Shown piece after piece: positions 1 to 64,000 of a stretch of DNA of 64,000 nucleotides. Position 1 is the stretch's first letter. Every line of letters starts with the position of its first letter. The notes beneath the pieces were generated by a model. The model searched no databases. It had not been told where the DNA came from and saw only the letters and a program-made list of their open reading frames with translations. Source of the stretch: Rubrobacter xylanophilus (GTDB taxonomy: Bacteria; Actinomycetota; Rubrobacteria; Rubrobacterales; Rubrobacteraceae); contig NZ_AP019791.1 in the NCBI RefSeq assembly GCF_007164525.1, forward strand, positions 1,847,501 through 1,911,500, given 5' to 3'. The translations under genes were made by a program, and so were the position numbers.

Positions 1-1
1 C

Positions 2-985
2 TCCTACTGGGGAGGGGCGGCGGTGGGCAGCCTGCTGAGCGTGGCGCTGCTCTCGGAGGTCTTCGTGTCGCAGTTCTACGGCTGGCGGCTCGCCTTCGGT
101 CTCGGGGCCGTGCTGGGGCTGTGCGTGCTCCTGATCCGGCGCTACATCCCGGAGAGCCCGCGCTGGCTCGCCACCCACGGCCGGAACGAGGAGGCGGAGC
201 GGGTGGCCTCCGGGATCGAGGAGCGGGTCAGGCGCGAGAAGAACCTGCGGGAGCTCCCGCCCATCGACGAGGACGAGAAGATCACCATCGAGCAGCGCGA
301 GAGCATCGGGTTCGGCCCCATACTGCGGGCGATGTTCATGATGTACCCCAAGCGCACGGTGCTGGGGCTCGTGCTGATGGGCACCCAGGCCTTCCTCTAC
401 AACGCCGTGCTCTTCACCTACGGCCTGATCCTGAGCGGCTACTACGGGGTGCCGGGCGGAAACGTCGGCTACTACCTGGCGGCCTTCGCCGTCGGCAACC
501 TGTGCGGCCCGCTGCTCCTGGGCCGGCTCTTCGACCGGGTGGGACGGGTGCCCATGATCTCGGGCTGCTACGTGGCCTCCGGGGCCGTGCTCGCCTTCTC
601 GGCCTTTCTGTTCCACCAGCGGCTGCTCGACGCCACCACCCTCACGGCCCTGTGGACCCTCATGTTCTTCTTCGCCTCCTCGGCGGCCAGCGCCGCCTAC
701 CTCACGGTGAGCGAGGTCTTCCCGATGGAGATCCGGGCCATGGCCATCGCCCTCTTCTACGCGATAGCCACCGGTCTCGGCGGGGTCACCGGCCCGATCA
801 TCTTCGGCCAGCTCATCGGCACCGGCGACCGGTCGAACCTGCTCGTCGGGTTCATCCTCGCCGGGGCGCTGATGCTCGTTGCGGCCGCCTTCGAGATGTT
901 CCTAGGGGTGCGGGCGGAGCGGCGCTCCCTGGAGAGCGTTGCAACCCCCCTCACCGCGATAAAGGAGCAGACGGGGTCGGCGTAG
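2..985 (+). CDS. MFS transporter, C-terminal part (5' end outside window)
   Basis: Integral membrane secondary transporter of the major facilitator superfamily; 327 codons are visible and the reading frame is open to the left edge, so the true start lies outside. A sugar/organic-acid porter signature PESPRWLA follows a membrane segment, then comes a cytoplasmic loop rich in Glu/Arg, then about six hydrophobic segments with a second RxxDRVGR-like loop motif (LFDRVGRVP). The substrate cannot be read from the sequence. Only 14 bases separate it from the stress protein gene, so it probably leads or joins the catabolic operon and may import the acid used by the enzymes downstream. Confidence 0.85.
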   Translation, partial: SYWGGAAVGSLLSVALLSEVFVSQFYGWRLAFGLGAVLGLCVLLIRRYIPESPRWLATHGRNEEAERVASGIEERVRREKNLRELPPIDEDEKITIEQRESIGFGPILRAMFMMYPKRTVLGLVLMGTQAFLYNAVLFTYGLILSGYYGVPGGNVGYYLAAFAVGNLCGPLLLGRLFDRVGRVPMISGCYVASGAVLAFSAFLFHQRLLDATTLTALWTLMFFFASSAASAAYLTVSEVFPMEIRAMAIALFYAIATGLGGVTGPIIFGQLIGTGDRSNLLVGFILAGALMLVAAAFEMFLGVRAERRSLESVATPLTAIKEQTGSA

Positions 986-999
986 GAGGTGTAGGAAAG

Positions 1000-1506
1000 A
1001 TGAGCGGGTACCCGAACAGGATTCTCCTCGCCACCGACGGCACCGAGGACTCGGCACGGGCGGCCCGCCTCGCGGCGGCCCTCGCCGCGAAGTGCGCAGC
1101 GGAGCTGCACGTCGCTCACGTCTGGCGTCCGGGGGCCTCGGAGACGGTGACCGCCGCGGCCACCCGACCTCCGCTCCCCGGCGAACCCCCGGGCTACGCC
1201 GAGCGCCAGGCCCGCAAGGTGCTCGGCGCGGAGGTGCGGCGCGTCGAGGAGGAGGGCGCGCGCGTGGCGCAGACCCACCTGCGGCCCGGACGGCCGGCGC
1301 AGACGCTCGTGGCGCTCGCGGCGCGGATAGGGGCCGACCTCCTGGTCGTCGGCGGCGGGCGGCCGCGGGCGATGCGCCGGGCGGCGGCCCCGCGGCGGCC
1401 GCTCCTCGGCAAGGTGGCCGACGAGGTCGTCCGCAGCGCCGGCTGCCCGGTGCTGGTGGCCCACCGGGAGGCCCTCGAAGGAGCAGGCAGCGGAAGGGAG
1501 GCTTGA
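1000..1506 (+). CDS. Universal stress protein (UspA family)
   Basis: 168 residues, one Usp domain. The N-terminus (RILLATDGTEDS) is the first beta strand with the Asp that contacts nucleotide, and the C-terminal part has ADLLVVGGG followed by a loop and a strand ending CPVLVAH, as in ATP-binding Usp proteins. The usual GxxGx9GS loop is altered here (GGGRPRAMRRAAAPRRP), so ATP binding is uncertain. The ATG has an upstream ggaggtgtagg Shine-Dalgarno region. The stop overlaps the ATG of the next gene (TGATG), so the two are probably translationally coupled. The role is inferred to be stress or energy-state signalling. Confidence 0.88.
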   Translation: MSGYPNRILLATDGTEDSARAARLAAALAAKCAAELHVAHVWRPGASETVTAAATRPPLPGEPPGYAERQARKVLGAEVRRVEEEGARVAQTHLRPGRPAQTLVALAARIGADLLVVGGGRPRAMRRAAAPRRPLLGKVADEVVRSAGCPVLVAHREALEGAGSGREA

Positions 1507-1883
1507 TGGCAGAACACATCGGCAGGCGGCGTTGGGCCATAGCCGAGGGGTACATCCCCTCCTACTCCAACGGGCCCGAGCCACAGTTCACCAGCCACGA
1601 GACCGCCTGCATCCTGAACACCGGCGACGCCCCGGCGAACGTCAGCATCACGGTGTACTTCGCCGACCGGGAGCCCGCGGGTCCCTACCGGGTCGCCGTC
1701 CCGCCCCGGCGCACGTTGCACCTGCGCTTCAACGAACTGGAGGACCCGGAGCCGATCCCGCACGACACCGACTACGCCAGCGTGATCGAGTCCGACGTCC
1801 CCGTCGTGGTGCAGCACACCCGGCTGGACTCCCGGCAGGCGGAGAACGCCCTGCTCTCCACCGTGGCCTACCCGGCCGGCTGA
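1506..1883 (+). CDS. Sensory rhodopsin transducer-like protein (ASRT family)
   Basis: 125 residues, close over the full length to the soluble Anabaena sensory rhodopsin transducer: conserved blocks WAIAEGYIPSYSNGPEPQF, SHETACILNTGD, VPPRRTLHLRFNEL, IPHDTDYASVIES and VVQHTRLDSRQAENALLST. The family forms small beta-rich tetramers. The cyanobacterial member interacts with a rhodopsin and has been reported to bind DNA, while many bacterial homologues lack a linked rhodopsin. No rhodopsin gene is present in this window. Here it sits between a Usp gene and catabolic enzymes in an apparent operon, which suggests metabolic or regulatory use. No membrane segments or signal peptide. Confidence 0.9.
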   Translation: MAEHIGRRRWAIAEGYIPSYSNGPEPQFTSHETACILNTGDAPANVSITVYFADREPAGPYRVAVPPRRTLHLRFNELEDPEPIPHDTDYASVIESDVPVVVQHTRLDSRQAENALLSTVAYPAG

Positions 1884-1919
1884 GAGAGGCAGAAAAGAGA
1901 AGGAGGTTCTGCAGAGACC

Positions 1920-3704
1920 ATGGCAAAGAGCACCGGACAGTTCATCCTGGAGCGCCTCGCCGACTGGGGGATAAAGCGGATCTACGGCTACCCCGGCGAC
2001 GGCATAAACGGGCTGCTGGGGGCCTTCCACGAGGTGGGCGACAGGATCGAGTTCACACAGACCGCCCACGAGGAGATCGCAGCCTTCGCCGCCACGGCCC
2101 ACGCCAAGTTCACCGGCGAGGTCGGGGTGTGCATGGGCACCTCGGGACCCGGAGCGATCCACCTCCTCAACGGCCTCTACGACGCCCGGCTGGACCACCA
2201 GCCGGTGGTGGCCATCGTCGGCCAGCAGAAGCGAATGGGACTGGGGAGCAACTACCAGCAGGAGGTGGATCTCGTGAGCCTCTACAAGGACGTGGCTCAC
2301 GAGTTCGTCCAGGTGTGCATGGTCCCCCAACAGGCCCCCCACCTGATAGACCGCGCGATCCGGATCGCCAAGAGCACCCGGTCGGTGACCGCGATCATCG
2401 TCCCCGACGACGTGGCCGAGATGGACTACGAGGAGCCGCCGCGGGAGCACGGGGCGGTCTACTCGCAGGTGGGCTTCCCCAGCCCCCCGCGCGTCGTCCC
2501 CCGGGAAGAGGATCTCAGGCGGGCCGCCGAGGTGCTCAACGCGGGCGAGCGGGTGGCGATGCTCGTGGGGGCCGGGGCCTTCGGCGCCGCCCGGGAGGTG
2601 AAGGAGGTCGCGGATATCCTCGGCTGTGGGGTCGCCAAGGCCCTCAACGGCAAGGCGGCGCTGCCGGACGACCTGCCCTTCGTGACCGGCTCCATCGGGC
2701 TGCTCGGGACCAAGCCCTCCAACGACATGATGGAGAACTGCGACACCCTGCTCATGGTGGGCACCGGCTTCCCCTACTCCGAGTGGCTGCCGGAGCCCGG
2801 ACAGGCCCGCGGCGTCCAGATAGACCTCGACGGCAGGATGGTCGGGATCCGCTACCCGACGGAGGTCAACCTCATCGGCGACGCCGCCGAGACCCTGCGG
2901 GCGCTCATCCCCCACCTGAGGCGCAAGCAGGACCGCTCCTGGCGCGAGCAGATCGAGGCGAACGTCCGGCGGTGGTGGGAGATCCTGGAGGACCGCGCCC
3001 ACCAGAGCGCCGACCCGCTGAACCCGCAGTTGGTCTTCCACGAGCTCTCACAGCGTCTACCCGACCGCTGCATCCTCACCGCCGACTCCGGCTCGGGCAC
3101 CAACTGGTGGGCCCGGCACCTGAAGGTGCGCGAGGGGATGCAGGCCGCCCTCTCGGGGACGCTCGCGACCATGTGCCCGGCGGTCCCCTACGCTCTGGCG
3201 GCCAAGTTCGCCTACCCGGACCGCCCCGTGATCGCCGCCGTGGGCGACGGGGCGATGCAGATGCTCGGGATCAACGCTCTCATAGACGTCGGCAAGTACT
3301 GGGAGCGGTGGAGCGACCCGCGCCTGATCGTGCTGGTCCTGAACAACAGGGACCTCAACCAGGTGACCTGGGAACAGCGGGTGCTCGCGGGCGACCCGAA
3401 GCTGGAGGCCTCGCAGGTCATCCCGGACTTCCCCTTCGCCCGCTACGCCGAGATGCTGGGCTTCAAGGGCATCCGGGTGGACAGTCCGGAGGCGGTAGCC
3501 CCGGCCTGGGAGGAGGCGCTCGCAGCCGACCGCCCCGTCGTCTACGAGGCCGTCACCGACCCGGAGGTGCCGCCGCTGCCACCGCACATCCGCTTCGAGC
3601 AGGCCTCGGGGCTGGCCCGGGCGCTGGCGAAGGGCGAGCCGGAGGCCCTCCGGATCGTCAAGCAGTCCCTGAAGGGCAAGCTCACGGAGTTCACGAACCG
3701 GTGA
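1920..3704 (+). CDS. ThDP-dependent enzyme, pyruvate oxidase / acetolactate synthase type
   Basis: 594 residues in the classic three-domain order: N-terminal PYR domain with the catalytic Glu in QTAHEEIAAF (about residue 48), a central Rossmann-like domain, and a C-terminal PP domain with the ThDP motif GDGAMQ...NN (about 440-470). Family members decarboxylate pyruvate or other 2-oxoacids; this clade resembles quinone-linked pyruvate oxidase (PoxB), but no experimentally defined substrate can be assigned. The ATG is preceded by gaaggaggtt. The stop overlaps the GTG of the next gene. Its neighbours (enolase-type dehydratase/racemase, hydroxyacid oxidase) suggest catabolism of a sugar acid or 2-oxoacid. 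Confidence 0.85.
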   Translation: MAKSTGQFILERLADWGIKRIYGYPGDGINGLLGAFHEVGDRIEFTQTAHEEIAAFAATAHAKFTGEVGVCMGTSGPGAIHLLNGLYDARLDHQPVVAIVGQQKRMGLGSNYQQEVDLVSLYKDVAHEFVQVCMVPQQAPHLIDRAIRIAKSTRSVTAIIVPDDVAEMDYEEPPREHGAVYSQVGFPSPPRVVPREEDLRRAAEVLNAGERVAMLVGAGAFGAAREVKEVADILGCGVAKALNGKAALPDDLPFVTGSIGLLGTKPSNDMMENCDTLLMVGTGFPYSEWLPEPGQARGVQIDLDGRMVGIRYPTEVNLIGDAAETLRALIPHLRRKQDRSWREQIEANVRRWWEILEDRAHQSADPLNPQLVFHELSQRLPDRCILTADSGSGTNWWARHLKVREGMQAALSGTLATMCPAVPYALAAKFAYPDRPVIAAVGDGAMQMLGINALIDVGKYWERWSDPRLIVLVLNNRDLNQVTWEQRVLAGDPKLEASQVIPDFPFARYAEMLGFKGIRVDSPEAVAPAWEEALAADRPVVYEAVTDPEVPPLPPHIRFEQASGLARALAKGEPEALRIVKQSLKGKLTEFTNR

Positions 3705-4789
3705 GCGGCCCGAAGGTGGAAGGGCTAGAGGTCCTCGCCTGCACGGTCCCCACCGACGCCCCGGAGTCGGACGGGACCCTGGAGTGGGACTCCACCACGA
3801 TGGTCCTGGTCGAGGCCCGCGGCGGCGGCGAGAAGGGCCTCGGCTACACCTACGGCGACGTCTCGGTCGGCAGGTTCATCACCTCCAAGCTGGCCGGGGT
3901 GGCGGAGGGCTCGGACGCCCTGAGTCCTCCCGCCGTCTGGGCGAGGATGCAGGTCGCGATCCGCAACGCCGGCCGCCCCGGTGTGGGGGCGATGGCCGTC
4001 TCGGCGGTGGACGTCGCCCTCTGGGACCTCAAGGCAAAGCTGCTCGGGGTGCCGCTCGCCGACGCCCTCCCCCGCTTCCACGCGGAGGTCCCGATCTACG
4101 GCAGCGGCGGGTTCACCTCCTACTCCCTGAAGAGGCTGCAGGAACAGCTCGGCGGGTGGGCGGCCGCGGGCATCCCGCGGGTGAAGATGAAGGTCGGGCG
4201 CGAGCCCGGGAAGGACCCGGAGCGGGTGCGGGCGGTTCGGGAGGCCATAGGAGAGGGCGTGGAGCTCATGGTCGACGCCAACGGCGCCTACACGCGCAAG
4301 CAGGCCCTCTACTGGGCCGAAGCGTTCGCGCGGGAGTTCGGGATAACGTACCTGGAGGAGCCCGTGAGCTCCGAGGACCGGGAGGGCCTCAGGATGCTGC
4401 GCGACCGCGGCCCCGGCGGGGTGGCCATAGCCGCCGGGGAGTACGAGTGGACTCTGGCGCAGCTCTTCGACCTCGCCGGCTGCGTGGACATTCTGCAGGC
4501 CGACGTCACCCGCTGCGGCGGGATCACCGCCCTCCTGCGGACCGACGGCATCTGCAGGGGGCGTCAGATCCCCTTCTCCGCCCACTGCGCACCGGCGATC
4601 TCCGCTCACGCCTGCTGCGCGATGGAGTCGCTCCTGCACCTGGAGTACTTCCACGACCACGTGCGCGTGGAGAGGCTGCTCTTCGAGGGAACCCTCCAGC
4701 CCGAAAACGGCCGCCTGCGGCCCGACCCCGACCGGTCCGGCCTCGGGCTCGAGCTCAGGCGCTCCGAGGCCGAGAGGTACGCCGCCTGA
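3701..4789 (+). CDS. Mandelate racemase/enolase-superfamily enzyme
   Basis: 362 residues, starting at a GTG that overlaps the previous stop (GTGA). N-terminal capping domain, then a (beta/alpha)7-beta barrel carrying the KxK catalytic pair (VKMKVG), metal ligands in order D (LMVDANGAY), E (YLEEPVS) and E (AAGEYEWT), D in LQADVTRCGG, and a His in SAHCAPAIS. This layout fits the mandelate racemase subgroup, which includes acid-sugar dehydratases. Either dehydration or racemisation is possible; the substrate is not assignable. Operon position between the ThDP enzyme and the hydroxyacid oxidoreductase supports one catabolic pathway. Confidence 0.83.
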   Translation: MSGPKVEGLEVLACTVPTDAPESDGTLEWDSTTMVLVEARGGGEKGLGYTYGDVSVGRFITSKLAGVAEGSDALSPPAVWARMQVAIRNAGRPGVGAMAVSAVDVALWDLKAKLLGVPLADALPRFHAEVPIYGSGGFTSYSLKRLQEQLGGWAAAGIPRVKMKVGREPGKDPERVRAVREAIGEGVELMVDANGAYTRKQALYWAEAFAREFGITYLEEPVSSEDREGLRMLRDRGPGGVAIAAGEYEWTLAQLFDLAGCVDILQADVTRCGGITALLRTDGICRGRQIPFSAHCAPAISAHACCAMESLLHLEYFHDHVRVERLLFEGTLQPENGRLRPDPDRSGLGLELRRSEAERYAA

Positions 4790-4810
4790 GACCGGAGAAA
4801 GGAGAGCGCC

Positions 4811-7800
4811 ATGACACAGAAGACCCCGAGACGGGCCCTCCGGCTGAACGGGCGCCAGCGGTCTAACCTCCAGGCGCTGCGCCTCGCCGCCGAGCTGCGC
4901 CGGGAGGTGCGGGGCGAGGTGCGCTTCGACGCCGGAACCCGCTCCATCTACGCCCACGACTCCTCCAACTACCGCCAGACCCCCATCGGAGTCGTCATCC
5001 CCCGCGATGCCGAGGACGTGGTCGCGGCCATCGGCGTCTGCCGCAGCCACGGGGTTCCGGTGCTCCCCCGCGGCTGTGGCACCAGCCTCTCCGGGGAGAC
5101 CGTCAACGTCGCGGTGGTCATCGACACCTCCCATCACATGCGCGAGATCCTGGAGGTCGACCCCGAGGCGCGCTACGCCCGGGTGCAACCCGGCGTGGTA
5201 CGCGACCAGCTCTCGCTCATGACCGAGGAGCGCTACAACCTCACCTTCGCCCCCGACACCTCCACCCACGCCTACGCCACCTTCGGCGGCATGATCGGGA
5301 ACAACTCCTGCGGGGTGCACTCCGTGATGGCCGGCAGGACCTCGGACAACGTCGAGGAGCTGGAGGTCGTCCTCTACGACGGCACGCGCATGAGGGTGGG
5401 CAACCACGAAGAGGAGGAGCTCGATCGGATAATCCGCGCCGGGGGACGGCGCGGCGAGATCTACCGCCGGCTCAAGGAGCTGCGCGACCGCCACGCAGAC
5501 CTCATCCGGGAGCGCTACCCGGACATCCCCCGCCGGGTCTCCGGCTACAACCTGGACGAACTGCTCCCGGAGAAGGGCTTCAACGTCGCCCGCGCCCTGG
5601 TCGGCACCGAGGGCACCTGCGCCACGGTGCTCGAAGCCAGGGTGCGCCTGGTCCACAGCCCGCCGGCCCGCTCGCTGCTGGTGCTCGGCTACCCGAGCAT
5701 CTACGAGGCCGGTGACCACGTCCCGGAGATCATGGAGCACGGGCCGACCGGGCTCGAGGCCGTCGACGACCGGCTCGTCAGCAACATGCGGAAGAAGGGC
5801 CTGCACACGGGCGCCATACCGGAGCTCCCGGAGGGAAACGGTTGGCTCCTGGTCGAGTTCGGCGGCGAGACACCGGAAGAGAGCCGCCGGAAAGCCAGAG
5901 ACCTCATGAAAGCCCTCGAGGAAGGGAGGAGCGCCCCCTCAATGAAGCTCCTCGACGAGCCCGCGAGGATGGACCAGATCTGGGAGATCCGCGAGGCCGG
6001 TCTACCGGCGACGGTGCACCTCCCCGAGGAACGCGAGCACTGGCCCGGCTGGGAGGACGCGGCCGTTCCGCCGGACAGGGTCGGCGACTACCTGCGGGAC
6101 TTCCGCGACCTGATGGACAGGTACGGCTACGTTGCCGCCCTCTACGGGCACTTCGGGCAGGGCTGCATCCACTGCCGCCTCAACTTCGACCTCAAGACGG
6201 CGGAGGGGATCAGGAAGTGGCGCTCCTTTCTCGACGAGGCCGCCGACCTCGTCGTCTCCTACGGCGGTTCGCTCTCCGGGGAGCACGGCGACGGACAGCA
6301 GCGTGCGGAGCTGTTGCCCAAGATGTACGGTGAGGAGCTCGTGCAGGCCTTCCGCCAGTTCAAGTCCATCTGGGACCCAGACTGGAAGATGAACCCCGGC
6401 AAGGTCGTGGAGCCGTACGGGATCACCGAGAACCTCCGCCTCGGCAAGGACTACAACCCTCGCGAGCCCGAAAACCTCTACTTCGCATACCCCGAGGACG
6501 GCGGCTCGTTCACGGCCGCCACCCTGCGCTGCGTCGGCGTCGGCAAGTGCCGCGACATCGACAGCGGCACGATGTGTCCCTCCTACATGGTCACCCTGGA
6601 GGAGGAGCACTCCACCCGCGGCAGGGCCCGCATCCTGCACGAGATGCTGCGGGGCGAGACGGTCGCGGACGGCTTCAGGAGCGAGGAGGTCTTCGACGCC
6701 CTCGACCTCTGCCTCTCCTGCAAGGGCTGCAAAGGCGACTGCCCGGTGGACGTGGACATGGCCACCTACAAGGCCGAGTTTCTCAAGAAATACTACCGGG
6801 GCCGCCTCCGGCCCCCCGAGGCGTACTCTATGGGCCTGATCATGCTCCACGCCCGCCTCGCCCGGTACGCACCGCGCCTGGCCAACGCCGCAACCCACGC
6901 CCCGCTGCTGAAGGACGCCATCAAACGGCTGGGCGGGCTCACCCCGGAGCGCGAGATGCCCCCCTTCGCCACACAGACCTTCAAGGCGTGGTTCAGGGAG
7001 CGCGGACCGAAGAACCCCGCCTCCCCCCCGGTCGTGCTCTTCCCCGACACCTTCAACAACTTCCTCCACCCCGAACCAATGAAGGCCGCGGTGGAGGTGC
7101 TGGAGGACGCCGGATACCGGGTCATCGTCCCGGAGCGGCCGCTGTGCTGCGGGAGGCCGCTCTACGACTACGGGATGCTCGACGCCGCCCGGTTCACCCT
7201 GCGCCGCCTCATCGCCGGGCTCGCCCCCTACGTCCGCGAGGGGATAAGGGTGGTCGGCGTGGAGCCGAGCTGCGTCGCCGCCCTCCGGGACGAGCTGCCA
7301 AACCTCTTTCCCCACGACGAGGACGCCCGGCGGCTCACGCAGAACACCAGAACGCTCGCCGAGTTCCTGGTGGAGGACGCGAGCTACGACCCGCCGCCGC
7401 TGGAGCGCCGGGCACTGGTGCACCGCCACTGCCACCAGCAGGCGGTGATGGGCTTCGACGCCGAGAGGAGGCTCTACGAGAGGATGGGCCTGGACTTCGA
7501 GGTGTTGGACTCCGGCTGCTGCGGGCTCGCGGGCTCGTTCGGCTTCGAGCGGGAGCACTACGAGATCTCGATGAGGATCGGGGAGCGACGGCTCCTCCCG
7601 GCCGTCCGCGAAGCCGCCCCGGAGACGCTGCTCCTCGCCGACGGCTTCTCCTGCAAAACACAGGTCGAGCACGGCACCGACCGGCGGGCGCTGCACACCG
7701 CCCAGGTCGTAAAGATGGCCCTGGACCACGGGAGGAGCGGCCCGCCCGGAGGCCGTCCGGAGCGCCACTACCCGGACGTGGTGTCGGACGGCGGCCCGCC

Positions 7801-7882
7801 GCTGCGGGAGGCGGCCGTCGCGGGCGGGGTACTCGTGGGTGGGACGCTGCTGTGGGCGTTGTTGAAGAGGAGGTTCGCGTGA
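4811..7882 (+). CDS. FAD/Fe-S fusion oxidoreductase (GlcD-GlcF / D-lactate dehydrogenase type)
   Basis: 1023 residues joining two proteins often encoded separately. The first half is a PCMH-type FAD-binding domain (PRGCGTSLSGETVN, FGGMIGNNSCG) and FAD-oxidase C domain ending GEHGDGQQRAELLPKMYG. The second half has two Fe-S segments (GKCR...MCPSY at about 580-595, and CLSCKGCKGDCPVDV at about 637-650) and two CCG domains (CCGRPLYDYG, CCGLAGSFGF). Such fusions oxidise D-2-hydroxyacids (D-lactate, glycolate, 2-hydroxyglutarate) and pass electrons to the quinone pool; the exact substrate is unknown. A short hydrophobic C-terminus may anchor it to the membrane. The start ATG has a ggagaaaggag ribosome site. 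Confidence 0.87.
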   Translation: MTQKTPRRALRLNGRQRSNLQALRLAAELRREVRGEVRFDAGTRSIYAHDSSNYRQTPIGVVIPRDAEDVVAAIGVCRSHGVPVLPRGCGTSLSGETVNVAVVIDTSHHMREILEVDPEARYARVQPGVVRDQLSLMTEERYNLTFAPDTSTHAYATFGGMIGNNSCGVHSVMAGRTSDNVEELEVVLYDGTRMRVGNHEEEELDRIIRAGGRRGEIYRRLKELRDRHADLIRERYPDIPRRVSGYNLDELLPEKGFNVARALVGTEGTCATVLEARVRLVHSPPARSLLVLGYPSIYEAGDHVPEIMEHGPTGLEAVDDRLVSNMRKKGLHTGAIPELPEGNGWLLVEFGGETPEESRRKARDLMKALEEGRSAPSMKLLDEPARMDQIWEIREAGLPATVHLPEEREHWPGWEDAAVPPDRVGDYLRDFRDLMDRYGYVAALYGHFGQGCIHCRLNFDLKTAEGIRKWRSFLDEAADLVVSYGGSLSGEHGDGQQRAELLPKMYGEELVQAFRQFKSIWDPDWKMNPGKVVEPYGITENLRLGKDYNPREPENLYFAYPEDGGSFTAATLRCVGVGKCRDIDSGTMCPSYMVTLEEEHSTRGRARILHEMLRGETVADGFRSEEVFDALDLCLSCKGCKGDCPVDVDMATYKAEFLKKYYRGRLRPPEAYSMGLIMLHARLARYAPRLANAATHAPLLKDAIKRLGGLTPEREMPPFATQTFKAWFRERGPKNPASPPVVLFPDTFNNFLHPEPMKAAVEVLEDAGYRVIVPERPLCCGRPLYDYGMLDAARFTLRRLIAGLAPYVREGIRVVGVEPSCVAALRDELPNLFPHDEDARRLTQNTRTLAEFLVEDASYDPPPLERRALVHRHCHQQAVMGFDAERRLYERMGLDFEVLDSGCCGLAGSFGFEREHYEISMRIGERRLLPAVREAAPETLLLADGFSCKTQVEHGTDRRALHTAQVVKMALDHGRSGPPGGRPERHYPDVVSDGGPPLREAAVAGGVLVGGTLLWALLKRRFA

Positions 7883-8319
7883 GGAGCAAGCTGATCCACG
7901 AGGAGAACGGCCTCAGGACGTTCGCGCTGGCCTTCGAGCCGGGCGAAGAGGTGCTGCAAGGGATCACCCGCTTCGCCGCCGCGGAGGGGCTGAACGCCGC
8001 GGAGGTCACCGGGCTCGGGGCCTTCTCCTCGGCCACCCTGGGATACTTCGATCTGGAGAAGAAGGATTACGAGGAGATCCCCGTGGAGGAGCAGGTGGAG
8101 GCACTGACGCTGGTGGGCAACATCGCCGCCTTCCGGGGGGAACCGAGACCCCACCTCCACGCCGTGCTCGGCAGGTGCGGCGGCGCCACCGTCGGCGGCC
8201 ACCTGCTGGAGGCCCGGGTACGCCCCGTGCTGGAGGTGGTGATCACCGAGTCCCCCGGCCACCTGCGCCGGGAGACCGACGAGGCGACCGGGCTGCCGCT
8301 GCTTGCGCCCTCCGGTTAA
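7879..8319 (+). CDS. PPC (DUF296) domain protein
   Basis: 146 residues from a GTG overlapping the previous stop. A single PPC domain: EVTGLGAFSSATLGYFD, then PHLHAVLGR and GGHLLEARV, whose His residues are a metal-like cluster in bacterial stand-alone PPC proteins. In plants the domain accompanies AT-hooks; bacterial versions lack the AT-hook, as here, and their function is poorly defined. Last gene of the operon, followed by a terminator-like hairpin. Soluble, no signal peptide. Confidence 0.82.
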   Translation: MRSKLIHEENGLRTFALAFEPGEEVLQGITRFAAAEGLNAAEVTGLGAFSSATLGYFDLEKKDYEEIPVEEQVEALTLVGNIAAFRGEPRPHLHAVLGRCGGATVGGHLLEARVRPVLEVVITESPGHLRRETDEATGLPLLAPSG

Positions 8320-8341
8320 CCCCCCTTAAGAGGGGTTTTAT
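8320..8341 (+). terminator. Intrinsic terminator after the first operon
   Basis: CCCCTTAAGAGGGG forms a short stem directly followed by TTTTA, the form of a rho-independent terminator. It starts at the stop codon of the PPC gene and separates that operon from the acetate-type carrier. Confidence 0.65.
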
Positions 8342-8428
8342 CGAAGCTTTACCGGGCTTTACGGAGGCCCAACCGACTCCGGGAATCCATCCCTCGCAGG
8401 GGAGAGAGCGAGAAAGGAGCCTCAAGAC

Positions 8429-9106
8429 ATGGAGTCGGCAAACGGTCACTCCCAGAGTACGCGGGTCTTCCTGCAGCCCATAGCGGCCCCCTCCATCCTG
8501 GGCCTCTTCGGCTTCGCCGGATCCACCTTCATGGTCACCGCCCACCTGGCGGGCTGGTACGGGGACGCCGCAACCCAGCAGTACCTGGCCCCCTTCGCCG
8601 CCGCCTTCGGCGGGCTCGCCCAGTTCGCCGCCGGGATGTGGGCCTACCGCGCCCGCGACGGGCTGGCCACCGCGATGCACGGGATGTGGGGTTCGTTCTG
8701 GATCGGCTACGGCATACTGTTTCTGCTCATAGCCGGCGGCACCCTGAATCAGGAGGCAGCGAGCGTGCCGCTCGGCTTCTGGTTCATCTCCCTCGCCTGG
8801 ATCACGCTGATGGGCGCCATCGCCGCCGGGCGCGAGAGCCTGGCGCTCGCCGCGGTGCTGCACACCCTGTGGATTGGTTCGGGGCTGCTCGCCATAGGCC
8901 TCCTCACCGGCATCGGCGGGTGGGAGGTAGCCGGGGCCTACGTGCTCATGCTCTCGGCCGTCCTGGCCTGGTACACCGGGAGCGCCCTCATGTTCGAGGG
9001 CGTCTTCGGGCGACCGGTTCTCCCCGTGGGGCTGACCTCCGAGGCAAAGGAAGCCCCCGACCTCGCGGTGGGCGCCGGGGAACCGGGCGTCAAGCACGGT
9101 CAGTAG
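8429..9106 (+). CDS. GPR1/FUN34/YaaH family acetate/succinate uptake protein
   Basis: 225 residues with six predicted membrane segments. It begins with the family hallmark of an N-terminal hydrophilic stretch then an NPAPLGL-like segment, here APSILGLFGFA. The family (SatP/YaaH, yeast Ady2) moves acetate and succinate with protons, often as hexamers. The rest (GMWAYRARDGLATAMHGMWG, FWFISLAWITLMGA) matches the conserved TM3 to TM4 region. An aggagc Shine-Dalgarno lies 8-12 bases before the ATG. It stands alone between two terminators. Acetate made by the upstream pyruvate-oxidase-type enzyme would be a logical substrate, but that is inference. Confidence 0.83.
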   Translation: MESANGHSQSTRVFLQPIAAPSILGLFGFAGSTFMVTAHLAGWYGDAATQQYLAPFAAAFGGLAQFAAGMWAYRARDGLATAMHGMWGSFWIGYGILFLLIAGGTLNQEAASVPLGFWFISLAWITLMGAIAAGRESLALAAVLHTLWIGSGLLAIGLLTGIGGWEVAGAYVLMLSAVLAWYTGSALMFEGVFGRPVLPVGLTSEAKEAPDLAVGAGEPGVKHGQ

Positions 9107-9130
9107 GAGGGATCGCCTCCCCTCTCCGTG

Positions 9131-9166
9131 CCGGAGCCCCCGTCCACTCCCCCGCGGGGGCTCCGG
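9131..9166 (+). terminator. GC-rich hairpin terminator
   Basis: A 12-bp perfect stem (CCGGAGCCCCCG with CGGGGGCTCCGG) and a 12-base loop, 24 bases after the carrier's stop. No long T tract follows, so termination strength is uncertain. It ends 8 bases before the formate dehydrogenase -10 element. Confidence 0.6.
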
Positions 9167-9173
9167 CGGCTGT

Positions 9174-9179
9174 TAGAAT
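9174..9179 (+). promoter_or_regulatory. -10 element of the formate dehydrogenase operon
   Basis: TAGAAT, about 60 bases upstream of the GTG start; the same hexamer precedes several other genes here. No convincing -35 is seen, since that position falls inside the upstream hairpin, so activator dependence is possible. Confidence 0.45.
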
Positions 9180-9239
9180 CGGGGACAGTAGGGGTAAAGG
9201 ACTTTCTCATATACGGCGGACGCGAAGGAGGTAGAGCAG

Positions 9240-12200
9240 GTGGGAATCGGCGAGTCCATCGGCAGCTGGCCCCTCTTGCGACAGCTGCGCGAGGGTGATG
9301 TTCTTGGGCTCGGCAGGACCTCCCGGAGCGGAAGGTCCGAAGCCCTCAGGCCCCGCACCGAGCGGGCCCGGAAGGTCGCCCGCTCGGTCTGCCCGTACTG
9401 CGCCGTAGGTTGTGGTCAGCGAGTCTACGTGGAGGGTGGGGAGATCACCCAGATAGAAGGGGATCCCGACAGCCCCATCTCGCGCGGCCGGCTGTGCCCC
9501 AAGGGGGCGGCCTCCCGGCAGCTCGTCCAGAGCCCCACCCGTGAGTACAAGGTCAAGTACCGCAGGCCGTACTCCGACCGCTGGGAGGAGCTGGACCTCG
9601 ACACGGCGATGGACATGATCGCCGACCGGGTAATAAAGACCCGCAACGAGACCTGGGAGGAGGAAGACGAGGAAGGGCGCAGGCTCCGCCGGACGCTGGG
9701 TTTCGCCCACCTGGGCGGGGCCACGCTGGACAACGAGGAGAACTACCTCATAAAGAAGCTCTTCACCGCCCTCGGCGCCATACAGATCGAGAACCAGGCC
9801 CGCATATGACACTCCTCCACGGTCCCCAGTCTGGGGACCTCGTTCGGTAGGGGCGGGGCCACCACCTTCCAGCAGGATCTGGCCAACGCCGACGCCATCC
9901 TGATCATGGGCTCCAACATGGCCGAGAACCACCCGGTGGGCTTCCAGTGGGTGATGGAGGCCCGCCTGCGGGGGGCGAAGGTGATGCACGTGGACCCGCG
10001 CTTCACCCGCACCAGCGCCACCGCCCACCTGCACGTCCCCATCCGCGCCGGCACCGACATCGCCTTCCTGGGCGGGCTGGCGAACTACATCCTCCAGAAC
10101 GAGCGCTACTTCAAGGAGTACCTGGTCAACTACACCAACGCCCCGGTGATCGTCAGCGAGAAGTTCGCCGACACCGAGGATCTGGACGGGCTCTTCTCCG
10201 GCTGGGACCCGGAGAGCGGCTCCTACGACGTCTCCACCTGGCAGTACGAGGGGCTCCAGGTGAGCGCCGCCGCCGGCAAGCGTGAGATGGGCGGCGCCAC
10301 CGGCGAGCAAGCCCACTACGCCCAGGGCGGCGAGCTGGAGGGCGGCGAGCCCCCGGCCATCGACGAGACGCTCCAGCACCCCCGCTGCGTCTTCCAGCTC
10401 CTGAAGAAGCACTTCCGGCGCTACACCCCGGAGATGGTCGAGAAGATCTGCGGCTGCCCCAAGGAACAGTTCCTCGAGGTCGCCGAGACCCTCTGCGAGA
10501 ACTCGGGCCGCGAGAAGACCTCGGCCTTCGTCTACTCCGTCGGCTGGACCCAGCACACCGTGGGCGTCCAGAACATCCGGGCGGCCTCCATCGTCCAGCT
10601 CCTTTTGGGCAACATCGGGCGGCCCGGCGGCGGCATCCTGGCCCTGCGGGGCCACGCCTCCATCCAGGGCTCCACGGACATCCCCACCCTCTACAACATC
10701 CTCCCCGGCTACATCCCCATGCCCCACGCCCATGCCCACACCAGCCTCGACCTCTTCGTCGAGCGCAACAGCTCGAGGGCCGGCTACTGGGGCAACATGC
10801 GCTCCTACATGGTCAGCCTGCTCAAGGCATACTGGGGAGATGCGGCCACCGAGGAGAACGACTTCTGCTTCGACTACCTGCCCCGCCTCACGGGGGACCA
10901 CTCCATCTACCCGGCGATCATGGGGATGGTGGACGGCCGGGTCAAGGGCTTCTTCGTGATGGGCGAGAACCCGGCCGTGGGGGCCGCCAACGGCAAGCTG
11001 CAGCGCCTGGCGCTGGCCAACCTGGAGTGGCTGGTGGTGCGGGACATGACCGAGGTGGAGACCGCCTCCTTCTGGTACGACGCCCCGGAGATAGAGACCG
11101 GCGAGCTCAAGACCGAGGAGATAAAGACCGAGGTCTTCTTCCTCCCCGCCGCCTCGCACGTGGAGAAGGAGGGCTCCTTCACCAACACCCAGCGCCTGCT
11201 GCAGTGGCGGGAGAAGGCGGTGGAGCCCAGGGGCGACTGCCGCTCCGACCTGTGGTTCATGTACCATCTGGGGCGCAGGATCCGGGAGAAGCTCGCCGGC
11301 TCCACCGACCCCAAGGACCGCCCGGTGCTCGACCTCACCTGGGACTACCCCACCGAGGGCGAGATAGAGGAGCCCAGCGCCGAGGCCGTCCTGCGCGAGA
11401 TAAACGGCTGGGACGCCGGGGGAAGGGCCCTCTCCGGCTACACCGAGCTCAAGGACGACGGCTCGACGGCGTGCGGCTGCTGGATCTACTGCGGCGTCTA
11501 CGCCGACGAGACGAACCAGGCCAACCGCCGCAGGCCCGGCTCCGAGCAGAGCTGGGTCGCCCCCGAGTGGGGCTGGGCCTGGCCGATGAACCGGCGCATC
11601 ATCTACAACCGGGCCTCCGCCGACCCCCAGGGGCGGCCCTGGTCCGAGCGCAAGAAGTACGTCTGGTGGGACGAAGAGCAGAAGAGGTGGGTCGGCCACG
11701 ACATCCCGGACTTCCAGGCGGACAAGCCCCCGGACTACGTCCCGCCCGAGGGGGCCCGGGCCGAGAAGGCCATCCGCGGCGACAAGCCGTTCATCATGCA
11801 GGCCGACGGGCGGGGCTGGCTCTACGTGCCCGCCGGGCTCGTGGACGGGCCCTTCCCCACCCACTACGAGGCCCACGAGTCGCCCTTCGAGAACCCCCTC
11901 TACCGGCAGCAGGCCAACCCGGTCCGGCAGCGGTTCCCCCGGCCGGACAACCCGTACAATCCCTCCGGCTCGGAGGTCTTCCCCTGCGTGCTCACCACCT
12001 ACCGGCTCACCGAGCACCACACCGCGGGCGGGATGACCCGCACCGTGCCGCACCTCTCGGAGCTGCAGCCCGAGATGTTCTGCGAGGTCTCCCCGGAGCT
12101 GGCCGAGGAGCGCGGCCTGCAGAACGGCGGGTGGGCCACCATCGTCACCGCCCGCACCGCCATCGAGGCCCGGGTGCTGGTGACCGACCGGCTGGCCCCG

Positions 12201-12449
12201 CTGAAGGTCCAGGGCAGGGTCGTCCACCAGGTGGGGCTGCCCTACCACTGGGGCAGCAAGGGGCTCGTCACCGGCGACTCGGCCAACGACCTGCTGGGGC
12301 TCGTGCTCGACCCCAACGTCCACATCGGCGAGTACAAGACCGCCACCTGCGACATCCGGCCCGGCCGCCGGCCGCGGGGGGCGGCCCTCCTGAGGCTCAT
12401 CGAGGACTACCGCCGGCGGGCTTCGCGAAACGGAGGAGGAGCATCTTGA
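9240..12449 (+). CDS. fdhA: Formate dehydrogenase catalytic subunit, selenocysteine-containing
   Basis: A single gene of 1069 residues interrupted by one in-frame TGA (9807-9809), read as selenocysteine 190. The context ARI-U-HSSTV matches the family's Cys/Sec site before molybdenum-bis-MGD ligation, and the frame after it continues with GTSFGRGGATTFQQDLANAD without any defect. N-terminal 4Fe-4S motif: CPYCAVGC...CPKG (residues about 51-86). Later segments are molybdopterin domains and the C-terminal dinucleotide-binding domain. Oxidises formate to CO2. No twin-arginine signal is visible, so it is probably cytoplasmic unless the partner carries one. GTG start with aaggaggt 8 bases upstream. 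The stop overlaps the TTG of the beta subunit. Confidence 0.93.
9807..9839 (+). promoter_or_regulatory. Selenocysteine UGA codon and SECIS-like hairpin
   Basis: After the TGA and an 11-base gap comes a perfect 7-bp stem, GGTCCCC-AGTCT-GGGGACC (9821-9839), with a GU in the 5-base loop. Bacterial SECIS elements place a small stem-loop with a GU apical loop at this distance to bind SelB. The hairpin lies inside the coding sequence and is translated. Confidence 0.85.
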
Positions 12450-13381
12450 CCGAGACCAGGGAGAACATCATCCCCGGCTCCGGCTGGTCCGACGCCTACA
12501 ACATCGAGGGCGTCGACCGGCCGGAGACCCGGCCCGTCATACCGCTCGGGCAGAAGAGCTACGGCGCAGAGGAGAGGCCCCGCATGGGGTTCTTCACCGA
12601 CACCACCGTCTGCATCGGGTGCAAGGCCTGCGAGGTGGCCTGCAAGGAGTGGAACGACGTGCCGGACACCATCGGCCTGCTCACCGGCGAGTCCTACGAC
12701 AACACCAGCGCGCTGGGGGCCGACAACTGGCGGCACGTGGCGTTCGTCGAGCAGCGCAAGCCGGTGAAGGTGCAGGAGGCCGGCCTGGAGGGCCTCGAGC
12801 CCTCCGCCGAGGGGGAGGACGGCTTCCGGTGGCTCATGAGCTCCGACGTGTGCAAGCACTGCACCGAGGCCCCCTGCCTGGACGTCTGTCCCACAGGGGC
12901 CATCTTCCGCACCGAGTTCGGGACGGTGGTGGTGCAGGAGGACGTGTGCAACGGCTGCGGCTACTGCATCCCGGCCTGTCCGTTCGGGGTTCTCGACCGC
13001 CGGCAGGGCGACGGGCGGGTGTGGAAGTGCACCCTCTGCTACGACCGGCTCAAGGGACACATGGAGCCCGCCTGCGCCCAGGCCTGCCCGACGGATTCGA
13101 TCCAGTTCGGCCCCCTGGACGAGCTGCGCGAGAAGGCCAACGGCCGGCTGGAGATGGTCCACGAGGCGGGCGTCACCGATGCCCGCCTCTACGGGGCCGA
13201 CGAGGAGGGTTACGGGATGGGCGCCTTCTTCCTCCTGCTGGACGACCCGGAGGTCTACGGGCTCCCCCCGGACCCGGAGGTGGTCACCCGCAAGACGAAG
13301 AGCCTGTGGGGGGCGGCCGCGGCCGCGGCCGGGGCGCTCGCCCTCGGGGTGGCGGCGGCCTTCGCGGGGGGCTCCCGATGA
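12446..13381 (+). CDS. Formate dehydrogenase iron-sulfur subunit
   Basis: 311 residues, TTG start overlapping the alpha subunit stop (TTGA), with cggaggagga upstream. It has four ferredoxin-type cysteine clusters in the usual DMSO-reductase-family beta pattern: CIGCKACEVACKEWND, CKHCTEAPCLDVCPTG, CNGCGYCIPACPFG, and CTLCYDRL...CAQACPTD. It transfers electrons from the molybdenum subunit to the membrane subunit. A hydrophobic Ala-rich C-terminal helix (after KTKSLWGA) may anchor it in the membrane. The stop overlaps the next ATG. Confidence 0.92.
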   Translation: MTETRENIIPGSGWSDAYNIEGVDRPETRPVIPLGQKSYGAEERPRMGFFTDTTVCIGCKACEVACKEWNDVPDTIGLLTGESYDNTSALGADNWRHVAFVEQRKPVKVQEAGLEGLEPSAEGEDGFRWLMSSDVCKHCTEAPCLDVCPTGAIFRTEFGTVVVQEDVCNGCGYCIPACPFGVLDRRQGDGRVWKCTLCYDRLKGHMEPACAQACPTDSIQFGPLDELREKANGRLEMVHEAGVTDARLYGADEEGYGMGAFFLLLDDPEVYGLPPDPEVVTRKTKSLWGAAAAAAGALALGVAAAFAGGSR

Positions 13382-14343
13382 CCGCCGGGCGTCCGGAGCG
13401 CGCGGTCTCTCAGGAGGACGGCCACCGCTCGTACTACGGCCGGCCCGTCCTCAAGCAGCCGGTGTGGACGTGGGAGATCCCCTGGTACTTCTTCGCCGGG
13501 GGGACGGCCGGGGCCTCGGCGCCCCTGGCGCTCGCCGCCTCACTAGCCGGCAACCGGCGCCTGGAGCGCACCGCCCGGCTGGCGGCGCTCGCCGGGGCGG
13601 CGGCGAGCCCGGCGCTCCTGATCTCCGACCTGGGCCGTCCCGAGCGCTTCTACAACATGCTCCGGGTCTTCAAGCCCACCTCCCCGATGAACCTGGGGAC
13701 CTGGATCCTCTCGGGCTTCGGGACCGCTACGGGGCTCGCCGCCGCGAGCGATCTCTTGGGTGTCTTCCCGCGCCTCGGACGGGCCGCCGGGGCCGCAGCC
13801 GCGCTCCTCGGCCCCCCGCTCGCCACCTACACCGCGGTGCTCGTCTCGGACACCTCCGTTCCGGTCTGGCACGAGGCCCGGCGGGAGCTCCCTCTCCTCT
13901 TCGCCGCGAGCTCGGCGGCGAGCGCCGGGGCGGTGGGGACGATCTTCAACCCGCCGGAGGCCGCGAGACCCGCCCGACGGCTGCTCGTGGGCGGGGCGGC
14001 GCTGGAGCTCGCCATCTCGGAGGCCATGAAGCGGCGCCTCGGAGATCTCGCCGAACCCTACGAAAAGGAGGAGGCCGGACGCTACGAACAGCTGTCCATG
14101 GGGCTCACCGCGGCGGGGGCCGCCCTGGCGGCGCTCGGCGGCCGCAGCCGGCTCGCGGCCGCGCTCGGCGGGGCGCTGGTGCTGGGCGGAGCGGCGGCCA
14201 AGCGGTGGGCGGTCTTCAAGGCGGGCTTCCAGTCCGCCCGCGACCCCAAGTACACGGTCGACCACCAGCGGGAGCGGCTGCAGAGGCGCCCGCCGGAGGA
14301 GCGCCGGACGGAGACCTTCGCCAGGGGCGGCCGTGGCCGGTAG
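13378..14343 (+). CDS. nrfD: NrfD/PsrC-type membrane subunit of formate dehydrogenase
   Basis: 321 residues. After a short hydrophilic N-terminus (YYGRPVLKQPVWTWEIPWYF) there are several membrane helices. Motifs include FFAGGTAGASAPL, SDLGRPERFYNMLRVFKPTSPMN (shown in part), SDTSVPVWHEAR and the C-terminal FQSARDPKYTV, all typical of NrfD-like quinone-interacting subunits that replace cytochrome-b subunits. It should hand formate electrons to menaquinone. ATGA overlap with the beta subunit, and an 11-base overlap with the next gene, show a compact operon. Confidence 0.9.
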   Translation: MTAGRPERAVSQEDGHRSYYGRPVLKQPVWTWEIPWYFFAGGTAGASAPLALAASLAGNRRLERTARLAALAGAAASPALLISDLGRPERFYNMLRVFKPTSPMNLGTWILSGFGTATGLAAASDLLGVFPRLGRAAGAAAALLGPPLATYTAVLVSDTSVPVWHEARRELPLLFAASSAASAGAVGTIFNPPEAARPARRLLVGGAALELAISEAMKRRLGDLAEPYEKEEAGRYEQLSMGLTAAGAALAALGGRSRLAAALGGALVLGGAAAKRWAVFKAGFQSARDPKYTVDHQRERLQRRPPEERRTETFARGGRGR

Positions 14344-14785
14344 CCTGCTGCGGGGGGCGATGGCCGGGGCCGCCGGGACGGTCGCGCTCAACGCCGCCAC
14401 CTACGCGGACATGGCGCTGCGCGGCCGCCCCGCGAGCGGGGTCCCGGCGGAGGTGGCCTCCCGGCTCGCCGGGAAGGTTGGGCTCGACCTCTCCGCGGGG
14501 GACGAGGAGGCCACCGCGAACCGCAAGAGCGGCCTGGGAGCTCTGCTGGGACTCGCCACCGGGCTCGGGGTCGGGGCGGCCTACGGGCTGCTCGGCCGCC
14601 GGGGAGACCTCCGGGACGGTCTGATGCTCGGGCTCGCGGCGATGGCGGCGAGCGACGCTCCCGCGGCGGCACTCGGGGTCACCGATCCGCGGGAGTGGGG
14701 AGTGGAGGCGTGGGTCGCGGACCTCCTCCCCCACCTCCTCTACGGCGTTGTGACCGCGGCGACCTGGAGTGAACTCCGTCCCTGA
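14333..14785 (+). CDS. Small membrane protein at the end of the formate dehydrogenase operon
   Basis: 150 residues, GTG start inside the nrfD end. I do not recognise a named family. Visible: an N-terminal Gly/Ala-rich hydrophobic helix (LLRGAMAGAAGTVALN), a short polar stretch, two more Gly-rich helices (GALLGLATGLGVGAAYGLL, LMLGLAAMAAS) and an amphipathic C-terminus (WVADLLPHLLYGVVTAATW). Tight overlap with nrfD suggests an accessory or assembly role, but that is only context. No FdhD or FdhE gene is present here. Confidence 0.7.
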   Translation: MAGSLLRGAMAGAAGTVALNAATYADMALRGRPASGVPAEVASRLAGKVGLDLSAGDEEATANRKSGLGALLGLATGLGVGAAYGLLGRRGDLRDGLMLGLAAMAASDAPAAALGVTDPREWGVEAWVADLLPHLLYGVVTAATWSELRP

Positions 14786-14830
14786 GGGTGCCGTCGGTAG
14801 ACGTCGGCTCGGCATACTGGCGGAGGAAAC

Positions 14831-16003
14831 TTACGAGAGCTTCCGCGCGAGCTCCTCAGCCTCCCGCGGCGCGTAGCCCAGCTCCTGGAGGATGGCCCCG
14901 GTGTGTTCTCCGACCTCCGGGATCGGGCCCATCACCGGCTCCTCCGCGTCCGGGACGGCGGGCGGCAGGAGGGCGTTGAGCGCTCCGGCCGGGGAGCCGA
15001 CCTTCCGCCAACGGCCGCGGGCCGCGAGCTGCGGGTGCTCAAGGAACTCCCGCACGCTGCGCAGCCGGGCGTTGGCTATCCCGGTAGTGTCGAGCCTCCC
15101 AACGACCTCCTCAGAGGAGAGGGCGCCGAAGACCCGTCCGATCTCCTCGTGCAGCTCGTCTTTGTTCTCCACCCTCCTGGGGTTCGAGGAGAAGCGGGGG
15201 TCTCCGACGAGCTCCGGACGCTCCAGGACCTCCCGGCAGAAGCGCTCCCACTCCCGCTCGTTCTGGATGCCAAGGAACACCGTCTTCCCATCACCACACA
15301 TAAAGGGTCCGTAAGGGGCTATGGCGGCATGCTCGGCCCCGGTGCGCGGCGGCTGTTTGCCCCCGTAGAGGGTGTAGTAGAGGGGGTAGCCCATCCATTC
15401 CCCCAAAGCCTCCAACATGGAGACCTCTAAAGACGCCCCCTCACCGGTGCGCTCCCGCTTCAACAGCGCGGTGAGGATCCCGCTGAAGGCGTACATCCCG
15501 GCGGCTATGTCCGCGACCGAGATGCCGACCTTCGAGGGGGTATCGGGCGTGCCGGTCACCGAGAGGAGGCCGGTCTCGCACTGCACCAAAAGGTCATAGG
15601 CCTTCTTCTCCCGGTAGGGGCCGCTCTCCCCGTAGCCGGAGATGGAACACATGATGAGGCCGGGGTGCCGCTCTCTGAGTGCTTCGGCTCCAAACCCCAG
15701 CCTCCGCGCCGCTCCAGGGGCCAGGTTCTGCACGAAGACGTCGGCGCGGGAGATCAGACGTCGCAAGACCTCCCTGGCCACCTCCTTCTTGAGGTCCAGC
15801 GCGATCGACTCCTTCGAGCGGTTGAGCCAGACGAAGTGGCTCGAGAGCCCCTTCACCGTCCGGTCGTAGCGGCGGGCGAAATCCCCGCCGGGACGTTCGA
15901 CCTTTATGACCCTCGCGCCGAGGTCGGCGAGCTGGCGGGTGGCGAAGGGGGCGGCGACCGCCTGCTCCAGGGAGACGACGGTTATGCCTTCGAGCGGCAG
16001 CAT
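14831..16003 (-). CDS. CaiB/BaiF family III CoA-transferase
   Basis: 390 residues, normal length for the family. Conserved start LPLEGITVVSLEQAVAAPFA, the GADVIKVE-like block GARVIKVERPGGDFAR, and the catalytic Asp within KAYDLLVQCETGLLSVTG. These enzymes move CoA between carboxylic acids through an aspartyl-CoA thioester; the acid here is unknown. It lies one base after the acyl-CoA dehydrogenase stop, so both are one transcription unit that would activate an acid and then desaturate it. C-terminal region GPIPEVGEHTGAILQELGY is the usual family end. Confidence 0.88.
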   Translation of the reverse strand: MLPLEGITVVSLEQAVAAPFATRQLADLGARVIKVERPGGDFARRYDRTVKGLSSHFVWLNRSKESIALDLKKEVAREVLRRLISRADVFVQNLAPGAARRLGFGAEALRERHPGLIMCSISGYGESGPYREKKAYDLLVQCETGLLSVTGTPDTPSKVGISVADIAAGMYAFSGILTALLKRERTGEGASLEVSMLEALGEWMGYPLYYTLYGGKQPPRTGAEHAAIAPYGPFMCGDGKTVFLGIQNEREWERFCREVLERPELVGDPRFSSNPRRVENKDELHEEIGRVFGALSSEEVVGRLDTTGIANARLRSVREFLEHPQLAARGRWRKVGSPAGALNALLPPAVPDAEEPVMGPIPEVGEHTGAILQELGYAPREAEELARKLS

Positions 16004-16004
16004 C

Positions 16005-17150
16005 CTAGAACGACCTCGGCAGCCCGAGAACGTGCTCGGCGACGTAGGAGAGGATGAGGTTGGTGGAGATGGGGGCGACCTGGAAGAGCCGGGTCTCGCG
16101 GAACTTGCGCTCGACGTGGTATGCGGCGTCGAAGCCGTAGCCCCCGAAGGTCTGCAGCGCGACGTTCGCGGCCTCCCAGGCGGCGTCGGCCGCGAGCAGG
16201 AGCGACATGTTGGCCTCGGCCCCGCAGGGCTCCCCCCGGTCGAAGAGCTCCGCGGCCCTAAAGCGCATGAGGTCCGCCGCCTCCACGCTTATGTGCGCCC
16301 TTGCTATGGGGAACTGTATGCCCTGGTTTTCGCCGATGGGCCGCCCGAAGACCACGCGCTCCTTCGCCCTCTTCGTCGCCTTCTCGACGAACCACCGGCC
16401 GTTGCCGATGCACTCGGCGGCGATGAGGATGCGCTCGGCGTTCATCCCGTCGAGGATGTAGCGGAAGCCTTCGCCCTCCTCCCCCACCAGGTTCTCCGCG
16501 GGCACCGCAAGGTCCTCGAAGATGAGCTCGTTGGTCTCGTTGTTGAGCATCACCCGGCGGGGCTTCACCGTGAGCCCGCGTCCGACGGCTTCCCTGAGAT
16601 CCACGAGGAAGACCGAGAGCCCCTCGGACTTCTTCCTCACCGCCTCGCGCGGGGTGGTGCGGGCGAGGAGGACCATCATGTCCGAGTGCTGGACGCGGGA
16701 GATGTAGATCTTGCGCCCGTTTATGACGTAGCGGTCGCCTTCTTTGCGGGCGAAGGTCTCTATGGAGGTGGTGTCGGTCCCGGCCCCGGGCTCGGTGACC
16801 CCGAAGGCCTGAAGCCGGATCTTTCCCGAAGCTATCTTCGGCAGGTACTCTCTCTTCTGCTCCTCTGAGCCGTGCCTGAGCAGCGTCCCCATCACGTACA
16901 TCTGGGCGTGGGCCGGTTGGGCGTTGCCCCCGCTCCGGTTGACCTCCTCCAGGATCACGGAGGCCTCGGCGAGCGTCATCCCCAGCCCCCCGTACTCCTC
17001 GGGGATGAGCGCCGCGAGGAGCCCGCTCTCGGTCATCGCCCGCACGAACTCCTCGGGGTACTCGCGCCGTTCGTCCAGCTCCCGCCAGTACTCCTCGCCG
17101 AAGCGGGCGCAGACCTCTCGCGCGCTCTGCCGCAGCTTCTCGTGGCTCAA
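16005..17150 (-). CDS. Acyl-CoA dehydrogenase
   Basis: 381 residues from a TTG placed 7 bases after a perfect ggagg; a longer reading from 17204 lacks such a site. FAD-dependent desaturase fold: ALIPEEYGGLGM, then FGVTEPGAGTDTTSIET (mid beta domain), RVMLNNETNELIFEDLAVP, then the C-terminal helical domain FGGYGFDAAYHVERKFRETR. In most relatives the catalytic Glu sits in an IYEGT motif; the aligned segment here is QVAPISTNL, with Pro in place of Glu, so the base must lie elsewhere or the activity differs. First gene of the pair with the CoA-transferase. A TATACT-like -10 lies about 100 bases upstream. Confidence 0.88.
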   Translation of the reverse strand: MSHEKLRQSAREVCARFGEEYWRELDERREYPEEFVRAMTESGLLAALIPEEYGGLGMTLAEASVILEEVNRSGGNAQPAHAQMYVMGTLLRHGSEEQKREYLPKIASGKIRLQAFGVTEPGAGTDTTSIETFARKEGDRYVINGRKIYISRVQHSDMMVLLARTTPREAVRKKSEGLSVFLVDLREAVGRGLTVKPRRVMLNNETNELIFEDLAVPAENLVGEEGEGFRYILDGMNAERILIAAECIGNGRWFVEKATKRAKERVVFGRPIGENQGIQFPIARAHISVEAADLMRFRAAELFDRGEPCGAEANMSLLLAADAAWEAANVALQTFGGYGFDAAYHVERKFRETRLFQVAPISTNLILSYVAEHVLGLPRSF

Positions 17151-17248
17151 GATCTCACCTCCTCCCCGGCCTCTCCGGTGGCAACACCACCCCGCCAATT
17201 CCACAGCGGTCCCCGGAGCGCCCCTCCAGAGGCCGGCATCACGCCGAG

Positions 17249-17254
17249 AGTATA
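17249..17254 (-). promoter_or_regulatory. Possible -10 of the acyl-CoA dehydrogenase operon
   Basis: Reads TATACT on the minus strand, in the 184-base gap between the acyl-CoA dehydrogenase start and the asparaginase stop. No clear -35 is seen. The remainder of that gap shows no gene. Confidence 0.35.
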
Positions 17255-17334
17255 GCTCCGTATATTCGCGGCCCGCTCTCCCCGGCAGAAATCCACCCCT
17301 AAAACTCCCCTCCCAACTCGGGCGACGTGATGCT

Positions 17335-18321
17335 CTAGATGTACCACTCCCCGAAGGCGGCCTCTATCTCCTCACGCCCCTCTCCGCGGCGCAGCAGGAT
17401 GGTGAGCAGCAGCCGGGCCTTGAGCCCGTCGAGCACCCCGCCCCAGATGAGCCCGCGAGAGAGGAGGTCCATCTCCGAGCCGGAGAACCCGTACGTGTTC
17501 CGGAGTACGTCACCACTCCCGGTGCGGGAGGTGAGGACGACCGGCATCTCTGCGGCGAGCCGCTGGAGCTCCCCGACCATCCTCGACGGGACGTGCCCGC
17601 CGCCGAAAGCCTCGATGACGAGCCCGGCGTACCCGGCCTCCCTCACCGCCGGGAGCAGCCTCCCGTCGTCCCCGACGGCGAGCTTGAGCAGCGCGACCTG
17701 CTGCCCGGCGTCCAGCGGAGGGGGCTCGACCGTGTGCCGAGCCGGAATCCGCCAGGCGAGCCTCACCACGCCCTCCGAGAGCCAGCCAAGAGGTCCGACC
17801 ACGGGCGACCGGAAGGTCGCGGGGCTCTGGGTGTGCGTCTTCCTGACGAAGCGGGCGGCGTGGATCTCGTCGTTCATCACCACCAGCGCCCCGAGACCCC
17901 TCGCCGCATCGCTGGCGGCGACGTGTACCGCGCCGAGCAGGTTCGCCGGGCCATCGGCCCCGGGGAGGGTGGGGTTGCGCATCGCCCCGGTTATGACCAC
18001 GGGCGCATCCCCCTCAACGAGCAGGTCCATCGCGAAGGCGGTCTCCTCGATCGAGTCGGTCCCCTGTGTTATCACCACGCCCGCCGCTCCGCCGGCGATC
18101 CGACGCCTCGCCTCGCCGGCGACCCCCACGAGATCCTCGATCGTGAGGTCCGAACTCGGCATCTGCCTAAGCGACTCCGCCTCGACCTCGGCCACCTCCG
18201 CGATCTGCGGTACGCTCTCAACCAGCTCCCTCCCCGTCAGCCGCGGTACCACCCCGGGCCCCGAACCCCGCACCGAGGAGATCGTCCCACCCAGCGAGAG
18301 AACCGCTACCTTCGGCCGCAT
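17335..18321 (-). CDS. L-asparaginase / glutaminase family amidohydrolase
   Basis: 328 residues. First catalytic Thr in VLSLGGTISS, second Thr-Asp pair in TQGTDSIEETAF (about residues 86-97), and the Lys of FVRKTHT; all key residues of the family are present. Hydrolyses asparagine or a related amide to release ammonia, probably in the cytoplasm because no signal peptide is seen. Divergent from the deacetylase gene, with a palindromic operator-like site between them, so both may answer to the same nitrogen signal. ATG with gaggagg upstream. Confidence 0.88.
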   Translation of the reverse strand: MRPKVAVLSLGGTISSVRGSGPGVVPRLTGRELVESVPQIAEVAEVEAESLRQMPSSDLTIEDLVGVAGEARRRIAGGAAGVVITQGTDSIEETAFAMDLLVEGDAPVVITGAMRNPTLPGADGPANLLGAVHVAASDAARGLGALVVMNDEIHAARFVRKTHTQSPATFRSPVVGPLGWLSEGVVRLAWRIPARHTVEPPPLDAGQQVALLKLAVGDDGRLLPAVREAGYAGLVIEAFGGGHVPSRMVGELQRLAAEMPVVLTSRTGSGDVLRNTYGFSGSEMDLLSRGLIWGGVLDGLKARLLLTILLRRGEGREEIEAAFGEWYI

Positions 18322-18426
18322 TGCGCGCCTCCTCTTCCAGGATGCCTCTGCACTGTGAAAACTCTAAGGACAGAATCACGGAGCCCGCAAGGTGGTTGAG
18401 ACAGGCACTGCCGCACGCCAGAGCGT

Positions 18427-18447
18427 CTGGTATTTTCTGTACCAGAA
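18427..18447. promoter_or_regulatory. Palindromic operator-like site between asparaginase and deacetylase
   Basis: TCTGGTA, 7-base spacer TTTTCTG, then TACCAGA: perfect 7-bp arms, AT-rich centre in GC-rich DNA, 16 bases upstream of the deacetylase GTG. Form and place suit a dimeric repressor. No regulator gene is nearby, so the protein is unknown. Confidence 0.5.
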
Positions 18448-18462
18448 GGGAAAGGAGGGAAG

Positions 18463-19401
18463 GTGCCGGAGAAAGAGATCTTCTGCTCCATCGGGGTGGA
18501 CATAGACGCGGTGGCCGGGTGGCTCGGCTCGTATGGGGGCGAGGACTCGCCGGACGACATCTCGCGCGGGATGTTCGCCGGCGAGATCGGGACGATGCGG
18601 CTGCTCAAGCTGTTCGAGCGGTATGGGATGAGGACCACGTGGTTCATCCCCGGCCACTCGATCGAGACCTTCCCCGAGCAGACGAAGCGGATCGTCGAGG
18701 CGGGGCACGAGATCGGGAGCCACGGCTACTCGCACGAGAACCCGGTGGCGATGACGCCGCAGCAGGAGCGGGAGGTGCTCGAACGGTGCGTGGAGCTCAT
18801 CGAGAAGGTGACCGGCAGGCGGCCGGTCGGCAACGTCGCTCCGTGGTGGGAGGTCTCCAACGCGACCAACGAGCTGCTGCTCGAGTTCGGGTACAAGTAC
18901 GACCACTCGCTGCAGCATAGGGACTTCACCCCCTACTACGCCCGGGTCGGCGACACGTGGACCAAGATCGACTACTCCAGGCCCGCCCGGGAGTGGATGA
19001 AGCCGCTCGAGCGCGGGGAGGAGATAGACCTGGTCAAGATCGGGGGCAACTGGTACCTGGACGACCTGCCGCCGATGATGTTCATCAAGGCCTCCCCCAA
19101 CAGCCACGGCTTCGTCAACCCGCGCGACATCGAGCAGCTCTGGCGGGATCAGTTCGACTGGGTCTACCGGGAGATGGACTACGCGACCTACTGCCTGACG
19201 ATCCACCCGGACGTCAGTGGCAGGCCGCAGGTTCTCCTGATGCTCGAGCGCCTCATCGACTACATAAACGGGCATCCCGGCACGAGGTGGGTGACGATGG
19301 AGGAGATCGCCGACGACTTCGTCAGGCGCTTCCCGCGCAACCAGCCCAACCACGACCCGGGGCTGAACATGTACGGGATCGACACGCCGGCGACGAAGTA
19401 G
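18463..19401 (+). CDS. Polysaccharide deacetylase-family hydrolase, PuuE (allantoinase)-like
   Basis: 312 residues, NodB-type fold. The N-terminal [11 protein letters not shown] replaces the DDG metal motif, and [12 protein letters not shown] is the HxxxH motif. The length and the EERE/GN.APWWE region resemble the PuuE group, some of which are cofactor-independent allantoinases rather than sugar deacetylases. No signal peptide, so cytoplasmic action on a small amide is likely. It heads a plus-strand run of a CxxC protein, metal GTPase, amidohydrolase and hydantoinase, which favours ureide or cyclic amide hydrolysis. GTG start after aaaggaggg. Confidence 0.78.
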
Positions 19402-19420
19402 CGGACGGGAGGAGCACCCC

Positions 19421-19768
19421 GTGTGCGTGCTGTGCGGGCAGGACTTCGTCGGGCGGCTCCACTGGACCGACAGGCACGTCACGGACCGGGCGCTCGCGGC
19501 CGGTCCGGCTTCCGACCCGGGCGAGCACCAGCGAGACCGGCGCCGGGACAGGGCGCACAGGGTGGCCCTGCTCAACGGGGTGCTCCCCCATTATGGCCTG
19601 AAGGTCGAGGACTGGAGCGGGAGCAAGTACCTGCTGCGTGACCGCAAGGGCAGATCGGAGCTGGTGCAGGACCTGGGCGCTCTGTGGCCCGCGGCGCAGA
19701 GGCTCTCGGGCAGGGTGCCGGACCCGCTCGATGCGGCGCTGCTCGAGAGCCTCGAAGGAGGGAGGTAG
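19421..19768 (+). CDS. Small CxxC protein next to the metal GTPase
   Basis: 115 residues, GTG start with gggaggag upstream. Family not recognised. It opens with MCVLCGQDF, a CxxC pair at residues 2 and 5, then LHWTDRH with two His, a highly charged Arg/Asp stretch (about 33-46), and a helical C-terminus (ALWPAAQRLSGRVPDPLDA). The N-terminal Cys/His set could bind a metal or be a partner surface. Three bases separate its stop from the COG0523 GTPase gene, so a joint role in metal delivery to a hydrolase of this operon is plausible but not shown. Confidence 0.72.
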   Translation: MCVLCGQDFVGRLHWTDRHVTDRALAAGPASDPGEHQRDRRRDRAHRVALLNGVLPHYGLKVEDWSGSKYLLRDRKGRSELVQDLGALWPAAQRLSGRVPDPLDAALLESLEGGR

Positions 19769-19771
19769 CCG

Positions 19772-20776
19772 GTGGCGATCCCGGTTACGGTCGTGACCGG
19801 ATTCCTCGGGAGCGGCAAGACCACGCTGCTCTCGCGCGTGCTGCGGGAGCCGGAGCTCGAGAACACCGCCGTCATCGTCAACGAGTTCGGCGAGGTCGGG
19901 CTCGACCACCACCTGCTCAGGCCCGTCGCCGAGAGGACGCTCCTGCTGGGGAGCGGGTGCGTCTGCTGCAGCGAGCGCGAAGACCTCGCCGAGGCGCTCG
20001 GGGAGCTTCTGGACCTTTACCAGCGGGGTGAGATCCCCGCGCTCGACCGCGTGGTCATAGAGACGACCGGACTCGCCGACCCCGCCCCCATCCTCCACAC
20101 CGTCTTCTCCCACCCCGTGCTCTCCCACCACTTCACGGTCGACCTCGTCATAACCACCGTGGACGCGATAAACGGCACGATGCAGCTCTCAGAGAGCCCC
20201 GAGGCGACGAAGCAGGTCGCCGCCTCCGACGAGGTCGTCATCACCAAGACCGACCTCGCCGGCCCAGGCGAGAAGGAGGAGCTCGAGGCGCGCATCAGGG
20301 CGATAAACCCCCCGGCGCGCATCGTCGAGGCCTCCTTCGGAGAGGTGGACGTGAGGGAGCTCCTCTCCCCCGAGGTGCGGGTGGGGGAACGGGATCTCCC
20401 GCGGTTGCAGGAGCACGACACCGCCTCCACCCACACCGTCTCTGTCACCTTCGACGGGCCGGTGGACTGGACGGCCTTCGGGATCTGGCTCAGCATGCTC
20501 CTGCACGCCCGCGGCGAGAGCGTGCTGCGGGTCAAGGGGCTCCTGGACACTGGGGGACCGGGGCCCGTCGTCCTGAACGGCGTCCAGCACGTCATCCACC
20601 CGCCGCAGCACCTCGACCGCTGGCCGGATGAGGACCGCCGCTCGCGCGTCGTCTTCATCACCCGCGACATCCCGGAGGAGAGCCTCCTCGCCTCGCTCGG
20701 GGGCTTCCGGGGGCTGCTCGGCGCTCGTGTAGTGCCGCTCGGAGAGCGCGTTTCGAGCCGGGGAGGATCGTCGTGA
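19772..20776 (+). CDS. COG0523 (CobW-type) metal-chaperone GTPase
   Basis: 334 residues. GTPase motifs: P-loop GFLGSGKTTLL (about residue 9), ETTGLADPAP (switch/G3 region), TKTDLAG (G4). The metal-binding CxCC motif appears as GCVCCSERED at about 65-72, and the C-terminal CobW_C domain contains GPVDWTAFGIWLSMLL. Members insert or deliver Zn, Co, Ni or Fe to target enzymes. The operon encodes several likely metallohydrolases (deacetylase, M20 amidohydrolase, hydantoinase), the natural client candidates. Stop overlaps the GTG of the amidohydrolase. Confidence 0.88.
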   Translation: MAIPVTVVTGFLGSGKTTLLSRVLREPELENTAVIVNEFGEVGLDHHLLRPVAERTLLLGSGCVCCSEREDLAEALGELLDLYQRGEIPALDRVVIETTGLADPAPILHTVFSHPVLSHHFTVDLVITTVDAINGTMQLSESPEATKQVAASDEVVITKTDLAGPGEKEELEARIRAINPPARIVEASFGEVDVRELLSPEVRVGERDLPRLQEHDTASTHTVSVTFDGPVDWTAFGIWLSMLLHARGESVLRVKGLLDTGGPGPVVLNGVQHVIHPPQHLDRWPDEDRRSRVVFITRDIPEESLLASLGGFRGLLGARVVPLGERVSSRGGSS

Positions 20777-22032
20777 GCGAACGCTGGATCTCCATAGACC
20801 GCGAGAGGAGCGCCCGCAGGATAGAGCGCGACATCGAGACGCTCGCCGGGCCGGATTACACCCGCTCGCGGGAGGCGATACGCCGCTACGCCTACACCCC
20901 CGAGTACCGCAACACCCTCGACTACTTCATCAAGGAATTGGAGGCCGTGGGCTTCAGGTGCACCGAGGACCCCGTCGGGAACCTCGTCGCCCGCAACCGC
21001 CCCGCCGGCGAGCGGGTCTTCGGCATCGGATCTCACTGCGACTCCAACCGCAACGGCGGCAAGTACGACGGGACGATGGGGGTCGCCGCGGCCGTCGAGG
21101 TCTGCCGGCTGAACGAGGAGCTCGGCCTGAACCTCCCCCTGCAGGTGATCTCGTTCCTCGAGGAGGAGGGCTCGGGGTTCGGCCAGATGGTACTGGGCAG
21201 CCGCATCGTCGCCGGGCGGGTGAGCGAGGAGGAGCTCAGAAGCTTCCGCGCGATAGACGACGGGCGCACCTTCTTCGAGCACGCAAAAGAAGCCGGCTAC
21301 GAGCCGGAGCGCTGGCGGGAGTGCGCCCGCATCCTCGACGACCTCGTCGGGTGGATCGAACTGCACATAGAGCAGGCCCGGGTACTCGAGGACACCGGAA
21401 ACCGCCTCGGGATCGTCGACGCGATAGCCGGCTACGTCCACGCGGACATCACCGTCCGCGGGCGCAGCGACCACGCCGGGGCCACCCCGATGGACCTCCG
21501 CAGCGACGCCGGGCTCGTCATGGCCGAGTGTATGCTCGAGCTGGAGCGCCTCGCCAGGGAGGCGCCGGGCGACACGGTCGGGACCGTGGGCGAGGTGGAG
21601 CTGGAGCCGAACCTGATCAACGCGGTCCCCGGTCGGGCCCGCTTCTCCTTGGACATCCGGGGGGTGGACGAGGAGGCCTTCCGCGGCGTGGCGCGCCGCC
21701 TGCGGGACTTCGCCGCGGAATCCGCGCGGCGGCGCGGGGCCACATCCGAGTACTCGGAGCGTCAGAGCCTGTCGGTGACGCCGCTGGATAAGCGGGTGGT
21801 CGGGGCGCTCGAGGAGGCCGCCCGCGCGAGCGGGGAGCCGTACCTGCGCATGCCCTCCGGGGCCGCCCACGACACCATGTGCGTCGCAGACCGCGTGCCG
21901 AGCGCGATGGTCTTCGTCCCCTGCGAGGGCGGGGTGAGCCACTCCCCCGAGGAGAGGGCCGATCCGGCGGACGCCGCGCTCGGGGCCGAGGTCATGCTGA
22001 ACGCCATAAGGAGGCTCGTCGCCGCGGGATAG
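20773..22032 (+). CDS. M20-family amidohydrolase (allantoate / N-carbamoyl-L-amino acid hydrolase)
   Basis: 419 residues. Dinuclear metal ligands visible: GSHCDSNRNGGKYDG (His, Asp), EEEGSGF (Glu-Glu), LHIEQARVLE (His), and near the end SGAAHDTMC (His). Lid domain with GRSDHAGATPMDLRSDA, typical of N-carbamoyl or allantoate amidohydrolases rather than peptidases. Releases ammonia and CO2 from a ureido group. With the hydantoinase it forms a two-step ring-opening and decarbamoylation module. GTG start overlapping the GTPase stop. Confidence 0.87.
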   Translation: MSERWISIDRERSARRIERDIETLAGPDYTRSREAIRRYAYTPEYRNTLDYFIKELEAVGFRCTEDPVGNLVARNRPAGERVFGIGSHCDSNRNGGKYDGTMGVAAAVEVCRLNEELGLNLPLQVISFLEEEGSGFGQMVLGSRIVAGRVSEEELRSFRAIDDGRTFFEHAKEAGYEPERWRECARILDDLVGWIELHIEQARVLEDTGNRLGIVDAIAGYVHADITVRGRSDHAGATPMDLRSDAGLVMAECMLELERLAREAPGDTVGTVGEVELEPNLINAVPGRARFSLDIRGVDEEAFRGVARRLRDFAAESARRRGATSEYSERQSLSVTPLDKRVVGALEEAARASGEPYLRMPSGAAHDTMCVADRVPSAMVFVPCEGGVSHSPEERADPADAALGAEVMLNAIRRLVAAG

Positions 22033-22066
22033 GGTATCTTGGAGGAGAGACGAGGGAAGGAGGAGC

Positions 22067-23494
22067 ATGTCCGTCCTGATAAAAGGCGGCCGCATCATCA
22101 CCGCAGCCGACGACTACGTGGGGGACATCTTCATCGAGGGCGAGACGGTCTCGCTCATCGGGCGCTCGCTGGACGTGCGGGCGGAGAAGGTCATAGACGC
22201 TAGCGGCAGGTACGTCATCCCCGGCTGCATCGACCCGCACACCCACATGGAGATGCCCTTCGGCGGGACCGTGAGCTGCGACGACTTCACCTCCGGTACG
22301 ATCTCGGCGGCCTTCGGCGGGACGACGACGATCGTGGACTTCTGCCTGCAGCAGGCCGGGCAGACGCTCCCCGAGGCGCTCGAAACCTGGCACGAGAAGA
22401 TAGAGCGCGCAAAGCCGGTCATCGACGTCGGCTTCCACCTCGCCGTCACCGACCTCCAGGAAAAGGGTACGCTCGAGGACCTCGCTAAGGCCCCCGAAGA
22501 GGGCGTCACCAGCTACAAGCTCTTCATGGCGTACAAGGGCGCGATCATGGTGGACGACGAGACCCTCTTTAAGGTGATGCAGGTGGCCTCCGAGACGGGC
22601 GCCCTCGTCATGGTGCACGCCGAACACGGCGACTCCATAGACGTCTTGGTGAAGCAGGCGCTCGCCGAGGGGAAGACCGAGCCGAAGTGGCACGCCGCAA
22701 CCCGCCCCCCGATAACCGAGGGCGAGGCGACCAACCGCGCCGTCCAGCTCGCCCACCTCGCCGGCGCCCCGCTCTACGTGGTGCACGTCTCCTGCAAGGA
22801 GGCCATAGACCCGATAGCCCGCGCCCGCGAGGCCGACTGGCGGGCCTGGGGCGAGACCTGCACCCAGTACCTCTTCATCGACGAGAGCTACCTGGACAGG
22901 CCCGGCTTCGAGGGCGCCAAGTACGTCTACACCCCGCCGCCGCGCCCCAAGGAGAATCAGGAGCACCTCTGGCACGCGCTCTCCACGGGGGTGCTCTCTG
23001 TGATCTCGACCGACCACTGCCCGTTCAGGTTCGACGGCCAGAAGACCCTCGGAAAGGACGACTTCTCCAAGATCCCCAACGGAGGCCCCGGCGTCGAGGA
23101 CCGGCTCATGATGATCCACAACTTCGGCGTGCGGGAAGGCCGCATCTCGCTCAACAGGATGGTCGAGCTGCTCTCGACCGCCCCGGCGCGCTTCTTCGGG
23201 CTCTACCCGCGCAAGGGGACCATAGCCGTGGGCTCCGACGCGGACCTCGTCGTCTTCGACCCGAACAGGAAGAAGACCATCTCCGCCGAGACCCACCACT
23301 CCAACATCGACTACAACCTCTACGAGGGCACCGAGGTCACCGGGGTGCCGGAGACGGTCCTGCTGCGGGGACAGGTCCTGGTCGAGAACGGCGAGCTGGT
23401 CGCGATCCCCGGCGCCGGGCGCTTCGTGAGGCGGGCGCGCTTCGGCGAGGAGCTTCCCGGGGCGGCCGGTGAGCGGCCCATCCAGGTGGGGTGA
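22067..23494 (+). CDS. Dihydropyrimidinase / D-hydantoinase
   Basis: 475 residues, usual length. Metal site: DPHTHMEMPFGG (HxH), the carbamylated Lys in SYKLFMAYKG (about residue 150), HAEHGDS, VHVSCKEA, and Asp in STDHCPF. Opens hydantoin or dihydropyrimidine rings to N-carbamoyl amino acids. Start ATG with ggaaggaggag. A TATCTT sequence in the short gap after the amidohydrolase might add an internal promoter, but this is weak. Likely substrate of the neighbouring decarbamoylating enzymes is its product. Confidence 0.9.
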   Translation: MSVLIKGGRIITAADDYVGDIFIEGETVSLIGRSLDVRAEKVIDASGRYVIPGCIDPHTHMEMPFGGTVSCDDFTSGTISAAFGGTTTIVDFCLQQAGQTLPEALETWHEKIERAKPVIDVGFHLAVTDLQEKGTLEDLAKAPEEGVTSYKLFMAYKGAIMVDDETLFKVMQVASETGALVMVHAEHGDSIDVLVKQALAEGKTEPKWHAATRPPITEGEATNRAVQLAHLAGAPLYVVHVSCKEAIDPIARAREADWRAWGETCTQYLFIDESYLDRPGFEGAKYVYTPPPRPKENQEHLWHALSTGVLSVISTDHCPFRFDGQKTLGKDDFSKIPNGGPGVEDRLMMIHNFGVREGRISLNRMVELLSTAPARFFGLYPRKGTIAVGSDADLVVFDPNRKKTISAETHHSNIDYNLYEGTEVTGVPETVLLRGQVLVENGELVAIPGAGRFVRRARFGEELPGAAGERPIQVG

Positions 23495-24171
23495 TCCGGA
23501 TGACCGACGAGCAGACCCGCCGCGTCTACGAGCGGGCCCGGATGGGAGGGCGGCTGGGGCTGGGGGAGCGCCCGGCCGTCCTGGTCGTGGACTTCAGCTG
23601 CGGCTTCACCGACCCCGAGTGCCCCCTCGGGGCGGACATGACCGCCGAGGTGGAGGCTACCAGGCGCCTGCTCGACGCCGCCCGCCGACGCGGCCTCCCG
23701 GTGATCTTCACCACCATCGGCTTCGAGGAGAACCTCGTCGACGGGGCGCTCTGGGTCAGGAAGGTCCCTTCTCTGGGTGAGTTGCGGCTCGGGAGCCGCT
23801 GGGTCGAGTTGGACCCCCGCCTCGGGCGCCGCGAGGACGAGACCCTCATCGTCAAGAAGGGGGCGTCGGCCTTCTTCGGGACGAACCTCGCCGCCATCCT
23901 GACCTCCCTCGGGGTGGACTCGGTGGTGCTCTGCGGCGCCACGACGAGCGGCTGCGTGCGGGCGACGGCGGTCGACCTCCTGCAGCACGGCTACCCCGCC
24001 CTCGTGCCGCGCGAGTGCGTCGGCGACCGGGCCGCGCCGCCTCACGAGGCCAACCTCTTCGACATCCAGGCCAAGTACGCCGACGTGGTCTCCCTGGAGG
24101 AGGCGCTGGAGCAGCTGGAGAGCACCGGGCGAAGGCCCTCAGCACCGGCGCAGCATCCGGCGGAGGGGTAG
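23491..24171 (+). CDS. Isochorismatase-fold amidase (N-carbamoylsarcosine amidase-like)
   Basis: 226 residues. Catalytic triad of the cysteine-hydrolase family: Asp in VVDFSCGFTDPECPLG, Lys in VKKGASAFFGTNL, and Cys in GATTSGCVRATA. The pattern with an HGY loop resembles carbamoylsarcosine amidase and ureidoacrylate amidase. Starts at a GTG overlapping the hydantoinase stop; an ATG three codons later (23500) is an alternative. Would split the N-carbamoyl product of the hydantoinase, giving a second decarbamoylation route beside the M20 enzyme. Confidence 0.85.
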   Translation: MIRMTDEQTRRVYERARMGGRLGLGERPAVLVVDFSCGFTDPECPLGADMTAEVEATRRLLDAARRRGLPVIFTTIGFEENLVDGALWVRKVPSLGELRLGSRWVELDPRLGRREDETLIVKKGASAFFGTNLAAILTSLGVDSVVLCGATTSGCVRATAVDLLQHGYPALVPRECVGDRAAPPHEANLFDIQAKYADVVSLEEALEQLESTGRRPSAPAQHPAEG

Positions 24172-24234
24172 CCCTTCCCGGGCAGAAGCCGTATTCTGGA
24201 GGCCCTGCGGGGAGGCGAGGCGGAAGAGGGAGAG

Positions 24235-25077
24235 ATGCGCGAGGTACCGGCGGAGACCATAACGCGGGTGGTGCGCGAGCTGTGCATCGAGGCGAACACC
24301 TGTCTGCGGGAGGATCACCTCTCCGCCCTGCGGCGGGCGTTCGAGGAAGAGCGTTCGCCCCTGGGGCGGGAGGTCATCCGCCAGCTCCTCGAGAACGCCC
24401 GGGTGGCCTGCTCCGAACGCGTAGCCTTCTGCCAGGACACGGGATACGCGGTCTTCTTCGTGGAGCTGGGGCAGGAGGTCCGCATAACCGGCGGGACGCT
24501 GCAGCAGGCGGTGGACGAGGGGGTCAGGCAGGGCTACCGGGAGGGCTACCTCAGGAAATCCATCGTGGAGAGCCCGCTGCGCCGCGACAACACCGGGGAC
24601 AACACCCCGGCCATCGTCTACTGCGAGCCCGTCCCCGGAGAGCGGCTGCGCATGACCATGCTCGTCAAGGGCGCCGGCTGCGACAACGCCAGCGCCATAA
24701 AGATGCTCACCCCGGCGGAGGGGGTGGAGGCGATGAAGTGCTTCGTGGTGGAGACCGTCGAGCGCGCGGGACCCAACGCCAGCCCGCCGCTCACCGTGGG
24801 CGTGGGGCTCGGGGGCACCTTCGAGAAGGCCGCGATGCTGGCCAAAAAGGCGCTCGTCAGGACCTCGGGTGAGCCGCATCCCGACCCAGAGGTCGCCGCC
24901 CTGGAGAGGGAGCTGCTCCGGGAGATCAACGCCACCGGCATAGGACCGGCCGGCTACGGGGGGACGGTAACCGCGCTCGCGGTGCACATCGAGACCCACC
25001 CCACCCACATCGCGGCCTTCCCGGTGGCGGTGAACATCGACTGCCACTCCCACCGGGTACGGGAGGCGGTGCTGTGA
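24235..25077 (+). CDS. Class I fumarate hydratase, alpha (N-terminal) subunit
   Basis: 280 residues. The three 4Fe-4S cysteines are visible in AFCQDTGYA, GAGCDNASA and NIDCHSHR. Oxygen-sensitive hydratase interconverting fumarate and malate; the same fold serves L-tartrate dehydratase, so TtdA is an alternative. ATG in the context gggagagATG; a TATTCT hexamer at 24192-24197 may be its -10. Overlaps the beta subunit (GTGA). Follows the nitrogen cluster; fumarate could be an end product of that catabolism, or the gene may be housekeeping. Confidence 0.9.
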   Translation: MREVPAETITRVVRELCIEANTCLREDHLSALRRAFEEERSPLGREVIRQLLENARVACSERVAFCQDTGYAVFFVELGQEVRITGGTLQQAVDEGVRQGYREGYLRKSIVESPLRRDNTGDNTPAIVYCEPVPGERLRMTMLVKGAGCDNASAIKMLTPAEGVEAMKCFVVETVERAGPNASPPLTVGVGLGGTFEKAAMLAKKALVRTSGEPHPDPEVAALERELLREINATGIGPAGYGGTVTALAVHIETHPTHIAAFPVAVNIDCHSHRVREAVL

Positions 25078-25634
25078 GCGGGGAGATCCGGCTGCGGACC
25101 CCGCTCTCGCGCGAGGACGTGGAACCGCTCCGGAGCGGGGAACTGGTCCTGATCAGCGGGGTGCTCTACACCGCCCGGGACGCGGCCCACGCCCGGATGG
25201 CCGCGGCGCTCGACGCGGGGGAGCCGCTCCCCTTCGACCCGGAGGGGCAGGTGATCTATTTCGTCGGGCCTGCCCCGGCGCGCCCCGGACACCCCATAGG
25301 ACCCGCCGGACCCACCACCGCCTCCCGGATGGACCCCTACTCCCCGCTGCTCATCGAGCGGGGGCTGAGGGGCATGATCGGGAAGGGCAAGAGATCGCAG
25401 GCGGTCAAAGAGGCCATGCGCGAGCACGGCTGCGTGTACTTCGGGGCGGTGGAGGGAACGGCGGCGCTGCTGGCCCGGCGCGTGAAGGAAGCCGAGATCG
25501 TGGCCTACGAAGACCTCGGCCCCGAAGCCATCCGCCGGCTCGTCGTGGAGGACTTCCCGGCCGTCGTGGTGAACGACCTGCACGGCGGCGACCTCTACGA
25601 GGAGGGAAGGGCGCGCTGGCGGCGTGCCGGGTAG
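25074..25634 (+). CDS. Class I fumarate hydratase, beta (C-terminal) subunit
   Basis: 186 residues, GTG start coupled to the alpha subunit. Contains the family blocks LISGVLYTARDAAHARM, YFVGPAPARPG, GPAGPTTASRMDPY, GKGKRS and EDLGPEAIRRL(V/L)VEDFP. Supplies the swivelling domain that completes the active site with the alpha subunit. It ends 3 bases before the stop of the opposing AI-2E gene. Confidence 0.9.
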   Translation: MSGEIRLRTPLSREDVEPLRSGELVLISGVLYTARDAAHARMAAALDAGEPLPFDPEGQVIYFVGPAPARPGHPIGPAGPTTASRMDPYSPLLIERGLRGMIGKGKRSQAVKEAMREHGCVYFGAVEGTAALLARRVKEAEIVAYEDLGPEAIRRLVVEDFPAVVVNDLHGGDLYEEGRARWRRAG

Positions 25635-25637
25635 CGC

Positions 25638-26660
25638 TCAGGTCGCCTTCGGCAGCAGCTCGTCCAGCACCGTCGCCAGCGCCACCGCCGCCGGGACGGC
25701 GAGTAGCAGCCCGGCGAACCCCAGGAGCGTGCCCAGGGCCAGGAAGGAGACCAGGATCCAGACCGGGTGCAGGCTGACCTCCCGTCCCATCACCAGCGGC
25801 TGCACCACGTTGCCCTCTATCTGATTCAGCACCACGTACAGGGCCGCGACCAAAAGTGCCTTGAGCGGCGAGATGGTGAGCGCCACCAGCACCGGGAGCA
25901 CGGCGGCCACGACGGAGCCGAAGTACGGGATGAAGTTCAGCAGCGCGGCCAGCAAGCCGAAGGTGATCGGGAGCGGCACCCCAAGCGCCCACAGCCCCAC
26001 CCCCGCCCCGGTGCCCACGATGAGCGCCGCCAGGCCCGCTCCGACCATCCAGCCCCGCAGCCGCACCTCGAGTCTCCCCAGCAGGGCGGAGACCCGTCCC
26101 CGCTCCTCCTCCGGGAAGAGCCTCAGGAAACCGGAGACCACCGGTCCCGGATCACGGGCCAGGTACAGCGCCAGGAAGACCACGATCACCGCGTCGGCGG
26201 CCGCCCGGGCCATCCCGCCGGCGAGCTCCGGCAGCATCCCGAAGAGCCGCGAGGCGAGCCCCCGCGCCCTCCCCGAGAGCTCGGAGAGGTCGGGGACGAA
26301 GCCGAAGTCCTCGTTCAGCCTGCGGCTCAGGCCGACGAGCGATTCCAGGTACCCGGGAAGCTGGGAGGCGAGCGTCTGCAGCTCCCCGAGGATGTTCGGC
26401 AGCAGCACCAGCCAGAAGAGTGCCCCGAACAGCCCGAAAAGCAGGAGCAACAAAAGCACCGCCGCCCAGCCCGGAACCCCCACCCGACCCATCCCCCAGA
26501 TGACGGTCCGCAGCACGAGCGCGAGAAGCATCGAGATCGCCACCAGCTCCAAGACCGGCAGCAGCGCGTAGCCCACCAGAAGCCCCGCAGCCAAGAGCAC
26601 GGCGAGCGGCGCTCCCTCCAAAAGCCGCCGCCACCCGGTCACCCCGTCCCGCACCCGCAA
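25638..26660 (-). CDS. AI-2E family transporter (PerM-like)
   Basis: 340 residues. Eight-helix layout: two N-terminal helices, a large amphipathic region (about 90-150), then clustered C-terminal helices with the family signature PITFGLLAALLNFIPYFGSVVAAVLP and later LGTLLGFAGLLLAVPAAV (both in part). The family includes exporters and Na+/H+ antiporters; no substrate can be assigned. TTG start with ggaggtggagg directly upstream; a GTG two codons later is possible. Single-gene unit. Confidence 0.82.
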   Translation of the reverse strand: MRVRDGVTGWRRLLEGAPLAVLLAAGLLVGYALLPVLELVAISMLLALVLRTVIWGMGRVGVPGWAAVLLLLLLFGLFGALFWLVLLPNILGELQTLASQLPGYLESLVGLSRRLNEDFGFVPDLSELSGRARGLASRLFGMLPELAGGMARAAADAVIVVFLALYLARDPGPVVSGFLRLFPEEERGRVSALLGRLEVRLRGWMVGAGLAALIVGTGAGVGLWALGVPLPITFGLLAALLNFIPYFGSVVAAVLPVLVALTISPLKALLVAALYVVLNQIEGNVVQPLVMGREVSLHPVWILVSFLALGTLLGFAGLLLAVPAAVALATVLDELLPKAT

Positions 26661-26832
26661 CCTCCACCTCCCGCCTCCCGGCCTTCTTACCCGCCGCTCC
26701 CCTCACGCACCGCCGCCCAGCGCAGTCTTTACCGATCCTTAACCGCGCGTTTACGGACGGACAACCTGCACGGGGCAGGAGACCCTCTTCGGTGTTCGTG
26801 CCCCTGAGATAAACGGAAGGAGCGTGTGCGAC

Positions 26833-27840
26833 ATGAGCGAGCGGGGAGCGCCGGAGGTCGTGGTGGTCACGGGAGCCTCGGCCGGGGTCGGGCGGGCTGC
26901 GGCCGTGAGGTTCGCCCGGGAGGGGGCCAGCGTCGGGCTTCTGGCCCGGGGCAACGCCGGGCTGGAGGGGGCCGCGCGGGAGGTCGCGGACGCCGGTGGC
27001 CGGGCACTGCCCGTCAGGACCGACGTCGCCGACTCAGCGGCGGTCGAGGAGGCCGCCCGCCGGGTGGAGGAGGAGCTCGGCCCCATAGACGTGTGGGTGA
27101 ACAACGCCATGACCTCCGTCTTCGCCCCGGTGAGGGAGGTGACCCCGGAGGAGTTCCGGCGGGTGACCGAGGTCACCTACCTGGGGACCGTCTACGGCAC
27201 GATGGCCGCCCTGCGGCGGATGCTGCCGCGGGACCGGGGCAGCATCGTGCAGGTCGGCTCGGCGCTGGCCTACCGCGCGATCCCGCTGCAGGCCGCCTAC
27301 TGCGGCTCCAAGCACGGCATCCAGGGCTTCACCGAGTCGCTGCGGAGCGAGCTGCTGCACGAGGGATCTTCGGTGAGGGTGACGATGGTCCAGATGCCCG
27401 CGCTGAACACCCCGCAGTTCGGCTGGGTGAGGAGCCGCCTCCCCCGGGAGCCCCAGCCGGTCCCTCCCATCTTCCAGCCCGAGGTGGCCGCCGAGGCGAT
27501 CCACTGGGCCGCCCACCACGACCGCAGCGAGCTGTGGGTTGGCTGGCCGGCGGTGAAGGCGATCGTGGGAAACCGGATCTTCCCCCGCCTGCTGGACCGC
27601 TACCTGGCCCGCACCGGCTACGAGTCTCAGCAGACCGACACCCCCGCCGACCCGAGGTCCCGCCGGGACAACCTCTTCGAGGCGGTAGACGAGAGCGAGG
27701 ACCGCGGGGCGCACGGCTCCTTCGACGACCGCTCCCGCTCCCGGAGCTACCAGTGGTGGATGAGCACCCACCGCGGCCGGCTGGCGCTCGCCGGAGCGGC
27801 CCTCGCCGCGGCGGCTGGCGCCGCCCTGGCGCGCCGGTGA
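26833..27840 (+). CDS. Short-chain dehydrogenase/reductase with C-terminal membrane helix
   Basis: 335 residues from the ATG 10 bases after aaggag; a GTG at 26824 is too close to that site. Rossmann fold with TGASAGVGRAAA, NNAMTS for NNAG, and active-site YCGSK (Tyr, Lys). The C-terminal third is unusual for a classical SDR: an acidic/Arg-rich linker (about 280-310), then a Gly/Ala hydrophobic helix ending ALARR, which suggests membrane attachment. The substrate is unknown. GTGA overlap with the VKOR-like gene. Confidence 0.85.
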   Translation: MSERGAPEVVVVTGASAGVGRAAAVRFAREGASVGLLARGNAGLEGAAREVADAGGRALPVRTDVADSAAVEEAARRVEEELGPIDVWVNNAMTSVFAPVREVTPEEFRRVTEVTYLGTVYGTMAALRRMLPRDRGSIVQVGSALAYRAIPLQAAYCGSKHGIQGFTESLRSELLHEGSSVRVTMVQMPALNTPQFGWVRSRLPREPQPVPPIFQPEVAAEAIHWAAHHDRSELWVGWPAVKAIVGNRIFPRLLDRYLARTGYESQQTDTPADPRSRRDNLFEAVDESEDRGAHGSFDDRSRSRSYQWWMSTHRGRLALAGAALAAAAGAALARR

Positions 27841-28361
27841 GCGGCCGGGCCGTCCCGCCGGGCTGGGAGGAGAACCCTACCTCCTGGCCCCGGCGGCTGC
27901 AGCTCGCGGCGCTCGCCGCCGCGGGGCTGCTCGTCGCCGGGTACCTGACGCTCTACCAGCTCGGCCTGCTGGATGGGGTGTGGGACCCCTTCTTCCCGCG
28001 AGGTAGCCCGCGGGTGCTGCACCTCCTCGACCCCGTGCCCGACGCGGCGCTCGGCGCGCTGGCCTACGGGTCGGAGATCGTGCTGAGCCTCATCGGCGGG
28101 GAGGACCGCTGGCGCACCATGCCGTGGACCACGCTCGCCTTCGGGGCGGTCGTCTTCACCGGCGCCCTGGTGAGCGTCCTGCTCATGATCGCCCAGCCCG
28201 TCTTCGCCGGAGCCTGGTGCACCCTGTGTCTGGTCTCGGCCGGGATCTCGCTGCTGCTCTGCGGGCGGGGGGCGGACGAGCCCCTGGCCTCGCTGCAGCA
28301 CCTGCGGCGGGTGCACGACGCCGGAGGCTCGGCGTGGCGGGCCCTGTGGGGAGGTGGCTGA
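27837..28361 (+). CDS. VKOR-like membrane protein
   Basis: 174 residues, about four membrane helices. The C-terminal half has the vitamin K epoxide reductase active-site motif GAWCTLCLVSAGIS (CxxC). Apart from these the only Cys is in LLCGRG; the pair of loop cysteines that shuttles electrons in canonical VKOR is absent. In VKOR-type enzymes the CxxC pair cycles with quinone to support disulfide formation. Whether this shortened form is active is open. GTG start coupled to the SDR gene. Confidence 0.72.
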   Translation: MSGRAVPPGWEENPTSWPRRLQLAALAAAGLLVAGYLTLYQLGLLDGVWDPFFPRGSPRVLHLLDPVPDAALGALAYGSEIVLSLIGGEDRWRTMPWTTLAFGAVVFTGALVSVLLMIAQPVFAGAWCTLCLVSAGISLLLCGRGADEPLASLQHLRRVHDAGGSAWRALWGGG

Positions 28362-28364
28362 GAC

Positions 28365-28730
28365 GTGTGGGCCCGGCTCCTCTGCGCAGTCCTCGGCGCC
28401 TGGCTCATGGCCGCCCCCGGGGTGCTGGACCACGGCGGGGCCGCCGCCGTGAGCGCCCACGTCGTCGGGCCGGTGGTCCTGGGCTCCTCGGTGGTCGCCG
28501 CATGGCCCGCCCTCAGGCCCCTCAGGTGGGTCACGCTCCCGGCGGGGCTCTGGCTGCTCGCCGCCCCGCCGCTCCTCGGCTACGATGCCGTGCTACCGGC
28601 GGCGAACGACATGTTCGCCGGGGCGGCGCTCGCCGCGCTGGCCTTCGCTGGAGGCGGCGAGCGGGAGAAGATCGGCGGGGGCTGGCGGGCGGTGCTCTCC
28701 GGCCGTACAACAAGCGAGGACGGGAGGTAG
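28365..28730 (+). CDS. SPW-repeat-type small membrane protein
   Basis: 121 residues with four short hydrophobic helices. The repeated element of the SPW family (Ser-Pro-Trp) is present in weakened form, near GAWLMAAPGVLDH and LWLLAAPPLLGYD. Function of the family is unknown. GTG start, 4 bases after the VKOR-like stop. Part of the SDR-VKOR-SPW-GH15 run. Confidence 0.65.
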   Translation: MWARLLCAVLGAWLMAAPGVLDHGGAAAVSAHVVGPVVLGSSVVAAWPALRPLRWVTLPAGLWLLAAPPLLGYDAVLPAANDMFAGAALAALAFAGGGEREKIGGGWRAVLSGRTTSEDGR

Positions 28731-28731
28731 C

Positions 28732-30555
28732 ATGCCCCGGGAGAACCAACCGTATCCCCCCATCGCAGACTACGCCCTCATCGGGGACAGCAACTCCGCC
28801 GCGCTCGTCTCGCGCTCGGGGTCAGTAGACTGGTGCTGCATCCGGCGGCTCGACGCCGGCAGCTGCTTCGGGCGGCTGCTCGACTGGGAGAAGGGCGGCC
28901 ACTGTGCCATCACCCCCGAGGGGGAGGAGTGGGAGGTCTCCCGGCGCTACGTCGAGGATTCGCTCGTCCTGGAGAGCACCTTCAAGGTCCCCGGCGGCGA
29001 GGCGCGGCTCTACGACTTCTTCGCCATGCCCTCCAGCCGCGAGGAGTTCCCTTACCGCCAGCTCTTCAGGGTTCTGGAGGGAGTCCGGGGACACGCCGGG
29101 TTCTCCATCGAGATCTTCCCCCGCTTCGACTACGGACAGCTCGCCCCCTGGGTGCGGCAGGAGGGCGCGAGGCTCTACAGCGCCCTCGGCGGCGACGAGG
29201 GGCTCCTGGTCTACTTCGACGGAGAGCTCTCGAAGGCTGGTGACCACGGCCTCGAGGCCACCGTGCGGGTGCACGCCGGCGAGCGGGTGCGCCTGATGAT
29301 CATGTCCGTGCCCCCGGAGCGGCTCGACTCCGAGCCCCCGGAGGTCCCCGATCCGGAGGAGATGGACCGGCGGCTCGAGGAGACGCTCGGCTGGTGGCGC
29401 CGCTGGACCTCCCGCTTCCGCCACCGGGGCGTCGGCGGTCCCGGGGTGCTCCGCTCGGCCACCGTCATAAAGGGGCTCATGAACGACCTCACCGGCGCCG
29501 TCGCTGCGGCGGCCACCACCTCCCTCCCCGAGCGCCCCGGCGGCCCCCTCAACTGGGACTACCGCTACAGCTGGATCCGGGACTCCTTCTTCGCCGTCCG
29601 CTCGCTCACCGAGATCGGCTTCGAGGAGGAGGCCGACCGCTTCCGCCGGTTCGTCGAGCGGAGCGCGGCCGGCAGCGCCGACCAGCTGCAGATCATGTAC
29701 GGTTTGGGCGGCGAGCGGCGGCTGAACGAGCTCGTGCTGGAGGAGCTGGAGGGCTACCGGGGCGCCCGGCCCGTGCGGGTGGGCAACGCGGCCGCCGGCC
29801 AGCTTCAGCTGGACGTCTACGGGGAGCTCCTGGAGCTCTCCTGGCGCTGGCACCGGCGGGGCAACTCCCCGGACGACGATTACTGGCGCTTTCTGGTGGA
29901 GATCGTGGACGCCGCTGCCAGGCGCTGGCGGGAGCGGGACAGCGGGATCTGGGAGGTTCGCGAGGAACCGCAGCACTTCGTCCACTCCAAGGTGATGTGC
30001 TGGGCCGCCCTGGACAGGGGCCTCCGGCTGGCCGAGGAGTGCATGCGCCGCGCTCCCGAGCGCCGGTGGGCGAAGGCCCGCCAGGAGATCCGGGAGGCCG
30101 TGGAGAGCGAGGGCTACGACGCAGAGCGCGGCGTCTTCACCCGCAGCTTCGAAAGCCGGGAGATGGACGCCGCCCTCCTCCTGCTGCCCCGCGTGGGCTT
30201 CGTGGAGTACACCGACGAGCGGATGGTGCGCACCGTCGAGGCCGTGCGGGAGGAGCTGGAGCAGGACGGCCTGCTCCTCCGCTACCGCCGGCCGGAGGGC
30301 GACGAGGAGGGGGCGTTCCTGGCCTGCTCCTTCTGGCTCGTCGAGTGCCTGGCCCACCAGGACCGCCTGGAGGAGGCCAGGAAACTCTTCGACCGGGTGC
30401 TGATCACCGGCAACGATCTCGGCCTCTTCTCCGAGGAGTACGACACCTCCTCCGGAGAGGCCCTGGGCAACTTCCCCCAAGCCCTCACCCACCTCTCCCA
30501 CATCGAGGCCGCCATAGCCATCTCCCGCCACCTGCCGGCGGACACCGGGACCTGA
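28732..30555 (+). CDS. Glycoside hydrolase family 15 enzyme (glucoamylase/trehalase-like)
   Basis: 607 residues. N-terminal super-beta-sandwich (1-230), then an (alpha/alpha)6 barrel. Start PIADYALIGDSNSAALVSR is the GH15 cap. Catalytic region DYRYSWIRDSFF, general acid in REEPQHFVHSK and second Glu in LFSEEYD before GNFPQALTHL. Bacterial relatives in this clade include trehalases and glucodextranases; cytoplasmic because there is no signal peptide. The ATG is at 28732 with cgggaggtag upstream. Could degrade compatible-solute trehalose. Confidence 0.87.
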   Translation: MPRENQPYPPIADYALIGDSNSAALVSRSGSVDWCCIRRLDAGSCFGRLLDWEKGGHCAITPEGEEWEVSRRYVEDSLVLESTFKVPGGEARLYDFFAMPSSREEFPYRQLFRVLEGVRGHAGFSIEIFPRFDYGQLAPWVRQEGARLYSALGGDEGLLVYFDGELSKAGDHGLEATVRVHAGERVRLMIMSVPPERLDSEPPEVPDPEEMDRRLEETLGWWRRWTSRFRHRGVGGPGVLRSATVIKGLMNDLTGAVAAAATTSLPERPGGPLNWDYRYSWIRDSFFAVRSLTEIGFEEEADRFRRFVERSAAGSADQLQIMYGLGGERRLNELVLEELEGYRGARPVRVGNAAAGQLQLDVYGELLELSWRWHRRGNSPDDDYWRFLVEIVDAAARRWRERDSGIWEVREEPQHFVHSKVMCWAALDRGLRLAEECMRRAPERRWAKARQEIREAVESEGYDAERGVFTRSFESREMDAALLLLPRVGFVEYTDERMVRTVEAVREELEQDGLLLRYRRPEGDEEGAFLACSFWLVECLAHQDRLEEARKLFDRVLITGNDLGLFSEEYDTSSGEALGNFPQALTHLSHIEAAIAISRHLPADTGT

Positions 30556-30670
30556 AAACCTCACGCAGGCGGCGCACGCCGGGGCACCGGCGCTCGTGAC
30601 AGCGGGCTTGCCGGAGATCCGGGCCCCGTTGTCCTCGCCCGGCTGCTGATAGATCTTCGCGTTCCCTCAA

Positions 30671-30695
30671 GCCCCGCCACTGTCCTGAGCGGGGC
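30671..30695. terminator. Hairpin in the convergent gap after the GH15 gene
   Basis: GCCCCGC and GCGGGGC, 11 bases apart, form a 7-bp stem between the ends of GH15 and the AhpD-like gene. No T tract. The 178-base gap holds no convincing gene; its open frames are out-of-frame shadows. Confidence 0.35.
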
Positions 30696-30733
30696 CACCA
30701 TCGCGTACGCGGGGCTCCGGCTTCTCTCCCTCG

Positions 30734-31333
30734 CTAGCGGGCCAGGGCGTGGTATTCCTCGTTCGGGATCATGCCGCACGCCAGCGACATCCGATTGGTG
30801 AAGTTGTACATGCTGGCGATCTCGATCACGTCCCACACCTCCTCCAGGCTGAGCCCGAAGCCGCGGAGCCGCTCGATGTCCTCCGGCGAGCACTCCAGGG
30901 GCTCGCGGGTGATCTTGACGGCGAAGTCCAAAATGGCGGTGCGCCGCTCGTCGAGCCCGGCCCGGCGGTAGTCCAGCGTGATCCTGTCGGCGAGGATGGG
31001 ATCCCCGAGAGCCTCCCTGAGCGCCGCCCCGTGGGCGACGAGGCAGTAGAGGCACCCGTTGGCCATGGAGACGGCCACCGCGATCATCTCCCGCTCGGCC
31101 GCGTCGAGGTTCTCGGTTGGCTCGTGCAGCTGCCTGTAGTGGCCGAACCAGGCGGAGAGCCGCTCCGGACGGAATGAGTAGGCCCGGAAGACGTTGGGGA
31201 CGAAGCCTATCTTCTCGCGGGCCTTGCGGAAGAGCCCCTGCAGGTCCTCGGGGAGCTCACTCTCCTCGGGCACGGGAAACCAGCTTATGGGCACCCCACC
31301 CTCGACCGGCGCCCGACGCTCCGTCTCGGTCAT
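30734..31333 (-). CDS. AhpD-like carboxymuconolactone decarboxylase family protein (peroxidase-related)
   Basis: 199 residues. The AhpD active-site pattern is visible: [15 protein letters not shown], i.e. CxxC followed by His. The longer N-terminal region ([17 protein letters not shown]) marks the uncharacterised peroxidase-related group. Probably a thiol-disulfide peroxidase or helper. Thirteen bases after the aldo-keto reductase stop and with its own gggagggg site; the two form an operon. Confidence 0.84.
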
Positions 31334-31346
31334 GTCACTCCCCTCC

Positions 31347-32333
<987 letters not shown>

Positions 32334-32366
32334 TCTCCCCTCCTTTCCTGGCCTCACACGTGCCAG

Positions 32367-32404
32367 AGTCTACCCCTGCAGGACAATCTCCGCACGGGTA
32401 GACT
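32367..32404. promoter_or_regulatory. Symmetric divergent promoter region
   Basis: Arms AGTCTACCC (32367-32375) and GGGTAGACT (32396-32404) are perfect inverted copies 20 bases apart. Each, read outward, contains TAGACT, a possible -10 for the flanking aldo-keto reductase (minus) and the Yip1-like gene (plus). A regulator dimer could bind both arms. Confidence 0.4.
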
Positions 32405-32527
32405 AGACATCGAGATCTAGAGAGGAGGTCCCGCACCTTCCCGGAGGAAGCTCCGAAGAACGCCGCAGATCCGGGGGAGTTCACGCTCTCCTCGCCCGCG
32501 CGCAGCTTCGCCCGGACGTTCGTCTGG

Positions 32528-33064
32528 GTGATGGTGCGCCCAAAGAGCTACTTCCGCTCCATCGACCAGCGGGGAGGGTTCGCCGCCCCGCTGGTCTTCG
32601 CGCTGGTCTGCTCGGCAATCTCCGCCCCCCTGGGAGCGCTGCTCGCGCCCTACGACCCGCTCGGTCCGCGGGGTGGCGCCCTCGCCCCGGAGATCCCCGC
32701 CGGGTGGTTCGCGGAGACCGGCGCGGTGGCCGGGGCGCTGCTCGTCCTCTTCGTGGCGCTCGTGGTGCTGCTGCTCCTGCTGCTCGGAATCTACGTGGGC
32801 GCCGGGATCTGTCACCTGCTGGTGCTGCTCTTCGCCGGCGGGCGCCACGCGGGCTTCAACGCGACCTTCAAGGCCTACGCCTACTCCTCGGCGGCCTCCC
32901 TCCTGTCGTGGGTGCCGGTGGCCGGGTACGCCGCAAGCCTCTACGGCCTCTACCTGCTCTTCACCGGCCTCCGCGAGCTGCACGGGATGCCGCCGCCGCG
33001 GGCCCTGCTCGCCGTCGCCCCGCTCGCCGCGCTCCAGCTCTCCTCCCTCGCCGCCCTCCTCTAG
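32528..33064 (+). CDS. Yip1-domain-like membrane protein (start uncertain)
   Basis: 178 residues from the GTG, with five hydrophobic helices; the pattern VRPKSYFRSID then membrane segments and YSSAASLLSWVPVAG matches Yip1-like proteins of unknown function. In frame, 30 further codons upstream (from about 32435) look coding (PEEAPKNAADPGEFTLSS), and a strong gaggaggt site lies at 32422-32429. No ATG, GTG, TTG or CTG occurs in frame there, so the real start may be non-standard, or a base is missing in this region. Otherwise the 178-residue form begins without a visible ribosome site. Confidence 0.65.
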   Translation: MMVRPKSYFRSIDQRGGFAAPLVFALVCSAISAPLGALLAPYDPLGPRGGALAPEIPAGWFAETGAVAGALLVLFVALVVLLLLLLGIYVGAGICHLLVLLFAGGRHAGFNATFKAYAYSSAASLLSWVPVAGYAASLYGLYLLFTGLRELHGMPPPRALLAVAPLAALQLSSLAALL

Positions 33065-33071
33065 GGAACCC

Positions 33072-33101
33072 CAGCCTTTACCCTGACGCAGGGGAAGGCT
33101 G
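33072..33101 (+). terminator. Hairpin between Yip1-like and ABC genes
   Basis: Outer arms CAGCCTT/AAGGCTG and an inner stem CCCTG-ACG-CAGGG make a two-part hairpin 7 bases after the Yip1-like stop, touching the -10 of the ABC genes. Could end transcription or serve as an operator. Confidence 0.45.
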
Positions 33102-33116
33102 TATAGTCACATGTGA
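33102..33116 (+). promoter_or_regulatory. -10 element and TCACATGTGA palindrome before the ABC genes
   Basis: TATAGT (33102-33107) is a good -10 and runs straight into the perfect palindrome TCACATGTGA (33107-33116). A repressor there would block the start of transcription of the ABC transporter pair. Confidence 0.45.
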
Positions 33117-33145
33117 ACACGGTGACCGCCGCAGGAGAGAACGCC

Positions 33146-34048
33146 ATGAACGACGCACCACTTGTAGAGACCCGCGGCCTGACGAAGCGCTACGGCCGGA
33201 TAGATGCCGTGGACGGCCTCGACCTCACCGTCCGCCGGGGCGAGGTCTACGGCTTCCTCGGCCCCAACGGCGCGGGCAAGAGCACCACCCTCAGGATGCT
33301 GCTCGGCCTCGTCCGGCCCACCTCAGGCTCCGCGCGCGTGCTCGGGGAGGAGCCGGGCAGCCCCGCGGCGCTCGCCGGGGTGGGGGCGCTGGTGGAGTCC
33401 CCCGCCTTCTACCCCTACCTCTCCGGGCGCGACAACCTCAGGGTGATGGCCCGCTACGCCGGGGTGGGGCCGGAGCGGGTGGAGGAGGCGCTGGAGACCG
33501 TCGAGCTCTCCGGGCGCGCCAGGGACAAGTTCAAGAAGTACTCTTTGGGGATGAAGCAGCGGCTCGGGGTCGCCGCTGCGCTCCTGAAGGACCCGAAGCT
33601 CCTCATCCTCGACGAGCCTACCAACGGGCTAGATCCCAAGGGGATGGCCGAGATGCGAAAGCTCATAAAGCGTCTTGGAGGGGGAGAGAGGACGGTGCTC
33701 CTCTCGAGCCACCTGCTCGGGGAGGTGGAGCAAGTGTGCGACAGGGTCGGTGTGATCCGGGGCGGGAAGCTCATAGCCGAGGGGACCGTCGCCGGGCTGC
33801 GCGCGGGCTCGGGCCTGCTGGTGCGGGCCGAGCCGCTCGAGGTGGCGGCGGGGATGGTCCGCAGGATCCCGGGCGTCGAGGGCGTGGAGATCGGCGAGGG
33901 GCTCCTGCGAGTCGACGCCGACCCCGGACGCGCCGCCGAGATAAACCGCAGGCTCGTCCTTGCGGGTCTGAAGGTGAGCGAGCTGAGGCCGGCAGAGCAG
34001 ACGCTCGAGGAGGTCTTTCTGGAGCTCACCGGGGAGGAGGGGCGGTGA
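33146..34048 (+). CDS. ABC transporter ATP-binding protein
   Basis: 300 residues. Walker A GPNGAGKST, signature YSLGMKQRLG, Walker B LLILDEPT and the switch His in LLSSHLL. Single nucleotide-binding domain of the CcmA/bacitracin or antibiotic-exporter group, with a C-terminal regulatory domain. The ATG at 33146 has aggag 8 bases upstream; the GTG at 33113 lies inside the promoter palindrome and is unlikely. Works with the coupled membrane subunit. Confidence 0.9.
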   Translation: MNDAPLVETRGLTKRYGRIDAVDGLDLTVRRGEVYGFLGPNGAGKSTTLRMLLGLVRPTSGSARVLGEEPGSPAALAGVGALVESPAFYPYLSGRDNLRVMARYAGVGPERVEEALETVELSGRARDKFKKYSLGMKQRLGVAAALLKDPKLLILDEPTNGLDPKGMAEMRKLIKRLGGGERTVLLSSHLLGEVEQVCDRVGVIRGGKLIAEGTVAGLRAGSGLLVRAEPLEVAAGMVRRIPGVEGVEIGEGLLRVDADPGRAAEINRRLVLAGLKVSELRPAEQTLEEVFLELTGEEGR

Positions 34049-34899
34049 TCCCGAGCCTGCGCGCCGAGCTGCTCAAGCTCAGGAAGCGCCCGGCGACGTG
34101 GGTGCTCGCGCTGGTGTGGCTCGCGGTCGTCCTCGTCTTCGGCTACCTGTTCTTCTACCTGATCTCCACGGTCCCCGCCGAGGGCCTGCCGGAGGGCCAG
34201 CGGGCGCAGCAGGAGGCGCTGGGCGAGCAGCTCCGGCGCGGCCTGCTGCCGGAGAACCTGCTCGCGAACCTCTTCGCGAACGGCACCTTCGGCACCGGCG
34301 GGGCCATAGCCCTGATCCTCGGCGCCCTCGCCGCGGGCAGCGAGTACGGCTGGGGCACCCTGAAGACGGCCCTCACCCAGAGACCCGGGAGGCTCGCCTT
34401 CCTCTGCGGCAAGGCGCTCGCGCTCGCAATCTTCCTGCTCCTCTTCGTCCTGCTCGGGCTCGCGGCGGGGGCGGCGGGCAGCTACGCCGTCGCCCTCCTC
34501 GAGGGCGCCGCCGCCGACTGGCCGCCCCCCGAAGAGTTCGCGCGGGCGGTCGGTGCGGGCTTCCTCATCCTCGCGGCCTGGGCCTACCTGGGCTTCGCGC
34601 TCGCGACCCTCTTCCGGGGCACGGCGCTCGCCATCGGGCTCGGGCTCGCGTGGTCGCTCGCCGTGGAGAGCACCCTCACCCTCCTTCCCGTCGAGAGCGA
34701 CGCCTACGAGACCCTCAGGAGCCTCCTCCTCGGCGAGAACACCGCCTCGCTGGGCGGCTACTTCGGCCCGGCGCCGCAGGGTCTCGGGGTCCCGGAGCCG
34801 CTCGTGGAGCCGGGGCGCGCGGCGGCGACGCTCGCCGCCTACACGCTCCTCTTCATCGCGGTCGCGGCGCTCGCCCTCCGCCGACGCGACGTCACCTGA
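34045..34899 (+). CDS. ABC transporter permease (ABC-2 type)
   Basis: 284 residues, GTG start overlapping the ATPase stop. Six membrane segments in ABC-2 order: RAELLKLRKRPATWVL at the start, a periplasmic loop (about 45-85), SEYGWGTLKTALTQ, then helices to the C-terminus (ALALRRRDVT). Exports an unknown substrate, or affects membrane physiology. Its end overlaps the opposing NAD synthetase gene by 8 bases. Confidence 0.85.
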   Translation: MIPSLRAELLKLRKRPATWVLALVWLAVVLVFGYLFFYLISTVPAEGLPEGQRAQQEALGEQLRRGLLPENLLANLFANGTFGTGGAIALILGALAAGSEYGWGTLKTALTQRPGRLAFLCGKALALAIFLLLFVLLGLAAGAAGSYAVALLEGAAADWPPPEEFARAVGAGFLILAAWAYLGFALATLFRGTALAIGLGLAWSLAVESTLTLLPVESDAYETLRSLLLGENTASLGGYFGPAPQGLGVPEPLVEPGRAAATLAAYTLLFIAVAALALRRRDVT

Positions 34900-36625
34900 T
34901 CCCGGGGCGCCCCTCCGAGTAGCGGTTCGTGATCGGCATCCGGCGGTCGCGCCCGAAGGCCCGGGTGGTGACCTTTATCCCGACCGGGGCCTGGCGGCGC
35001 TTGTACTCGGCGCGGTCCACCATCCGTACGACCCGCCGGACGTCCTCCTCCTCGAAGCCCATCGCCACGATCTCCCCCACCCCCTTGTCGTCCTCGATGT
35101 AGGCCTCGAGGATCGGGTCGAGCACCTCGTAGGGCGGCAGGGAGTCCACGTCCCTCTGTCCAGGCCTCAGCTCGGCCGAGGGCTCCTTGGTGAGCACCGA
35201 CTCCGGGATCACCTCCCGGCCCTCCGAGCGGTTCAGATGTCGCGCCACCCGGTAGACGAGCGTCTTGGGGACGTCCTTCAGGACCGAGAAGCCCCCGGCC
35301 ATGTCGCCGTAAAGGGTGGAGTAGCCGACGCTCATCTCGCTCTTGTTGCCGGTGGAGAGCGCGATCCAGCCGAACTTGTTGGAGAGCGCCATCACGATGT
35401 TGCCCCGGATGCGGGCCTGGATGTTCTCCTCGGTGACGTCCTCCGGCAGCCCCCGGAACACCTCCTCGAGCATCTGCCGGTAGGCGTCGAAGGCCGGGCC
35501 TATGGGGATGACCCGCACGTCTATCCCCAGGTTCTTGGCCACGGCCCGGGCGTCGGCGTTGGAGGCCTCGGAGGTGTAGCGGCTGGGCATCAAGACGCCG
35601 GTCACGTTCTCCGGCCCCAGGGCGCGCGCGGCGATGGCCGCGGTGAGCGAGGAGTCTATCCCGCCCGAGAGCCCGAGTACGGCGCGTGAGAAGCCGTTTT
35701 TACGGAAGTAGTCCCGGAGGCCCAGCACCAGCGCCTCCAGCACCTCCCCCTCCTCGGGCAGGAGCGTCTCCACCCGCGGCTCCCGGGACTGGGCCGGCTC
35801 CCGCCGCTCCCGGAAACCGGGTACCTCCACCACCTCGGGCTCGTCCTCCAGCTCTTCCTTGCGCGGCCGGGACTCGTGCAACCGCTGGACGAGCGCCTCC
35901 TCCGGGTAGAGGTCCACGAAGAGCATATCCTCCTCGAACTGCCGGGCGCGGGCCAGGAGCCGGCCCTCCGGATCGAAGACGAGCGAGTGCCCGTCGAAGA
36001 CCAGCTCGTCCTGCCCGCCGACCAGGTTGCAGAAGAGCACGTAGCAGCCGTAGTCCGAGGCGCGCACCGCGAGCATCCGCTCCCGCAGCGCGCCCTTGCG
36101 CCGGTGGTAGGGGGAGGCGGAGATGTTGAGCAGGACGCTGGCCCCGGCTAGCGCCTGCTCCCGCGCCGGACCGCCCGGGTACCAGATGTCCTCGCAGACG
36201 CTTATCCCGGCGAGCGTCCCGTCGAGCCGCAGCACCGGCGCCCCCTTGCCCTCCCTGAAGTACCGGTTCTCGTCGAAGACCCCATAGTTGGGCAGGTAGC
36301 GCTTGTGGTAGCGGTGCAGCACCCGGCCGCCGGAGACGACGGCGCAGGCGTTGTACAGGTCGCTCTCCAGGTCCACGAAGCCCACCGCCGCCACGACGCC
36401 CTCCGGGACCCGGGAGGCGACCTCCTCGAGAGCCGCCAGGTTGTCCCGAACGAAACCCGGCCGCAGCAGAAGGTCCTCGGGTGGGTAGCCGGTGAGCGCC
36501 AGCTCGGGGAAGGCGACGATCTCGGCCCCTCCCTCCAGGGCCCGCTCGAGAGCACTGGAAACCCTCTCGGCGTTGCCCCAGATGTCCCCGACGGTGGTGT
36601 TGATCTGGGCCAGAGCCACCCTCAT
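34892..36625 (-). CDS. nadE: Glutamine-dependent NAD+ synthetase
   Basis: 577 residues: N-terminal nitrilase-type glutaminase (Glu in AFPELALTGYPPEDL, Lys in KRYLPNYGVFDE, Cys in SVCEDIW) and C-terminal synthetase with the PP-loop LGLSGGIDSSL and KSEMSVGYSTLYGDMAGG. Amidates nicotinic acid adenine dinucleotide to NAD+. The start ATG is 6 bases after a -10, giving a leaderless or almost leaderless mRNA. Key residues of both domains are intact. Confidence 0.95.
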   Translation of the reverse strand: MRVALAQINTTVGDIWGNAERVSSALERALEGGAEIVAFPELALTGYPPEDLLLRPGFVRDNLAALEEVASRVPEGVVAAVGFVDLESDLYNACAVVSGGRVLHRYHKRYLPNYGVFDENRYFREGKGAPVLRLDGTLAGISVCEDIWYPGGPAREQALAGASVLLNISASPYHRRKGALRERMLAVRASDYGCYVLFCNLVGGQDELVFDGHSLVFDPEGRLLARARQFEEDMLFVDLYPEEALVQRLHESRPRKEELEDEPEVVEVPGFRERREPAQSREPRVETLLPEEGEVLEALVLGLRDYFRKNGFSRAVLGLSGGIDSSLTAAIAARALGPENVTGVLMPSRYTSEASNADARAVAKNLGIDVRVIPIGPAFDAYRQMLEEVFRGLPEDVTEENIQARIRGNIVMALSNKFGWIALSTGNKSEMSVGYSTLYGDMAGGFSVLKDVPKTLVYRVARHLNRSEGREVIPESVLTKEPSAELRPGQRDVDSLPPYEVLDPILEAYIEDDKGVGEIVAMGFEEEDVRRVVRMVDRAEYKRRQAPVGIKVTTRAFGRDRRMPITNRYSEGRPGIR

Positions 36626-36631
36626 GTTTCC

Positions 36632-36660
36632 ATGATAAGCCCTACCGGGGTGCGTGTCAG
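36632..36660 (-). promoter_or_regulatory. Promoter of nadE
   Basis: On the minus strand: -35 CTGACA (36655-36660), 17-base spacer, -10 TATCAT (36632-36637), then 6 bases to the ATG at 36625. A textbook SigA-type promoter placing the transcript start at or next to the start codon. Confidence 0.65.
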
Positions 36661-36694
36661 CAGGGTGGCGGCGGGATAGAATCCGGCGTGCTAC

Positions 36695-37130
36695 ATGGAC
36701 GCGTGCAGGCTTCGGAAGACCGGCGAGCTGCTCTCCGCGGGGCCTCGGGCCGCGGAGAGGTTCCTGCGCGCCTGCGGGTACGGCGACGGCTCACGGCGGA
36801 TGGGGATGGTGAGGGAGCTGGCGCGGGATCTGGGGCGTCAGCTCGAAGAGCTCTCTTCGCTGGCCCGGCGCGAGGCCTCTTTCGACGTCATGGTGGAGGC
36901 TGCGCTGCGCTGCGGGGATCTCGCGACCCTCGCGGCCTGCAACGTCGGCCCACTCTCCCCCTGCGGGCGCCGGCTGGCGCTGGAGGCCACCAGAGACGCC
37001 CGCGAGGTCACAGCGGGCGTCTCTGGTGGCCTCGCTCGGGGAGGACGCGCCGGAGAACGCGCTGCGGGACGCGAGGAGCGCCGACTGGAGGGCCTCCCTC
37101 GCCCTGCGGCAGCTCGGGGTGGAGACCTAG
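36695..37130 (+). pseudogene. Hypothetical small protein gene with a frameshift at a perfect hairpin
   Basis: Not a recognised family. Frame 1 from ATG 36695 gives about 108 residues of Arg/Leu-rich helix (MDACRLRKTGELL, RELARDLGRQLEEL, CGRRLALEATRDA). A +1 shift is then needed to continue in a clearly coding frame (ASLVASLGEDAPENALRDA, WRASLALRQLGVET) ending at TAG 37128-37130. That stop shares CTAG with the opposing Nudix stop, a normal gene junction, which supports this end. The break lies at the 21-bp inverted repeat 36983-37033. Either a true frameshift mutation, a compression error in sequencing, or a recoding site. A TAGAAT -10 is 12 bases before the ATG. Confidence 0.6.
36983..37033. 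repeat. Perfect 21-bp inverted repeat with 9-base loop
   Basis: Arms 36983-37003 and 37013-37033 are exact reverse complements; loop GAGGTCACA. The arms begin GAGGCCACC and end GGTGGCCTC. No T tract follows and it lies inside a coding region, so a terminator is unlikely. Position coincides with the reading-frame break. Confidence 0.85.
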
Positions 37131-37750
37131 AACACCCTCCCTACCCGCTCGCCGCGCAGCGCCCGGCGGGCCGCCGCGACGACCTCCCCGAGTCCCTTGT
37201 CCGGGACGAGCTCCGCGGCGCGCACCCGGGTCCCCACCGCCCGGCCGTCCGCGTACTCGATGGCCCGGGCCTCCCCCTCCCGCAACAGCCGCTTTGCCTC
37301 GTCGAGGCCGAGGACCACCAGCGAGGCCACCTCCTCCCGTTGCAGCCGGAAGCGGTGGGGAGGCGTGTGATCCACCAGGAGGAACACCTCGTGCAGCTCG
37401 CGGTCGCATCCCTGGGGGATCTCCTGCTCTATCCTGCGGGTGCCGAGCGAAATCAGGCGGGAGGGCTCCGGCCGCAGCCCGAGCTCCTCCTCCAGCTCCC
37501 GCAACCCGTCGAGCGGCTCCTCGCCGCTCTTGAGATGTCCGGCGGCGGTCACGTCCAGGTAGCCGGGCCAGCTGTCCTTGCCCATCGCCCGGCGCTGGAG
37601 GAGCAGGTAGGGCTTCCCGGCGACGTCCTCGCCGCAGATCCAGCAGTGAAAGCACCGGTGCCAGAGCCCCCGCCGGTGGGCCTCCTCCTTGGGGACCGCA
37701 AGCCCGGTCCTGCTGCCCCGTGCGTCCAGAACGTCTACCAGCTCGCTCAT
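37127..37750 (-). CDS. Nudix hydrolase, IPP-isomerase-like
   Basis: 207 residues. Nudix box GHLKSGEEPLDGLRELEEEL with the REUxEE core intact, and an N-terminal part (LVDVLDARGSRTGLAVPKEE, HRCFHCWICGE) that matches the isopentenyl-diphosphate-isomerase-like Nudix group such as YfcD. Substrate unknown. A TACCAT element lies 10 bases before the ATG. Ends convergently with the frameshifted gene, sharing CTAG. Confidence 0.85.
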   Translation of the reverse strand: MSELVDVLDARGSRTGLAVPKEEAHRRGLWHRCFHCWICGEDVAGKPYLLLQRRAMGKDSWPGYLDVTAAGHLKSGEEPLDGLRELEEELGLRPEPSRLISLGTRRIEQEIPQGCDRELHEVFLLVDHTPPHRFRLQREEVASLVVLGLDEAKRLLREGEARAIEYADGRAVGTRVRAAELVPDKGLGEVVAAARRALRGERVGRVF

Positions 37751-37831
37751 CTACAAAGAGATGGTAGCACCGCGAGCCCCGGTCTCCTGTAGGATACCCG
37801 GAGGAAGCGGCGAGGGAGGTTTACGGACGGG

Positions 37832-38863
37832 ATGACCACGGTCGTAGTCGCGATGCACCTCGGAGAGGAGAGCCTGCGCAGGATCCGGGAGGTGGACCCC
37901 CGGGTGAGGGTCGCCTACAGGGAGGAGCTCGTCCCGCCGCCCCGGTGGGAGGGGGATCTGGTGGGTGAGCCGGGGTGGAGGCTAAACCCCGAGAAGGAGC
38001 GGGAGCTGCTCGGGCTGCTTGCCGGAGCCGAGGTTCTCCTGGACTTCCCCAGGATCCAGAGGCCCCTGCCGGAGGTCGCGCATGGTCTGCGCTGGGTGCA
38101 GGGGAGCATGGCCGGGGCCGGTCCGGTGGCCGCGCGGGCCGGGCTGCTCGACACCGACGTGGTGATCACCACCGCCAGCGGCGTCTTCTCCGGTCCGCTC
38201 GCCGAGTTCGTGCTCGGGGGGATGCTCCACCACGCCAAGGACTTCGAGCGGCTGCGCAAAAACCGGCTGGCCCGCCGGTGGAGCGAGGAGCCCACCGGAA
38301 CCCTCGAGGGCAAGACCCTGTGCATCGTGGGGATGGGGAGCATCGGGCGGGCCATCGCCGGGCGGGCCCGGCCCTTCGGAATGCGCATCGTCGGGGTCAA
38401 GCGCACCGTGCGCGAGGACGACCCGGCGCGGGAGTACGCCGACGAGCTGCTGCCGGTCGGAAAGCTGCGCGCGGCGCTCGCCAGAGCCGACTACGTCGCC
38501 GTCACCCTCCCCCACACCCCGGAGACCGAGCGCCTGCTCGACGAGGAGGCCATAGCCGCCATCAAGCCCGGGGCTTACTTCGCCAACGTGGGCCGCGGGG
38601 CGGTGGTGGACGAGGCGGCGCTCGTGCGGGCGCTGCGGAGCGGCCACCTCTCCGGAGCGGCGCTCGACGTCTTCGAAACCGAGCCGCTCCCCCAGGACAG
38701 CCCGCTCTGGGAGCTGGAGAACGTCATCATAAGCCCCCACTCCACGGACAACGTCCCCCGGCTCATGGAGGAGAAGCTCGTGGGACTCTTCTGCGAGAAC
38801 CTGCGGCGCTACCTCGCCGGGGAGGAGCTCCTCAACGTCCTGGACAAGCGCCTGCTCTACTGA
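37832..38863 (+). CDS. D-2-hydroxyacid dehydrogenase (NAD(P)-dependent)
   Basis: 343 residues. Nucleotide site GMGSIGRAIA with the charged second strand end, catalytic Arg in VGRGAVVDE, Glu in DVFETEPLP and His in ISPHSTDN. Family reduces 2-oxoacids or oxidises D-2-hydroxyacids; the substrate is not defined. Start ATG 12 bases after ggagg (a long gap); TAGGAT at 37790-37795 may be its -10. Stands alone. Confidence 0.87.
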   Translation: MTTVVVAMHLGEESLRRIREVDPRVRVAYREELVPPPRWEGDLVGEPGWRLNPEKERELLGLLAGAEVLLDFPRIQRPLPEVAHGLRWVQGSMAGAGPVAARAGLLDTDVVITTASGVFSGPLAEFVLGGMLHHAKDFERLRKNRLARRWSEEPTGTLEGKTLCIVGMGSIGRAIAGRARPFGMRIVGVKRTVREDDPAREYADELLPVGKLRAALARADYVAVTLPHTPETERLLDEEAIAAIKPGAYFANVGRGAVVDEAALVRALRSGHLSGAALDVFETEPLPQDSPLWELENVIISPHSTDNVPRLMEEKLVGLFCENLRRYLAGEELLNVLDKRLLY

Positions 38864-38873
38864 GGGGCCGGGT

Positions 38874-38900
38874 TTGTCAAAGCGGGCCGGATGGTATATC
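38874..38900 (+). promoter_or_regulatory. Putative promoter of the CNNM/CorC gene
   Basis: -35 TTGTCA (38874-38879), 15-base spacer, -10 TATATC (38895-38900). The transcript would start about 90 bases before the coding region, leaving a structured leader. Confidence 0.4.
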
Positions 38901-38945
38901 GTCAGCGGTGATACAGCATGACCCGTAGCGAGACATCGAGTACCA

Positions 38946-38970
38946 GCGCGCCCTGCGGTGCAGGGCGCGC
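38946..38970 (+). promoter_or_regulatory. Hairpin in the leader of the CNNM/CorC gene
   Basis: GCGCGCCCTG-CGGTG-CAGGGCGCGC: perfect 10-bp stem, 5-base loop, in the 5' leader of a putative metal-ion exporter. I do not recognise a riboswitch class; no T tract follows. Could be a cis-regulatory RNA element. Confidence 0.4.
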
Positions 38971-39000
38971 CCGCAACATCCCCGACACCGAGGAGCGGCC

Positions 39001-40351
39001 CTGGAAGAGCTGATCCTGCCCATCCTGCGGATACTGGCCGCGCTCGTGCTGGTCGCCCTCAACGGGTTGTTCGTCGCGGCGGAGTTCGCCTTCGTAAAGA
39101 TCCGACCGACCCAGGTAGACCGGCTGGAGGAGGAGCGGCGCCTCGGGGCCTCCCTCGTCAGGGAGGCGACCGCAAAGCTCGACGCATATCTGGCCGTCTG
39201 CCAGCTCGGCATCACCATATCCTCGCTGGGACTCGGCGCGCTGGCCGAGCCGGTGGTGGACCACGTCATAGTGAGGCCCATCCTGACCTCCGTGTTCGAG
39301 CCCTCGGAGGCCGTCATTCACGCCGTCTCCTTTCCGGTGGCCTTCGGCCTGGTCTCCTTCATGCACGTGGTCTTCGGCGAGCTGGCCCCGAAGAGCATCG
39401 CGATCCAGCGGGCCGAGAGAACCTCGCTCGTGGTGGCGCCGTTCATGAAGTTCGCCTACTACGTGCTCCTGCCGCTGACCATCGTCTTCAACGGCACGGC
39501 CAACGCCTTCACCCGCCTGCTCGGCATCCCGCCGGCCCGCGAAGGGGACGAGACGCACACGGAGGACGAGATCCGGACCCTCCTCCGGCAGTCGGCCCGG
39601 CAGGGGATGGTGGAGGAGGACGAGGAGGAGATGGTCGACGCGGTCTTCGAGCTCAACGACAAGGTGGCCCGCGAGATCATGGTCCCCCGGCCCGACGTGG
39701 TCTCGATCCCGGCGAGCATGAACCTGAAGGAGCTCGTCTCGGTGGCCGCCGCGGGTAACTACACCCGCTACCCGGTCTACGAGGACGACGCGCCGGACCG
39801 GGTGATAGGCATGGTCCATGCGAAGGACGTCCTGCGGGCGGTGGAGAAGAGCGGCGGCATAGAGGCCAACATCACCGCCCGCGACCTGCTGCGCGAGGTG
39901 CTCATAGTCCCCGAGAACCGCCCGATAGACGAGATCCTGGAGGACTTCCAGAACAAGGAGCTCCAGATGGGCCGTCGTGATAGACGAGTGGGGCTCCTTC
40001 GAGGGGGTGTTCACCATCGAGGACATCCTGGAGGAGATCGTCGGGGAGATCCGGGACGAGTTCGACGAGGAGGAGCCCGCCATAAGCCGGCTGCCGGACG
40101 GCTCCTACATGATAGACGGCCGGATCCCCATCGGCGTGGTGAACGAGGCGCTGGGAACCGACTTCGAGAGCGAGGACTTCGATACCATCGGCGGGCTGGT
40201 GCTCGGCCAGCTGGGCCGGGCGCCGGAAGTGGGCGACGAGGTCATCCTGGACGGCTACGTGCTGCGGGTGGAGGACGTGGACGGGCCGCGGGTCTCCCAG
40301 CTCCTCGCCAGGCACCTCGCAGAGCCGGGGGAGGAAGAAAGGGAGGAGTAG
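39001..40351 (+). pseudogene. CNNM/CorC-HlyC family CBS-domain transporter, one-base frameshift
   Basis: N-terminal CNNM (DUF21) membrane domain starting ILPILRILAALVLVALNGLF, then paired CBS domains (REIMVPRPDVVSIPAS, YPVYEDDAPDRVIGMVHAKDV), then the CorC/HlyC C-terminal domain (DGRIPIGVVNEALG, LEDVDGPRVSQLLA region). After KELQM at 39968 an extra G in ATGGGCC breaks the frame; removing it gives QMAVVIDEWGSFEGVFTIED, the conserved continuation, and an intact gene to 40351. The translation start is uncertain: a CTG at 39001 follows gaggag, while GTG 39046 would cut the first helix. Homologues efflux Mg2+ or other ions. Either a disrupted gene or a sequencing error. Confidence 0.7.
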
Positions 40352-40355
40352 CCCC

Positions 40356-40619
40356 TCAGCGGCCCGTCGGGGACCGCCCCCCCGCCTTCCGCTCCCCGAG
40401 CAGCCGCAACAGCGCCCACAGGCTCACCAGGGTCCACACCCCTTCGAGCAGCAAGAAGCCCCACTGCCGCTCGACGATGGCCACGAAGGAGAGCAGCCCG
40501 GCCCCGGCGGCGTTGATCAGGGCGTAGGAGACGTCCTGCGGGCCGAGCCAGCGCAGCTGGTTCGCGGCATAGGCCCCGAGGATCATCAGCGCCCCGACCA
40601 CCGAGAGCGCCTGGATCAC
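40356..40619 (-). CDS. Small membrane protein, CBU_0592-like
   Basis: 87 residues, three hydrophobic segments (IQALSVVGALMILGAYAA, DVSYALINAAGAGLLSFVA, WGFLLLEGVWTLVSLWALL). The layout matches a widespread small membrane domain of unknown role. GTG start overlapping the stop of the 23-residue peptide gene (GTGA), so translation depends on that gene. A longer reading from 40667 lacks a ribosome site. Confidence 0.6.
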   Translation of the reverse strand: MIQALSVVGALMILGAYAANQLRWLGPQDVSYALINAAGAGLLSFVAIVERQWGFLLLEGVWTLVSLWALLRLLGERKAGGRSPTGR

Positions 40620-40687
40620 AGGAAGGACAGGTAGATCAGGACCGCCACCGCCGTCAGCACGATGCACAGCACCAGGAGCTCTCTCAA
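40616..40687 (-). CDS. 23-residue membrane peptide
   Basis: A TTG 5 bases after ggagg, overlapping the upstream ABC exporter stop (TTGA), opens a frame of 23 residues, MRELLVLCIV to IYLSFL, with one hydrophobic helix covering nearly all of it. Its stop overlaps the GTG of the next gene. The coupled starts and the clear helix make it likely real. It could act as a small membrane partner of the exporter. Confidence 0.6.
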   Translation of the reverse strand: MRELLVLCIVLTAVAVLIYLSFL

Positions 40688-42522
40688 CGTTGCCTCCTTC
40701 CCGCCGTCTCGGGCGTACCGCTCTCTTCCTGCAGGGCGTGGAGCCGGGCGTAGGAGCCCCCGAGGGCCAGCAGCTCCCCGTGGGTTCCGGACTCGGCGAC
40801 CCGGCCGTCCTCTATGACGAGTATACGGTCCACCTCCCGCACGAGTCGCAGCTCGTGCGAGATCACGAAGGTCGTGCGCCCGGCGCTCAAAGCCCGCCAG
40901 CTCTCCCTCACCACCGCCGCCGACTCGGCGTCGAGCCCGGCCTGCGGCTCGTCCAGGATGAGGATGGGGCTCTCCCTTAGCATCGCCCGGGCGATGGAGA
41001 TCCGCTGGCGCTGCCCCCCGCTGAGGCTCTCGCCCCGCTCGCCGACGAGGGTGTCGTACCCCTGTGGCAGCCTCCGGATGAAGCCGTCGGCCCCGGCGAG
41101 CCGGGCGGCCCGCTCTATCTCCTCCCGGCGGGCCCCGGGGCGCCCGTAGGCTATGTTCTCCGCCACCGTCCCCCGGAAGAGCATGGGCTCCTGGGGGACG
41201 AAGGAGATCTGGGCGCGCAACGAGGCGATGGTGAACCGGCGGATGTCCCGCCCGTCGACGAGCACCCGACCCTCCTGCGGGTCGTACAGCCGGGCGATGA
41301 GGCTCGCAACGGTGCTCTTGCCCGCCCCGCTGGCCCCGACGAGCGCAACCCGGCTGCCGGGTTCCACCTCGAAGCTCATCCCCCGCAACACCTCCCCGGC
41401 CTCCCGGTCGTAGGCGAAGCGGACCCCCTCGAAGGCCACCCGGCCGGAGAAGCGCGGTGCCGGCCTGGCGTCCGGCGCGTCCCGGACCGCGGGCTCGGCG
41501 CGCAGCAGCTCCACGATCCTCTCCCCCGAGACCAGCGACTTGCCGATCTGGTTCGCCTGCCGGCTGAGGGCCCACAGCGGGGAGAGGAAGAGCCCCAGGT
41601 AGGAGACGAAGACGGTGAGGTCCCCGACGGACATCTCACCCGCGAGCACCCGCCGGGCACCGAAGTAGACCACGAGCGCCGTCCCCATTCCCCCCACCAA
41701 CCCGAGCACGGTCCCGAACTTGGCCTCTATGAGCGCCGAGTCCACGCTGGCCCGGAGCGACTCCTCGCTCTCCTCCCGGAAACGCCCCAGCTCCTCCTCC
41801 TCGCGGCCGAAGATCTTGACCGCCCGGATGCCGGTTATGGCCTCCTGGGCGACCGAGGCTATGGCCCCCTCCCGCGCCCGGACCACCCGCATCCGCTCGA
41901 TGAGCGCCGCCCGGTAGCGGACGACGGCGGCGAAAAGAAAGGGCACGGTGAGCAGCGCGAACAGGGTCAGCCTCGCGTCGAGCCAGAGCATGACGGCGAG
42001 CATCCCGGCGAGCACCATGAGCGAGGAGGCCACCTCGACCACCGAGTCCACGAGCAGGGTGCGCACCTCCCTCACGTCGCCGGTGACCCGGGTTATGGTG
42101 TCCCCGGTCCGCCGCCGCCCGTGGTAGTCGAGCCCGAGGGCGTGCACCTTCGCGTAGAGCGCCTCGCGCAGGTCGAAGACGGTCTCCTGCCCGAGCCGCT
42201 GCAGCAGGTAGCGGCGGAAGGCCGAGGCCCCCCGGGTCGCGGTGAAGACGAGCACCACGAGCAGCGCCACCCCGAAGAGCATCACGTCCTCCCGCGCCAG
42301 AAACCCCGGGAGCGCGACCGGGGGTTCCCTGTCCCCGATCACGTAGTCTATGGCGAGCGCCAGCGGCCAGGGCTGGGCGAGGCTGCTCGCCGTCTCCGCC
42401 AGCAGCACCGCGAGCGCGAGCCCCAGCCCCCGCTTGCGGGAGGCGAAGAACGGCGTGAACTCGGAGAGTATCCCGCCCACGCGCTCCAGCCCGTCGCGGA
42501 GCGCGATCCAACGCTTCCTCAC
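40684..42522 (-). CDS. ABC exporter, fused membrane and ATP-binding domains
   Basis: 612 residues, type IV exporter half-transporter. Six-helix membrane domain (about 20-320), then NBD: Walker A GASGAGKST, ABC signature LSGGQRQRISIARAML, Walker B ILILDEP, with QAGLD in place of the common T(N/S)ALD. The GTG at 42522 lies 6 bases after a TATCCT -10, so the mRNA looks leaderless; a GTG 18 bases upstream (42540) is the alternative. Function may be lipid or drug export. Stop overlaps the peptide gene. Confidence 0.9.
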   Translation of the reverse strand: MRKRWIALRDGLERVGGILSEFTPFFASRKRGLGLALAVLLAETASSLAQPWPLALAIDYVIGDREPPVALPGFLAREDVMLFGVALLVVLVFTATRGASAFRRYLLQRLGQETVFDLREALYAKVHALGLDYHGRRRTGDTITRVTGDVREVRTLLVDSVVEVASSLMVLAGMLAVMLWLDARLTLFALLTVPFLFAAVVRYRAALIERMRVVRAREGAIASVAQEAITGIRAVKIFGREEEELGRFREESEESLRASVDSALIEAKFGTVLGLVGGMGTALVVYFGARRVLAGEMSVGDLTVFVSYLGLFLSPLWALSRQANQIGKSLVSGERIVELLRAEPAVRDAPDARPAPRFSGRVAFEGVRFAYDREAGEVLRGMSFEVEPGSRVALVGASGAGKSTVASLIARLYDPQEGRVLVDGRDIRRFTIASLRAQISFVPQEPMLFRGTVAENIAYGRPGARREEIERAARLAGADGFIRRLPQGYDTLVGERGESLSGGQRQRISIARAMLRESPILILDEPQAGLDAESAAVVRESWRALSAGRTTFVISHELRLVREVDRILVIEDGRVAESGTHGELLALGGSYARLHALQEESGTPETAGRRQR

Positions 42523-42528
42523 CCGGTT

Positions 42529-42534
42529 AGGATA
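42529..42534 (-). promoter_or_regulatory. -10 of the ABC exporter (leaderless)
   Basis: TATCCT on the minus strand, 6 bases before GTG 42522. Divergent with the -10 at 42551-42556, only 16 bases apart. Confidence 0.5.
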
Positions 42535-42550
42535 CCGCACGCCGGTGGTT

Positions 42551-42556
42551 TAGAAT
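42551..42556 (+). promoter_or_regulatory. -10 of the receiver-like gene
   Basis: TAGAAT, 9 bases before ATG 42566. The transcript would start about at the ATG. A GTG at 42557 touching this element cannot be the start if the element is used. Confidence 0.5.
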
Positions 42557-42565
42557 GTGCGCGCT

Positions 42566-42949
42566 ATGACCCGCAAGACCCCCATACTGGCGGCCGTCGA
42601 AGACCTGCTGTTCCGCAGCAGGATACAGAAGACCGCCGAGGCCCTGGGCCTGCGGGCGGAGTTCCCCCGCCGCAGGGAGAACCTGCTGGAGACCCTGCGC
42701 TCCTCCCCGCCGGACCTCCTGATCCTCGACCTGGACTCCCCTCGCTTCCGGCCGCTGGAGCTCCTGCGGGAGGCGGGGGACGCCCTCTCGGGTGTGGAGG
42801 TCGTGGGCTTCGTCCCGCACGTCCGCGGGGACCTTGCCACGGCCGCCCGCCGGGCCGGGTGCGACCGCGTCATGGCCCGCGGGGCCTTCGTCGAGGAGCT
42901 CCCCTCCCTGCTCTCCGGACTCGGGACGGACGAGGGCCGTGCCACCTGA
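42566..42949 (+). CDS. Degenerate receiver-domain protein
   Basis: 127 residues with the fold of a CheY-like receiver and no output domain. The N-terminal strand reads ILAAVEDLLFR, lacking the acidic Asp pair; DLLILDLDSPR keeps a possible phospho-Asp; the strand-5 Lys of KP is replaced (DRVMARGAFVEEL). Likely a pseudo-receiver binding a partner or ligand. Overlaps the Nudix gene by 11 bases. Confidence 0.72.
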   Translation: MTRKTPILAAVEDLLFRSRIQKTAEALGLRAEFPRRRENLLETLRSSPPDLLILDLDSPRFRPLELLREAGDALSGVEVVGFVPHVRGDLATAARRAGCDRVMARGAFVEELPSLLSGLGTDEGRAT

Positions 42950-43499
42950 AGAGCCCGCCTCCCGGCGCTGGGAGGTGCTCTCCTCCGAGCGGCTCCTCGA
43001 GACCCCCTACTTCGCCCTGCGGACCGAGCGCCTGCGCCTCCCCGACGGGGAGGTGAAGGACCCCTACTACGTCCTGGAGCGCCCCGACGCGGTGTTCGCC
43101 TTTCCCCTCACCCGTGACGGACAGGTGGTCCTGGTCCGTCAATACCGCCCCCCGCTGCGACGGATGGAGCTCTGCATCCCCGCGGGCCTGGTCGAGCCGG
43201 GCGAGCCCCCCGAGGCGGCCGCCCGCCGGGAGCTCCTGGAGGAGACCGGCTACGGCGGCGGCGAGTGGGAGTACATGCTCCGCCTCGCCTCCTCCCCCGG
43301 CCTCAAGAACAACTGGGCCTACCTCTTCCTCGCCCGCGGGGTGGAGCCCCTGGCCCCGCCCGACCCCGACGAGCACGAGCGGCTGGAGTTGGTGCTGGTA
43401 CCGCCGGAGAAGCTCATGGGTATGGTCTCCTCCGGCGAGATAGTGAGCGCGACCGGCGCCGCCGCCATAATGCTCGCCCTCGGCCGCCTGCGGCAATGA
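42939..43499 (+). CDS. Nudix hydrolase, ADP-ribose pyrophosphatase type
   Basis: 186 residues. GTG start within the end of the receiver gene. Nudix box GLVEPGEPPEAAARRELLEE with REUxEExG intact; upstream VLVRQYRPPLRRMELCIPAG is the ADP-ribose pyrophosphatase signature. Cleaves ADP-ribose or related nucleotide sugars to AMP and a phosphosugar. A terminator follows directly. Confidence 0.9.
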   Translation: MPPEEPASRRWEVLSSERLLETPYFALRTERLRLPDGEVKDPYYVLERPDAVFAFPLTRDGQVVLVRQYRPPLRRMELCIPAGLVEPGEPPEAAARRELLEETGYGGGEWEYMLRLASSPGLKNNWAYLFLARGVEPLAPPDPDEHERLELVLVPPEKLMGMVSSGEIVSATGAAAIMLALGRLRQ

Positions 43500-43500
43500 G

Positions 43501-43531
43501 AAGGGCCCGGGGCTAGAAGCCCCGGGCCCTT
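43501..43531. terminator. Strong 13-bp hairpin terminator
   Basis: AAGGGCCCGGGGC-TAGAA-GCCCCGGGCCCTT: perfect 13-bp stem one base after the Nudix stop. Downstream on plus is TGTGG, on minus TCTCATT. Serves both convergent genes. Confidence 0.8.
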
Positions 43532-43549
43532 TGTGGGATCAAAGGTTCG

Positions 43550-43891
43550 CTAGCAGGTGAAAGATCCGCCGCAGCCGCAGGAGCCCTGGACGTTCGGGTT
43601 GTTCACCACGAAGCCCGCGCCCATCAGGCTCTCCTGCCAGTCGAACTCGCTGCCCATCAGGTAGGGCACGCTCATGGCGTCGACCAGGATCTTCACGCCC
43701 TTGGTCTCGAAGACCTCGTCGTCCTCCCCGATCTCGTCGTCGAAGTAGATGGAGTACTGGAAGCCGGAGCAGCCGCCGGGCCGCACGCCTATGCGCAGCG
43801 CCAGATCCTCCTCACCCTCCTGCTCCATCAGGGCCCGGACCTTCTCCGCGGCCTTGTCGGTGATGGAAACTATGGCCTGCTTCTGTTCCAC
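43550..43891 (-). CDS. Iron-sulfur cluster carrier, HesB/IscA/ErpA family
   Basis: 113 residues. The three conserved cysteines: GGCSGFQYSI (first) and SCGCGGSFTC at the end. A-type carrier passing Fe-S clusters to apo-proteins; the Fe-S rich formate dehydrogenase and fumarase here are possible clients. GTG start with gggaggtac. Promoter overlaps the stop of the TgpA gene. Confidence 0.9.
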   Translation of the reverse strand: MEQKQAIVSITDKAAEKVRALMEQEGEEDLALRIGVRPGGCSGFQYSIYFDDEIGEDDEVFETKGVKILVDAMSVPYLMGSEFDWQESLMGAGFVVNNPNVQGSCGCGGSFTC

Positions 43892-43946
43892 CGGTACCTC
43901 CCGGGAATGCCGTGGACTGGTTGGATCTCTTGCACGTCCCTCATGA

Positions 43947-43974
43947 TTATTACACTACCCTCCGCCGGGTTCAA
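43947..43974 (-). promoter_or_regulatory. Promoter of the IscA/ErpA gene
   Basis: -35 TTGAAC (43969-43974), 16-base spacer, -10 TAATAA (43947-43952) on the minus strand, about 55 bases before the GTG. Confidence 0.55.
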
Positions 43975-46229
43975 CGAATCCGCCCCGGAATGCGCCGCAA
44001 CCGCTTGACGAGCGCGGCCCACCCCTCCCCGCTCCTCCTCCGCGCCCGCAACAGGAGCGAGGCGGGGTTGAGCGCGGCGAGCGCCCGCCGCCAGCCCGGC
44101 AGCCGCCCGTACTCCCGCAGAGCCCGCCGGTACGCCCCGCTCAGCCGCCGCCGGGAGACACCCACGCCGTACAGATGCTCGGAGTAAGCCCGGGCAAACT
44201 CCTCGAAGGGCCGTCCGTCGAGCCCCAGCGCCCCCGAGAGCAGCGCGAGCCGCTCGCCCACGGTGAGCGCCGGGGAATCGGCGAGGGAGCTCCGGCCCGG
44301 CGGCAGCGCGTCGCGCAGGCGCCCGGAGAGATCCCGGTAGAGGTCGGCGGGACGCCCCCGGGCGACGAGCGCCCGCTTCGCGAGCGGCGGGAGAGCGATC
44401 AGCGAGAGCGCGGCCGCAACGGAGAACGGCCAGAGCGGAAGCCCCCCCTCCCCCGCCGGCGCGGCGCCCGGTTGCTCGCCCCGGGTGGGACGCTCGGGGA
44501 TCGGGGCCTCCGGGGTACGGGGACGCTCCGGGAGATCCCCGGGCCGCAGCGCGGGGTTCTCCGGGATCGGGCTCGCGGCCGCCCCCGACACCGGAGCCCG
44601 CGGCGCGTTGGCCTCCATCACCCGCGGTAGCCCGAAGCCCGGCGTGGGGTCGAACGGATACCACCCCACGCCGGGGAAGAAGACCTCGACCCAGGTGTGC
44701 ATGTTGCTCCCGGTGACCACGTACTCGTCCTCCCCCACCCGCTCGCCGGTGGTCGCCCCGTACACCACCCGGCTGGGAATGCCCATCTCGCGCAGGATGA
44801 GCGCCATGGAGGTCGCAAACTGGGTGCAGAACCCCTCCCGCCCCTCGCCCAGGAACTCCTCTATCGCCCGGTCGGCCCGCCGGTAGCTGACGTCGAGGTT
44901 GTAGACGAAGCCGCCGTCGTAGAGCAAATAGCGCTCGACGGCCCGGGCGGTCTCGTAGGGGTTGGAGGGAGCATAGCGGCGCTGTATCCTGCCCGCGGTC
45001 TCCCCCACCACCCCAGGGGTGTCCTCCGGCAGCTGCAGGAACTTCTCCCGGACGTACGGCGGGTAGTCGGTGCCGGCGGTGGCGAGCTGGGCCGCGGTGG
45101 GCTGGGGCACCGCGGAGAGCACCCGGTAGTAGTCCCCCTCCTCGAAGGGCTCCGAGGCCACCCACGAGCCGTCGGGGAGCTGCTCCACGTACCCGTCGGG
45201 CAGCGAGGTCTTCACGATCCTGTACCCCCCGAAGACCAGCTCGGTGCGGGCGTTGAGCACCTGAACGCTCTGGACCACCAGCCGGGTCTGCACCCCGGGG
45301 GCCACCTCGTAGCCGTCGTCCTCGCCGGGACGGACGGTGCTGGACCACCGCACCCCGTCGAAGTGGTCGAGGGTGCCGCCGCGCCAGAAGAGCGGCTCCT
45401 CGGAGCGGATGCGCAGCAGCTCGGCCTCCCGCCCGGTGGTGAGGTAGTCCCCCACGTCGGCCTGCACCCCGAGCCGGGAGGTATCCCCCGCCCCGATCCT
45501 GGTCCAGTCTATGGCCCCGGGGCTTATGGTGTACTCGGCGAGCGGCGCCCGGGGGAGGAGGAGCACGAGGACCGCCACCGCGGCCCCGGCCGCGATCCCC
45601 ACCGGCAGCAATCCCCTCCCCACACCGGCGGAGGACAGCAGAAGCCCCACCGCGCCGACCAGAAAAGCCGCGAAGAAGGGACCGACACCGTCCTCGAAGC
45701 TCACGGTGCTCAGCACCCCTATGGTGAGCCCCAGGACGGCCACCGAGACCACCGGCGCCCCCTCGTAGAGGGTGGCCGAGGCGGCGAAGGCGACGACCAC
45801 CATCGCCATGGGCACGATGGCGAAGAGCACGCCCGGCGAGAGGTCGTAGGGAACGGGCTCGGCGTACATGGTGTTGGCCGCGGCGTAGAGGTCCGTCCGG
45901 ATCTCCCGCAACAGAACCTCCCAGCCATCCGGACCGAGCGGCGGCGGCCCGTAGGCGGCCAGAAGGGAGTAGAGGGCCGCGGCGGGCAGCACGAGCACGA
46001 AGCGCACCCTCCCCGCAGACCCGACGAGCAGGGCGCACGCGGCCGCCCCGAGCATGACCCAGAAGACGCTGTAACCCGAGAGCGCCGCCAGCGAGGAGGG
46101 GTCGAAGCGCGCCCCGTAGTCCCGGGAGACCTCCCCGGTGAACAGCACGCAGAACGCCGCGCCGGTCGCAAGCCCTGCCGCGTACAGCCAGAGGCGCACC
46201 CATAGCGCAGGAGCTCTCACGCCCGTCAT
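43971..46229 (-). CDS. TgpA-type transglutaminase-like membrane protein
   Basis: 752 residues. N-terminal block of about six membrane helices, an extracellular DUF3488/transglutaminase core with Cys in GFCTQFATSMALILREMG, His in NMHTWVEVFF and Asp in GWYPFDPTPG, one more helix (LPLWPFSVAAALSLIAL), and a C-terminal DUF4129-type cytoplasmic tail. The C-H-D triad is complete. Third gene of the MoxR-DUF58-TgpA operon, which is thought to act in protein quality or envelope assembly. ATGA overlap with the DUF58 gene. Confidence 0.9.
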   Translation of the reverse strand: MTGVRAPALWVRLWLYAAGLATGAAFCVLFTGEVSRDYGARFDPSSLAALSGYSVFWVMLGAAACALLVGSAGRVRFVLVLPAAALYSLLAAYGPPPLGPDGWEVLLREIRTDLYAAANTMYAEPVPYDLSPGVLFAIVPMAMVVVAFAASATLYEGAPVVSVAVLGLTIGVLSTVSFEDGVGPFFAAFLVGAVGLLLSSAGVGRGLLPVGIAAGAAVAVLVLLLPRAPLAEYTISPGAIDWTRIGAGDTSRLGVQADVGDYLTTGREAELLRIRSEEPLFWRGGTLDHFDGVRWSSTVRPGEDDGYEVAPGVQTRLVVQSVQVLNARTELVFGGYRIVKTSLPDGYVEQLPDGSWVASEPFEEGDYYRVLSAVPQPTAAQLATAGTDYPPYVREKFLQLPEDTPGVVGETAGRIQRRYAPSNPYETARAVERYLLYDGGFVYNLDVSYRRADRAIEEFLGEGREGFCTQFATSMALILREMGIPSRVVYGATTGERVGEDEYVVTGSNMHTWVEVFFPGVGWYPFDPTPGFGLPRVMEANAPRAPVSGAAASPIPENPALRPGDLPERPRTPEAPIPERPTRGEQPGAAPAGEGGLPLWPFSVAAALSLIALPPLAKRALVARGRPADLYRDLSGRLRDALPPGRSSLADSPALTVGERLALLSGALGLDGRPFEEFARAYSEHLYGVGVSRRRLSGAYRRALREYGRLPGWRRALAALNPASLLLRARRRSGEGWAALVKRLRRIPGRIR

Positions 46230-47452
46230 ACGACCCCCCGAGCCTCGAGCCCGGCCACCCCCTCCGGATGGCGCACCGTAAGAACCCGGGCCCCGGCGGC
46301 CCCGAGCCCGGAGGCGAAGCGCGCGAAGCGGGCCTCCCGCCCGCGGGAGGCCCCGCCCCGGTAGGTGTGCTCCGCGACGAGCACGGCAACCACGTCCAGC
46401 CCGGCGTCCCGCAGCCGGCGGACGGCCGTCCGGAGGCCCTCCTCCTCGTGGCGGCAGACGAGGATCACCCCCTCCCCGAACGAGGAGGGCTCCCCGGCGA
46501 GCAAAAGCTCGCCGAGCTCCGCCCCCCCGTCGGCCCGGACCTCCGCCAGCACCCTCATGGTCTGCCAGTAGCTCCGTTCATCCTGGCCCGGCCCAACCTC
46601 CGAGCCCGCCCGGTCGGTGCACAGCAGGCGGAAGCCGAGCCCCTCCTCCCGCAGCAGGGCGAGGACCGAAGCGGCGGCCGAGACGGCGTCCTCCACCGCC
46701 GCCTCCGGGCTCCTGAAGCCGCCGCGCCGGAGGTCCAGCGCCACCGTGTAGCTCCGGGGGGCCTGCAGGGCGAACTCCTTGACGAAGAGCTCCCCGGTCT
46801 TGGCCAGGCTCTTCCAGTGGATGTGACGCCGGTCGTCCCCGCGCTGGTACTCCCTGAGGCCGGCGAACTCCTCACCGTGCCCGCCGCGGGAGCCCCGGCT
46901 CCCGGTCCGTGCCTCCCCGCCGCGGACGGGGAAGCCCCGGAGCCGATGCACCTCCGGATAGACCACTACCGCGTCCTCCTCCCGGAAGACGCGGGAGAAG
47001 ACCAGCAATCCGAAGGGATCCGCACCGCGGACGGTGGCGGGCCCCAGCCGGTAGACCCCCCGGCGGGGGAAGGCGACGGCGACACGAACCCGCCGCTGCC
47101 CGCCGGGGGCGACCGGCGGCAGAGCGGCGCTCTCCGGCCGGGAGAGCACGTCCTCGACCTCCAGGCGCGGGGTCCACAGCAGGCGCGAGCGGTTCGAGAT
47201 CACGAGCCCGACCCCGGCGGGGCGCCCGGCCGTGATCCTCCGGACCTCCTCCGGCAGGCGGCGCTCGAAGGCGATCCCCCGGAGGACCGCTACCCCGAGC
47301 CCCAGAGCCGCCACGACGAGCAGCAGCAGCAGGTAAGCCAGCTGGTGGAACTGGGTGGTGCCTATCAGGCGGGCCACGACGAGCACCGCCACCCCGGCGA
47401 CCAGGGCCTGCCAGCCCCGGGAGGTGGGCCTGACGGCGAGCCCCCGCAGCAC
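46226..47452 (-). CDS. DUF58-domain protein
   Basis: 408 residues. Two N-terminal membrane helices (LVAGVAVLVVARLI, LAYLLLLLVVAALGLGVAVL), then a beta domain and the conserved YQRGDDRRHIHWKSLAKTGE motif in a von Willebrand-A-like fold. Acts with MoxR and the transglutaminase-like protein. GTG start overlapping the MoxR stop (TAGTG). Confidence 0.9.
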   Translation of the reverse strand: MLRGLAVRPTSRGWQALVAGVAVLVVARLIGTTQFHQLAYLLLLLVVAALGLGVAVLRGIAFERRLPEEVRRITAGRPAGVGLVISNRSRLLWTPRLEVEDVLSRPESAALPPVAPGGQRRVRVAVAFPRRGVYRLGPATVRGADPFGLLVFSRVFREEDAVVVYPEVHRLRGFPVRGGEARTGSRGSRGGHGEEFAGLREYQRGDDRRHIHWKSLAKTGELFVKEFALQAPRSYTVALDLRRGGFRSPEAAVEDAVSAAASVLALLREEGLGFRLLCTDRAGSEVGPGQDERSYWQTMRVLAEVRADGGAELGELLLAGEPSSFGEGVILVCRHEEEGLRTAVRRLRDAGLDVVAVLVAEHTYRGGASRGREARFARFASGLGAAGARVLTVRHPEGVAGLEARGVV

Positions 47453-48411
47453 TAGACCGCCTCGGTCACCGGCACCGAGGAGAGTATCTCCCGGACTATC
47501 TCCCCGGACACCCCGTCGGAACCGAAGCCGTCGCCGGAAGAGCGGGAGGCGGCGGAGGGGATGATCCTGTGCGCCAGCACCGCTGGGGCCAGAGCCTTCA
47601 CGTCGTCCGGGGTGCAGTACGAGCGCCCGGAGACCGCCGCCCGGGCCTTGGCGGCCGCGAGCAGCATCCGGCTGGCCCGCGGCGAAGCCCCGAGGGCGAC
47701 CTCCTCGTGCTCGCGGGTGGCGGCGGTGACGGAGACGACGTAGCGCAGAACGGCCTCGCTCGCGTGCACCTGCTCCACCATCCGCTGCATCCGCACGAAC
47801 TCGTCGAGACCGACCACCGGCGAGAGCCCGGAGGCCGGATCGCGCGAGAGCCGCAGCAGCTCCACCTCGGCCTCCCCGTCGGGGTAGCCGAGCTCCATCT
47901 TGATCATGAAGCGGTCCAGCTCGGCGTGGGGCAGCGGGTAGGTGCCCTCGTGCTCGATGGGGTTCTGGGTGGCGATGACGCAGAAGGGCCGCCCCAGCCC
48001 CCGGGTCTCGCCGTCCACCGTCACCGCCCCCTCCTCCATCGCCTCCAGCAGCGCGCTCTGGGTCTTGGGGGAGGCCCGGTTTATCTCGTCGGCCAGCACC
48101 ACGTTGGCGAAGACGGGACCGGCCCAGAACTCGAAGCGCTCCTCGGCCTGGTTGTAGACGTTGAGGCCGGTGACGTCGGAGGGCAGCAGATCCGGCGTGA
48201 ACTGTATCCTGCGGAACTCGGCCCGGAGCGAGCGGGCCAGGGACTTGGCCAAAAGCGTCTTGCCCACCCCGGGCACGTCCTCGATGAGGACGTGCCCCCC
48301 GGCGAGCATGGCCACCAGCGTGAGCGATATCTCCTCCCGCTTGCCGGAGACGGCCCGTTCGACGTTGCCGACGATCCTTCCCGCCCTCTCGGAGAGGCCG
48401 CTGTAGTCCAA
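47452..48411 (-). CDS. MoxR-family AAA+ ATPase
   Basis: 319 residues. Walker A GVPGVGKTLLAKS, Walker B VVLADEINRASPKTQ, sensor-1 ATQNPIEHEGTYPLP, and the C-terminal lid. MoxR chaperones remodel von Willebrand-A-type partners such as the next gene's product. TTG start with a weak gaggg site; a start at another codon is possible. First gene of the operon. Confidence 0.9.
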   Translation of the reverse strand: MDYSGLSERAGRIVGNVERAVSGKREEISLTLVAMLAGGHVLIEDVPGVGKTLLAKSLARSLRAEFRRIQFTPDLLPSDVTGLNVYNQAEERFEFWAGPVFANVVLADEINRASPKTQSALLEAMEEGAVTVDGETRGLGRPFCVIATQNPIEHEGTYPLPHAELDRFMIKMELGYPDGEAEVELLRLSRDPASGLSPVVGLDEFVRMQRMVEQVHASEAVLRYVVSVTAATREHEEVALGASPRASRMLLAAAKARAAVSGRSYCTPDDVKALAPAVLAHRIIPSAASRSSGDGFGSDGVSGEIVREILSSVPVTEAV

Positions 48412-48493
48412 CTCCCTCAGGTCCCTGAAACTAGTAAAACAGAGCCTTACGGCCGTGACGCAGCAGATTATAGCAAGGGGTCAAACGGCCCCC

Positions 48494-49045
48494 TCAGGCG
48501 GTGGCCTCGCCGGCGAGCGGCTCGCCGTAGAACTGCTCGACGTAGCGGCGCTGCACCTCGTTGAGCCCCCGCGAGTACCACACCATCACCACGTAGCGCG
48601 GCTCCTTGGGGGTGCTCTTCGGATACATCCCGCACTCCATCGGCAATCGATTCCCCTTGCGGGCGTTGCACCGCGTGCAGGCGGTGACCACGTTGTCCCA
48701 GCCGTTGCCGCCGCCGCGCGAGATGGGCTTTACGTGGTCCCGCGTCAGGCACTCCCGCCGGCCCAGCTCGCTCTTGTGCCGCCCGCAGTACTGGCAGCGG
48801 TAGCCGTCCCGCGCGAAGAGGATGGTGTTGGTGACGTGCTTCCGGAGCCGCCGCGGGATCTCCACGTACTTCACGAGCCGGATGACCAGCGGATATGGAT
48901 ACTCGGCCTTCTCGGATCGGAAACGCCGCTCGAGGTTGGCCTCGACGATCTCGGCCTTCTCGGTGACAACCAGAACGATGGCCCGCTTGACCGGAACCAG
49001 CGCCACGGGCTCGTAGCTGGCATTGAGGGTCAAACAACGCCCCAC
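48494..49045 (-). CDS. HNH endonuclease
   Basis: 183 residues. Start GTG at 49045, 7 bases after a TAGAAT -10, in preference to ATG 49078 upstream of that promoter. Conserved head RCLTLNASYEPVALVPVKRA, then an HNH finger with zinc cysteines CQYCGRH, RECLTRDHVKPISRGG, and CTRCNARKGNR. The family is widespread in actinobacteria and resembles McrA-type nucleases; the cellular role is unknown. Soluble. Confidence 0.88.
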   Translation of the reverse strand: MGRCLTLNASYEPVALVPVKRAIVLVVTEKAEIVEANLERRFRSEKAEYPYPLVIRLVKYVEIPRRLRKHVTNTILFARDGYRCQYCGRHKSELGRRECLTRDHVKPISRGGGNGWDNVVTACTRCNARKGNRLPMECGMYPKSTPKEPRYVVMVWYSRGLNEVQRRYVEQFYGEPLAGEATA

Positions 49046-49052
49046 GACGCAG

Positions 49053-49058
49053 ATTCTA
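49053..49058 (-). promoter_or_regulatory. -10 of the HNH gene (leaderless)
   Basis: TAGAAT on the minus strand followed by 7 bases and GTG 49045. Confidence 0.55.
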
Positions 49059-49114
49059 GCATACCGCCATCCCCACAAGCCGTATGGGATGCCTTTTAAC
49101 GCATGTTTTACGCC

Positions 49115-49522
49115 CTAGTTCCGGCTCAGACCGCGGGCGGGCTCCTCCCCCCACGGGACACCGAGCGGCGGCGGAGGGGGGGCGTCGGGGAGCGCCCGCC
49201 GGGCCGCGAGCACGAGGCCCGAGAATTCCTCGAACTCCCGCGGGGAGAACCAGAGCGTGAGTTCCCGGTGACAGAGCGAGACCTGCCCCATGGCGCACCG
49301 AAAGACCAGCCCGCACTCGCAGCGCGCGAGCTCCCCGCACCGCATCACCCGCCCCTCCGCCGCAGAGAGCATCCCGGCGAACCCCAAAAACTCGGCCTGG
49401 CTCATCCTCAGCGCGACGGGGCCCCACAAAAGACGCACGAACCCGTCCCCACCCCGCACCACCCGGGCGCGCGGGCCGCGCTCAGCGAGCACCACCTCTT
49501 CCCGTCCAGGCCACACGATCAT
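49115..49522 (-). CDS. Hypothetical cysteine-containing protein
   Basis: 135 residues, family not recognised. The central part has five cysteines in 28 residues (MRCGELARCECGLVFRCAMG, then SLCHREL), possibly a small metal site. It begins MIVWPGREEVVLAERGPRARV and ends Pro-rich (DAPPPPPLGVPW). ATG at 49522; codon use matches its neighbours. Function unknown. Confidence 0.6.
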   Translation of the reverse strand: MIVWPGREEVVLAERGPRARVVRGGDGFVRLLWGPVALRMSQAEFLGFAGMLSAAEGRVMRCGELARCECGLVFRCAMGQVSLCHRELTLWFSPREFEEFSGLVLAARRALPDAPPPPPLGVPWGEEPARGLSRN

Positions 49523-49613
49523 TAGCTTCCCGGAGACCCCGCTTTACTGGGAACCGTTTGCAACAACGGCCATATCCTAGCCGCCGGCTCCGAAGCCCGC
49601 AAGAGGGGTGGGG

Positions 49614-50120
49614 CTATCTGCGGCCCATCTCGGCATCGAGCATGAGGATGGCGGCGCTGTCCTCACCGGCCATCTTGAGCCGCTCCACGGCCTCGGAGGC
49701 GGCCTTCTCCTCCTCGACCTGCTCCTCGACGAACCAGTTCAGGAGCACCTGCGCCGGGTAATCCCCCTCCCGAACGGCGAGGTCGTAGATGGAGTGGATG
49801 CTGGCGGTGACCCGCTTCTCGTGTTCGAGGGCCTGCTCGAAGGCGTCGAGCGGGGAGCGGAAGGTGGCCGGGGGCGAGTCCAGCGCCGGGAGCTGCACCC
49901 GCTCCCCCCTGTCCAGCAGGAAGTCGAAGAACTTCATCGCGTGCTCCAGCTCCTCCTTGCTCTGCTGGCGCATCCAGTGCGCGAAGCCCGGCAGGTTGGC
50001 GACCTCGAAGGACCCGGCCATGGAGAGGTACAGGTAGGCGGCGTAGAACTCGTGCCCCACCTGCTCCTCGATGGCGTCCCGCACCGCGGCCTTCATCGGG
50101 GTCTGGGCGCTCTCCGTCAT
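49614..50120 (-). CDS. Ferritin
   Basis: 168 residues, four-helix bundle with the ferroxidase ligands: EEQVGHEFYAAYLYLSM (Glu, Tyr), EELEHAMKFFDFL (Glu-Glu-His), and EEQVEEEKAASEAVERL. Bacterial non-haem ferritin, likely 24-mer storing iron. ATG after aaggagc. Its own promoter overlaps the end of the DgcN-like gene. Confidence 0.93.
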   Translation of the reverse strand: MTESAQTPMKAAVRDAIEEQVGHEFYAAYLYLSMAGSFEVANLPGFAHWMRQQSKEELEHAMKFFDFLLDRGERVQLPALDSPPATFRSPLDAFEQALEHEKRVTASIHSIYDLAVREGDYPAQVLLNWFVEEQVEEEKAASEAVERLKMAGEDSAAILMLDAEMGRR

Positions 50121-50158
50121 GCGTGCTCCTTTCCGATCCGGTGGCTTACTTGATGCAT

Positions 50159-50187
50159 AGACTACGTGTCATATGGGTTTCATGCAA
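50159..50187 (-). promoter_or_regulatory. Promoter of the ferritin gene
   Basis: -35 TTGCAT (50182-50187), 17-base spacer, -10 TAGTCT (50159-50164) on the minus strand. No obvious Fur or IdeR box stands out. Confidence 0.6.
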
Positions 50188-51230
50188 CCCGGGGGCGGGT
50201 TTTTGGGGGCCTCGAGCACGGCCTCGAGGATCGGCCCGGCGGAGGTGCGGAAGGGGTCTGCGGCGGGCAGCCCGGTCTCGTCGGAGACGGCGGCTGCGAA
50301 GGCTGCGGCTTCTTCGTCGGTCATGCCGGCGGTGTTGAGGCTCACGGCGACGACGGGTGCGGGCTTGACGAGGGCGGCCACCTCTTCGTAGAGCCGGGCG
50401 GCGCGAGCCGGGGAGGGCCGGGGTACGCCGGCGAAGGCCTCGCCGCCGGGGGCGGCGCAGAGGACCAGGCAATCGGGGCAGGAGCCGTGCAGCAGGGAGA
50501 GGGTCACCCCAGAGTAGGCCGGATGCCCCAACGCCCCCTGTCCCTCGACCAGGATCAGATCGGGCAAGGAGCGGGCGGCCTCCAGGACGAGCCGCTCGGC
50601 GGCCCCGGCGGCGAAGTCGGCGACCACGGCGTCCACGCAGACGCCCCAGCCGGCTATCACCACACCGGTCTGTCCGGTGGCGGCGAACTCGGCCCGCAGG
50701 CCCGCCCGGCGGGCGGCGCGCTCGAGCTCCAGCGTGGCGGTCATCTTGCCGATGGCCGAGTCGGTCCCGACCGTGAGGACGACCTTGGGCTCCACCCTGA
50801 AGGCCTCGCCGGAGAACAGCGGTATCTCCTGCGGGGGTTCCCGGACGTCCCAGACCGGACGATCCGGGAAGCGCGGGGCCAGGCGCTCGTGCAGCCCGCT
50901 GACGATCTCCAGCCCGGCGTCCGAGGCGGTGCGCAGGGAGCGCACCCACTCCTCCGGCAACCGCCCGCCCGCCGGGGCGAGCCCGACGAGGATGGAGGTC
51001 GGGCCGAGCTCTAGCGCCTCCTCCACCGAGCCCACGATCGGGGCGTCGCGCTCCAGGTGCGGCATCACCTCCAGGATTCGGCGGCCGGCGAGGGTGGAGT
51101 CCACGACGCAGACCACCTCGTCGCGGCCGTAGCGGATGAGGCCGTGGGCAGTCTTGGCGTGGCGGTTGGCGAACCACCCGTCGGCGAGGATTGCGTAGCG
51201 TCTGTGGCGGGGCCTGGGGCGCAGGATCAC
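50169..51230 (-). CDS. dgcN: DgcN-family (DUF1611) protein, probable D-glutamate N-acetyltransferase
   Basis: 353 residues. N-terminal domain (RYAILADGWFANRHAKTAHG) and C-terminal P-loop-like domain with TVGTDSAIGKMTATLELE, typical of DUF1611. Members next to DgcA acetylate D-glutamate for catabolism. GTG start with ggaggtgc, overlapping the DgcA-like stop (GTGA). Acetyl-donor binding and specificity are inferred from the family and the pairing. Confidence 0.82.
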   Translation of the reverse strand: MILRPRPRHRRYAILADGWFANRHAKTAHGLIRYGRDEVVCVVDSTLAGRRILEVMPHLERDAPIVGSVEEALELGPTSILVGLAPAGGRLPEEWVRSLRTASDAGLEIVSGLHERLAPRFPDRPVWDVREPPQEIPLFSGEAFRVEPKVVLTVGTDSAIGKMTATLELERAARRAGLRAEFAATGQTGVVIAGWGVCVDAVVADFAAGAAERLVLEAARSLPDLILVEGQGALGHPAYSGVTLSLLHGSCPDCLVLCAAPGGEAFAGVPRPSPARAARLYEEVAALVKPAPVVAVSLNTAGMTDEEAAAFAAAVSDETGLPAADPFRTSAGPILEAVLEAPKNPPPGCMKPI

Positions 51231-52243
51231 CGCACCTCCACCCCCAACCCGGGCTCCTCGGGCAGAGAGATGCGCCCCCGGTGGAAGACGGGTCCCCGGA
51301 AGGGGTCGTCGGCCAGCAGGGCGGCCCCGTCCAGATCCACCAGGTCGAAGAGCCCGGAGACGTGCGCCGCCGCCGCGATCCCGAGCGAGGTCTCCACCAT
51401 GCACCCGAGCATCGCCAGCATCCCGTGGGCCCGGGCCACGTGGAGCATCCGCAGCGCCCCCCGGATACCGCCGCACTTGGCCAGCTTCACGTTCACCCCG
51501 CTCACACACCCGGCCAGCGCCGGCACGTCTGAGGCGACGCGCGCGCTCTCGTCGGCGATCACCGGCACCGGGTCGGCGGCCTCCCTCACCCGACGCAGCG
51601 CCTCCGGCCCGGCGGAGGCCGGGACGGGCTGCTCGATCATCTCCACCCCCATCTCTCGCAGCTCGGCGGCGACCTCCGGCGCCTCGTCCGGATCGAAGGC
51701 CTCGTTGGCGTCAACCCAAAGTCTCGCCTCCGAGACCTCCGCGACCGCCCGGACGGTCCCGAGATCCCCCACCCCGCCCACCTTCACCTTCAGGATGGGG
51801 AACCCCCGCAGGCGCCCGGCCTCCGCGACGGTGGTCTCGAGGTCGGCTATGGGGAGGGTGTAGGCGCTCTCGGGCTCCGGTCGCCCGAGGCCCAGGAGCC
51901 GGTAGACGGGAACCCCGAGCCTCATGGCGGCCAGGTCGTGCAGAGCACCGTCCAGCGCCGCGAGCGCCGAGGAGGGCAGGTGCCCGTTCCGGGCGAGGGT
52001 TCCCTCCACGTCCCAGGGGTCCGGGATCTCCACCTCCCGAAGCGCCGCCGCCACCGAGGCCGCATCCTGCCCGTAGTAGCGGGAGGGGGCCGCCTCCCCC
52101 CTCCCCGCAAAACCGCCCGCCCGCACCTCCAGCACCACCCGCTCGAAGACATCCGAGGAGCTGCGAGCGATGGCGAAGGTGCGCCGCGTGCGCACCGTCA
52201 CCGTTCGCACCTCCGTCAGCAGAAGCTCCTCTCCTCCGGCCAT
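51227..52243 (-). CDS. dgcA: Enolase-superfamily epimerase, DgcA-like (N-acetyl-D-glutamate racemase)
   Basis: 338 residues. KxK motif in PILKVKVGG, metal ligands D (WVDANEAFD), E (MIEQPVPA), D (VIADESARV), Lys in VKLAKCGG, and the dipeptide-epimerase signature GCMVETSLGIAAAAH with DLDG. The fold also fits L-Ala-D/L-Glu epimerase; the partner DgcN-like gene favours racemisation of N-acetyl-D-glutamate. The ATG lies 7 bases after a TACAAT -10; upstream ATG 52327 is before that promoter. Confidence 0.85.
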   Translation of the reverse strand: MAGGEELLLTEVRTVTVRTRRTFAIARSSSDVFERVVLEVRAGGFAGRGEAAPSRYYGQDAASVAAALREVEIPDPWDVEGTLARNGHLPSSALAALDGALHDLAAMRLGVPVYRLLGLGRPEPESAYTLPIADLETTVAEAGRLRGFPILKVKVGGVGDLGTVRAVAEVSEARLWVDANEAFDPDEAPEVAAELREMGVEMIEQPVPASAGPEALRRVREAADPVPVIADESARVASDVPALAGCVSGVNVKLAKCGGIRGALRMLHVARAHGMLAMLGCMVETSLGIAAAAHVSGLFDLVDLDGAALLADDPFRGPVFHRGRISLPEEPGLGVEVR

Positions 52244-52250
52244 CCACCAG

Positions 52251-52256
52251 ATTGTA
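52251..52256 (-). promoter_or_regulatory. -10 of the DgcA-like gene (leaderless)
   Basis: TACAAT on the minus strand, 7 bases before ATG 52243. A TTGGAA 19 bases upstream could be a -35. Confidence 0.55.
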
Positions 52257-52292
52257 GCCGGGGTCCGGGCGCCCTTTCCAAGCCCGGCAGCC

Positions 52293-52341
52293 GTTAAAAG
52301 TACGTTAAATACATGAAGCCTCCACATGCACGGTTTATACT
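52293..52341 (+). promoter_or_regulatory. Probable PHO box and promoter of the two-component operon
   Basis: Two adjacent 11-base direct repeats, GTTAAAAGTAC (52293) and GTTAAATACAT (52304), then a TATACT -10 (52336-52341). The 11-base spacing is that of PhoP/PhoB boxes, and the second repeat sits where a -35 would be, as in activated promoters. Confidence 0.55.
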
Positions 52342-52377
52342 TGCGCTCGACCGGGTGAAGCTTCAGGAGGGCAGGAC

Positions 52378-53103
52378 TTGGCGGCGACCCAGGCGGAGAT
52401 CCTGATAGTCGAGGACGACGAGGTCATCGTGGGGACCCTGGCCTACAACCTCGCGCGCCAGGGGTTCGAGGTCAGCCGGGCCACGACCGGGGCGGAGGGG
52501 CTGCGGATGGCCCGCAAGCTGCGCCCCGACCTCATCCTGCTGGACATCATGCTGCCCGGCGAGTCCGGCATAAGGGTCTGCGAGCGGATACGGGAAGAGG
52601 ACGAGGACGTGGTGATCATCATGATCACCGCCAAGGATGCCGAGGAGGACAAGGTGCGCGGTTTTGAGGCCGGGGCCGACGACTACGTCACCAAGCCCTT
52701 CGGGATGAAGGAGCTGGTGGCCCGGATCCACGCGCACCTCAAGCGCAGCGAGGCGGGGCAGCGGGGGAGGATCCTGGAGGCCGGGGACCTCTCTTTGGAC
52801 ACCAAGAACTTCGTGGCCAGGGTCGGCGGCGAACCGCTCCGGCTGCGCCTGAAGGAGTTCGAGCTCCTCGCCGCTTTGGCCTCCGACCCCGGGGAGCTCA
52901 AGAGCCGCGAGGAGCTGGCCAAGGAGGTCTGGGGGCACGCGGGGGTAGGCTCCTCGCGCACCATAGACGTGCACATCCGACGGATCCGGGCGGCCCTGGA
53001 GAAGAAGAGCGCCTACGACTACATCCACACTGCCCGGGGGCTCGGCTACCGCTTCGAGCCGGTCCCGAGAAAGGAGGGAGTGGCGGCGCGCCCGCCGGAG
53101 TAG
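52378..53103 (+). CDS. OmpR/PhoB-family response regulator
   Basis: 241 residues, TTG start with aggagg. Receiver: acidic VEDDEVIVGTL, phospho-Asp in LILLDIMLPG, Lys in DYVTKPFG. C-terminal winged helix: LRLKEFELLAALASDPGEL and TIDVHIRRIRAALE. The direct repeats ahead suggest it regulates its own gene; phosphate sensing is likely but not proven. The kinase follows 2 bases after the stop. Confidence 0.9.
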   Translation: MAATQAEILIVEDDEVIVGTLAYNLARQGFEVSRATTGAEGLRMARKLRPDLILLDIMLPGESGIRVCERIREEDEDVVIIMITAKDAEEDKVRGFEAGADDYVTKPFGMKELVARIHAHLKRSEAGQRGRILEAGDLSLDTKNFVARVGGEPLRLRLKEFELLAALASDPGELKSREELAKEVWGHAGVGSSRTIDVHIRRIRAALEKKSAYDYIHTARGLGYRFEPVPRKEGVAARPPE

Positions 53104-53105
53104 CG

Positions 53106-53873
53106 ATGGCCCTCGAGGAGAGCTCCCGCCGCCGGGGTTACGTGGATGCCGGCGAGCTGGAGCGGTTGAACAGGATCCGTCGGGACTTCGTGGCCAACGT
53201 CTCCCACGAGCTCAAGACCCCCGCCACCAGCCTCAAGCTCCTCGCCGAGAGCCTGGAGCAGGCCATAGAGGAGGACCCCGAGCAGGCCCGCATGTTCGCC
53301 GCCCAGCTCCGGAAGGAGACCGAGCGGCTGGCCCGGCTAATCACCGACCTCCTGGACCTCGCCCGGCTGGAGAGCGAGGAGCGCAGCGAGTACCCGGAGA
53401 CCGTGGACCTGCGCGGGGTCGTGATGTCGGTGCTGGCCCGGATGCGGCGGGTCGCCCGCGAGAAGGGGATAGAGCTGCGCTGGAAGCGCTTCGGGCGCGC
53501 CTCGGAGTACACCGTCCGGGGCAACGAGACGCAGCTCGCCTCCATGCTGACCAACCTCGTGGACAACGCGGTGAAGTACACCCCGCCGGGGGGCCGGGTG
53601 GAGGTCACCGGGGGCTCGGAGAACGGGGAGGTCTTCATCCAAGTCTCGGACACCGGCATCGGCATCCCGCCGGAGAAGCTGCCGCGCATCTTCGAGCGCT
53701 TCTACCGGGTGGACAAGGCCCGCTCCAAGGCCACCGGGGGAACGGGGCTCGGGCTCTCCATCGTCAAGCACGTGGTCGAGAACCACGGGGGGCGGGTCAC
53801 CGTGGAGAGCACACCCGGGGAGGGCTCCACCTTCACCGTCCATCTGCCCCGTGCCTCCGGCCGGGGAGGTTAG
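53106..53873 (+). CDS. Soluble PhoR-like histidine kinase
   Basis: 255 residues. Only the catalytic core is present: H-box RDFVANVSHELKTPATSL, N-box LTNLVDNAVKYTPPG, G1 SDTGIGIPPEKLPRIFERFY, G2 GGTGLGLSIVKHVVENHGG. No membrane helix or periplasmic sensor is seen, unlike most PhoR. ATG with ggag 5 bases upstream. The final 41 bases overlap the opposing GGDEF-EAL gene. Confidence 0.9.
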   Translation: MALEESSRRRGYVDAGELERLNRIRRDFVANVSHELKTPATSLKLLAESLEQAIEEDPEQARMFAAQLRKETERLARLITDLLDLARLESEERSEYPETVDLRGVVMSVLARMRRVAREKGIELRWKRFGRASEYTVRGNETQLASMLTNLVDNAVKYTPPGGRVEVTGGSENGEVFIQVSDTGIGIPPEKLPRIFERFYRVDKARSKATGGTGLGLSIVKHVVENHGGRVTVESTPGEGSTFTVHLPRASGRGG

Positions 53874-56800
53874 CCCCGGCCCCGAGCCGGGCGCCGCTGC
53901 GGAGGAGCTCCTCGGCCGCCCTCTCCGGCATCGGGGAAGCGAAGTAGTAGCCCTGACCCAGCTCGCAGCCCAGCTCCAGAAGGCGCTCCAGCTGCCCCGG
54001 CGTCTCCACCCCCTCGGCCACCGGCTCGAAGCCCAGCTCGCGGGAGAGGGCGATCACGCCGCCGACGAGCACCCCGCTGTCGGCCTCCCCGCCGAGCCCC
54101 TCGACGAAGGAGCGGTCGATCTTCAGGAAGGAGACCGGCAGGCGCTTCAGGTAGGAGAGGGAGGAATATCCGGTGCCGAAGTCGTCCAGGGCGAGGCCCA
54201 CGCCCAACTCCCTGAGCCCCCGCAGCACCTCTGCCGCCTCACCCGGCTCGTCCATCGCCGCGCTCTCCGTCACCTCCAGCACCAGACCGCAGGGCTCGAG
54301 GCGCGCCTGATGCAGGATACGCTCCACCTCATCCGCGAAGTCCGGGGTTCTCAGCTGCCGGGCCGAGACGTTCACGCTCACCGCCACGGAGGGACAGATC
54401 CGGCGCCATTCGGCGGCCCGGGAGCAGGCCATCCTCAGCACCCGCCGTCCGATCTCCACGATCATCCCGGTCTCCTCGGCCAGGGGGACGAAGCGGTCGG
54501 GCGGGGTGATCCCCCGTCCGGGCCGCTCCCAGCGCAGGAGGGCCTCCAGCCCTACGACCTTCCCGTCTCCGAGCCGGACCACCGGCTGGTAGTGCAGCCG
54601 GAATTCGTCCCGCTCCAGCGCCCGCCGCAGGTCGTTCTCCAGCCGCAGCCGGTCGTGGGCAGTGCGGCTCATCCCGAAGTCGAAGACCCGGTAGCGGTTC
54701 TTCCCCTCCCGCTTGGCCTCGTACATCGCCAGGTCCGCGCCGCGCATCAGCTCCTCAACGCTCCCGGAACCCGCGGCGCTCACCGAGATCCCCACGCTCG
54801 CGCTCACGAACAGCTCCCGGCCCGCGACCCGGAAGGGCTCGCGCAGGACCTCGGCCACCCGCTCGGCCGCGCGCGCGGCCTCCCCGCGGTCCGGAATGTC
54901 CTCCAAGAGTACGGTGAACTCGTCGCCCCCGAGCCGGGCCACCGTATCCCCCGGGCGTGTCGCCCCGCTCAGGCGACGGGCGACCGCGACGAGCAGCCTG
55001 TCCCCCGCCTCGTGTCCCAGGGAGTCGTTGATGAACTTGAAGTTGTCCAGGTCTATGAACAACACCGCCAGCACGTCCCCGCTGCGGCCCGCGCGTGCCA
55101 GGGCGTGTTTGAGGCGGTCCATGAACAGAGCCCGGTTCGGCAGGCCGGTGAGGGGGTCGTGGAAGGCCAGGTGCACCAGGCGCTGCTCCAGGTTCTTCTG
55201 CTCCGTGATGTCCACCATGAGCCCCTGCCGCCACCTGGGGTTCCCCCCTTCGTCCCGCAGCACGATGGAGCTGTCCCGCACCCACACCACCCGCCCGTCC
55301 CGGGCGATCAGGCGGTACTCCAGCTCCAGCGGCTCGGCCCGGGCGTTGGCCCGCGCGTGGGCGGCGAGCACGCTCTCCCGATCCTCGGGGTGTAGGGTCC
55401 GGACGAATAGTTCCGGGTCCGAGGTCCACTCCCGGGGCGAGTAGCCGAAGATCTCCTCCGTCTGCGGACTGGTATAGAGGTTGGAGCTTGTGTCGTCCAT
55501 CCGGTCCACGTAGACGACGGCCGGCAGCTGCTCCACGAGCCGGCGGTACTGCTCCTGGGCCTCCCTGAGCTCCCGCTCGCTCCTCTTGCGCTCGGTGATG
55601 TCGCGCATGGCGGTTATCCGCACCCGGCGTCCGCGGTAGGTGGCGGCGCGGCCCCGGATCTCCAGGTGGACCCGGCGGCCGTCCTTGCGCACGGCCTCGA
55701 CCTCGTAGGGGCGGTCGTAGCCCGCCGCAATCCTCCGCCGGGCCAGCTCCTGGTGCTCGGGAGCAATCCGCTCCAGCATGGGGCTCCCGACCACCTCCTC
55801 CGGACGGTAGCCGAGGATCTCGGTGTAGGCCCGGTTGACCTCCAGGATCCTGCCCCGCTCGCTGATGACGAGCCCCTCCAGCGCGGCGTCCGCCAGCACC
55901 CTGAAGCGCTCCTCGCTCTCCCTGAGCCGCCGCTCGGCCTCCTTTCTCTCGGTGATGTCCCGGGCCACCCACACTACCCGCTCACCGGACATCGGGGAGA
56001 CCCGCGCCGAGAACCACCGTTCGCGGCCCCCGGTGGGCAGCTCGTACTCGACGCTCACGGTCTCCCCGCTCTCCAGCGCCCGCCGGATGGTGCCGAGGAA
56101 GATCTGGGCCTTCTCCCTCGGGAGAACCTCGCTCACCGTCCGGCCGATCCTGCCCTCCGCCGGCCCGTAGAGCAGCGAGGGGTCGGTGGAGGAGATCCTC
56201 AGGTAGCGCCCCTCCCGGTCCAGCACCAGCACCGCGTCGGTCATCGCCGAGAAGACCGCCCGCAGCTCGGACTCGGACTCTTTGAGCCGCCGCTCGGCCG
56301 CGATCCGCTCGGTGATGTCGGTGGCGACCCCGATGACGCCCTCCACCCGCCCCTCCCGCAAAAGCGGCGAGAGGTGCAGCTCCAGGGAGACCCCGCCGAA
56401 CTCGGCGACGGTGGCGAGGTTCTCCCCGGCGAGGGCCCGGCGCAGATCCCCGACGAGTCGCGGGTCGTCCCCGATCAACTCGAAGGCCGAACGGCCGACG
56501 ACCTCGTCCGGCAGCAGGCCCATCCTCTCCAGCCCGCGCCCCTCGGCGAGCGTGAAGGCGCCGGAGGCGTCCAGGGCGAAGATGGTCACCGGCGAGCCCG
56601 CCACCACGGCCCTGAGGCGCATCTCGCTCTGGCGCAGCGCCTCCTCCACCCGGCGCCGGGCGGCGAGCTCCTCCCGGGTCTCGGCGTAGAGCCGGGCGTT
56701 CTCGAGCGCCAGGGCGGCCAGCTCGGCGCATTCCACGAGGACCTGCAAATCCCTCTCTCCGAAGCCTCCTTCGGGACGGGCGACCGAGATCACACCCACG

Positions 56801-57135
56801 ACCTCACCACCCGACCGGAGCGGCGCGCCCATCACGGAGCCGAGCAGCCCCGGCTCCACGTCCCTCCGACGGTGCGCCCAGGCGTCGTAGTCCTCGACCA
56901 TGAACGGCCGGCCGGTCTTCCAGACCGTCCCGCCGACCCCCTCTCCGGGCCTGAGCGCCGTCCCGAGAAACCGCTCGAAGTGCCCGGCGGCCACCCGCAT
57001 GCGGACCCTCTCCCCGCCGGAAGGATCCACCAGGTACACGTAGCCGTGGGCGGCGGCGAGCATCCTGAGCGCGTGGGCGAGGACGCGCTCGAGAATCCGG
57101 TCCAGCCCCTCCCCGGCTTTCGAGGAACGCCTCAA
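53833..57135 (-). CDS. GAF-PAS-GGDEF-EAL cyclic di-GMP enzyme
   Basis: 1100 residues without membrane helices. Order: GAF (about 10-150), four PAS domains (about 165-650, each ending in DITER or DITEQ), GGDEF (about 655-820) and EAL (about 830-1080). GGDEF has intact RLGGDEFTVLLED and the I-site RPGD five residues before it; EAL has GLEALLRWE, DDFGTGYSSLSYL and FLKIDRSFVEG. Both diguanylate cyclase and phosphodiesterase could be active. Signals bound by the GAF and PAS domains are unknown. TTG start. Convergent overlap with the kinase gene. Confidence 0.9.
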   Translation of the reverse strand: MRRSSKAGEGLDRILERVLAHALRMLAAAHGYVYLVDPSGGERVRMRVAAGHFERFLGTALRPGEGVGGTVWKTGRPFMVEDYDAWAHRRRDVEPGLLGSVMGAPLRSGGEVVGVISVARPEGGFGERDLQVLVECAELAALALENARLYAETREELAARRRVEEALRQSEMRLRAVVAGSPVTIFALDASGAFTLAEGRGLERMGLLPDEVVGRSAFELIGDDPRLVGDLRRALAGENLATVAEFGGVSLELHLSPLLREGRVEGVIGVATDITERIAAERRLKESESELRAVFSAMTDAVLVLDREGRYLRISSTDPSLLYGPAEGRIGRTVSEVLPREKAQIFLGTIRRALESGETVSVEYELPTGGRERWFSARVSPMSGERVVWVARDITERKEAERRLRESEERFRVLADAALEGLVISERGRILEVNRAYTEILGYRPEEVVGSPMLERIAPEHQELARRRIAAGYDRPYEVEAVRKDGRRVHLEIRGRAATYRGRRVRITAMRDITERKRSERELREAQEQYRRLVEQLPAVVYVDRMDDTSSNLYTSPQTEEIFGYSPREWTSDPELFVRTLHPEDRESVLAAHARANARAEPLELEYRLIARDGRVVWVRDSSIVLRDEGGNPRWRQGLMVDITEQKNLEQRLVHLAFHDPLTGLPNRALFMDRLKHALARAGRSGDVLAVLFIDLDNFKFINDSLGHEAGDRLLVAVARRLSGATRPGDTVARLGGDEFTVLLEDIPDRGEAARAAERVAEVLREPFRVAGRELFVSASVGISVSAAGSGSVEELMRGADLAMYEAKREGKNRYRVFDFGMSRTAHDRLRLENDLRRALERDEFRLHYQPVVRLGDGKVVGLEALLRWERPGRGITPPDRFVPLAEETGMIVEIGRRVLRMACSRAAEWRRICPSVAVSVNVSARQLRTPDFADEVERILHQARLEPCGLVLEVTESAAMDEPGEAAEVLRGLRELGVGLALDDFGTGYSSLSYLKRLPVSFLKIDRSFVEGLGGEADSGVLVGGVIALSRELGFEPVAEGVETPGQLERLLELGCELGQGYYFASPMPERAAEELLRSGARLGAGANLPGRRHGADGR

Positions 57136-57203
57136 GGAACACCCCTCGCCGGAGCCCGCATCCCGCTATGCCATGCGATTTCTTCCATCATGCAAGAGAC
57201 AGG

Positions 57204-57249
57204 CGTCTCGCCGGAGACGTTTCACGGATAAGCGGCATCCCACGATGCC
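57204..57249. promoter_or_regulatory. Two small hairpins in the gap between GGDEF-EAL and TenA
   Basis: CGTCTC-GCCG-GAGACG (57204-57219) and GGCATC-CCAC-GATGCC (57234-57249). They lie between divergent genes; no known riboswitch pattern. Could be operators or leader structures of the GGDEF-EAL gene. The 240-base gap holds no gene. Confidence 0.35.
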
Positions 57250-57285
57250 CGAAAACAGCAACCCGAAAGAGAACCGGTTCCTCCC

Positions 57286-57313
57286 TTGCCACGGTACACG
57301 CGTTCCGTAAAAT
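57286..57313 (+). promoter_or_regulatory. Promoter of the TenA gene
   Basis: -35 TTGCCA (57286-57291), 16-base spacer, -10 TAAAAT (57308-57313). Confidence 0.55.
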
Positions 57314-57375
57314 GTCGCATGAAGTGTAACAGAAGAGCGCCGGCCGCACGAGCGTTCGGGAAGGGGGAAGAGAGG

Positions 57376-58047
57376 GTGTCCGAGAGCGGCTTCACCGGTG
57401 AGCTCTGGAGGTCCATAGAGGGGATCTACGCCGCCATCCTGGAGCACCCCTTCATCCGGGGGCTCACCGACGGCAGCCTTCCCCGGGACCGTTTCCGGCA
57501 CTACGTGATACAGGATGCCCTCTACCTGCGCGACTACGCGCGGGCGCTGAGCCTAGCCGGGGTCCGCTCGCCGGACGAGGAGGCCCTGCTGATGTTCGAC
57601 GAGCACGCCGTGGGGGCCATAAAGGTCGAGCGCAGCCTGCACGAGGGCTTCTTCAGGGACTTCGGGATCACCGAGGAGGAGGTCCGAAACACCCCGATGG
57701 CCCCGACCAACCTGGCCTACACCAGCTACCTGCTGCGGGTCGCCTCGCTGGGCGACTACCACGAGGTGCTCGGGGCGGTGCTGCCGTGCTACTGGATCTA
57801 CGCGGAAGTCGGACGTGCCCTGCTGGAGCGCGGCTCGCCGGACGCGATGTACCGGCGCTGGATCGACACCTACGGCGGCGAGGAGTTCAACGAGCTGGTG
57901 CGGGCGGTCCTGGAGCTGACCGACCGGGCCTGCGCCGGCCTGAACCCGCAACAGCGGGCGGCCGCCACCGAGGCCTTCGTGACCACCAGCCGCTACGAGT
58001 GGATGTTCTGGAACATGGGCTGGACCCTGGAGGGCTGGCCGGTGTAG
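57376..58047 (+). CDS. tenA: Aminopyrimidine aminohydrolase / thiaminase II
   Basis: 223 residues from the GTG; the ATG-like region upstream of it is promoter. TenA_C form: active Cys in LPCYWIY, Asp in QDALYLRDYARAL, Glu in SRYEWMFWNMGW. Deaminates base-degraded thiamine pyrimidines for salvage. Divergent from the ThiL operon on the other side of ChaB; no TPP riboswitch is seen ahead of it. Confidence 0.9.
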   Translation: MSESGFTGELWRSIEGIYAAILEHPFIRGLTDGSLPRDRFRHYVIQDALYLRDYARALSLAGVRSPDEEALLMFDEHAVGAIKVERSLHEGFFRDFGITEEEVRNTPMAPTNLAYTSYLLRVASLGDYHEVLGAVLPCYWIYAEVGRALLERGSPDAMYRRWIDTYGGEEFNELVRAVLELTDRACAGLNPQQRAAATEAFVTTSRYEWMFWNMGWTLEGWPV

Positions 58048-58057
58048 GCGAGGAGAG

Positions 58058-58264
58058 CTAGCTCCCCTTCTTCTTCACCCACTCGCCCCTCTCGTTCTTC
58101 TCGTACTTCTGCTCCACGGCGCTCCAGGCCACCCGGTGGGCCCGGCTCTCCTCGCCGTACTGCTCCTCGGCGGAGTTGAAGGCCTCCTTGTAGATCTCCT
58201 GAGCGTGCTTCGGCAGGTTGTTCCTCACGCCGTCCGGCAGATCGCTGATCTTCTCGTAGGGCAC
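58058..58264 (-). CDS. ChaB family protein
   Basis: 68 residues. The complete ChaB fold: MPYEKISDLPDGVRNNLPKH, AQEIYKEAFNSAEEQYG and AHRVAWSAVEQKYEK. GTG start after gaggaggg. In E. coli ChaB is a putative regulator of the ChaA antiporter; here no ChaA is nearby. Ends 10 bases after the TenA stop on the opposite strand. Confidence 0.88.
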   Translation of the reverse strand: MPYEKISDLPDGVRNNLPKHAQEIYKEAFNSAEEQYGEESRAHRVAWSAVEQKYEKNERGEWVKKKGS

Positions 58265-58322
58265 CCATCCCTCCTCTCCAGAAGACTACACACCCCACTT
58301 TGTTACCCGGATCGCGCCGGAC

Positions 58323-59258
58323 CTACGCCCGGAAGTGGTCCCAACCGGCGAGCCCCTCCACGGGCTCGCCCCCGCGGTGGAAGGAGACCTCCCCGCCCTC
58401 CACGACCTCCCCCACGACGGTGAGTGGGACGGAGATGCGCCGGGCCAGCTCCTGGAGGGTCTGCTCCGGGGCGGAGATCAGAAGCTCGTAGTCCTCGCCG
58501 CCGGTCGCGGCGAGCACCTCCGCGTCCTCCCCGGCGAGCCTCCGCACGTCCCCGGCGACCGGGAGCCTCAGGAGGTCTATGCGGCAGCCCACCCCGCTCC
58601 GCTCGCAGAGATGCCCGGCGTCGGTGGCCAGCCCGTCGGAGAGGTCGATCATGGCGTGCACCCCCAGCAGCGCGGCCTCGAGCCCCTCGCGCACCCGGGG
58701 CTCGGGGCGCAGGTGTCTCCGCACGAGCCTCCCGAAGCCCCCCTCCCCTCTCTGCAGGGCGAGGAGCCCCGCCGCCGCGGTTCCGAGCTCCCCGGTCACC
58801 GCGAGCAGATCCCCGGGCACCGCCCCGGAGCGCAGCACCGGCTCCCCTCCGGGCACCTCCCCGAGGATCGCCACGTCCACCGTCAGGGCCCCGGCCCGGG
58901 TGGTATCTCCCCCCAGCGGGTACACCCCGAAGGCCGCGCAGGCCTCGACCACCCCCCGGAAGCAGCGGAGCACCGCCTCCGCCTCCGGGGCCCCGCCGGA
59001 GCAGAGCACAAAGCGCGGCACGCCCCCCATCGCTGCGACGTCCGAGACGTTGACCGCGACCGCCTTGTAGCCCACGTCCTCCGGAGAGGTCCTCCCGGGG
59101 AGAAAGTGGTGCCCCTCAACCAGCATGTCCGCCGCCGCGACCCACACCGCCTCCCCGAAGCGAACCACCGCGCAGTCGTCCCCCACGGGGACCAGCACCT
59201 CCTCCGGAGCCGCGGGGAGGAGGCCGCCGATGGCCCGGATGACGTCCAGCTCCCTCAC
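58323..59258 (-). CDS. thiL: Thiamine-monophosphate kinase
   Basis: 311 residues. PurM-like kinase: PVGDDCAVVRF (metal/ATP), DMLVEGHHFLP, SDVAAMGGVPR, GGDTTRAG, and SDGLATDAGHL. Makes thiamine diphosphate. GTG start overlapping the tandem-Nudix stop (GTGA). Last gene of the salvage operon before ChaB. Confidence 0.92.
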   Translation of the reverse strand: MRELDVIRAIGGLLPAAPEEVLVPVGDDCAVVRFGEAVWVAAADMLVEGHHFLPGRTSPEDVGYKAVAVNVSDVAAMGGVPRFVLCSGGAPEAEAVLRCFRGVVEACAAFGVYPLGGDTTRAGALTVDVAILGEVPGGEPVLRSGAVPGDLLAVTGELGTAAAGLLALQRGEGGFGRLVRRHLRPEPRVREGLEAALLGVHAMIDLSDGLATDAGHLCERSGVGCRIDLLRLPVAGDVRRLAGEDAEVLAATGGEDYELLISAPEQTLQELARRISVPLTVVGEVVEGGEVSFHRGGEPVEGLAGWDHFRA

Positions 59259-60124
59259 GCCAGCTCCCGCACCGTCCGCCAGAGCACGTCCGACTCCCCG
59301 GCGGTGTACCAGGTGGGCAGCGACCTCCACTCCTCCTCGGTGACCCACCGGCAGGCGTCGTGGGCGGAGGCCTCGATCCTCACCTCTCCCCCCGGATGGC
59401 GGGCCACGAAGCCCACCCCCGCGTAGAGCTCCGGATCGTCCGGCCCCCGCCAGGGCTCCACCCGGGCCCACCAGGCGGCCTCGGGCTCGGCCTCGACCCC
59501 GGTCTCCTCTAGGGTCTCGCGCCGGGCGCACCCGACGAAGTCCTCCCCCTCCTCCAGCATCCCGCCCGGGTTCTCCCACAGGCCGGCGGGCGGCTTGCGG
59601 CGGCGCAGAAGGAGCGCCCGGGGTTCCTCCCCCCGCAGGTCCACCAGCACCGCTCCCGCTCCCAGGTTGGCCCGGGCCACCCCTCTCCCGTCCCGCTCCG
59701 GAGGCGGGGGCGGAGGCGGAGCCTCCGGCGGCAGCCGGCGCAGCACCCCCCGCAGCCTGCCGCGGTCCTCCGGGCTCCACCAGCTCGGGAGCCCGAGCCA
59801 CTCCTCCGGGGTGGCCCACCGGTAGTCCAGGTGCTCCTCCGAGAGGCGCACCTCCCCCCCGCCGGTCCTCCCCACGTAGGTCACCGCGGCGAGCCTCCCC
59901 CCGCCCGGGTTCTCCCCCACCCAGGTGGCCAGTATCCGCTGCGGCCTCACCAGTAGGCCGGCCTCCTCGTACAGCTCGCGCACCGCCCCCTCCTCGAAGC
60001 GCTCGCCGCAGGCGAGCCGCCCGGCGGGCGGGTCCCAGGTCCCGGAGGGGCGCAGCAGCAGGAGCACCCTCCCGTCGCCGCGCACCGGGAGCAGGCCGGC
60101 GACGAGATCCGCCCGGACGGTCAT
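59255..60124 (-). CDS. Protein with two Nudix domains
   Basis: 289 residues; start ATG overlaps the ThiE stop (ATGA). Two complete Nudix boxes: GRLACGERFEEGAVRELYEE (domain 1, about 37-56) and GMLEEGEDFVGCARRETLEE (domain 2, about 200-220), joined by a Pro/Arg linker (APPPPPPPERDG). No kinase or synthase domain. Position between thiE and thiL suggests hydrolysis of thiamine-related pyrophosphates, perhaps toxic or oxidised ones; that is inference. Confidence 0.85.
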   Translation of the reverse strand: MTVRADLVAGLLPVRGDGRVLLLLRPSGTWDPPAGRLACGERFEEGAVRELYEEAGLLVRPQRILATWVGENPGGGRLAAVTYVGRTGGGEVRLSEEHLDYRWATPEEWLGLPSWWSPEDRGRLRGVLRRLPPEAPPPPPPPERDGRGVARANLGAGAVLVDLRGEEPRALLLRRRKPPAGLWENPGGMLEEGEDFVGCARRETLEETGVEAEPEAAWWARVEPWRGPDDPELYAGVGFVARHPGGEVRIEASAHDACRWVTEEEWRSLPTWYTAGESDVLWRTVRELA

Positions 60125-60747
60125 CCCGGGAGCAGCGCACGGAGGGCGCGGGCCGCCGCCTCCGGGTCCCCGGCGTCCAGGACGGCCCGCACCACCGCGA
60201 AACCCGGGGCTCCCGCCGCGGCCACCTCCTCCGCCGTCTCGAGCGTCACGCCGCCGATGGCGAACCACGGCACGCCGAGGTCCGCCCGGGCCAGCTCCCG
60301 GATGAGCCCGAGCCCGCGGACCCGGGCGTCGGGCTTGGTGGGGGTCGGGTAGACCGAGCCGACGCCCAGGTAGTCGGCGCCCTCCCGCACCGCCCGGCGG
60401 GCCTCCTCCAGGCTGCCGGCCGAGCGGCCGACGACCGCCCCGGCCCCGAGGATCTCCCGCGCCCGGGCGACCGGCTCGTCCTCCTGCCCGAGGTGCACCC
60501 CGTGGGCCCCGCTGAGCCGGGCGAGCTCGATGTCGTCGTTCACCGTGAAGAGCGCCCCGTGGCGCACGCAGACCTCGCGCAGCCGCCGGGCCAGCGGGAG
60601 CGCCTCCTCGCGGGAGGCCCGCTTCTCCCGCAGCTGCACGATGTCCACCCCGCCGCGCACCGCGGCCTCGACCCGCTCCTCGAGGTCCGGGCGCGGGTCG
60701 GTCACGAGCAGCAGCCGGGCCTTCCTCAGATGCTCTCTGGCGTCCAC
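60121..60747 (-). CDS. thiE: Thiamine-phosphate synthase
   Basis: 208 residues. TIM barrel: LLLVTDPRPDLEE, QLREKRAS, TVNDDIELARLSGAHGVHLG, GVGSVYPTPTKPDA, and AIGGVTLE. Condenses HMP diphosphate with thiazole phosphate to thiamine phosphate. Start GTG 60747, 7 bases after a TAATCT -10; ATG 60834 upstream would precede that promoter. ThiM and ThiD upstream feed it. Confidence 0.92.
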   Translation of the reverse strand: MDAREHLRKARLLLVTDPRPDLEERVEAAVRGGVDIVQLREKRASREEALPLARRLREVCVRHGALFTVNDDIELARLSGAHGVHLGQEDEPVARAREILGAGAVVGRSAGSLEEARRAVREGADYLGVGSVYPTPTKPDARVRGLGLIRELARADLGVPWFAIGGVTLETAEEVAAAGAPGFAVVRAVLDAGDPEAAARALRALLPG

Positions 60748-60754
60748 CGGCAAG

Positions 60755-60760
60755 AGATTA
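60755..60760 (-). promoter_or_regulatory. Possible internal -10 of thiE (leaderless)
   Basis: TAATCT on the minus strand, 7 bases before GTG 60747, inside the thiamine operon. It would give thiE, Nudix and thiL a promoter independent of the riboswitch. Confidence 0.4.
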
Positions 60761-60772
60761 TCCCATCTTCCA

Positions 60773-61273
60773 TCAGGACGCACCCGGGAGGCCCCGCGCG
60801 GCCCGGAGGGTCTTGAGGAGCAGGTAGCCGGCAAAAGCCCCCGGAACGCTGGAGAGAGCGAAGGAGACCATGAGCGCGACGAGCCCCCCGGCGGCCTCCC
60901 CCACCGCCGGGGAGACCAGGAGCGCCCCGAGCGGCGCCCCCACCAGCACCGTCCCCACCGGCTCGAAGAGCGCGGCTTCGTCGCGCCGCAACAGGCGGTG
61001 TGCCAGCCCCACCGCCAAGGCCCCGAAGGGGCTCCCCGGGAAGGCGAAGAGCGTCCCTGTCCCCAGAGAGAACCGCAGGGTGGCGGTGACCAGCGCCGAG
61101 CCCGCCGCCCACCACGGTCCGATCAGGACGCCCGCCGCCGCGTTGATGGCGTGCTGGAAGGGGAAGACCCGCGCCCCGGCCACCGGCACGGCGAGCGAGG
61201 AGAGGAGCACCCCGAGCGCCGCGAAGAGCGCCGCGAGGACGAGGTTGCGGGCCATCCCGGGCCGCTCAGCCAA
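60773..61273 (-). CDS. thiW: ThiW, ECF transporter substrate-binding component (thiazole)
   Basis: 166 residues, about five membrane helices. Family segments NLVLAALFAALGVLLSSL and FPFQHAINAAAGVLIGPWW are the ThiW hallmark. Predicted to bind hydroxyethylthiazole for an ECF complex; no A or T component gene is in this window. Overlaps the end of thiM by 8 bases. Confidence 0.85.
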   Translation of the reverse strand: MAERPGMARNLVLAALFAALGVLLSSLAVPVAGARVFPFQHAINAAAGVLIGPWWAAGSALVTATLRFSLGTGTLFAFPGSPFGALAVGLAHRLLRRDEAALFEPVGTVLVGAPLGALLVSPAVGEAAGGLVALMVSFALSSVPGAFAGYLLLKTLRAARGLPGAS

Positions 61274-62063
61274 CGTCGCTCACCCGCAGTTGCCCGGAGA
61301 GAACGGAGGGATCGGCGGCGAACGCCGCCAGGGCGTCGAGCAGCCGCCCCTCGAAGGTCCCGGGCCCCCCGGAGGTGCGGGCGGCTTCTTCGCCGGCGCA
61401 CCCGAAGTACGCCAGGGCGTGGGCGACCGTCTCCGGGTCGGCCGAGCCGGCCGCGGCGGCGAAGCAGCCGATCACGGCCGTCGAGGCGCACCCGCTGCCC
61501 ACCACCCGTCCGAGCAGCGGGTGCCCGTTCTCCACCGCCAGCGCCCTCCCTCCGCCGCAGACGTGGTCCACAGGTCCGGTCGCGGCGACGGTGACGCCGA
61601 GGGAGGCGGCCGCCTCGCGGGCGGCCGCCCCGGCGTCTCCGCCGATGCTCTCCACCCCGCGCACCTCGGCGGAGAGGCCGGCCAGCGTGGCGATCTCCCC
61701 GGCGTTCCCGCAGACGGCGGAGACCTCCAGCTCCGAGAGCAGCCGCTCGGCAGCCAGGGTGCGCATCCGCGTCGCCCCCGCCCCTACCGGGTCCAGGATC
61801 ACCGGTATCCCCCGCTCGTTGGCGCTCTTCCCGGCCGCCAGCATGGACTCCACCTGGCGCTCGTCGAGCGTTCCGATGTTGAGCACCAGCGCCCCGGCGG
61901 CCCCGGACATCTCGGCGACCTCCTCGCGGGCGTGGGCCATCACCGGCAGGGCCCCGGTGCACAGGGTGGCGTTGGCCACCAGGCCGACGGAGACGTAGTT
62001 GGTGATGTGGTGGACGAGCGGCCTCCGCTCCCCGAGCCTCCGCAGGGCCTCCGCGGCCCTCAC
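61266..62063 (-). CDS. thiM: Hydroxyethylthiazole kinase
   Basis: 265 residues. Ribokinase-like fold: VHHITNYVSVGLVANATLC, ILDPVGAGATRMR, GNAGEIATLAGL and the catalytic GSGCASTAVIG. Phosphorylates salvaged thiazole alcohol. Start overlaps the ThiD stop (GTGA). Confidence 0.93.
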   Translation of the reverse strand: MRAAEALRRLGERRPLVHHITNYVSVGLVANATLCTGALPVMAHAREEVAEMSGAAGALVLNIGTLDERQVESMLAAGKSANERGIPVILDPVGAGATRMRTLAAERLLSELEVSAVCGNAGEIATLAGLSAEVRGVESIGGDAGAAAREAAASLGVTVAATGPVDHVCGGGRALAVENGHPLLGRVVGSGCASTAVIGCFAAAAGSADPETVAHALAYFGCAGEEAARTSGGPGTFEGRLLDALAAFAADPSVLSGQLRVSDVG

Positions 62064-62854
62064 GCCCCCACCCTCTCCAGCACGGCCCCCAGCGCGTGCA
62101 CCGGGCCGGCCCCGCTCCCGATCTCGCCCAGCCCGTGGCGCACCGCCTCGGAGGCCACCAGCCGCGCCCGGCGCGCCGCCTCCTCCAGACCGAACCCCCG
62201 CGCCAGGAAGCTGGCGAGCGCCGCCGAGTGGGTGCAGCCCGCCCCGTGGGTGTTCTCCGAGTCGTAGGTGGGTCCCTCTATCTCCAGGAAGCGCTCCCCG
62301 TCGTAGAGGATGTCCGCCCCCGACGTCGTGTGCCCCCCGGTGACGATGACCGCCCGGGGGCCGAAGGAATGCAGCTCCCTGGCCGCCTCCCGGATGCGGT
62401 CCTCGTCCACCTCCGCATCAAGCAGCGCGAACGCCTCGTTTACGTTCGGGGTTATGGCGGTGGCGAGCGGGAAGAGCTCCCGTTTGTAGGTCTCGACCGC
62501 GTCGTCCTCGAGCAGCTTCGCCCCGCTCTCGGCGACCATCACCGGGTCAACCACCAGCTTCGGGATCCCGAGTCGCCGCACCGCCCCGGCGACGGCGGAG
62601 ATGATCTCCGCGTTGAACAACATCCCGGTCTTGGCGGCGTCCACCCCGATGTCCTCGGCCACGGCCTCCATCTGCTCCACGGCCACCCGGGGCGGGAAGG
62701 GGAAGATGCTCCTCACCCCGACGGTGTTCTGGGCGGTTATGGCCACCAGGGCGGTGGTCCCGTAGACCCCGCAGCGCAGGAAAGCCTTGAGGTCGGCCTG
62801 GATGCCGGCCCCCGCTCCGGAGTCGCTGGTCGCCACGCTCATCACCCGCTTCAC
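62060..62854 (-). CDS. thiD: Hydroxymethylpyrimidine (phosphate) kinase
   Basis: 264 residues. ATSDSGAGAGIQADLKAF, AAKTGMLFN, VDPVMVAESGAKLL, TPNVNEAFALL, ENTHGAGCTHSAAL. Two-step kinase for HMP. GTG start 9 bases after ggagg. Separated from ThiT by 131 bases without another gene; no strong terminator is seen there, so it may share the riboswitch transcript. Confidence 0.92.
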   Translation of the reverse strand: MKRVMSVATSDSGAGAGIQADLKAFLRCGVYGTTALVAITAQNTVGVRSIFPFPPRVAVEQMEAVAEDIGVDAAKTGMLFNAEIISAVAGAVRRLGIPKLVVDPVMVAESGAKLLEDDAVETYKRELFPLATAITPNVNEAFALLDAEVDEDRIREAARELHSFGPRAVIVTGGHTTSGADILYDGERFLEIEGPTYDSENTHGAGCTHSAALASFLARGFGLEEAARRARLVASEAVRHGLGEIGSGAGPVHALGAVLERVGA

Positions 62855-62985
62855 CTGATTCCACCTCCGTTTTTCTCCGGTCCCTTCAGTACCGTTCTCC
62901 TGTCGGGAGGCTCAATAAAGATCCCCCGCACCCCTTGAACCAGAGGTGCCGCTCTGGAAGTTCTGCGACCCCAACGGTTTCTCCT

Positions 62986-63525
62986 CTAGACGAACCCGGG
63001 GCGCCCGCCCCGCCCGACACCCTCCAGCGCCCGCAGCAGGGCCAAGACGAGGACCAGAGCCACGATCATGCTCGGCGCCAGGTAGGCGGCGTTGTACGCC
63101 GCAGAGTAGAAGTATGGGTTCCAGCCTTCCGGGGCGTAGGAGGCGAAGAAGGCGACCCCCGAGATGAAGTGGCACACAAAACGGGTAAGGACGGCAGCGA
63201 CCGTGCCGGCGACCGCCCCGCGCGCGGTGGGTGCGAAGAACCCCGCAACCCCGAGCGCCCCGAAGGCCAGCGGGTAGTCGAAGAGAAGCTGCACCGGATG
63301 CACCACGTACGGTTCGACCGCCAGGTCCAGCAGGCCGTAGACCGCCCCCGCGACCATCCCCACCCAGGGACCCCGGCGCAGCGCCAGGAGGATCAAGGGG
63401 ATCATCTCCAGCGAGATGGAGCCCCCGAACGGCATCTGGAAGACTTTTATCAGGCCCAGAACGAAGGCCAGGGCCACAGCCAGCCCCGCCTCGGCCAGCA
63501 CCCGGACGTCCCTGAAAGCACCCAC
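62986..63525 (-). CDS. thiT: Thiamine ECF transporter substrate-binding component ThiT
   Basis: 179 residues from a GTG 11 bases after ggaagg; an upstream ATG lies inside the riboswitch and is not used. Six helices. Family blocks VFQMPFGGSISLEMIPLILL and EPYVVHPVQLLFDYPLAFG hold the thiamine-binding loop and site. Imports thiamine with a shared ECF motor, absent from this window. Controlled by the TPP riboswitch upstream. Confidence 0.9.
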   Translation of the reverse strand: MGAFRDVRVLAEAGLAVALAFVLGLIKVFQMPFGGSISLEMIPLILLALRRGPWVGMVAGAVYGLLDLAVEPYVVHPVQLLFDYPLAFGALGVAGFFAPTARGAVAGTVAAVLTRFVCHFISGVAFFASYAPEGWNPYFYSAAYNAAYLAPSMIVALVLVLALLRALEGVGRGGRPGFV

Positions 63526-63560
63526 TCGTAGCGCATCCTCCTTCCACCGAGCGGGGATGC

Positions 63561-63595
63561 GCCGGCGAAGCCATCGAGCATCTCCCTGCGCCGGC
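63561..63595 (-). promoter_or_regulatory. Expression platform of the TPP riboswitch
   Basis: CGCCGGC at 63589-63595 (3' part of the aptamer) is complementary to GCCGGCG at 63561-63567, which would form an alternative hairpin when TPP is absent. The thiT ribosome site at 63537-63543 follows, so control may be on translation or early termination. Confidence 0.4.
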
Positions 63596-63664
63596 ATTAC
63601 CCGGATCAGGTTCAACGGGTCGGCACCAACACGGCGCCCTCTCAGCCTCGCGGCTCCCCGGTCT
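63581..63664 (-). promoter_or_regulatory. TPP riboswitch (THI element) of thiT
   Basis: On the minus strand the conserved core is present: CTGAGAGGG (P3/J region, from 63646), then AACCTGATCCGGGTAAT (from 63613 to about 63597) and GCGCAGGGA. This is the standard aptamer with the variable P3 arm. It lies directly upstream of thiT and should lower its expression when TPP is high. Confidence 0.92.
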
Positions 63665-63686
63665 ACTCTTCCCTTGCCCCCAGAGC

Positions 63687-64000
63687 TTACCCCGGTCCCC
63701 GATCCCCCGCAACCCAGAGCAGCCCGAGGACCGAAGCGGCGTCCGTGATGCCGCCGGAGAGCGCCAGCCCGAGCGCCTCCCCCAGCGGCACCCGCACCAC
63801 CTCTATGAACTCCGTCGGTTCGGGATGCGGCCCCCGACCGTCCCGCACCGCCCGGCAGGCGAAAAGATGACACACCTCGGTGCTGCGCCCGGTGCTGGTG
63901 TGTACGGAGACGAGGTGCTCGAGCCCTTCGGCCCGGTAGCCGGTCTCCTCGAAGAGCTCCCGTTCGGCGGCCTCGCGCGGCTCCTCCCCGGCATCGACCG
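63687..64000 (-). CDS. Nudix hydrolase, C-terminal part (5' end outside window)
   Basis: 104 codons visible. The Nudix box is split by the edge, with AGEEPREAAERELFEETGY present, then SVHTSTGRSTEVCHLFACRA and IEVVRVPLGEAL, which resemble ADP-ribose pyrophosphatases. Ends at 63687, just upstream of the riboswitch. Partial sequence prevents a substrate call. Confidence 0.85.
   Translation of the reverse strand, partial: VDAGEEPREAAERELFEETGYRAEGLEHLVSVHTSTGRSTEVCHLFACRAVRDGRGPHPEPTEFIEVVRVPLGEALGLALSGGITDAASVLGLLWVAGDRGPG

What the first reader, a model, noticed from the sequence alone, without database searches (positions are those of the whole stretch)
19421..20776. Uncharacterised CxxC protein paired with a metal GTPase in a ureide operon
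A 115-residue protein starting MCVLCG precedes a COG0523 GTPase by 3 bases, within a run of three metallohydrolase candidates. This could be a metal-delivery module dedicated to the hydantoinase or the amidohydrolase, with the small protein as adaptor or metal donor.
Basis: partly seen in the sequence, partly recalled or inferred. Interest (0 to 1): 0.6.

Follow-up and report, generated by a model that had tools for sequence, protein, structure and literature searches.

The report
Small partner protein for metal-delivery GTPase
An undescribed 115-residue protein with two N-terminal cysteines always sits directly before one kind of metal-handling GTPase, next to an enzyme that opens small cyclic imides; this makes that enzyme, not the hydantoinase, the likely receiver of the metal, and the idea can be tested.

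Summary
In detail: a 115-aa ORF (19421-19768) starts MCVLCG and ends 3 nt before a COG0523 GTPase (19772-20776). The small protein belongs to a real, undescribed family with no Pfam, NCBIfam or PDB match. I examined 51 loci in Actinomycetota, Bacillota and alpha-, beta- and gammaproteobacteria. All 51 have Cys2 and Cys5, and all 51 have a CxCC GTPase directly downstream. 50 of 51 also have the 'polysaccharide deacetylase' that lies upstream in the window.

That enzyme is 72% identical to H. pylori HP0310 (HpPgdA, PDB 3QBU). Literature places HP0310 with cyclic imide hydrolases (CIH). M20, hydantoinase and isochorismatase genes are near few loci and are often on the other strand, so they are poor client candidates.

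CIH genes also occur without the pair, but the small protein was never seen without the GTPase. Divergence of the small protein tracks the GTPase (r=0.72), not CIH (0.30).

Best reading: the small protein and the GTPase form a HypA/HypB-like metal-delivery pair dedicated to cyclic imide hydrolase. Pairing and association are shown; metal binding, metal transfer and substrate are inferred.

The parts
19421..19768 (+). Small CxxC protein (115 aa), undescribed family; proposed partner or metal relay of the GTPase
   Evidence: no Pfam/NCBIfam hit for it or for 21 relatives; family
19424..19435 (+). Codons for Cys2-x-x-Cys5, the proposed metal site (Cys2 would become the N-terminal residue after Met removal)
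   Evidence: present in 51/51 relatives; Met removal is inference
19460..19465 (+). Codons for His14-Trp15
   Evidence: HW[TSA] in 50/51; Klebsiella has QW
19772..20776 (+). COG0523 G3E GTPase (334 aa), member of a clade peculiar to this module
   Evidence: tree
19958..19969 (+). Codons of the CxCC motif (C63-V-C65-C66) of the GTPase
   Evidence: sequence; CxCC in 51/51 module GTPases
18463..19401 (+). Cyclic imide hydrolase / HpPgdA-type NodB-fold hydrolase; proposed metal client. Ligand set Asp15, His87, His91 with Asp13 and His248
   Evidence: 72% identical to HP0310, PDB 3QBU, over 290 aa; active-site columns
17335..18321 (-). Asparaginase-type amidohydrolase, divergent; likely cleaves the half-amide made by the imide hydrolase
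   Evidence: asparaginase or amidase present in 36/51 loci; role inferred
20773..22032 (+). M20 hydantoinase/carbamoylase-family amidase; local operon neighbour, not a constant partner
   Evidence: TIGR01879; near 8/51 loci
22067..23494 (+). D-hydantoinase/dihydropyrimidinase; local operon neighbour, not a constant partner
   Evidence: TIGR02033 above cut-off; near 10/51 loci
23491..24171 (+). Isochorismatase-family amidohydrolase; local neighbour
   Evidence: near 7/51 loci
24235..25634 (+). Class I fumarase-type hydro-lyase alpha (24235-25077) and beta (25074-25634); possible dicarboxylate step

Best explanation
The 115-aa protein and the COG0523 GTPase are an obligate pair that loads the catalytic metal (probably Zn2+) into the cyclic imide hydrolase encoded upstream. 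The GTPase takes up metal at its CxCC switch site in a GTP-dependent way. The small protein, through its N-terminal Cys-x-x-Cys (plus His14 in nearly all members), docks on the GTPase and either hands the metal over or receives it, as HypA does for HypB; the GTPase then contacts the hydrolase. The hydrolase opens a small cyclic imide to a half-amide, and an asparaginase or amidase releases ammonia. Shown by computation: the family, its obligate pairing, translational coupling, the constant CIH association and Cys conservation. Inferred: metal binding, metal identity, direction of transfer, physical contacts, substrate.
For: (1) 51/51 small-protein loci have the GTPase directly downstream, same strand in the 50 that could be scored; 44 gaps were measured, mostly 4- or 8-nt overlaps or gaps of a few nt. 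(2) 51/51 small proteins have MCxxC and 51/51 GTPases have CxCC. (3) 50/51 loci hold the CIH-type enzyme, highly conserved (about 70-77% identity to Bacillota copies, 66-75% to most proteobacterial copies) and with a fixed active-site set D-D-H-H-W-W-H in 32/32 pair-linked copies. (4) All 28 actinobacterial and all 9 Bacilli genomes with the small protein have CIH (two cut by contig ends), whereas CIH exists without the pair: the asymmetry expected of an accessory factor. (5) Module GTPases form one supported clade (100/100) apart from other COG0523 proteins of the same genomes; the only intruder is a truncated duplicate beside an intact CIH. (6) Distance correlation: small-GTPase 0.72, small-CIH 0.30; partial 0.71 and -0.26; GTPase-CIH given small 0.60, as in a chain small - GTPase - CIH. 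(7) The CIH relative HpPgdA binds an ion via Asp14, His86, His90 (PMC3084791). (8) HypB hands nickel to the small protein HypA (PMC9164220).
Against: No metal, binding or activity data exist for the pair. CIH occurs without the pair in several genomes, so the pair cannot be universally required. One locus (Paraburkholderia, L056) has the pair with an allantoinase-annotated amidohydrolase and no CIH within the 16-kb locus. His14 is lost in Klebsiella. The AlphaFold model leaves the Cys region disordered (pLDDT about 50) and no known fold matches. The distance correlations are crude and share locus history.
Confidence: 0.57

Rival explanations
1. The module is metal delivery for the hydantoinase or M20 carbamoylase.
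For: In the window and its congener (L082) these genes follow in the same operon, with the M20 gene overlapping the GTPase by 4 nt. All are metalloenzymes.
Against: Hydantoinase is near 10/51 and M20 near 8/51 loci; none of the 25 large non-Rubrobacter loci has M20. In L032, L040 and L041 they lie on the opposite strand.
Confidence: 0.07
2. The small protein is a GTPase regulator (exchange or activating factor, or metal-site capping subunit) rather than a metal carrier; its cysteines form a structural Zn site.
For: Strict pairing and co-divergence with the GTPase. Most of the conserved positions lie outside the Cys region (YGL, DWxG, KG, W, DPL).
Against: CxxC at the extreme N-terminus with at most one further conserved ligand (His14) suits an open or transfer site better than a closed four-ligand structural site. 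Inference only.
Confidence: 0.25
3. The small protein is a subunit or redox partner of the cyclic imide hydrolase itself, and the GTPase is a general zinc chaperone.
For: 50/51 co-location with CIH; order CIH-small-GTPase in most loci.
Against: CIH occurs without the small protein in many genomes; the small protein never occurs without the GTPase; in Klebsiella, Pantoea, Mesorhizobium and Halomonas the pair is separated from CIH; HpPgdA is a homotetramer with no other subunit reported; distance correlation with CIH is low.
Confidence: 0.08
4. The enzyme upstream is a true peptidoglycan deacetylase, as HP0310 was first described, and the module serves cell-wall modification.
For: HP0310 mutants have altered peptidoglycan acetylation and lysozyme sensitivity (cited in PMC3084791); esterase and acetylxylan activity was reported (PMC3688963).
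Against: No activity on polysaccharides in vitro, closed small-molecule pocket, no signal peptide (PMC3084791); relatives HxnM and the P. putida imidase act on cyclic imides (PMC9304392); neighbours here are transporters, SDRs and amidases of a catabolic kind.
Confidence: 0.05

Closest known systems
HypA/HypB nickel delivery to [NiFe]-hydrogenase
   Same: A G3E GTPase works with a small metal-binding partner to mature a client enzyme; HypB passes metal to HypA (PMC9164220).
   Different: GTPase here is COG0523, not HypB. The small protein has no detectable sequence relation to any Pfam/NCBIfam model, HypA included. Metal and client differ.
Nha3 (P44K/P47K), COG0523 activator of Fe-type nitrile hydratase
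   Same: COG0523 GTPase with CxCC serving one dedicated client enzyme (PMC9164220, PMC2770081).
   Different: Client here is a NodB-fold hydrolase, and a separate small Cys protein is always present.
E. coli YjiA (COG0523, PDB 1NIJ/4IXM)
   Same: Only solved relative of the window GTPase found by sequence (E 1.7e-54).
   Different: The module GTPases form their own clade against other COG0523 proteins sampled; YjiA itself was not in that tree. The window GTPase misses the NCBIfam cut-off for the YjiA model (213 vs 361 bits).
H. pylori HP0310 (HpPgdA) with HP0311 and HP0312
   Same: The window enzyme is 72% identical to HP0310. HP0312 is COG0523 (PMC2770081) and HP0311 is an uncharacterised gene between them by locus tag (PMC3866246).
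   Different: Whether HP0311 belongs to the small-protein family could not be tested here. HP0310 is labelled a peptidoglycan deacetylase.
Cyclic imide hydrolase (imidase) of P. putida YZ-26 and HxnM of Aspergillus nidulans
   Same: Same NodB-fold lineage as HpPgdA by published comparison (PMC9304392); the dehydrogenase - imide hydrolase - amidase order of reactions matches neighbouring genes in many loci.
   Different: No accessory GTPase or small protein is described for them in the papers read.

Membership tests
COG0523 G3E GTPases (gene 19772-20776) | CobW/HypB/UreG nucleotide-binding domain with Walker A and CxCC motif | tested here: met
   PF02492 9e-48; GFLGSGKT and GCVCC in sequence; CxCC in 51/51 relatives
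COG0523 G3E GTPases (gene 19772-20776) | CobW C-terminal domain | tested here: met
   PF07683 1.8e-21
COG0523 G3E GTPases (gene 19772-20776) | High-affinity metal binding and GTP hydrolysis | not testable with these tools
   needs biochemistry
NCBIfam equivalogs CobW, ZigA, YjiA (PRK11537) | Score above the curated equivalog cut-off | tested here: not met
   145 vs 332, 112 vs 600, 213 vs 361 bits
Cyclic imide hydrolase / HpPgdA lineage of the polysaccharide deacetylase family (gene 18463-19401) | Close full-length relation to HP0310 (3QBU) | tested here: met
   E 5e-151, 72% identity over 290 aa
Cyclic imide hydrolase / HpPgdA lineage of the polysaccharide deacetylase family (gene 18463-19401) | Metal site Asp14, His86, His90 and catalytic Asp12, His247 (HP0310 numbering) | tested here: met
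   Asp15, His87, His91, Asp13, His248
Cyclic imide hydrolase / HpPgdA lineage of the polysaccharide deacetylase family (gene 18463-19401) | Hydrolyses cyclic imides | not testable with these tools
   inferred from published relatives (PMC9304392)
PuuE allantoinase | NCBIfam TIGR03212 equivalog cut-off | tested here: not met
   83 vs 425 bits
HypA (for the small protein) | Detectable match to a HypA or any other curated family | tested here: not met
   no Pfam or NCBIfam match for 22 members beyond isolated chance hits
HypA (for the small protein) | N-terminal metal site and transfer of metal with a G3E GTPase | not testable with these tools
   functional analogy only
Small-protein family defined here | N-terminal MCxxC and adjacent CxCC GTPase | tested here: met
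   51/51 loci

The most novel reading that the evidence does not exclude
The small protein is a new type of metal relay: after Met removal its N-terminal Cys, the second Cys and usually His14 form a three-ligand transfer site that exchanges metal with its own clade of COG0523 GTPases. The module would be a dedicated COG0523-client system with cyclic imide hydrolase as client. The same system would operate in H. pylori as HP0310-HP0311-HP0312, making HpPgdA a metal-loaded imide hydrolase rather than a wall deacetylase.
Probability: 0.33. Interest if true: 0.75.

Novelty: new variant of a known kind. Interest (0 to 1): 0.57.

Why it matters
Most COG0523 GTPases have no known client (PMC9164220). 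Here a three-gene unit, constant across phyla, names one client and one obligate partner, small enough to test in vitro with three purified proteins. It adds an undescribed protein family. It also bears on the unsettled substrate of H. pylori HP0310, a gene studied for immune evasion: its close relative sits in a small-molecule catabolic setting with a metal-handling pair.

Tried and rejected
Hydantoinase/M20 as constant clients: rejected on neighbour counts. Small protein as part of a known family: no Pfam, NCBIfam or PDB sequence match. Fold match for the AlphaFold model: none (best E 0.12). A divergent small protein beside 'pairless' CIH genes: none by sensitive HMM search; two such loci hold remnants of the GTPase (L175, L177) and one ends at a contig end (L173). 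A different active site forcing need for the pair: pair and no-pair CIHs are mixed in the tree; only some no-pair copies have lost the catalytic Asp, too few events to conclude. The small protein of a related GTPase locus in Comamonadaceae (L180) shows no sequence relation to this family. Viral contigs: no relatives. Could not reach Helicobacter or proteobacterial chromosomes with the genome search, since no genome handle was available; proteobacterial data are from plasmids.

Full report
1. Observation. The window lies in a complete 3.02-Mb genome (G000); its relatives by sequence are Rubrobacteraceae. On the + strand an operon-like run reads: 18463-19401 NodB-fold hydrolase, 19421-19768 small protein, 19772-20776 COG0523 GTPase, 20773-22032 M20 amidase, 22067-23494 D-hydantoinase, 23491-24171 isochorismatase-family amidohydrolase, 24235-25634 class I fumarase-type subunits. 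An asparaginase diverges at 17335-18321. The small ORF begins GTG TGC GTG CTG TGC (MCVLC) and the GTPase starts 3 nt after its stop.

2. The small protein is real and undescribed. In a sample of 396 actinobacterial genomes, 28 carry it, nearly all Rubrobacteraceae; in 399 Bacilli, 9. It is on 59 plasmid records, mainly of rhizobia, plus Thioclava, Paraburkholderia, Halomonas and others; a Klebsiella query found Klebsiella and Pantoea copies. Across 22 diverse members the invariant columns are M1 C2 C5 H14 W15 G77 W89 D101 L103. Klebsiella, not in that alignment, has Gln at position 14. No Pfam or NCBIfam model matches. AlphaFold from 21 sequences gives a long helix (33-58), three strands (60-82) and two helices with mean pLDDT 78.5, while the N-terminal Cys region is disordered. 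No PDB fold matches.

3. Obligate pairing. In 51 loci with enough flank the GTPase is directly downstream in 51; same-strand orientation was scored in 50 by script, and the 51st (L048) could not be scored because its GTPase reads in two frames. Among 44 measurable gaps most are 4- or 8-nt overlaps or a few nt, the signature of translational coupling. With one strong COG0523 gene in the own genome, chance adjacency is of the order of one in a thousand per locus (my estimate), and it holds in many distant lineages. The module GTPases cluster in one clade (support 100/100) against other COG0523 proteins of the same genomes; the one intruder is a truncated duplicate next to an intact imide hydrolase.

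4. The constant third gene. The hydrolase upstream is in 50/51 loci. It is 72% identical over 290 residues to H. pylori HP0310/HpPgdA, PDB 3QBU. The HP0310 structure paper reports no activity on polysaccharides or allantoin, a closed pocket fit for a small molecule, an ion held by Asp14, His86 and His90, and no signal peptide (PMC3084791). A later paper groups HP0310 with cyclic imidases: HxnM of A. nidulans, which opens 3-hydroxypiperidine-2,6-dione, is 64% identical to the P. putida YZ-26 imidase and close to 3QBU in structure (PMC9304392). In that fungal route a dehydrogenase acts before and an amidase after HxnM; SDR, asparaginase or amidase genes recur around the bacterial module. A contrary report gives HP0310 acetylesterase and acetylxylan esterase activity (PMC3688963). 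I file the window enzyme with this lineage on sequence and active-site grounds; imide hydrolysis is inferred.

5. Which enzyme is the client? Hydantoinase is near 10/51, M20 near 8/51, isochorismatase near 7/51 loci; outside Rubrobacteraceae no large locus has M20 or isochorismatase. In L032, L040 and L041 they are on the opposite strand. The imide hydrolase is the constant partner. All actinobacterial and Bacilli genomes with the small protein have it (G016 and G021 have copies cut by contig ends), but it also occurs alone: Rouxiella, Rhodococcus, Variovorax, Natrinema and several Actinomycetota. Pair and no-pair hydrolases are intermixed in the tree, needing about 6-11 changes. That is the pattern of an accessory factor that is gained and lost, not of a subunit. 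All 32 pair-linked hydrolases keep D-D-H-H-W-W-H at the active site; four no-pair copies have His or Gly for the first Asp and two distant ones differ at Trp128.

6. Order of contacts. Pairwise divergence over 30 loci correlates 0.72 for small-GTPase, 0.30 for small-hydrolase and 0.61 for GTPase-hydrolase; partial correlations are 0.71, -0.26 and 0.60. This fits a chain small - GTPase - hydrolase. The method is crude (shared history, saturation), so it is a hint only.

7. Mechanism. COG0523 GTPases are metallochaperones whose CxCC sits in switch I (PMC2770081; PMC9164220). HypB passes nickel to the small protein HypA. By analogy the small protein here would exchange metal with the GTPase through Cys2, Cys5 and usually His14. 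Because Cys is a small second residue, Met1 should be removed (general knowledge), leaving an N-terminal cysteine that could also bind through its amine. Zinc is the likeliest metal since it was assumed for 3QBU and is prominent among COG0523 metals, but cobalt, iron or nickel are not excluded. A regulatory role of the small protein on the GTPase is the main rival (0.25).

8. Novelty. A dedicated COG0523-client pair has precedents (CobW for B12 cobalt, Nha3 for nitrile hydratase). New here are the obligate small partner family, the client assignment, and the phylogenetic breadth. The HP0310 paper's supplement already compared the HP0310 and HP0312 neighbourhoods, so the co-location with a GTPase was visible before; the main texts searched do not name the small protein or this client. 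The most specific COG0523 review (Edmonds 2021) is not in the held library, so prior mention cannot be excluded.

9. Limits. HP0311 membership is a lead from gene order in the literature, not a test.

Noticed in passing
window 9240-12449 (+): Formate dehydrogenase alpha subunit is open only if an in-frame TGA at 9807-9809 is read through (...NQARI-U-HSS...), a likely selenocysteine. The genome has a tRNA-Sec above the Rfam cut-off at G000:C1:1198663-1198753.
   Followed up: partly
L180:1624-7062 (Comamonadaceae plasmid CP099606): A different small Cys protein (CGCG motif, 123 aa) sits between hydantoinase/oxoprolinase A/B genes and a COG0523 GTPase; it shows no sequence relation to the small protein here and may be another client-specific partner.
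   Followed up: partly
L178:5498-6966 (Aminobacter niigataensis plasmid): A COG0523 GTPase about 46% identical to the window's follows a RidA gene near a cytosine deaminase, without the small protein.
   Followed up: no
L177 / L119 and L175: Duplicate imide hydrolase genes lie next to a truncated remnant of the GTPase with the small protein gone: decay of the accessory pair while the enzyme stays intact.
   Followed up: partly
L168, L169, L170, L068: Imide hydrolases without the pair have the catalytic Asp (window Asp13) replaced by His (three Actinomycetota) or Gly (Rouxiella).
   Followed up: partly
L048:10335-11377 (Paenibacillus sp. P25): The module GTPase reads in two frames and the imide hydrolase stretch holds an in-frame stop in the extended match: decay or sequencing error.
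   Followed up: no
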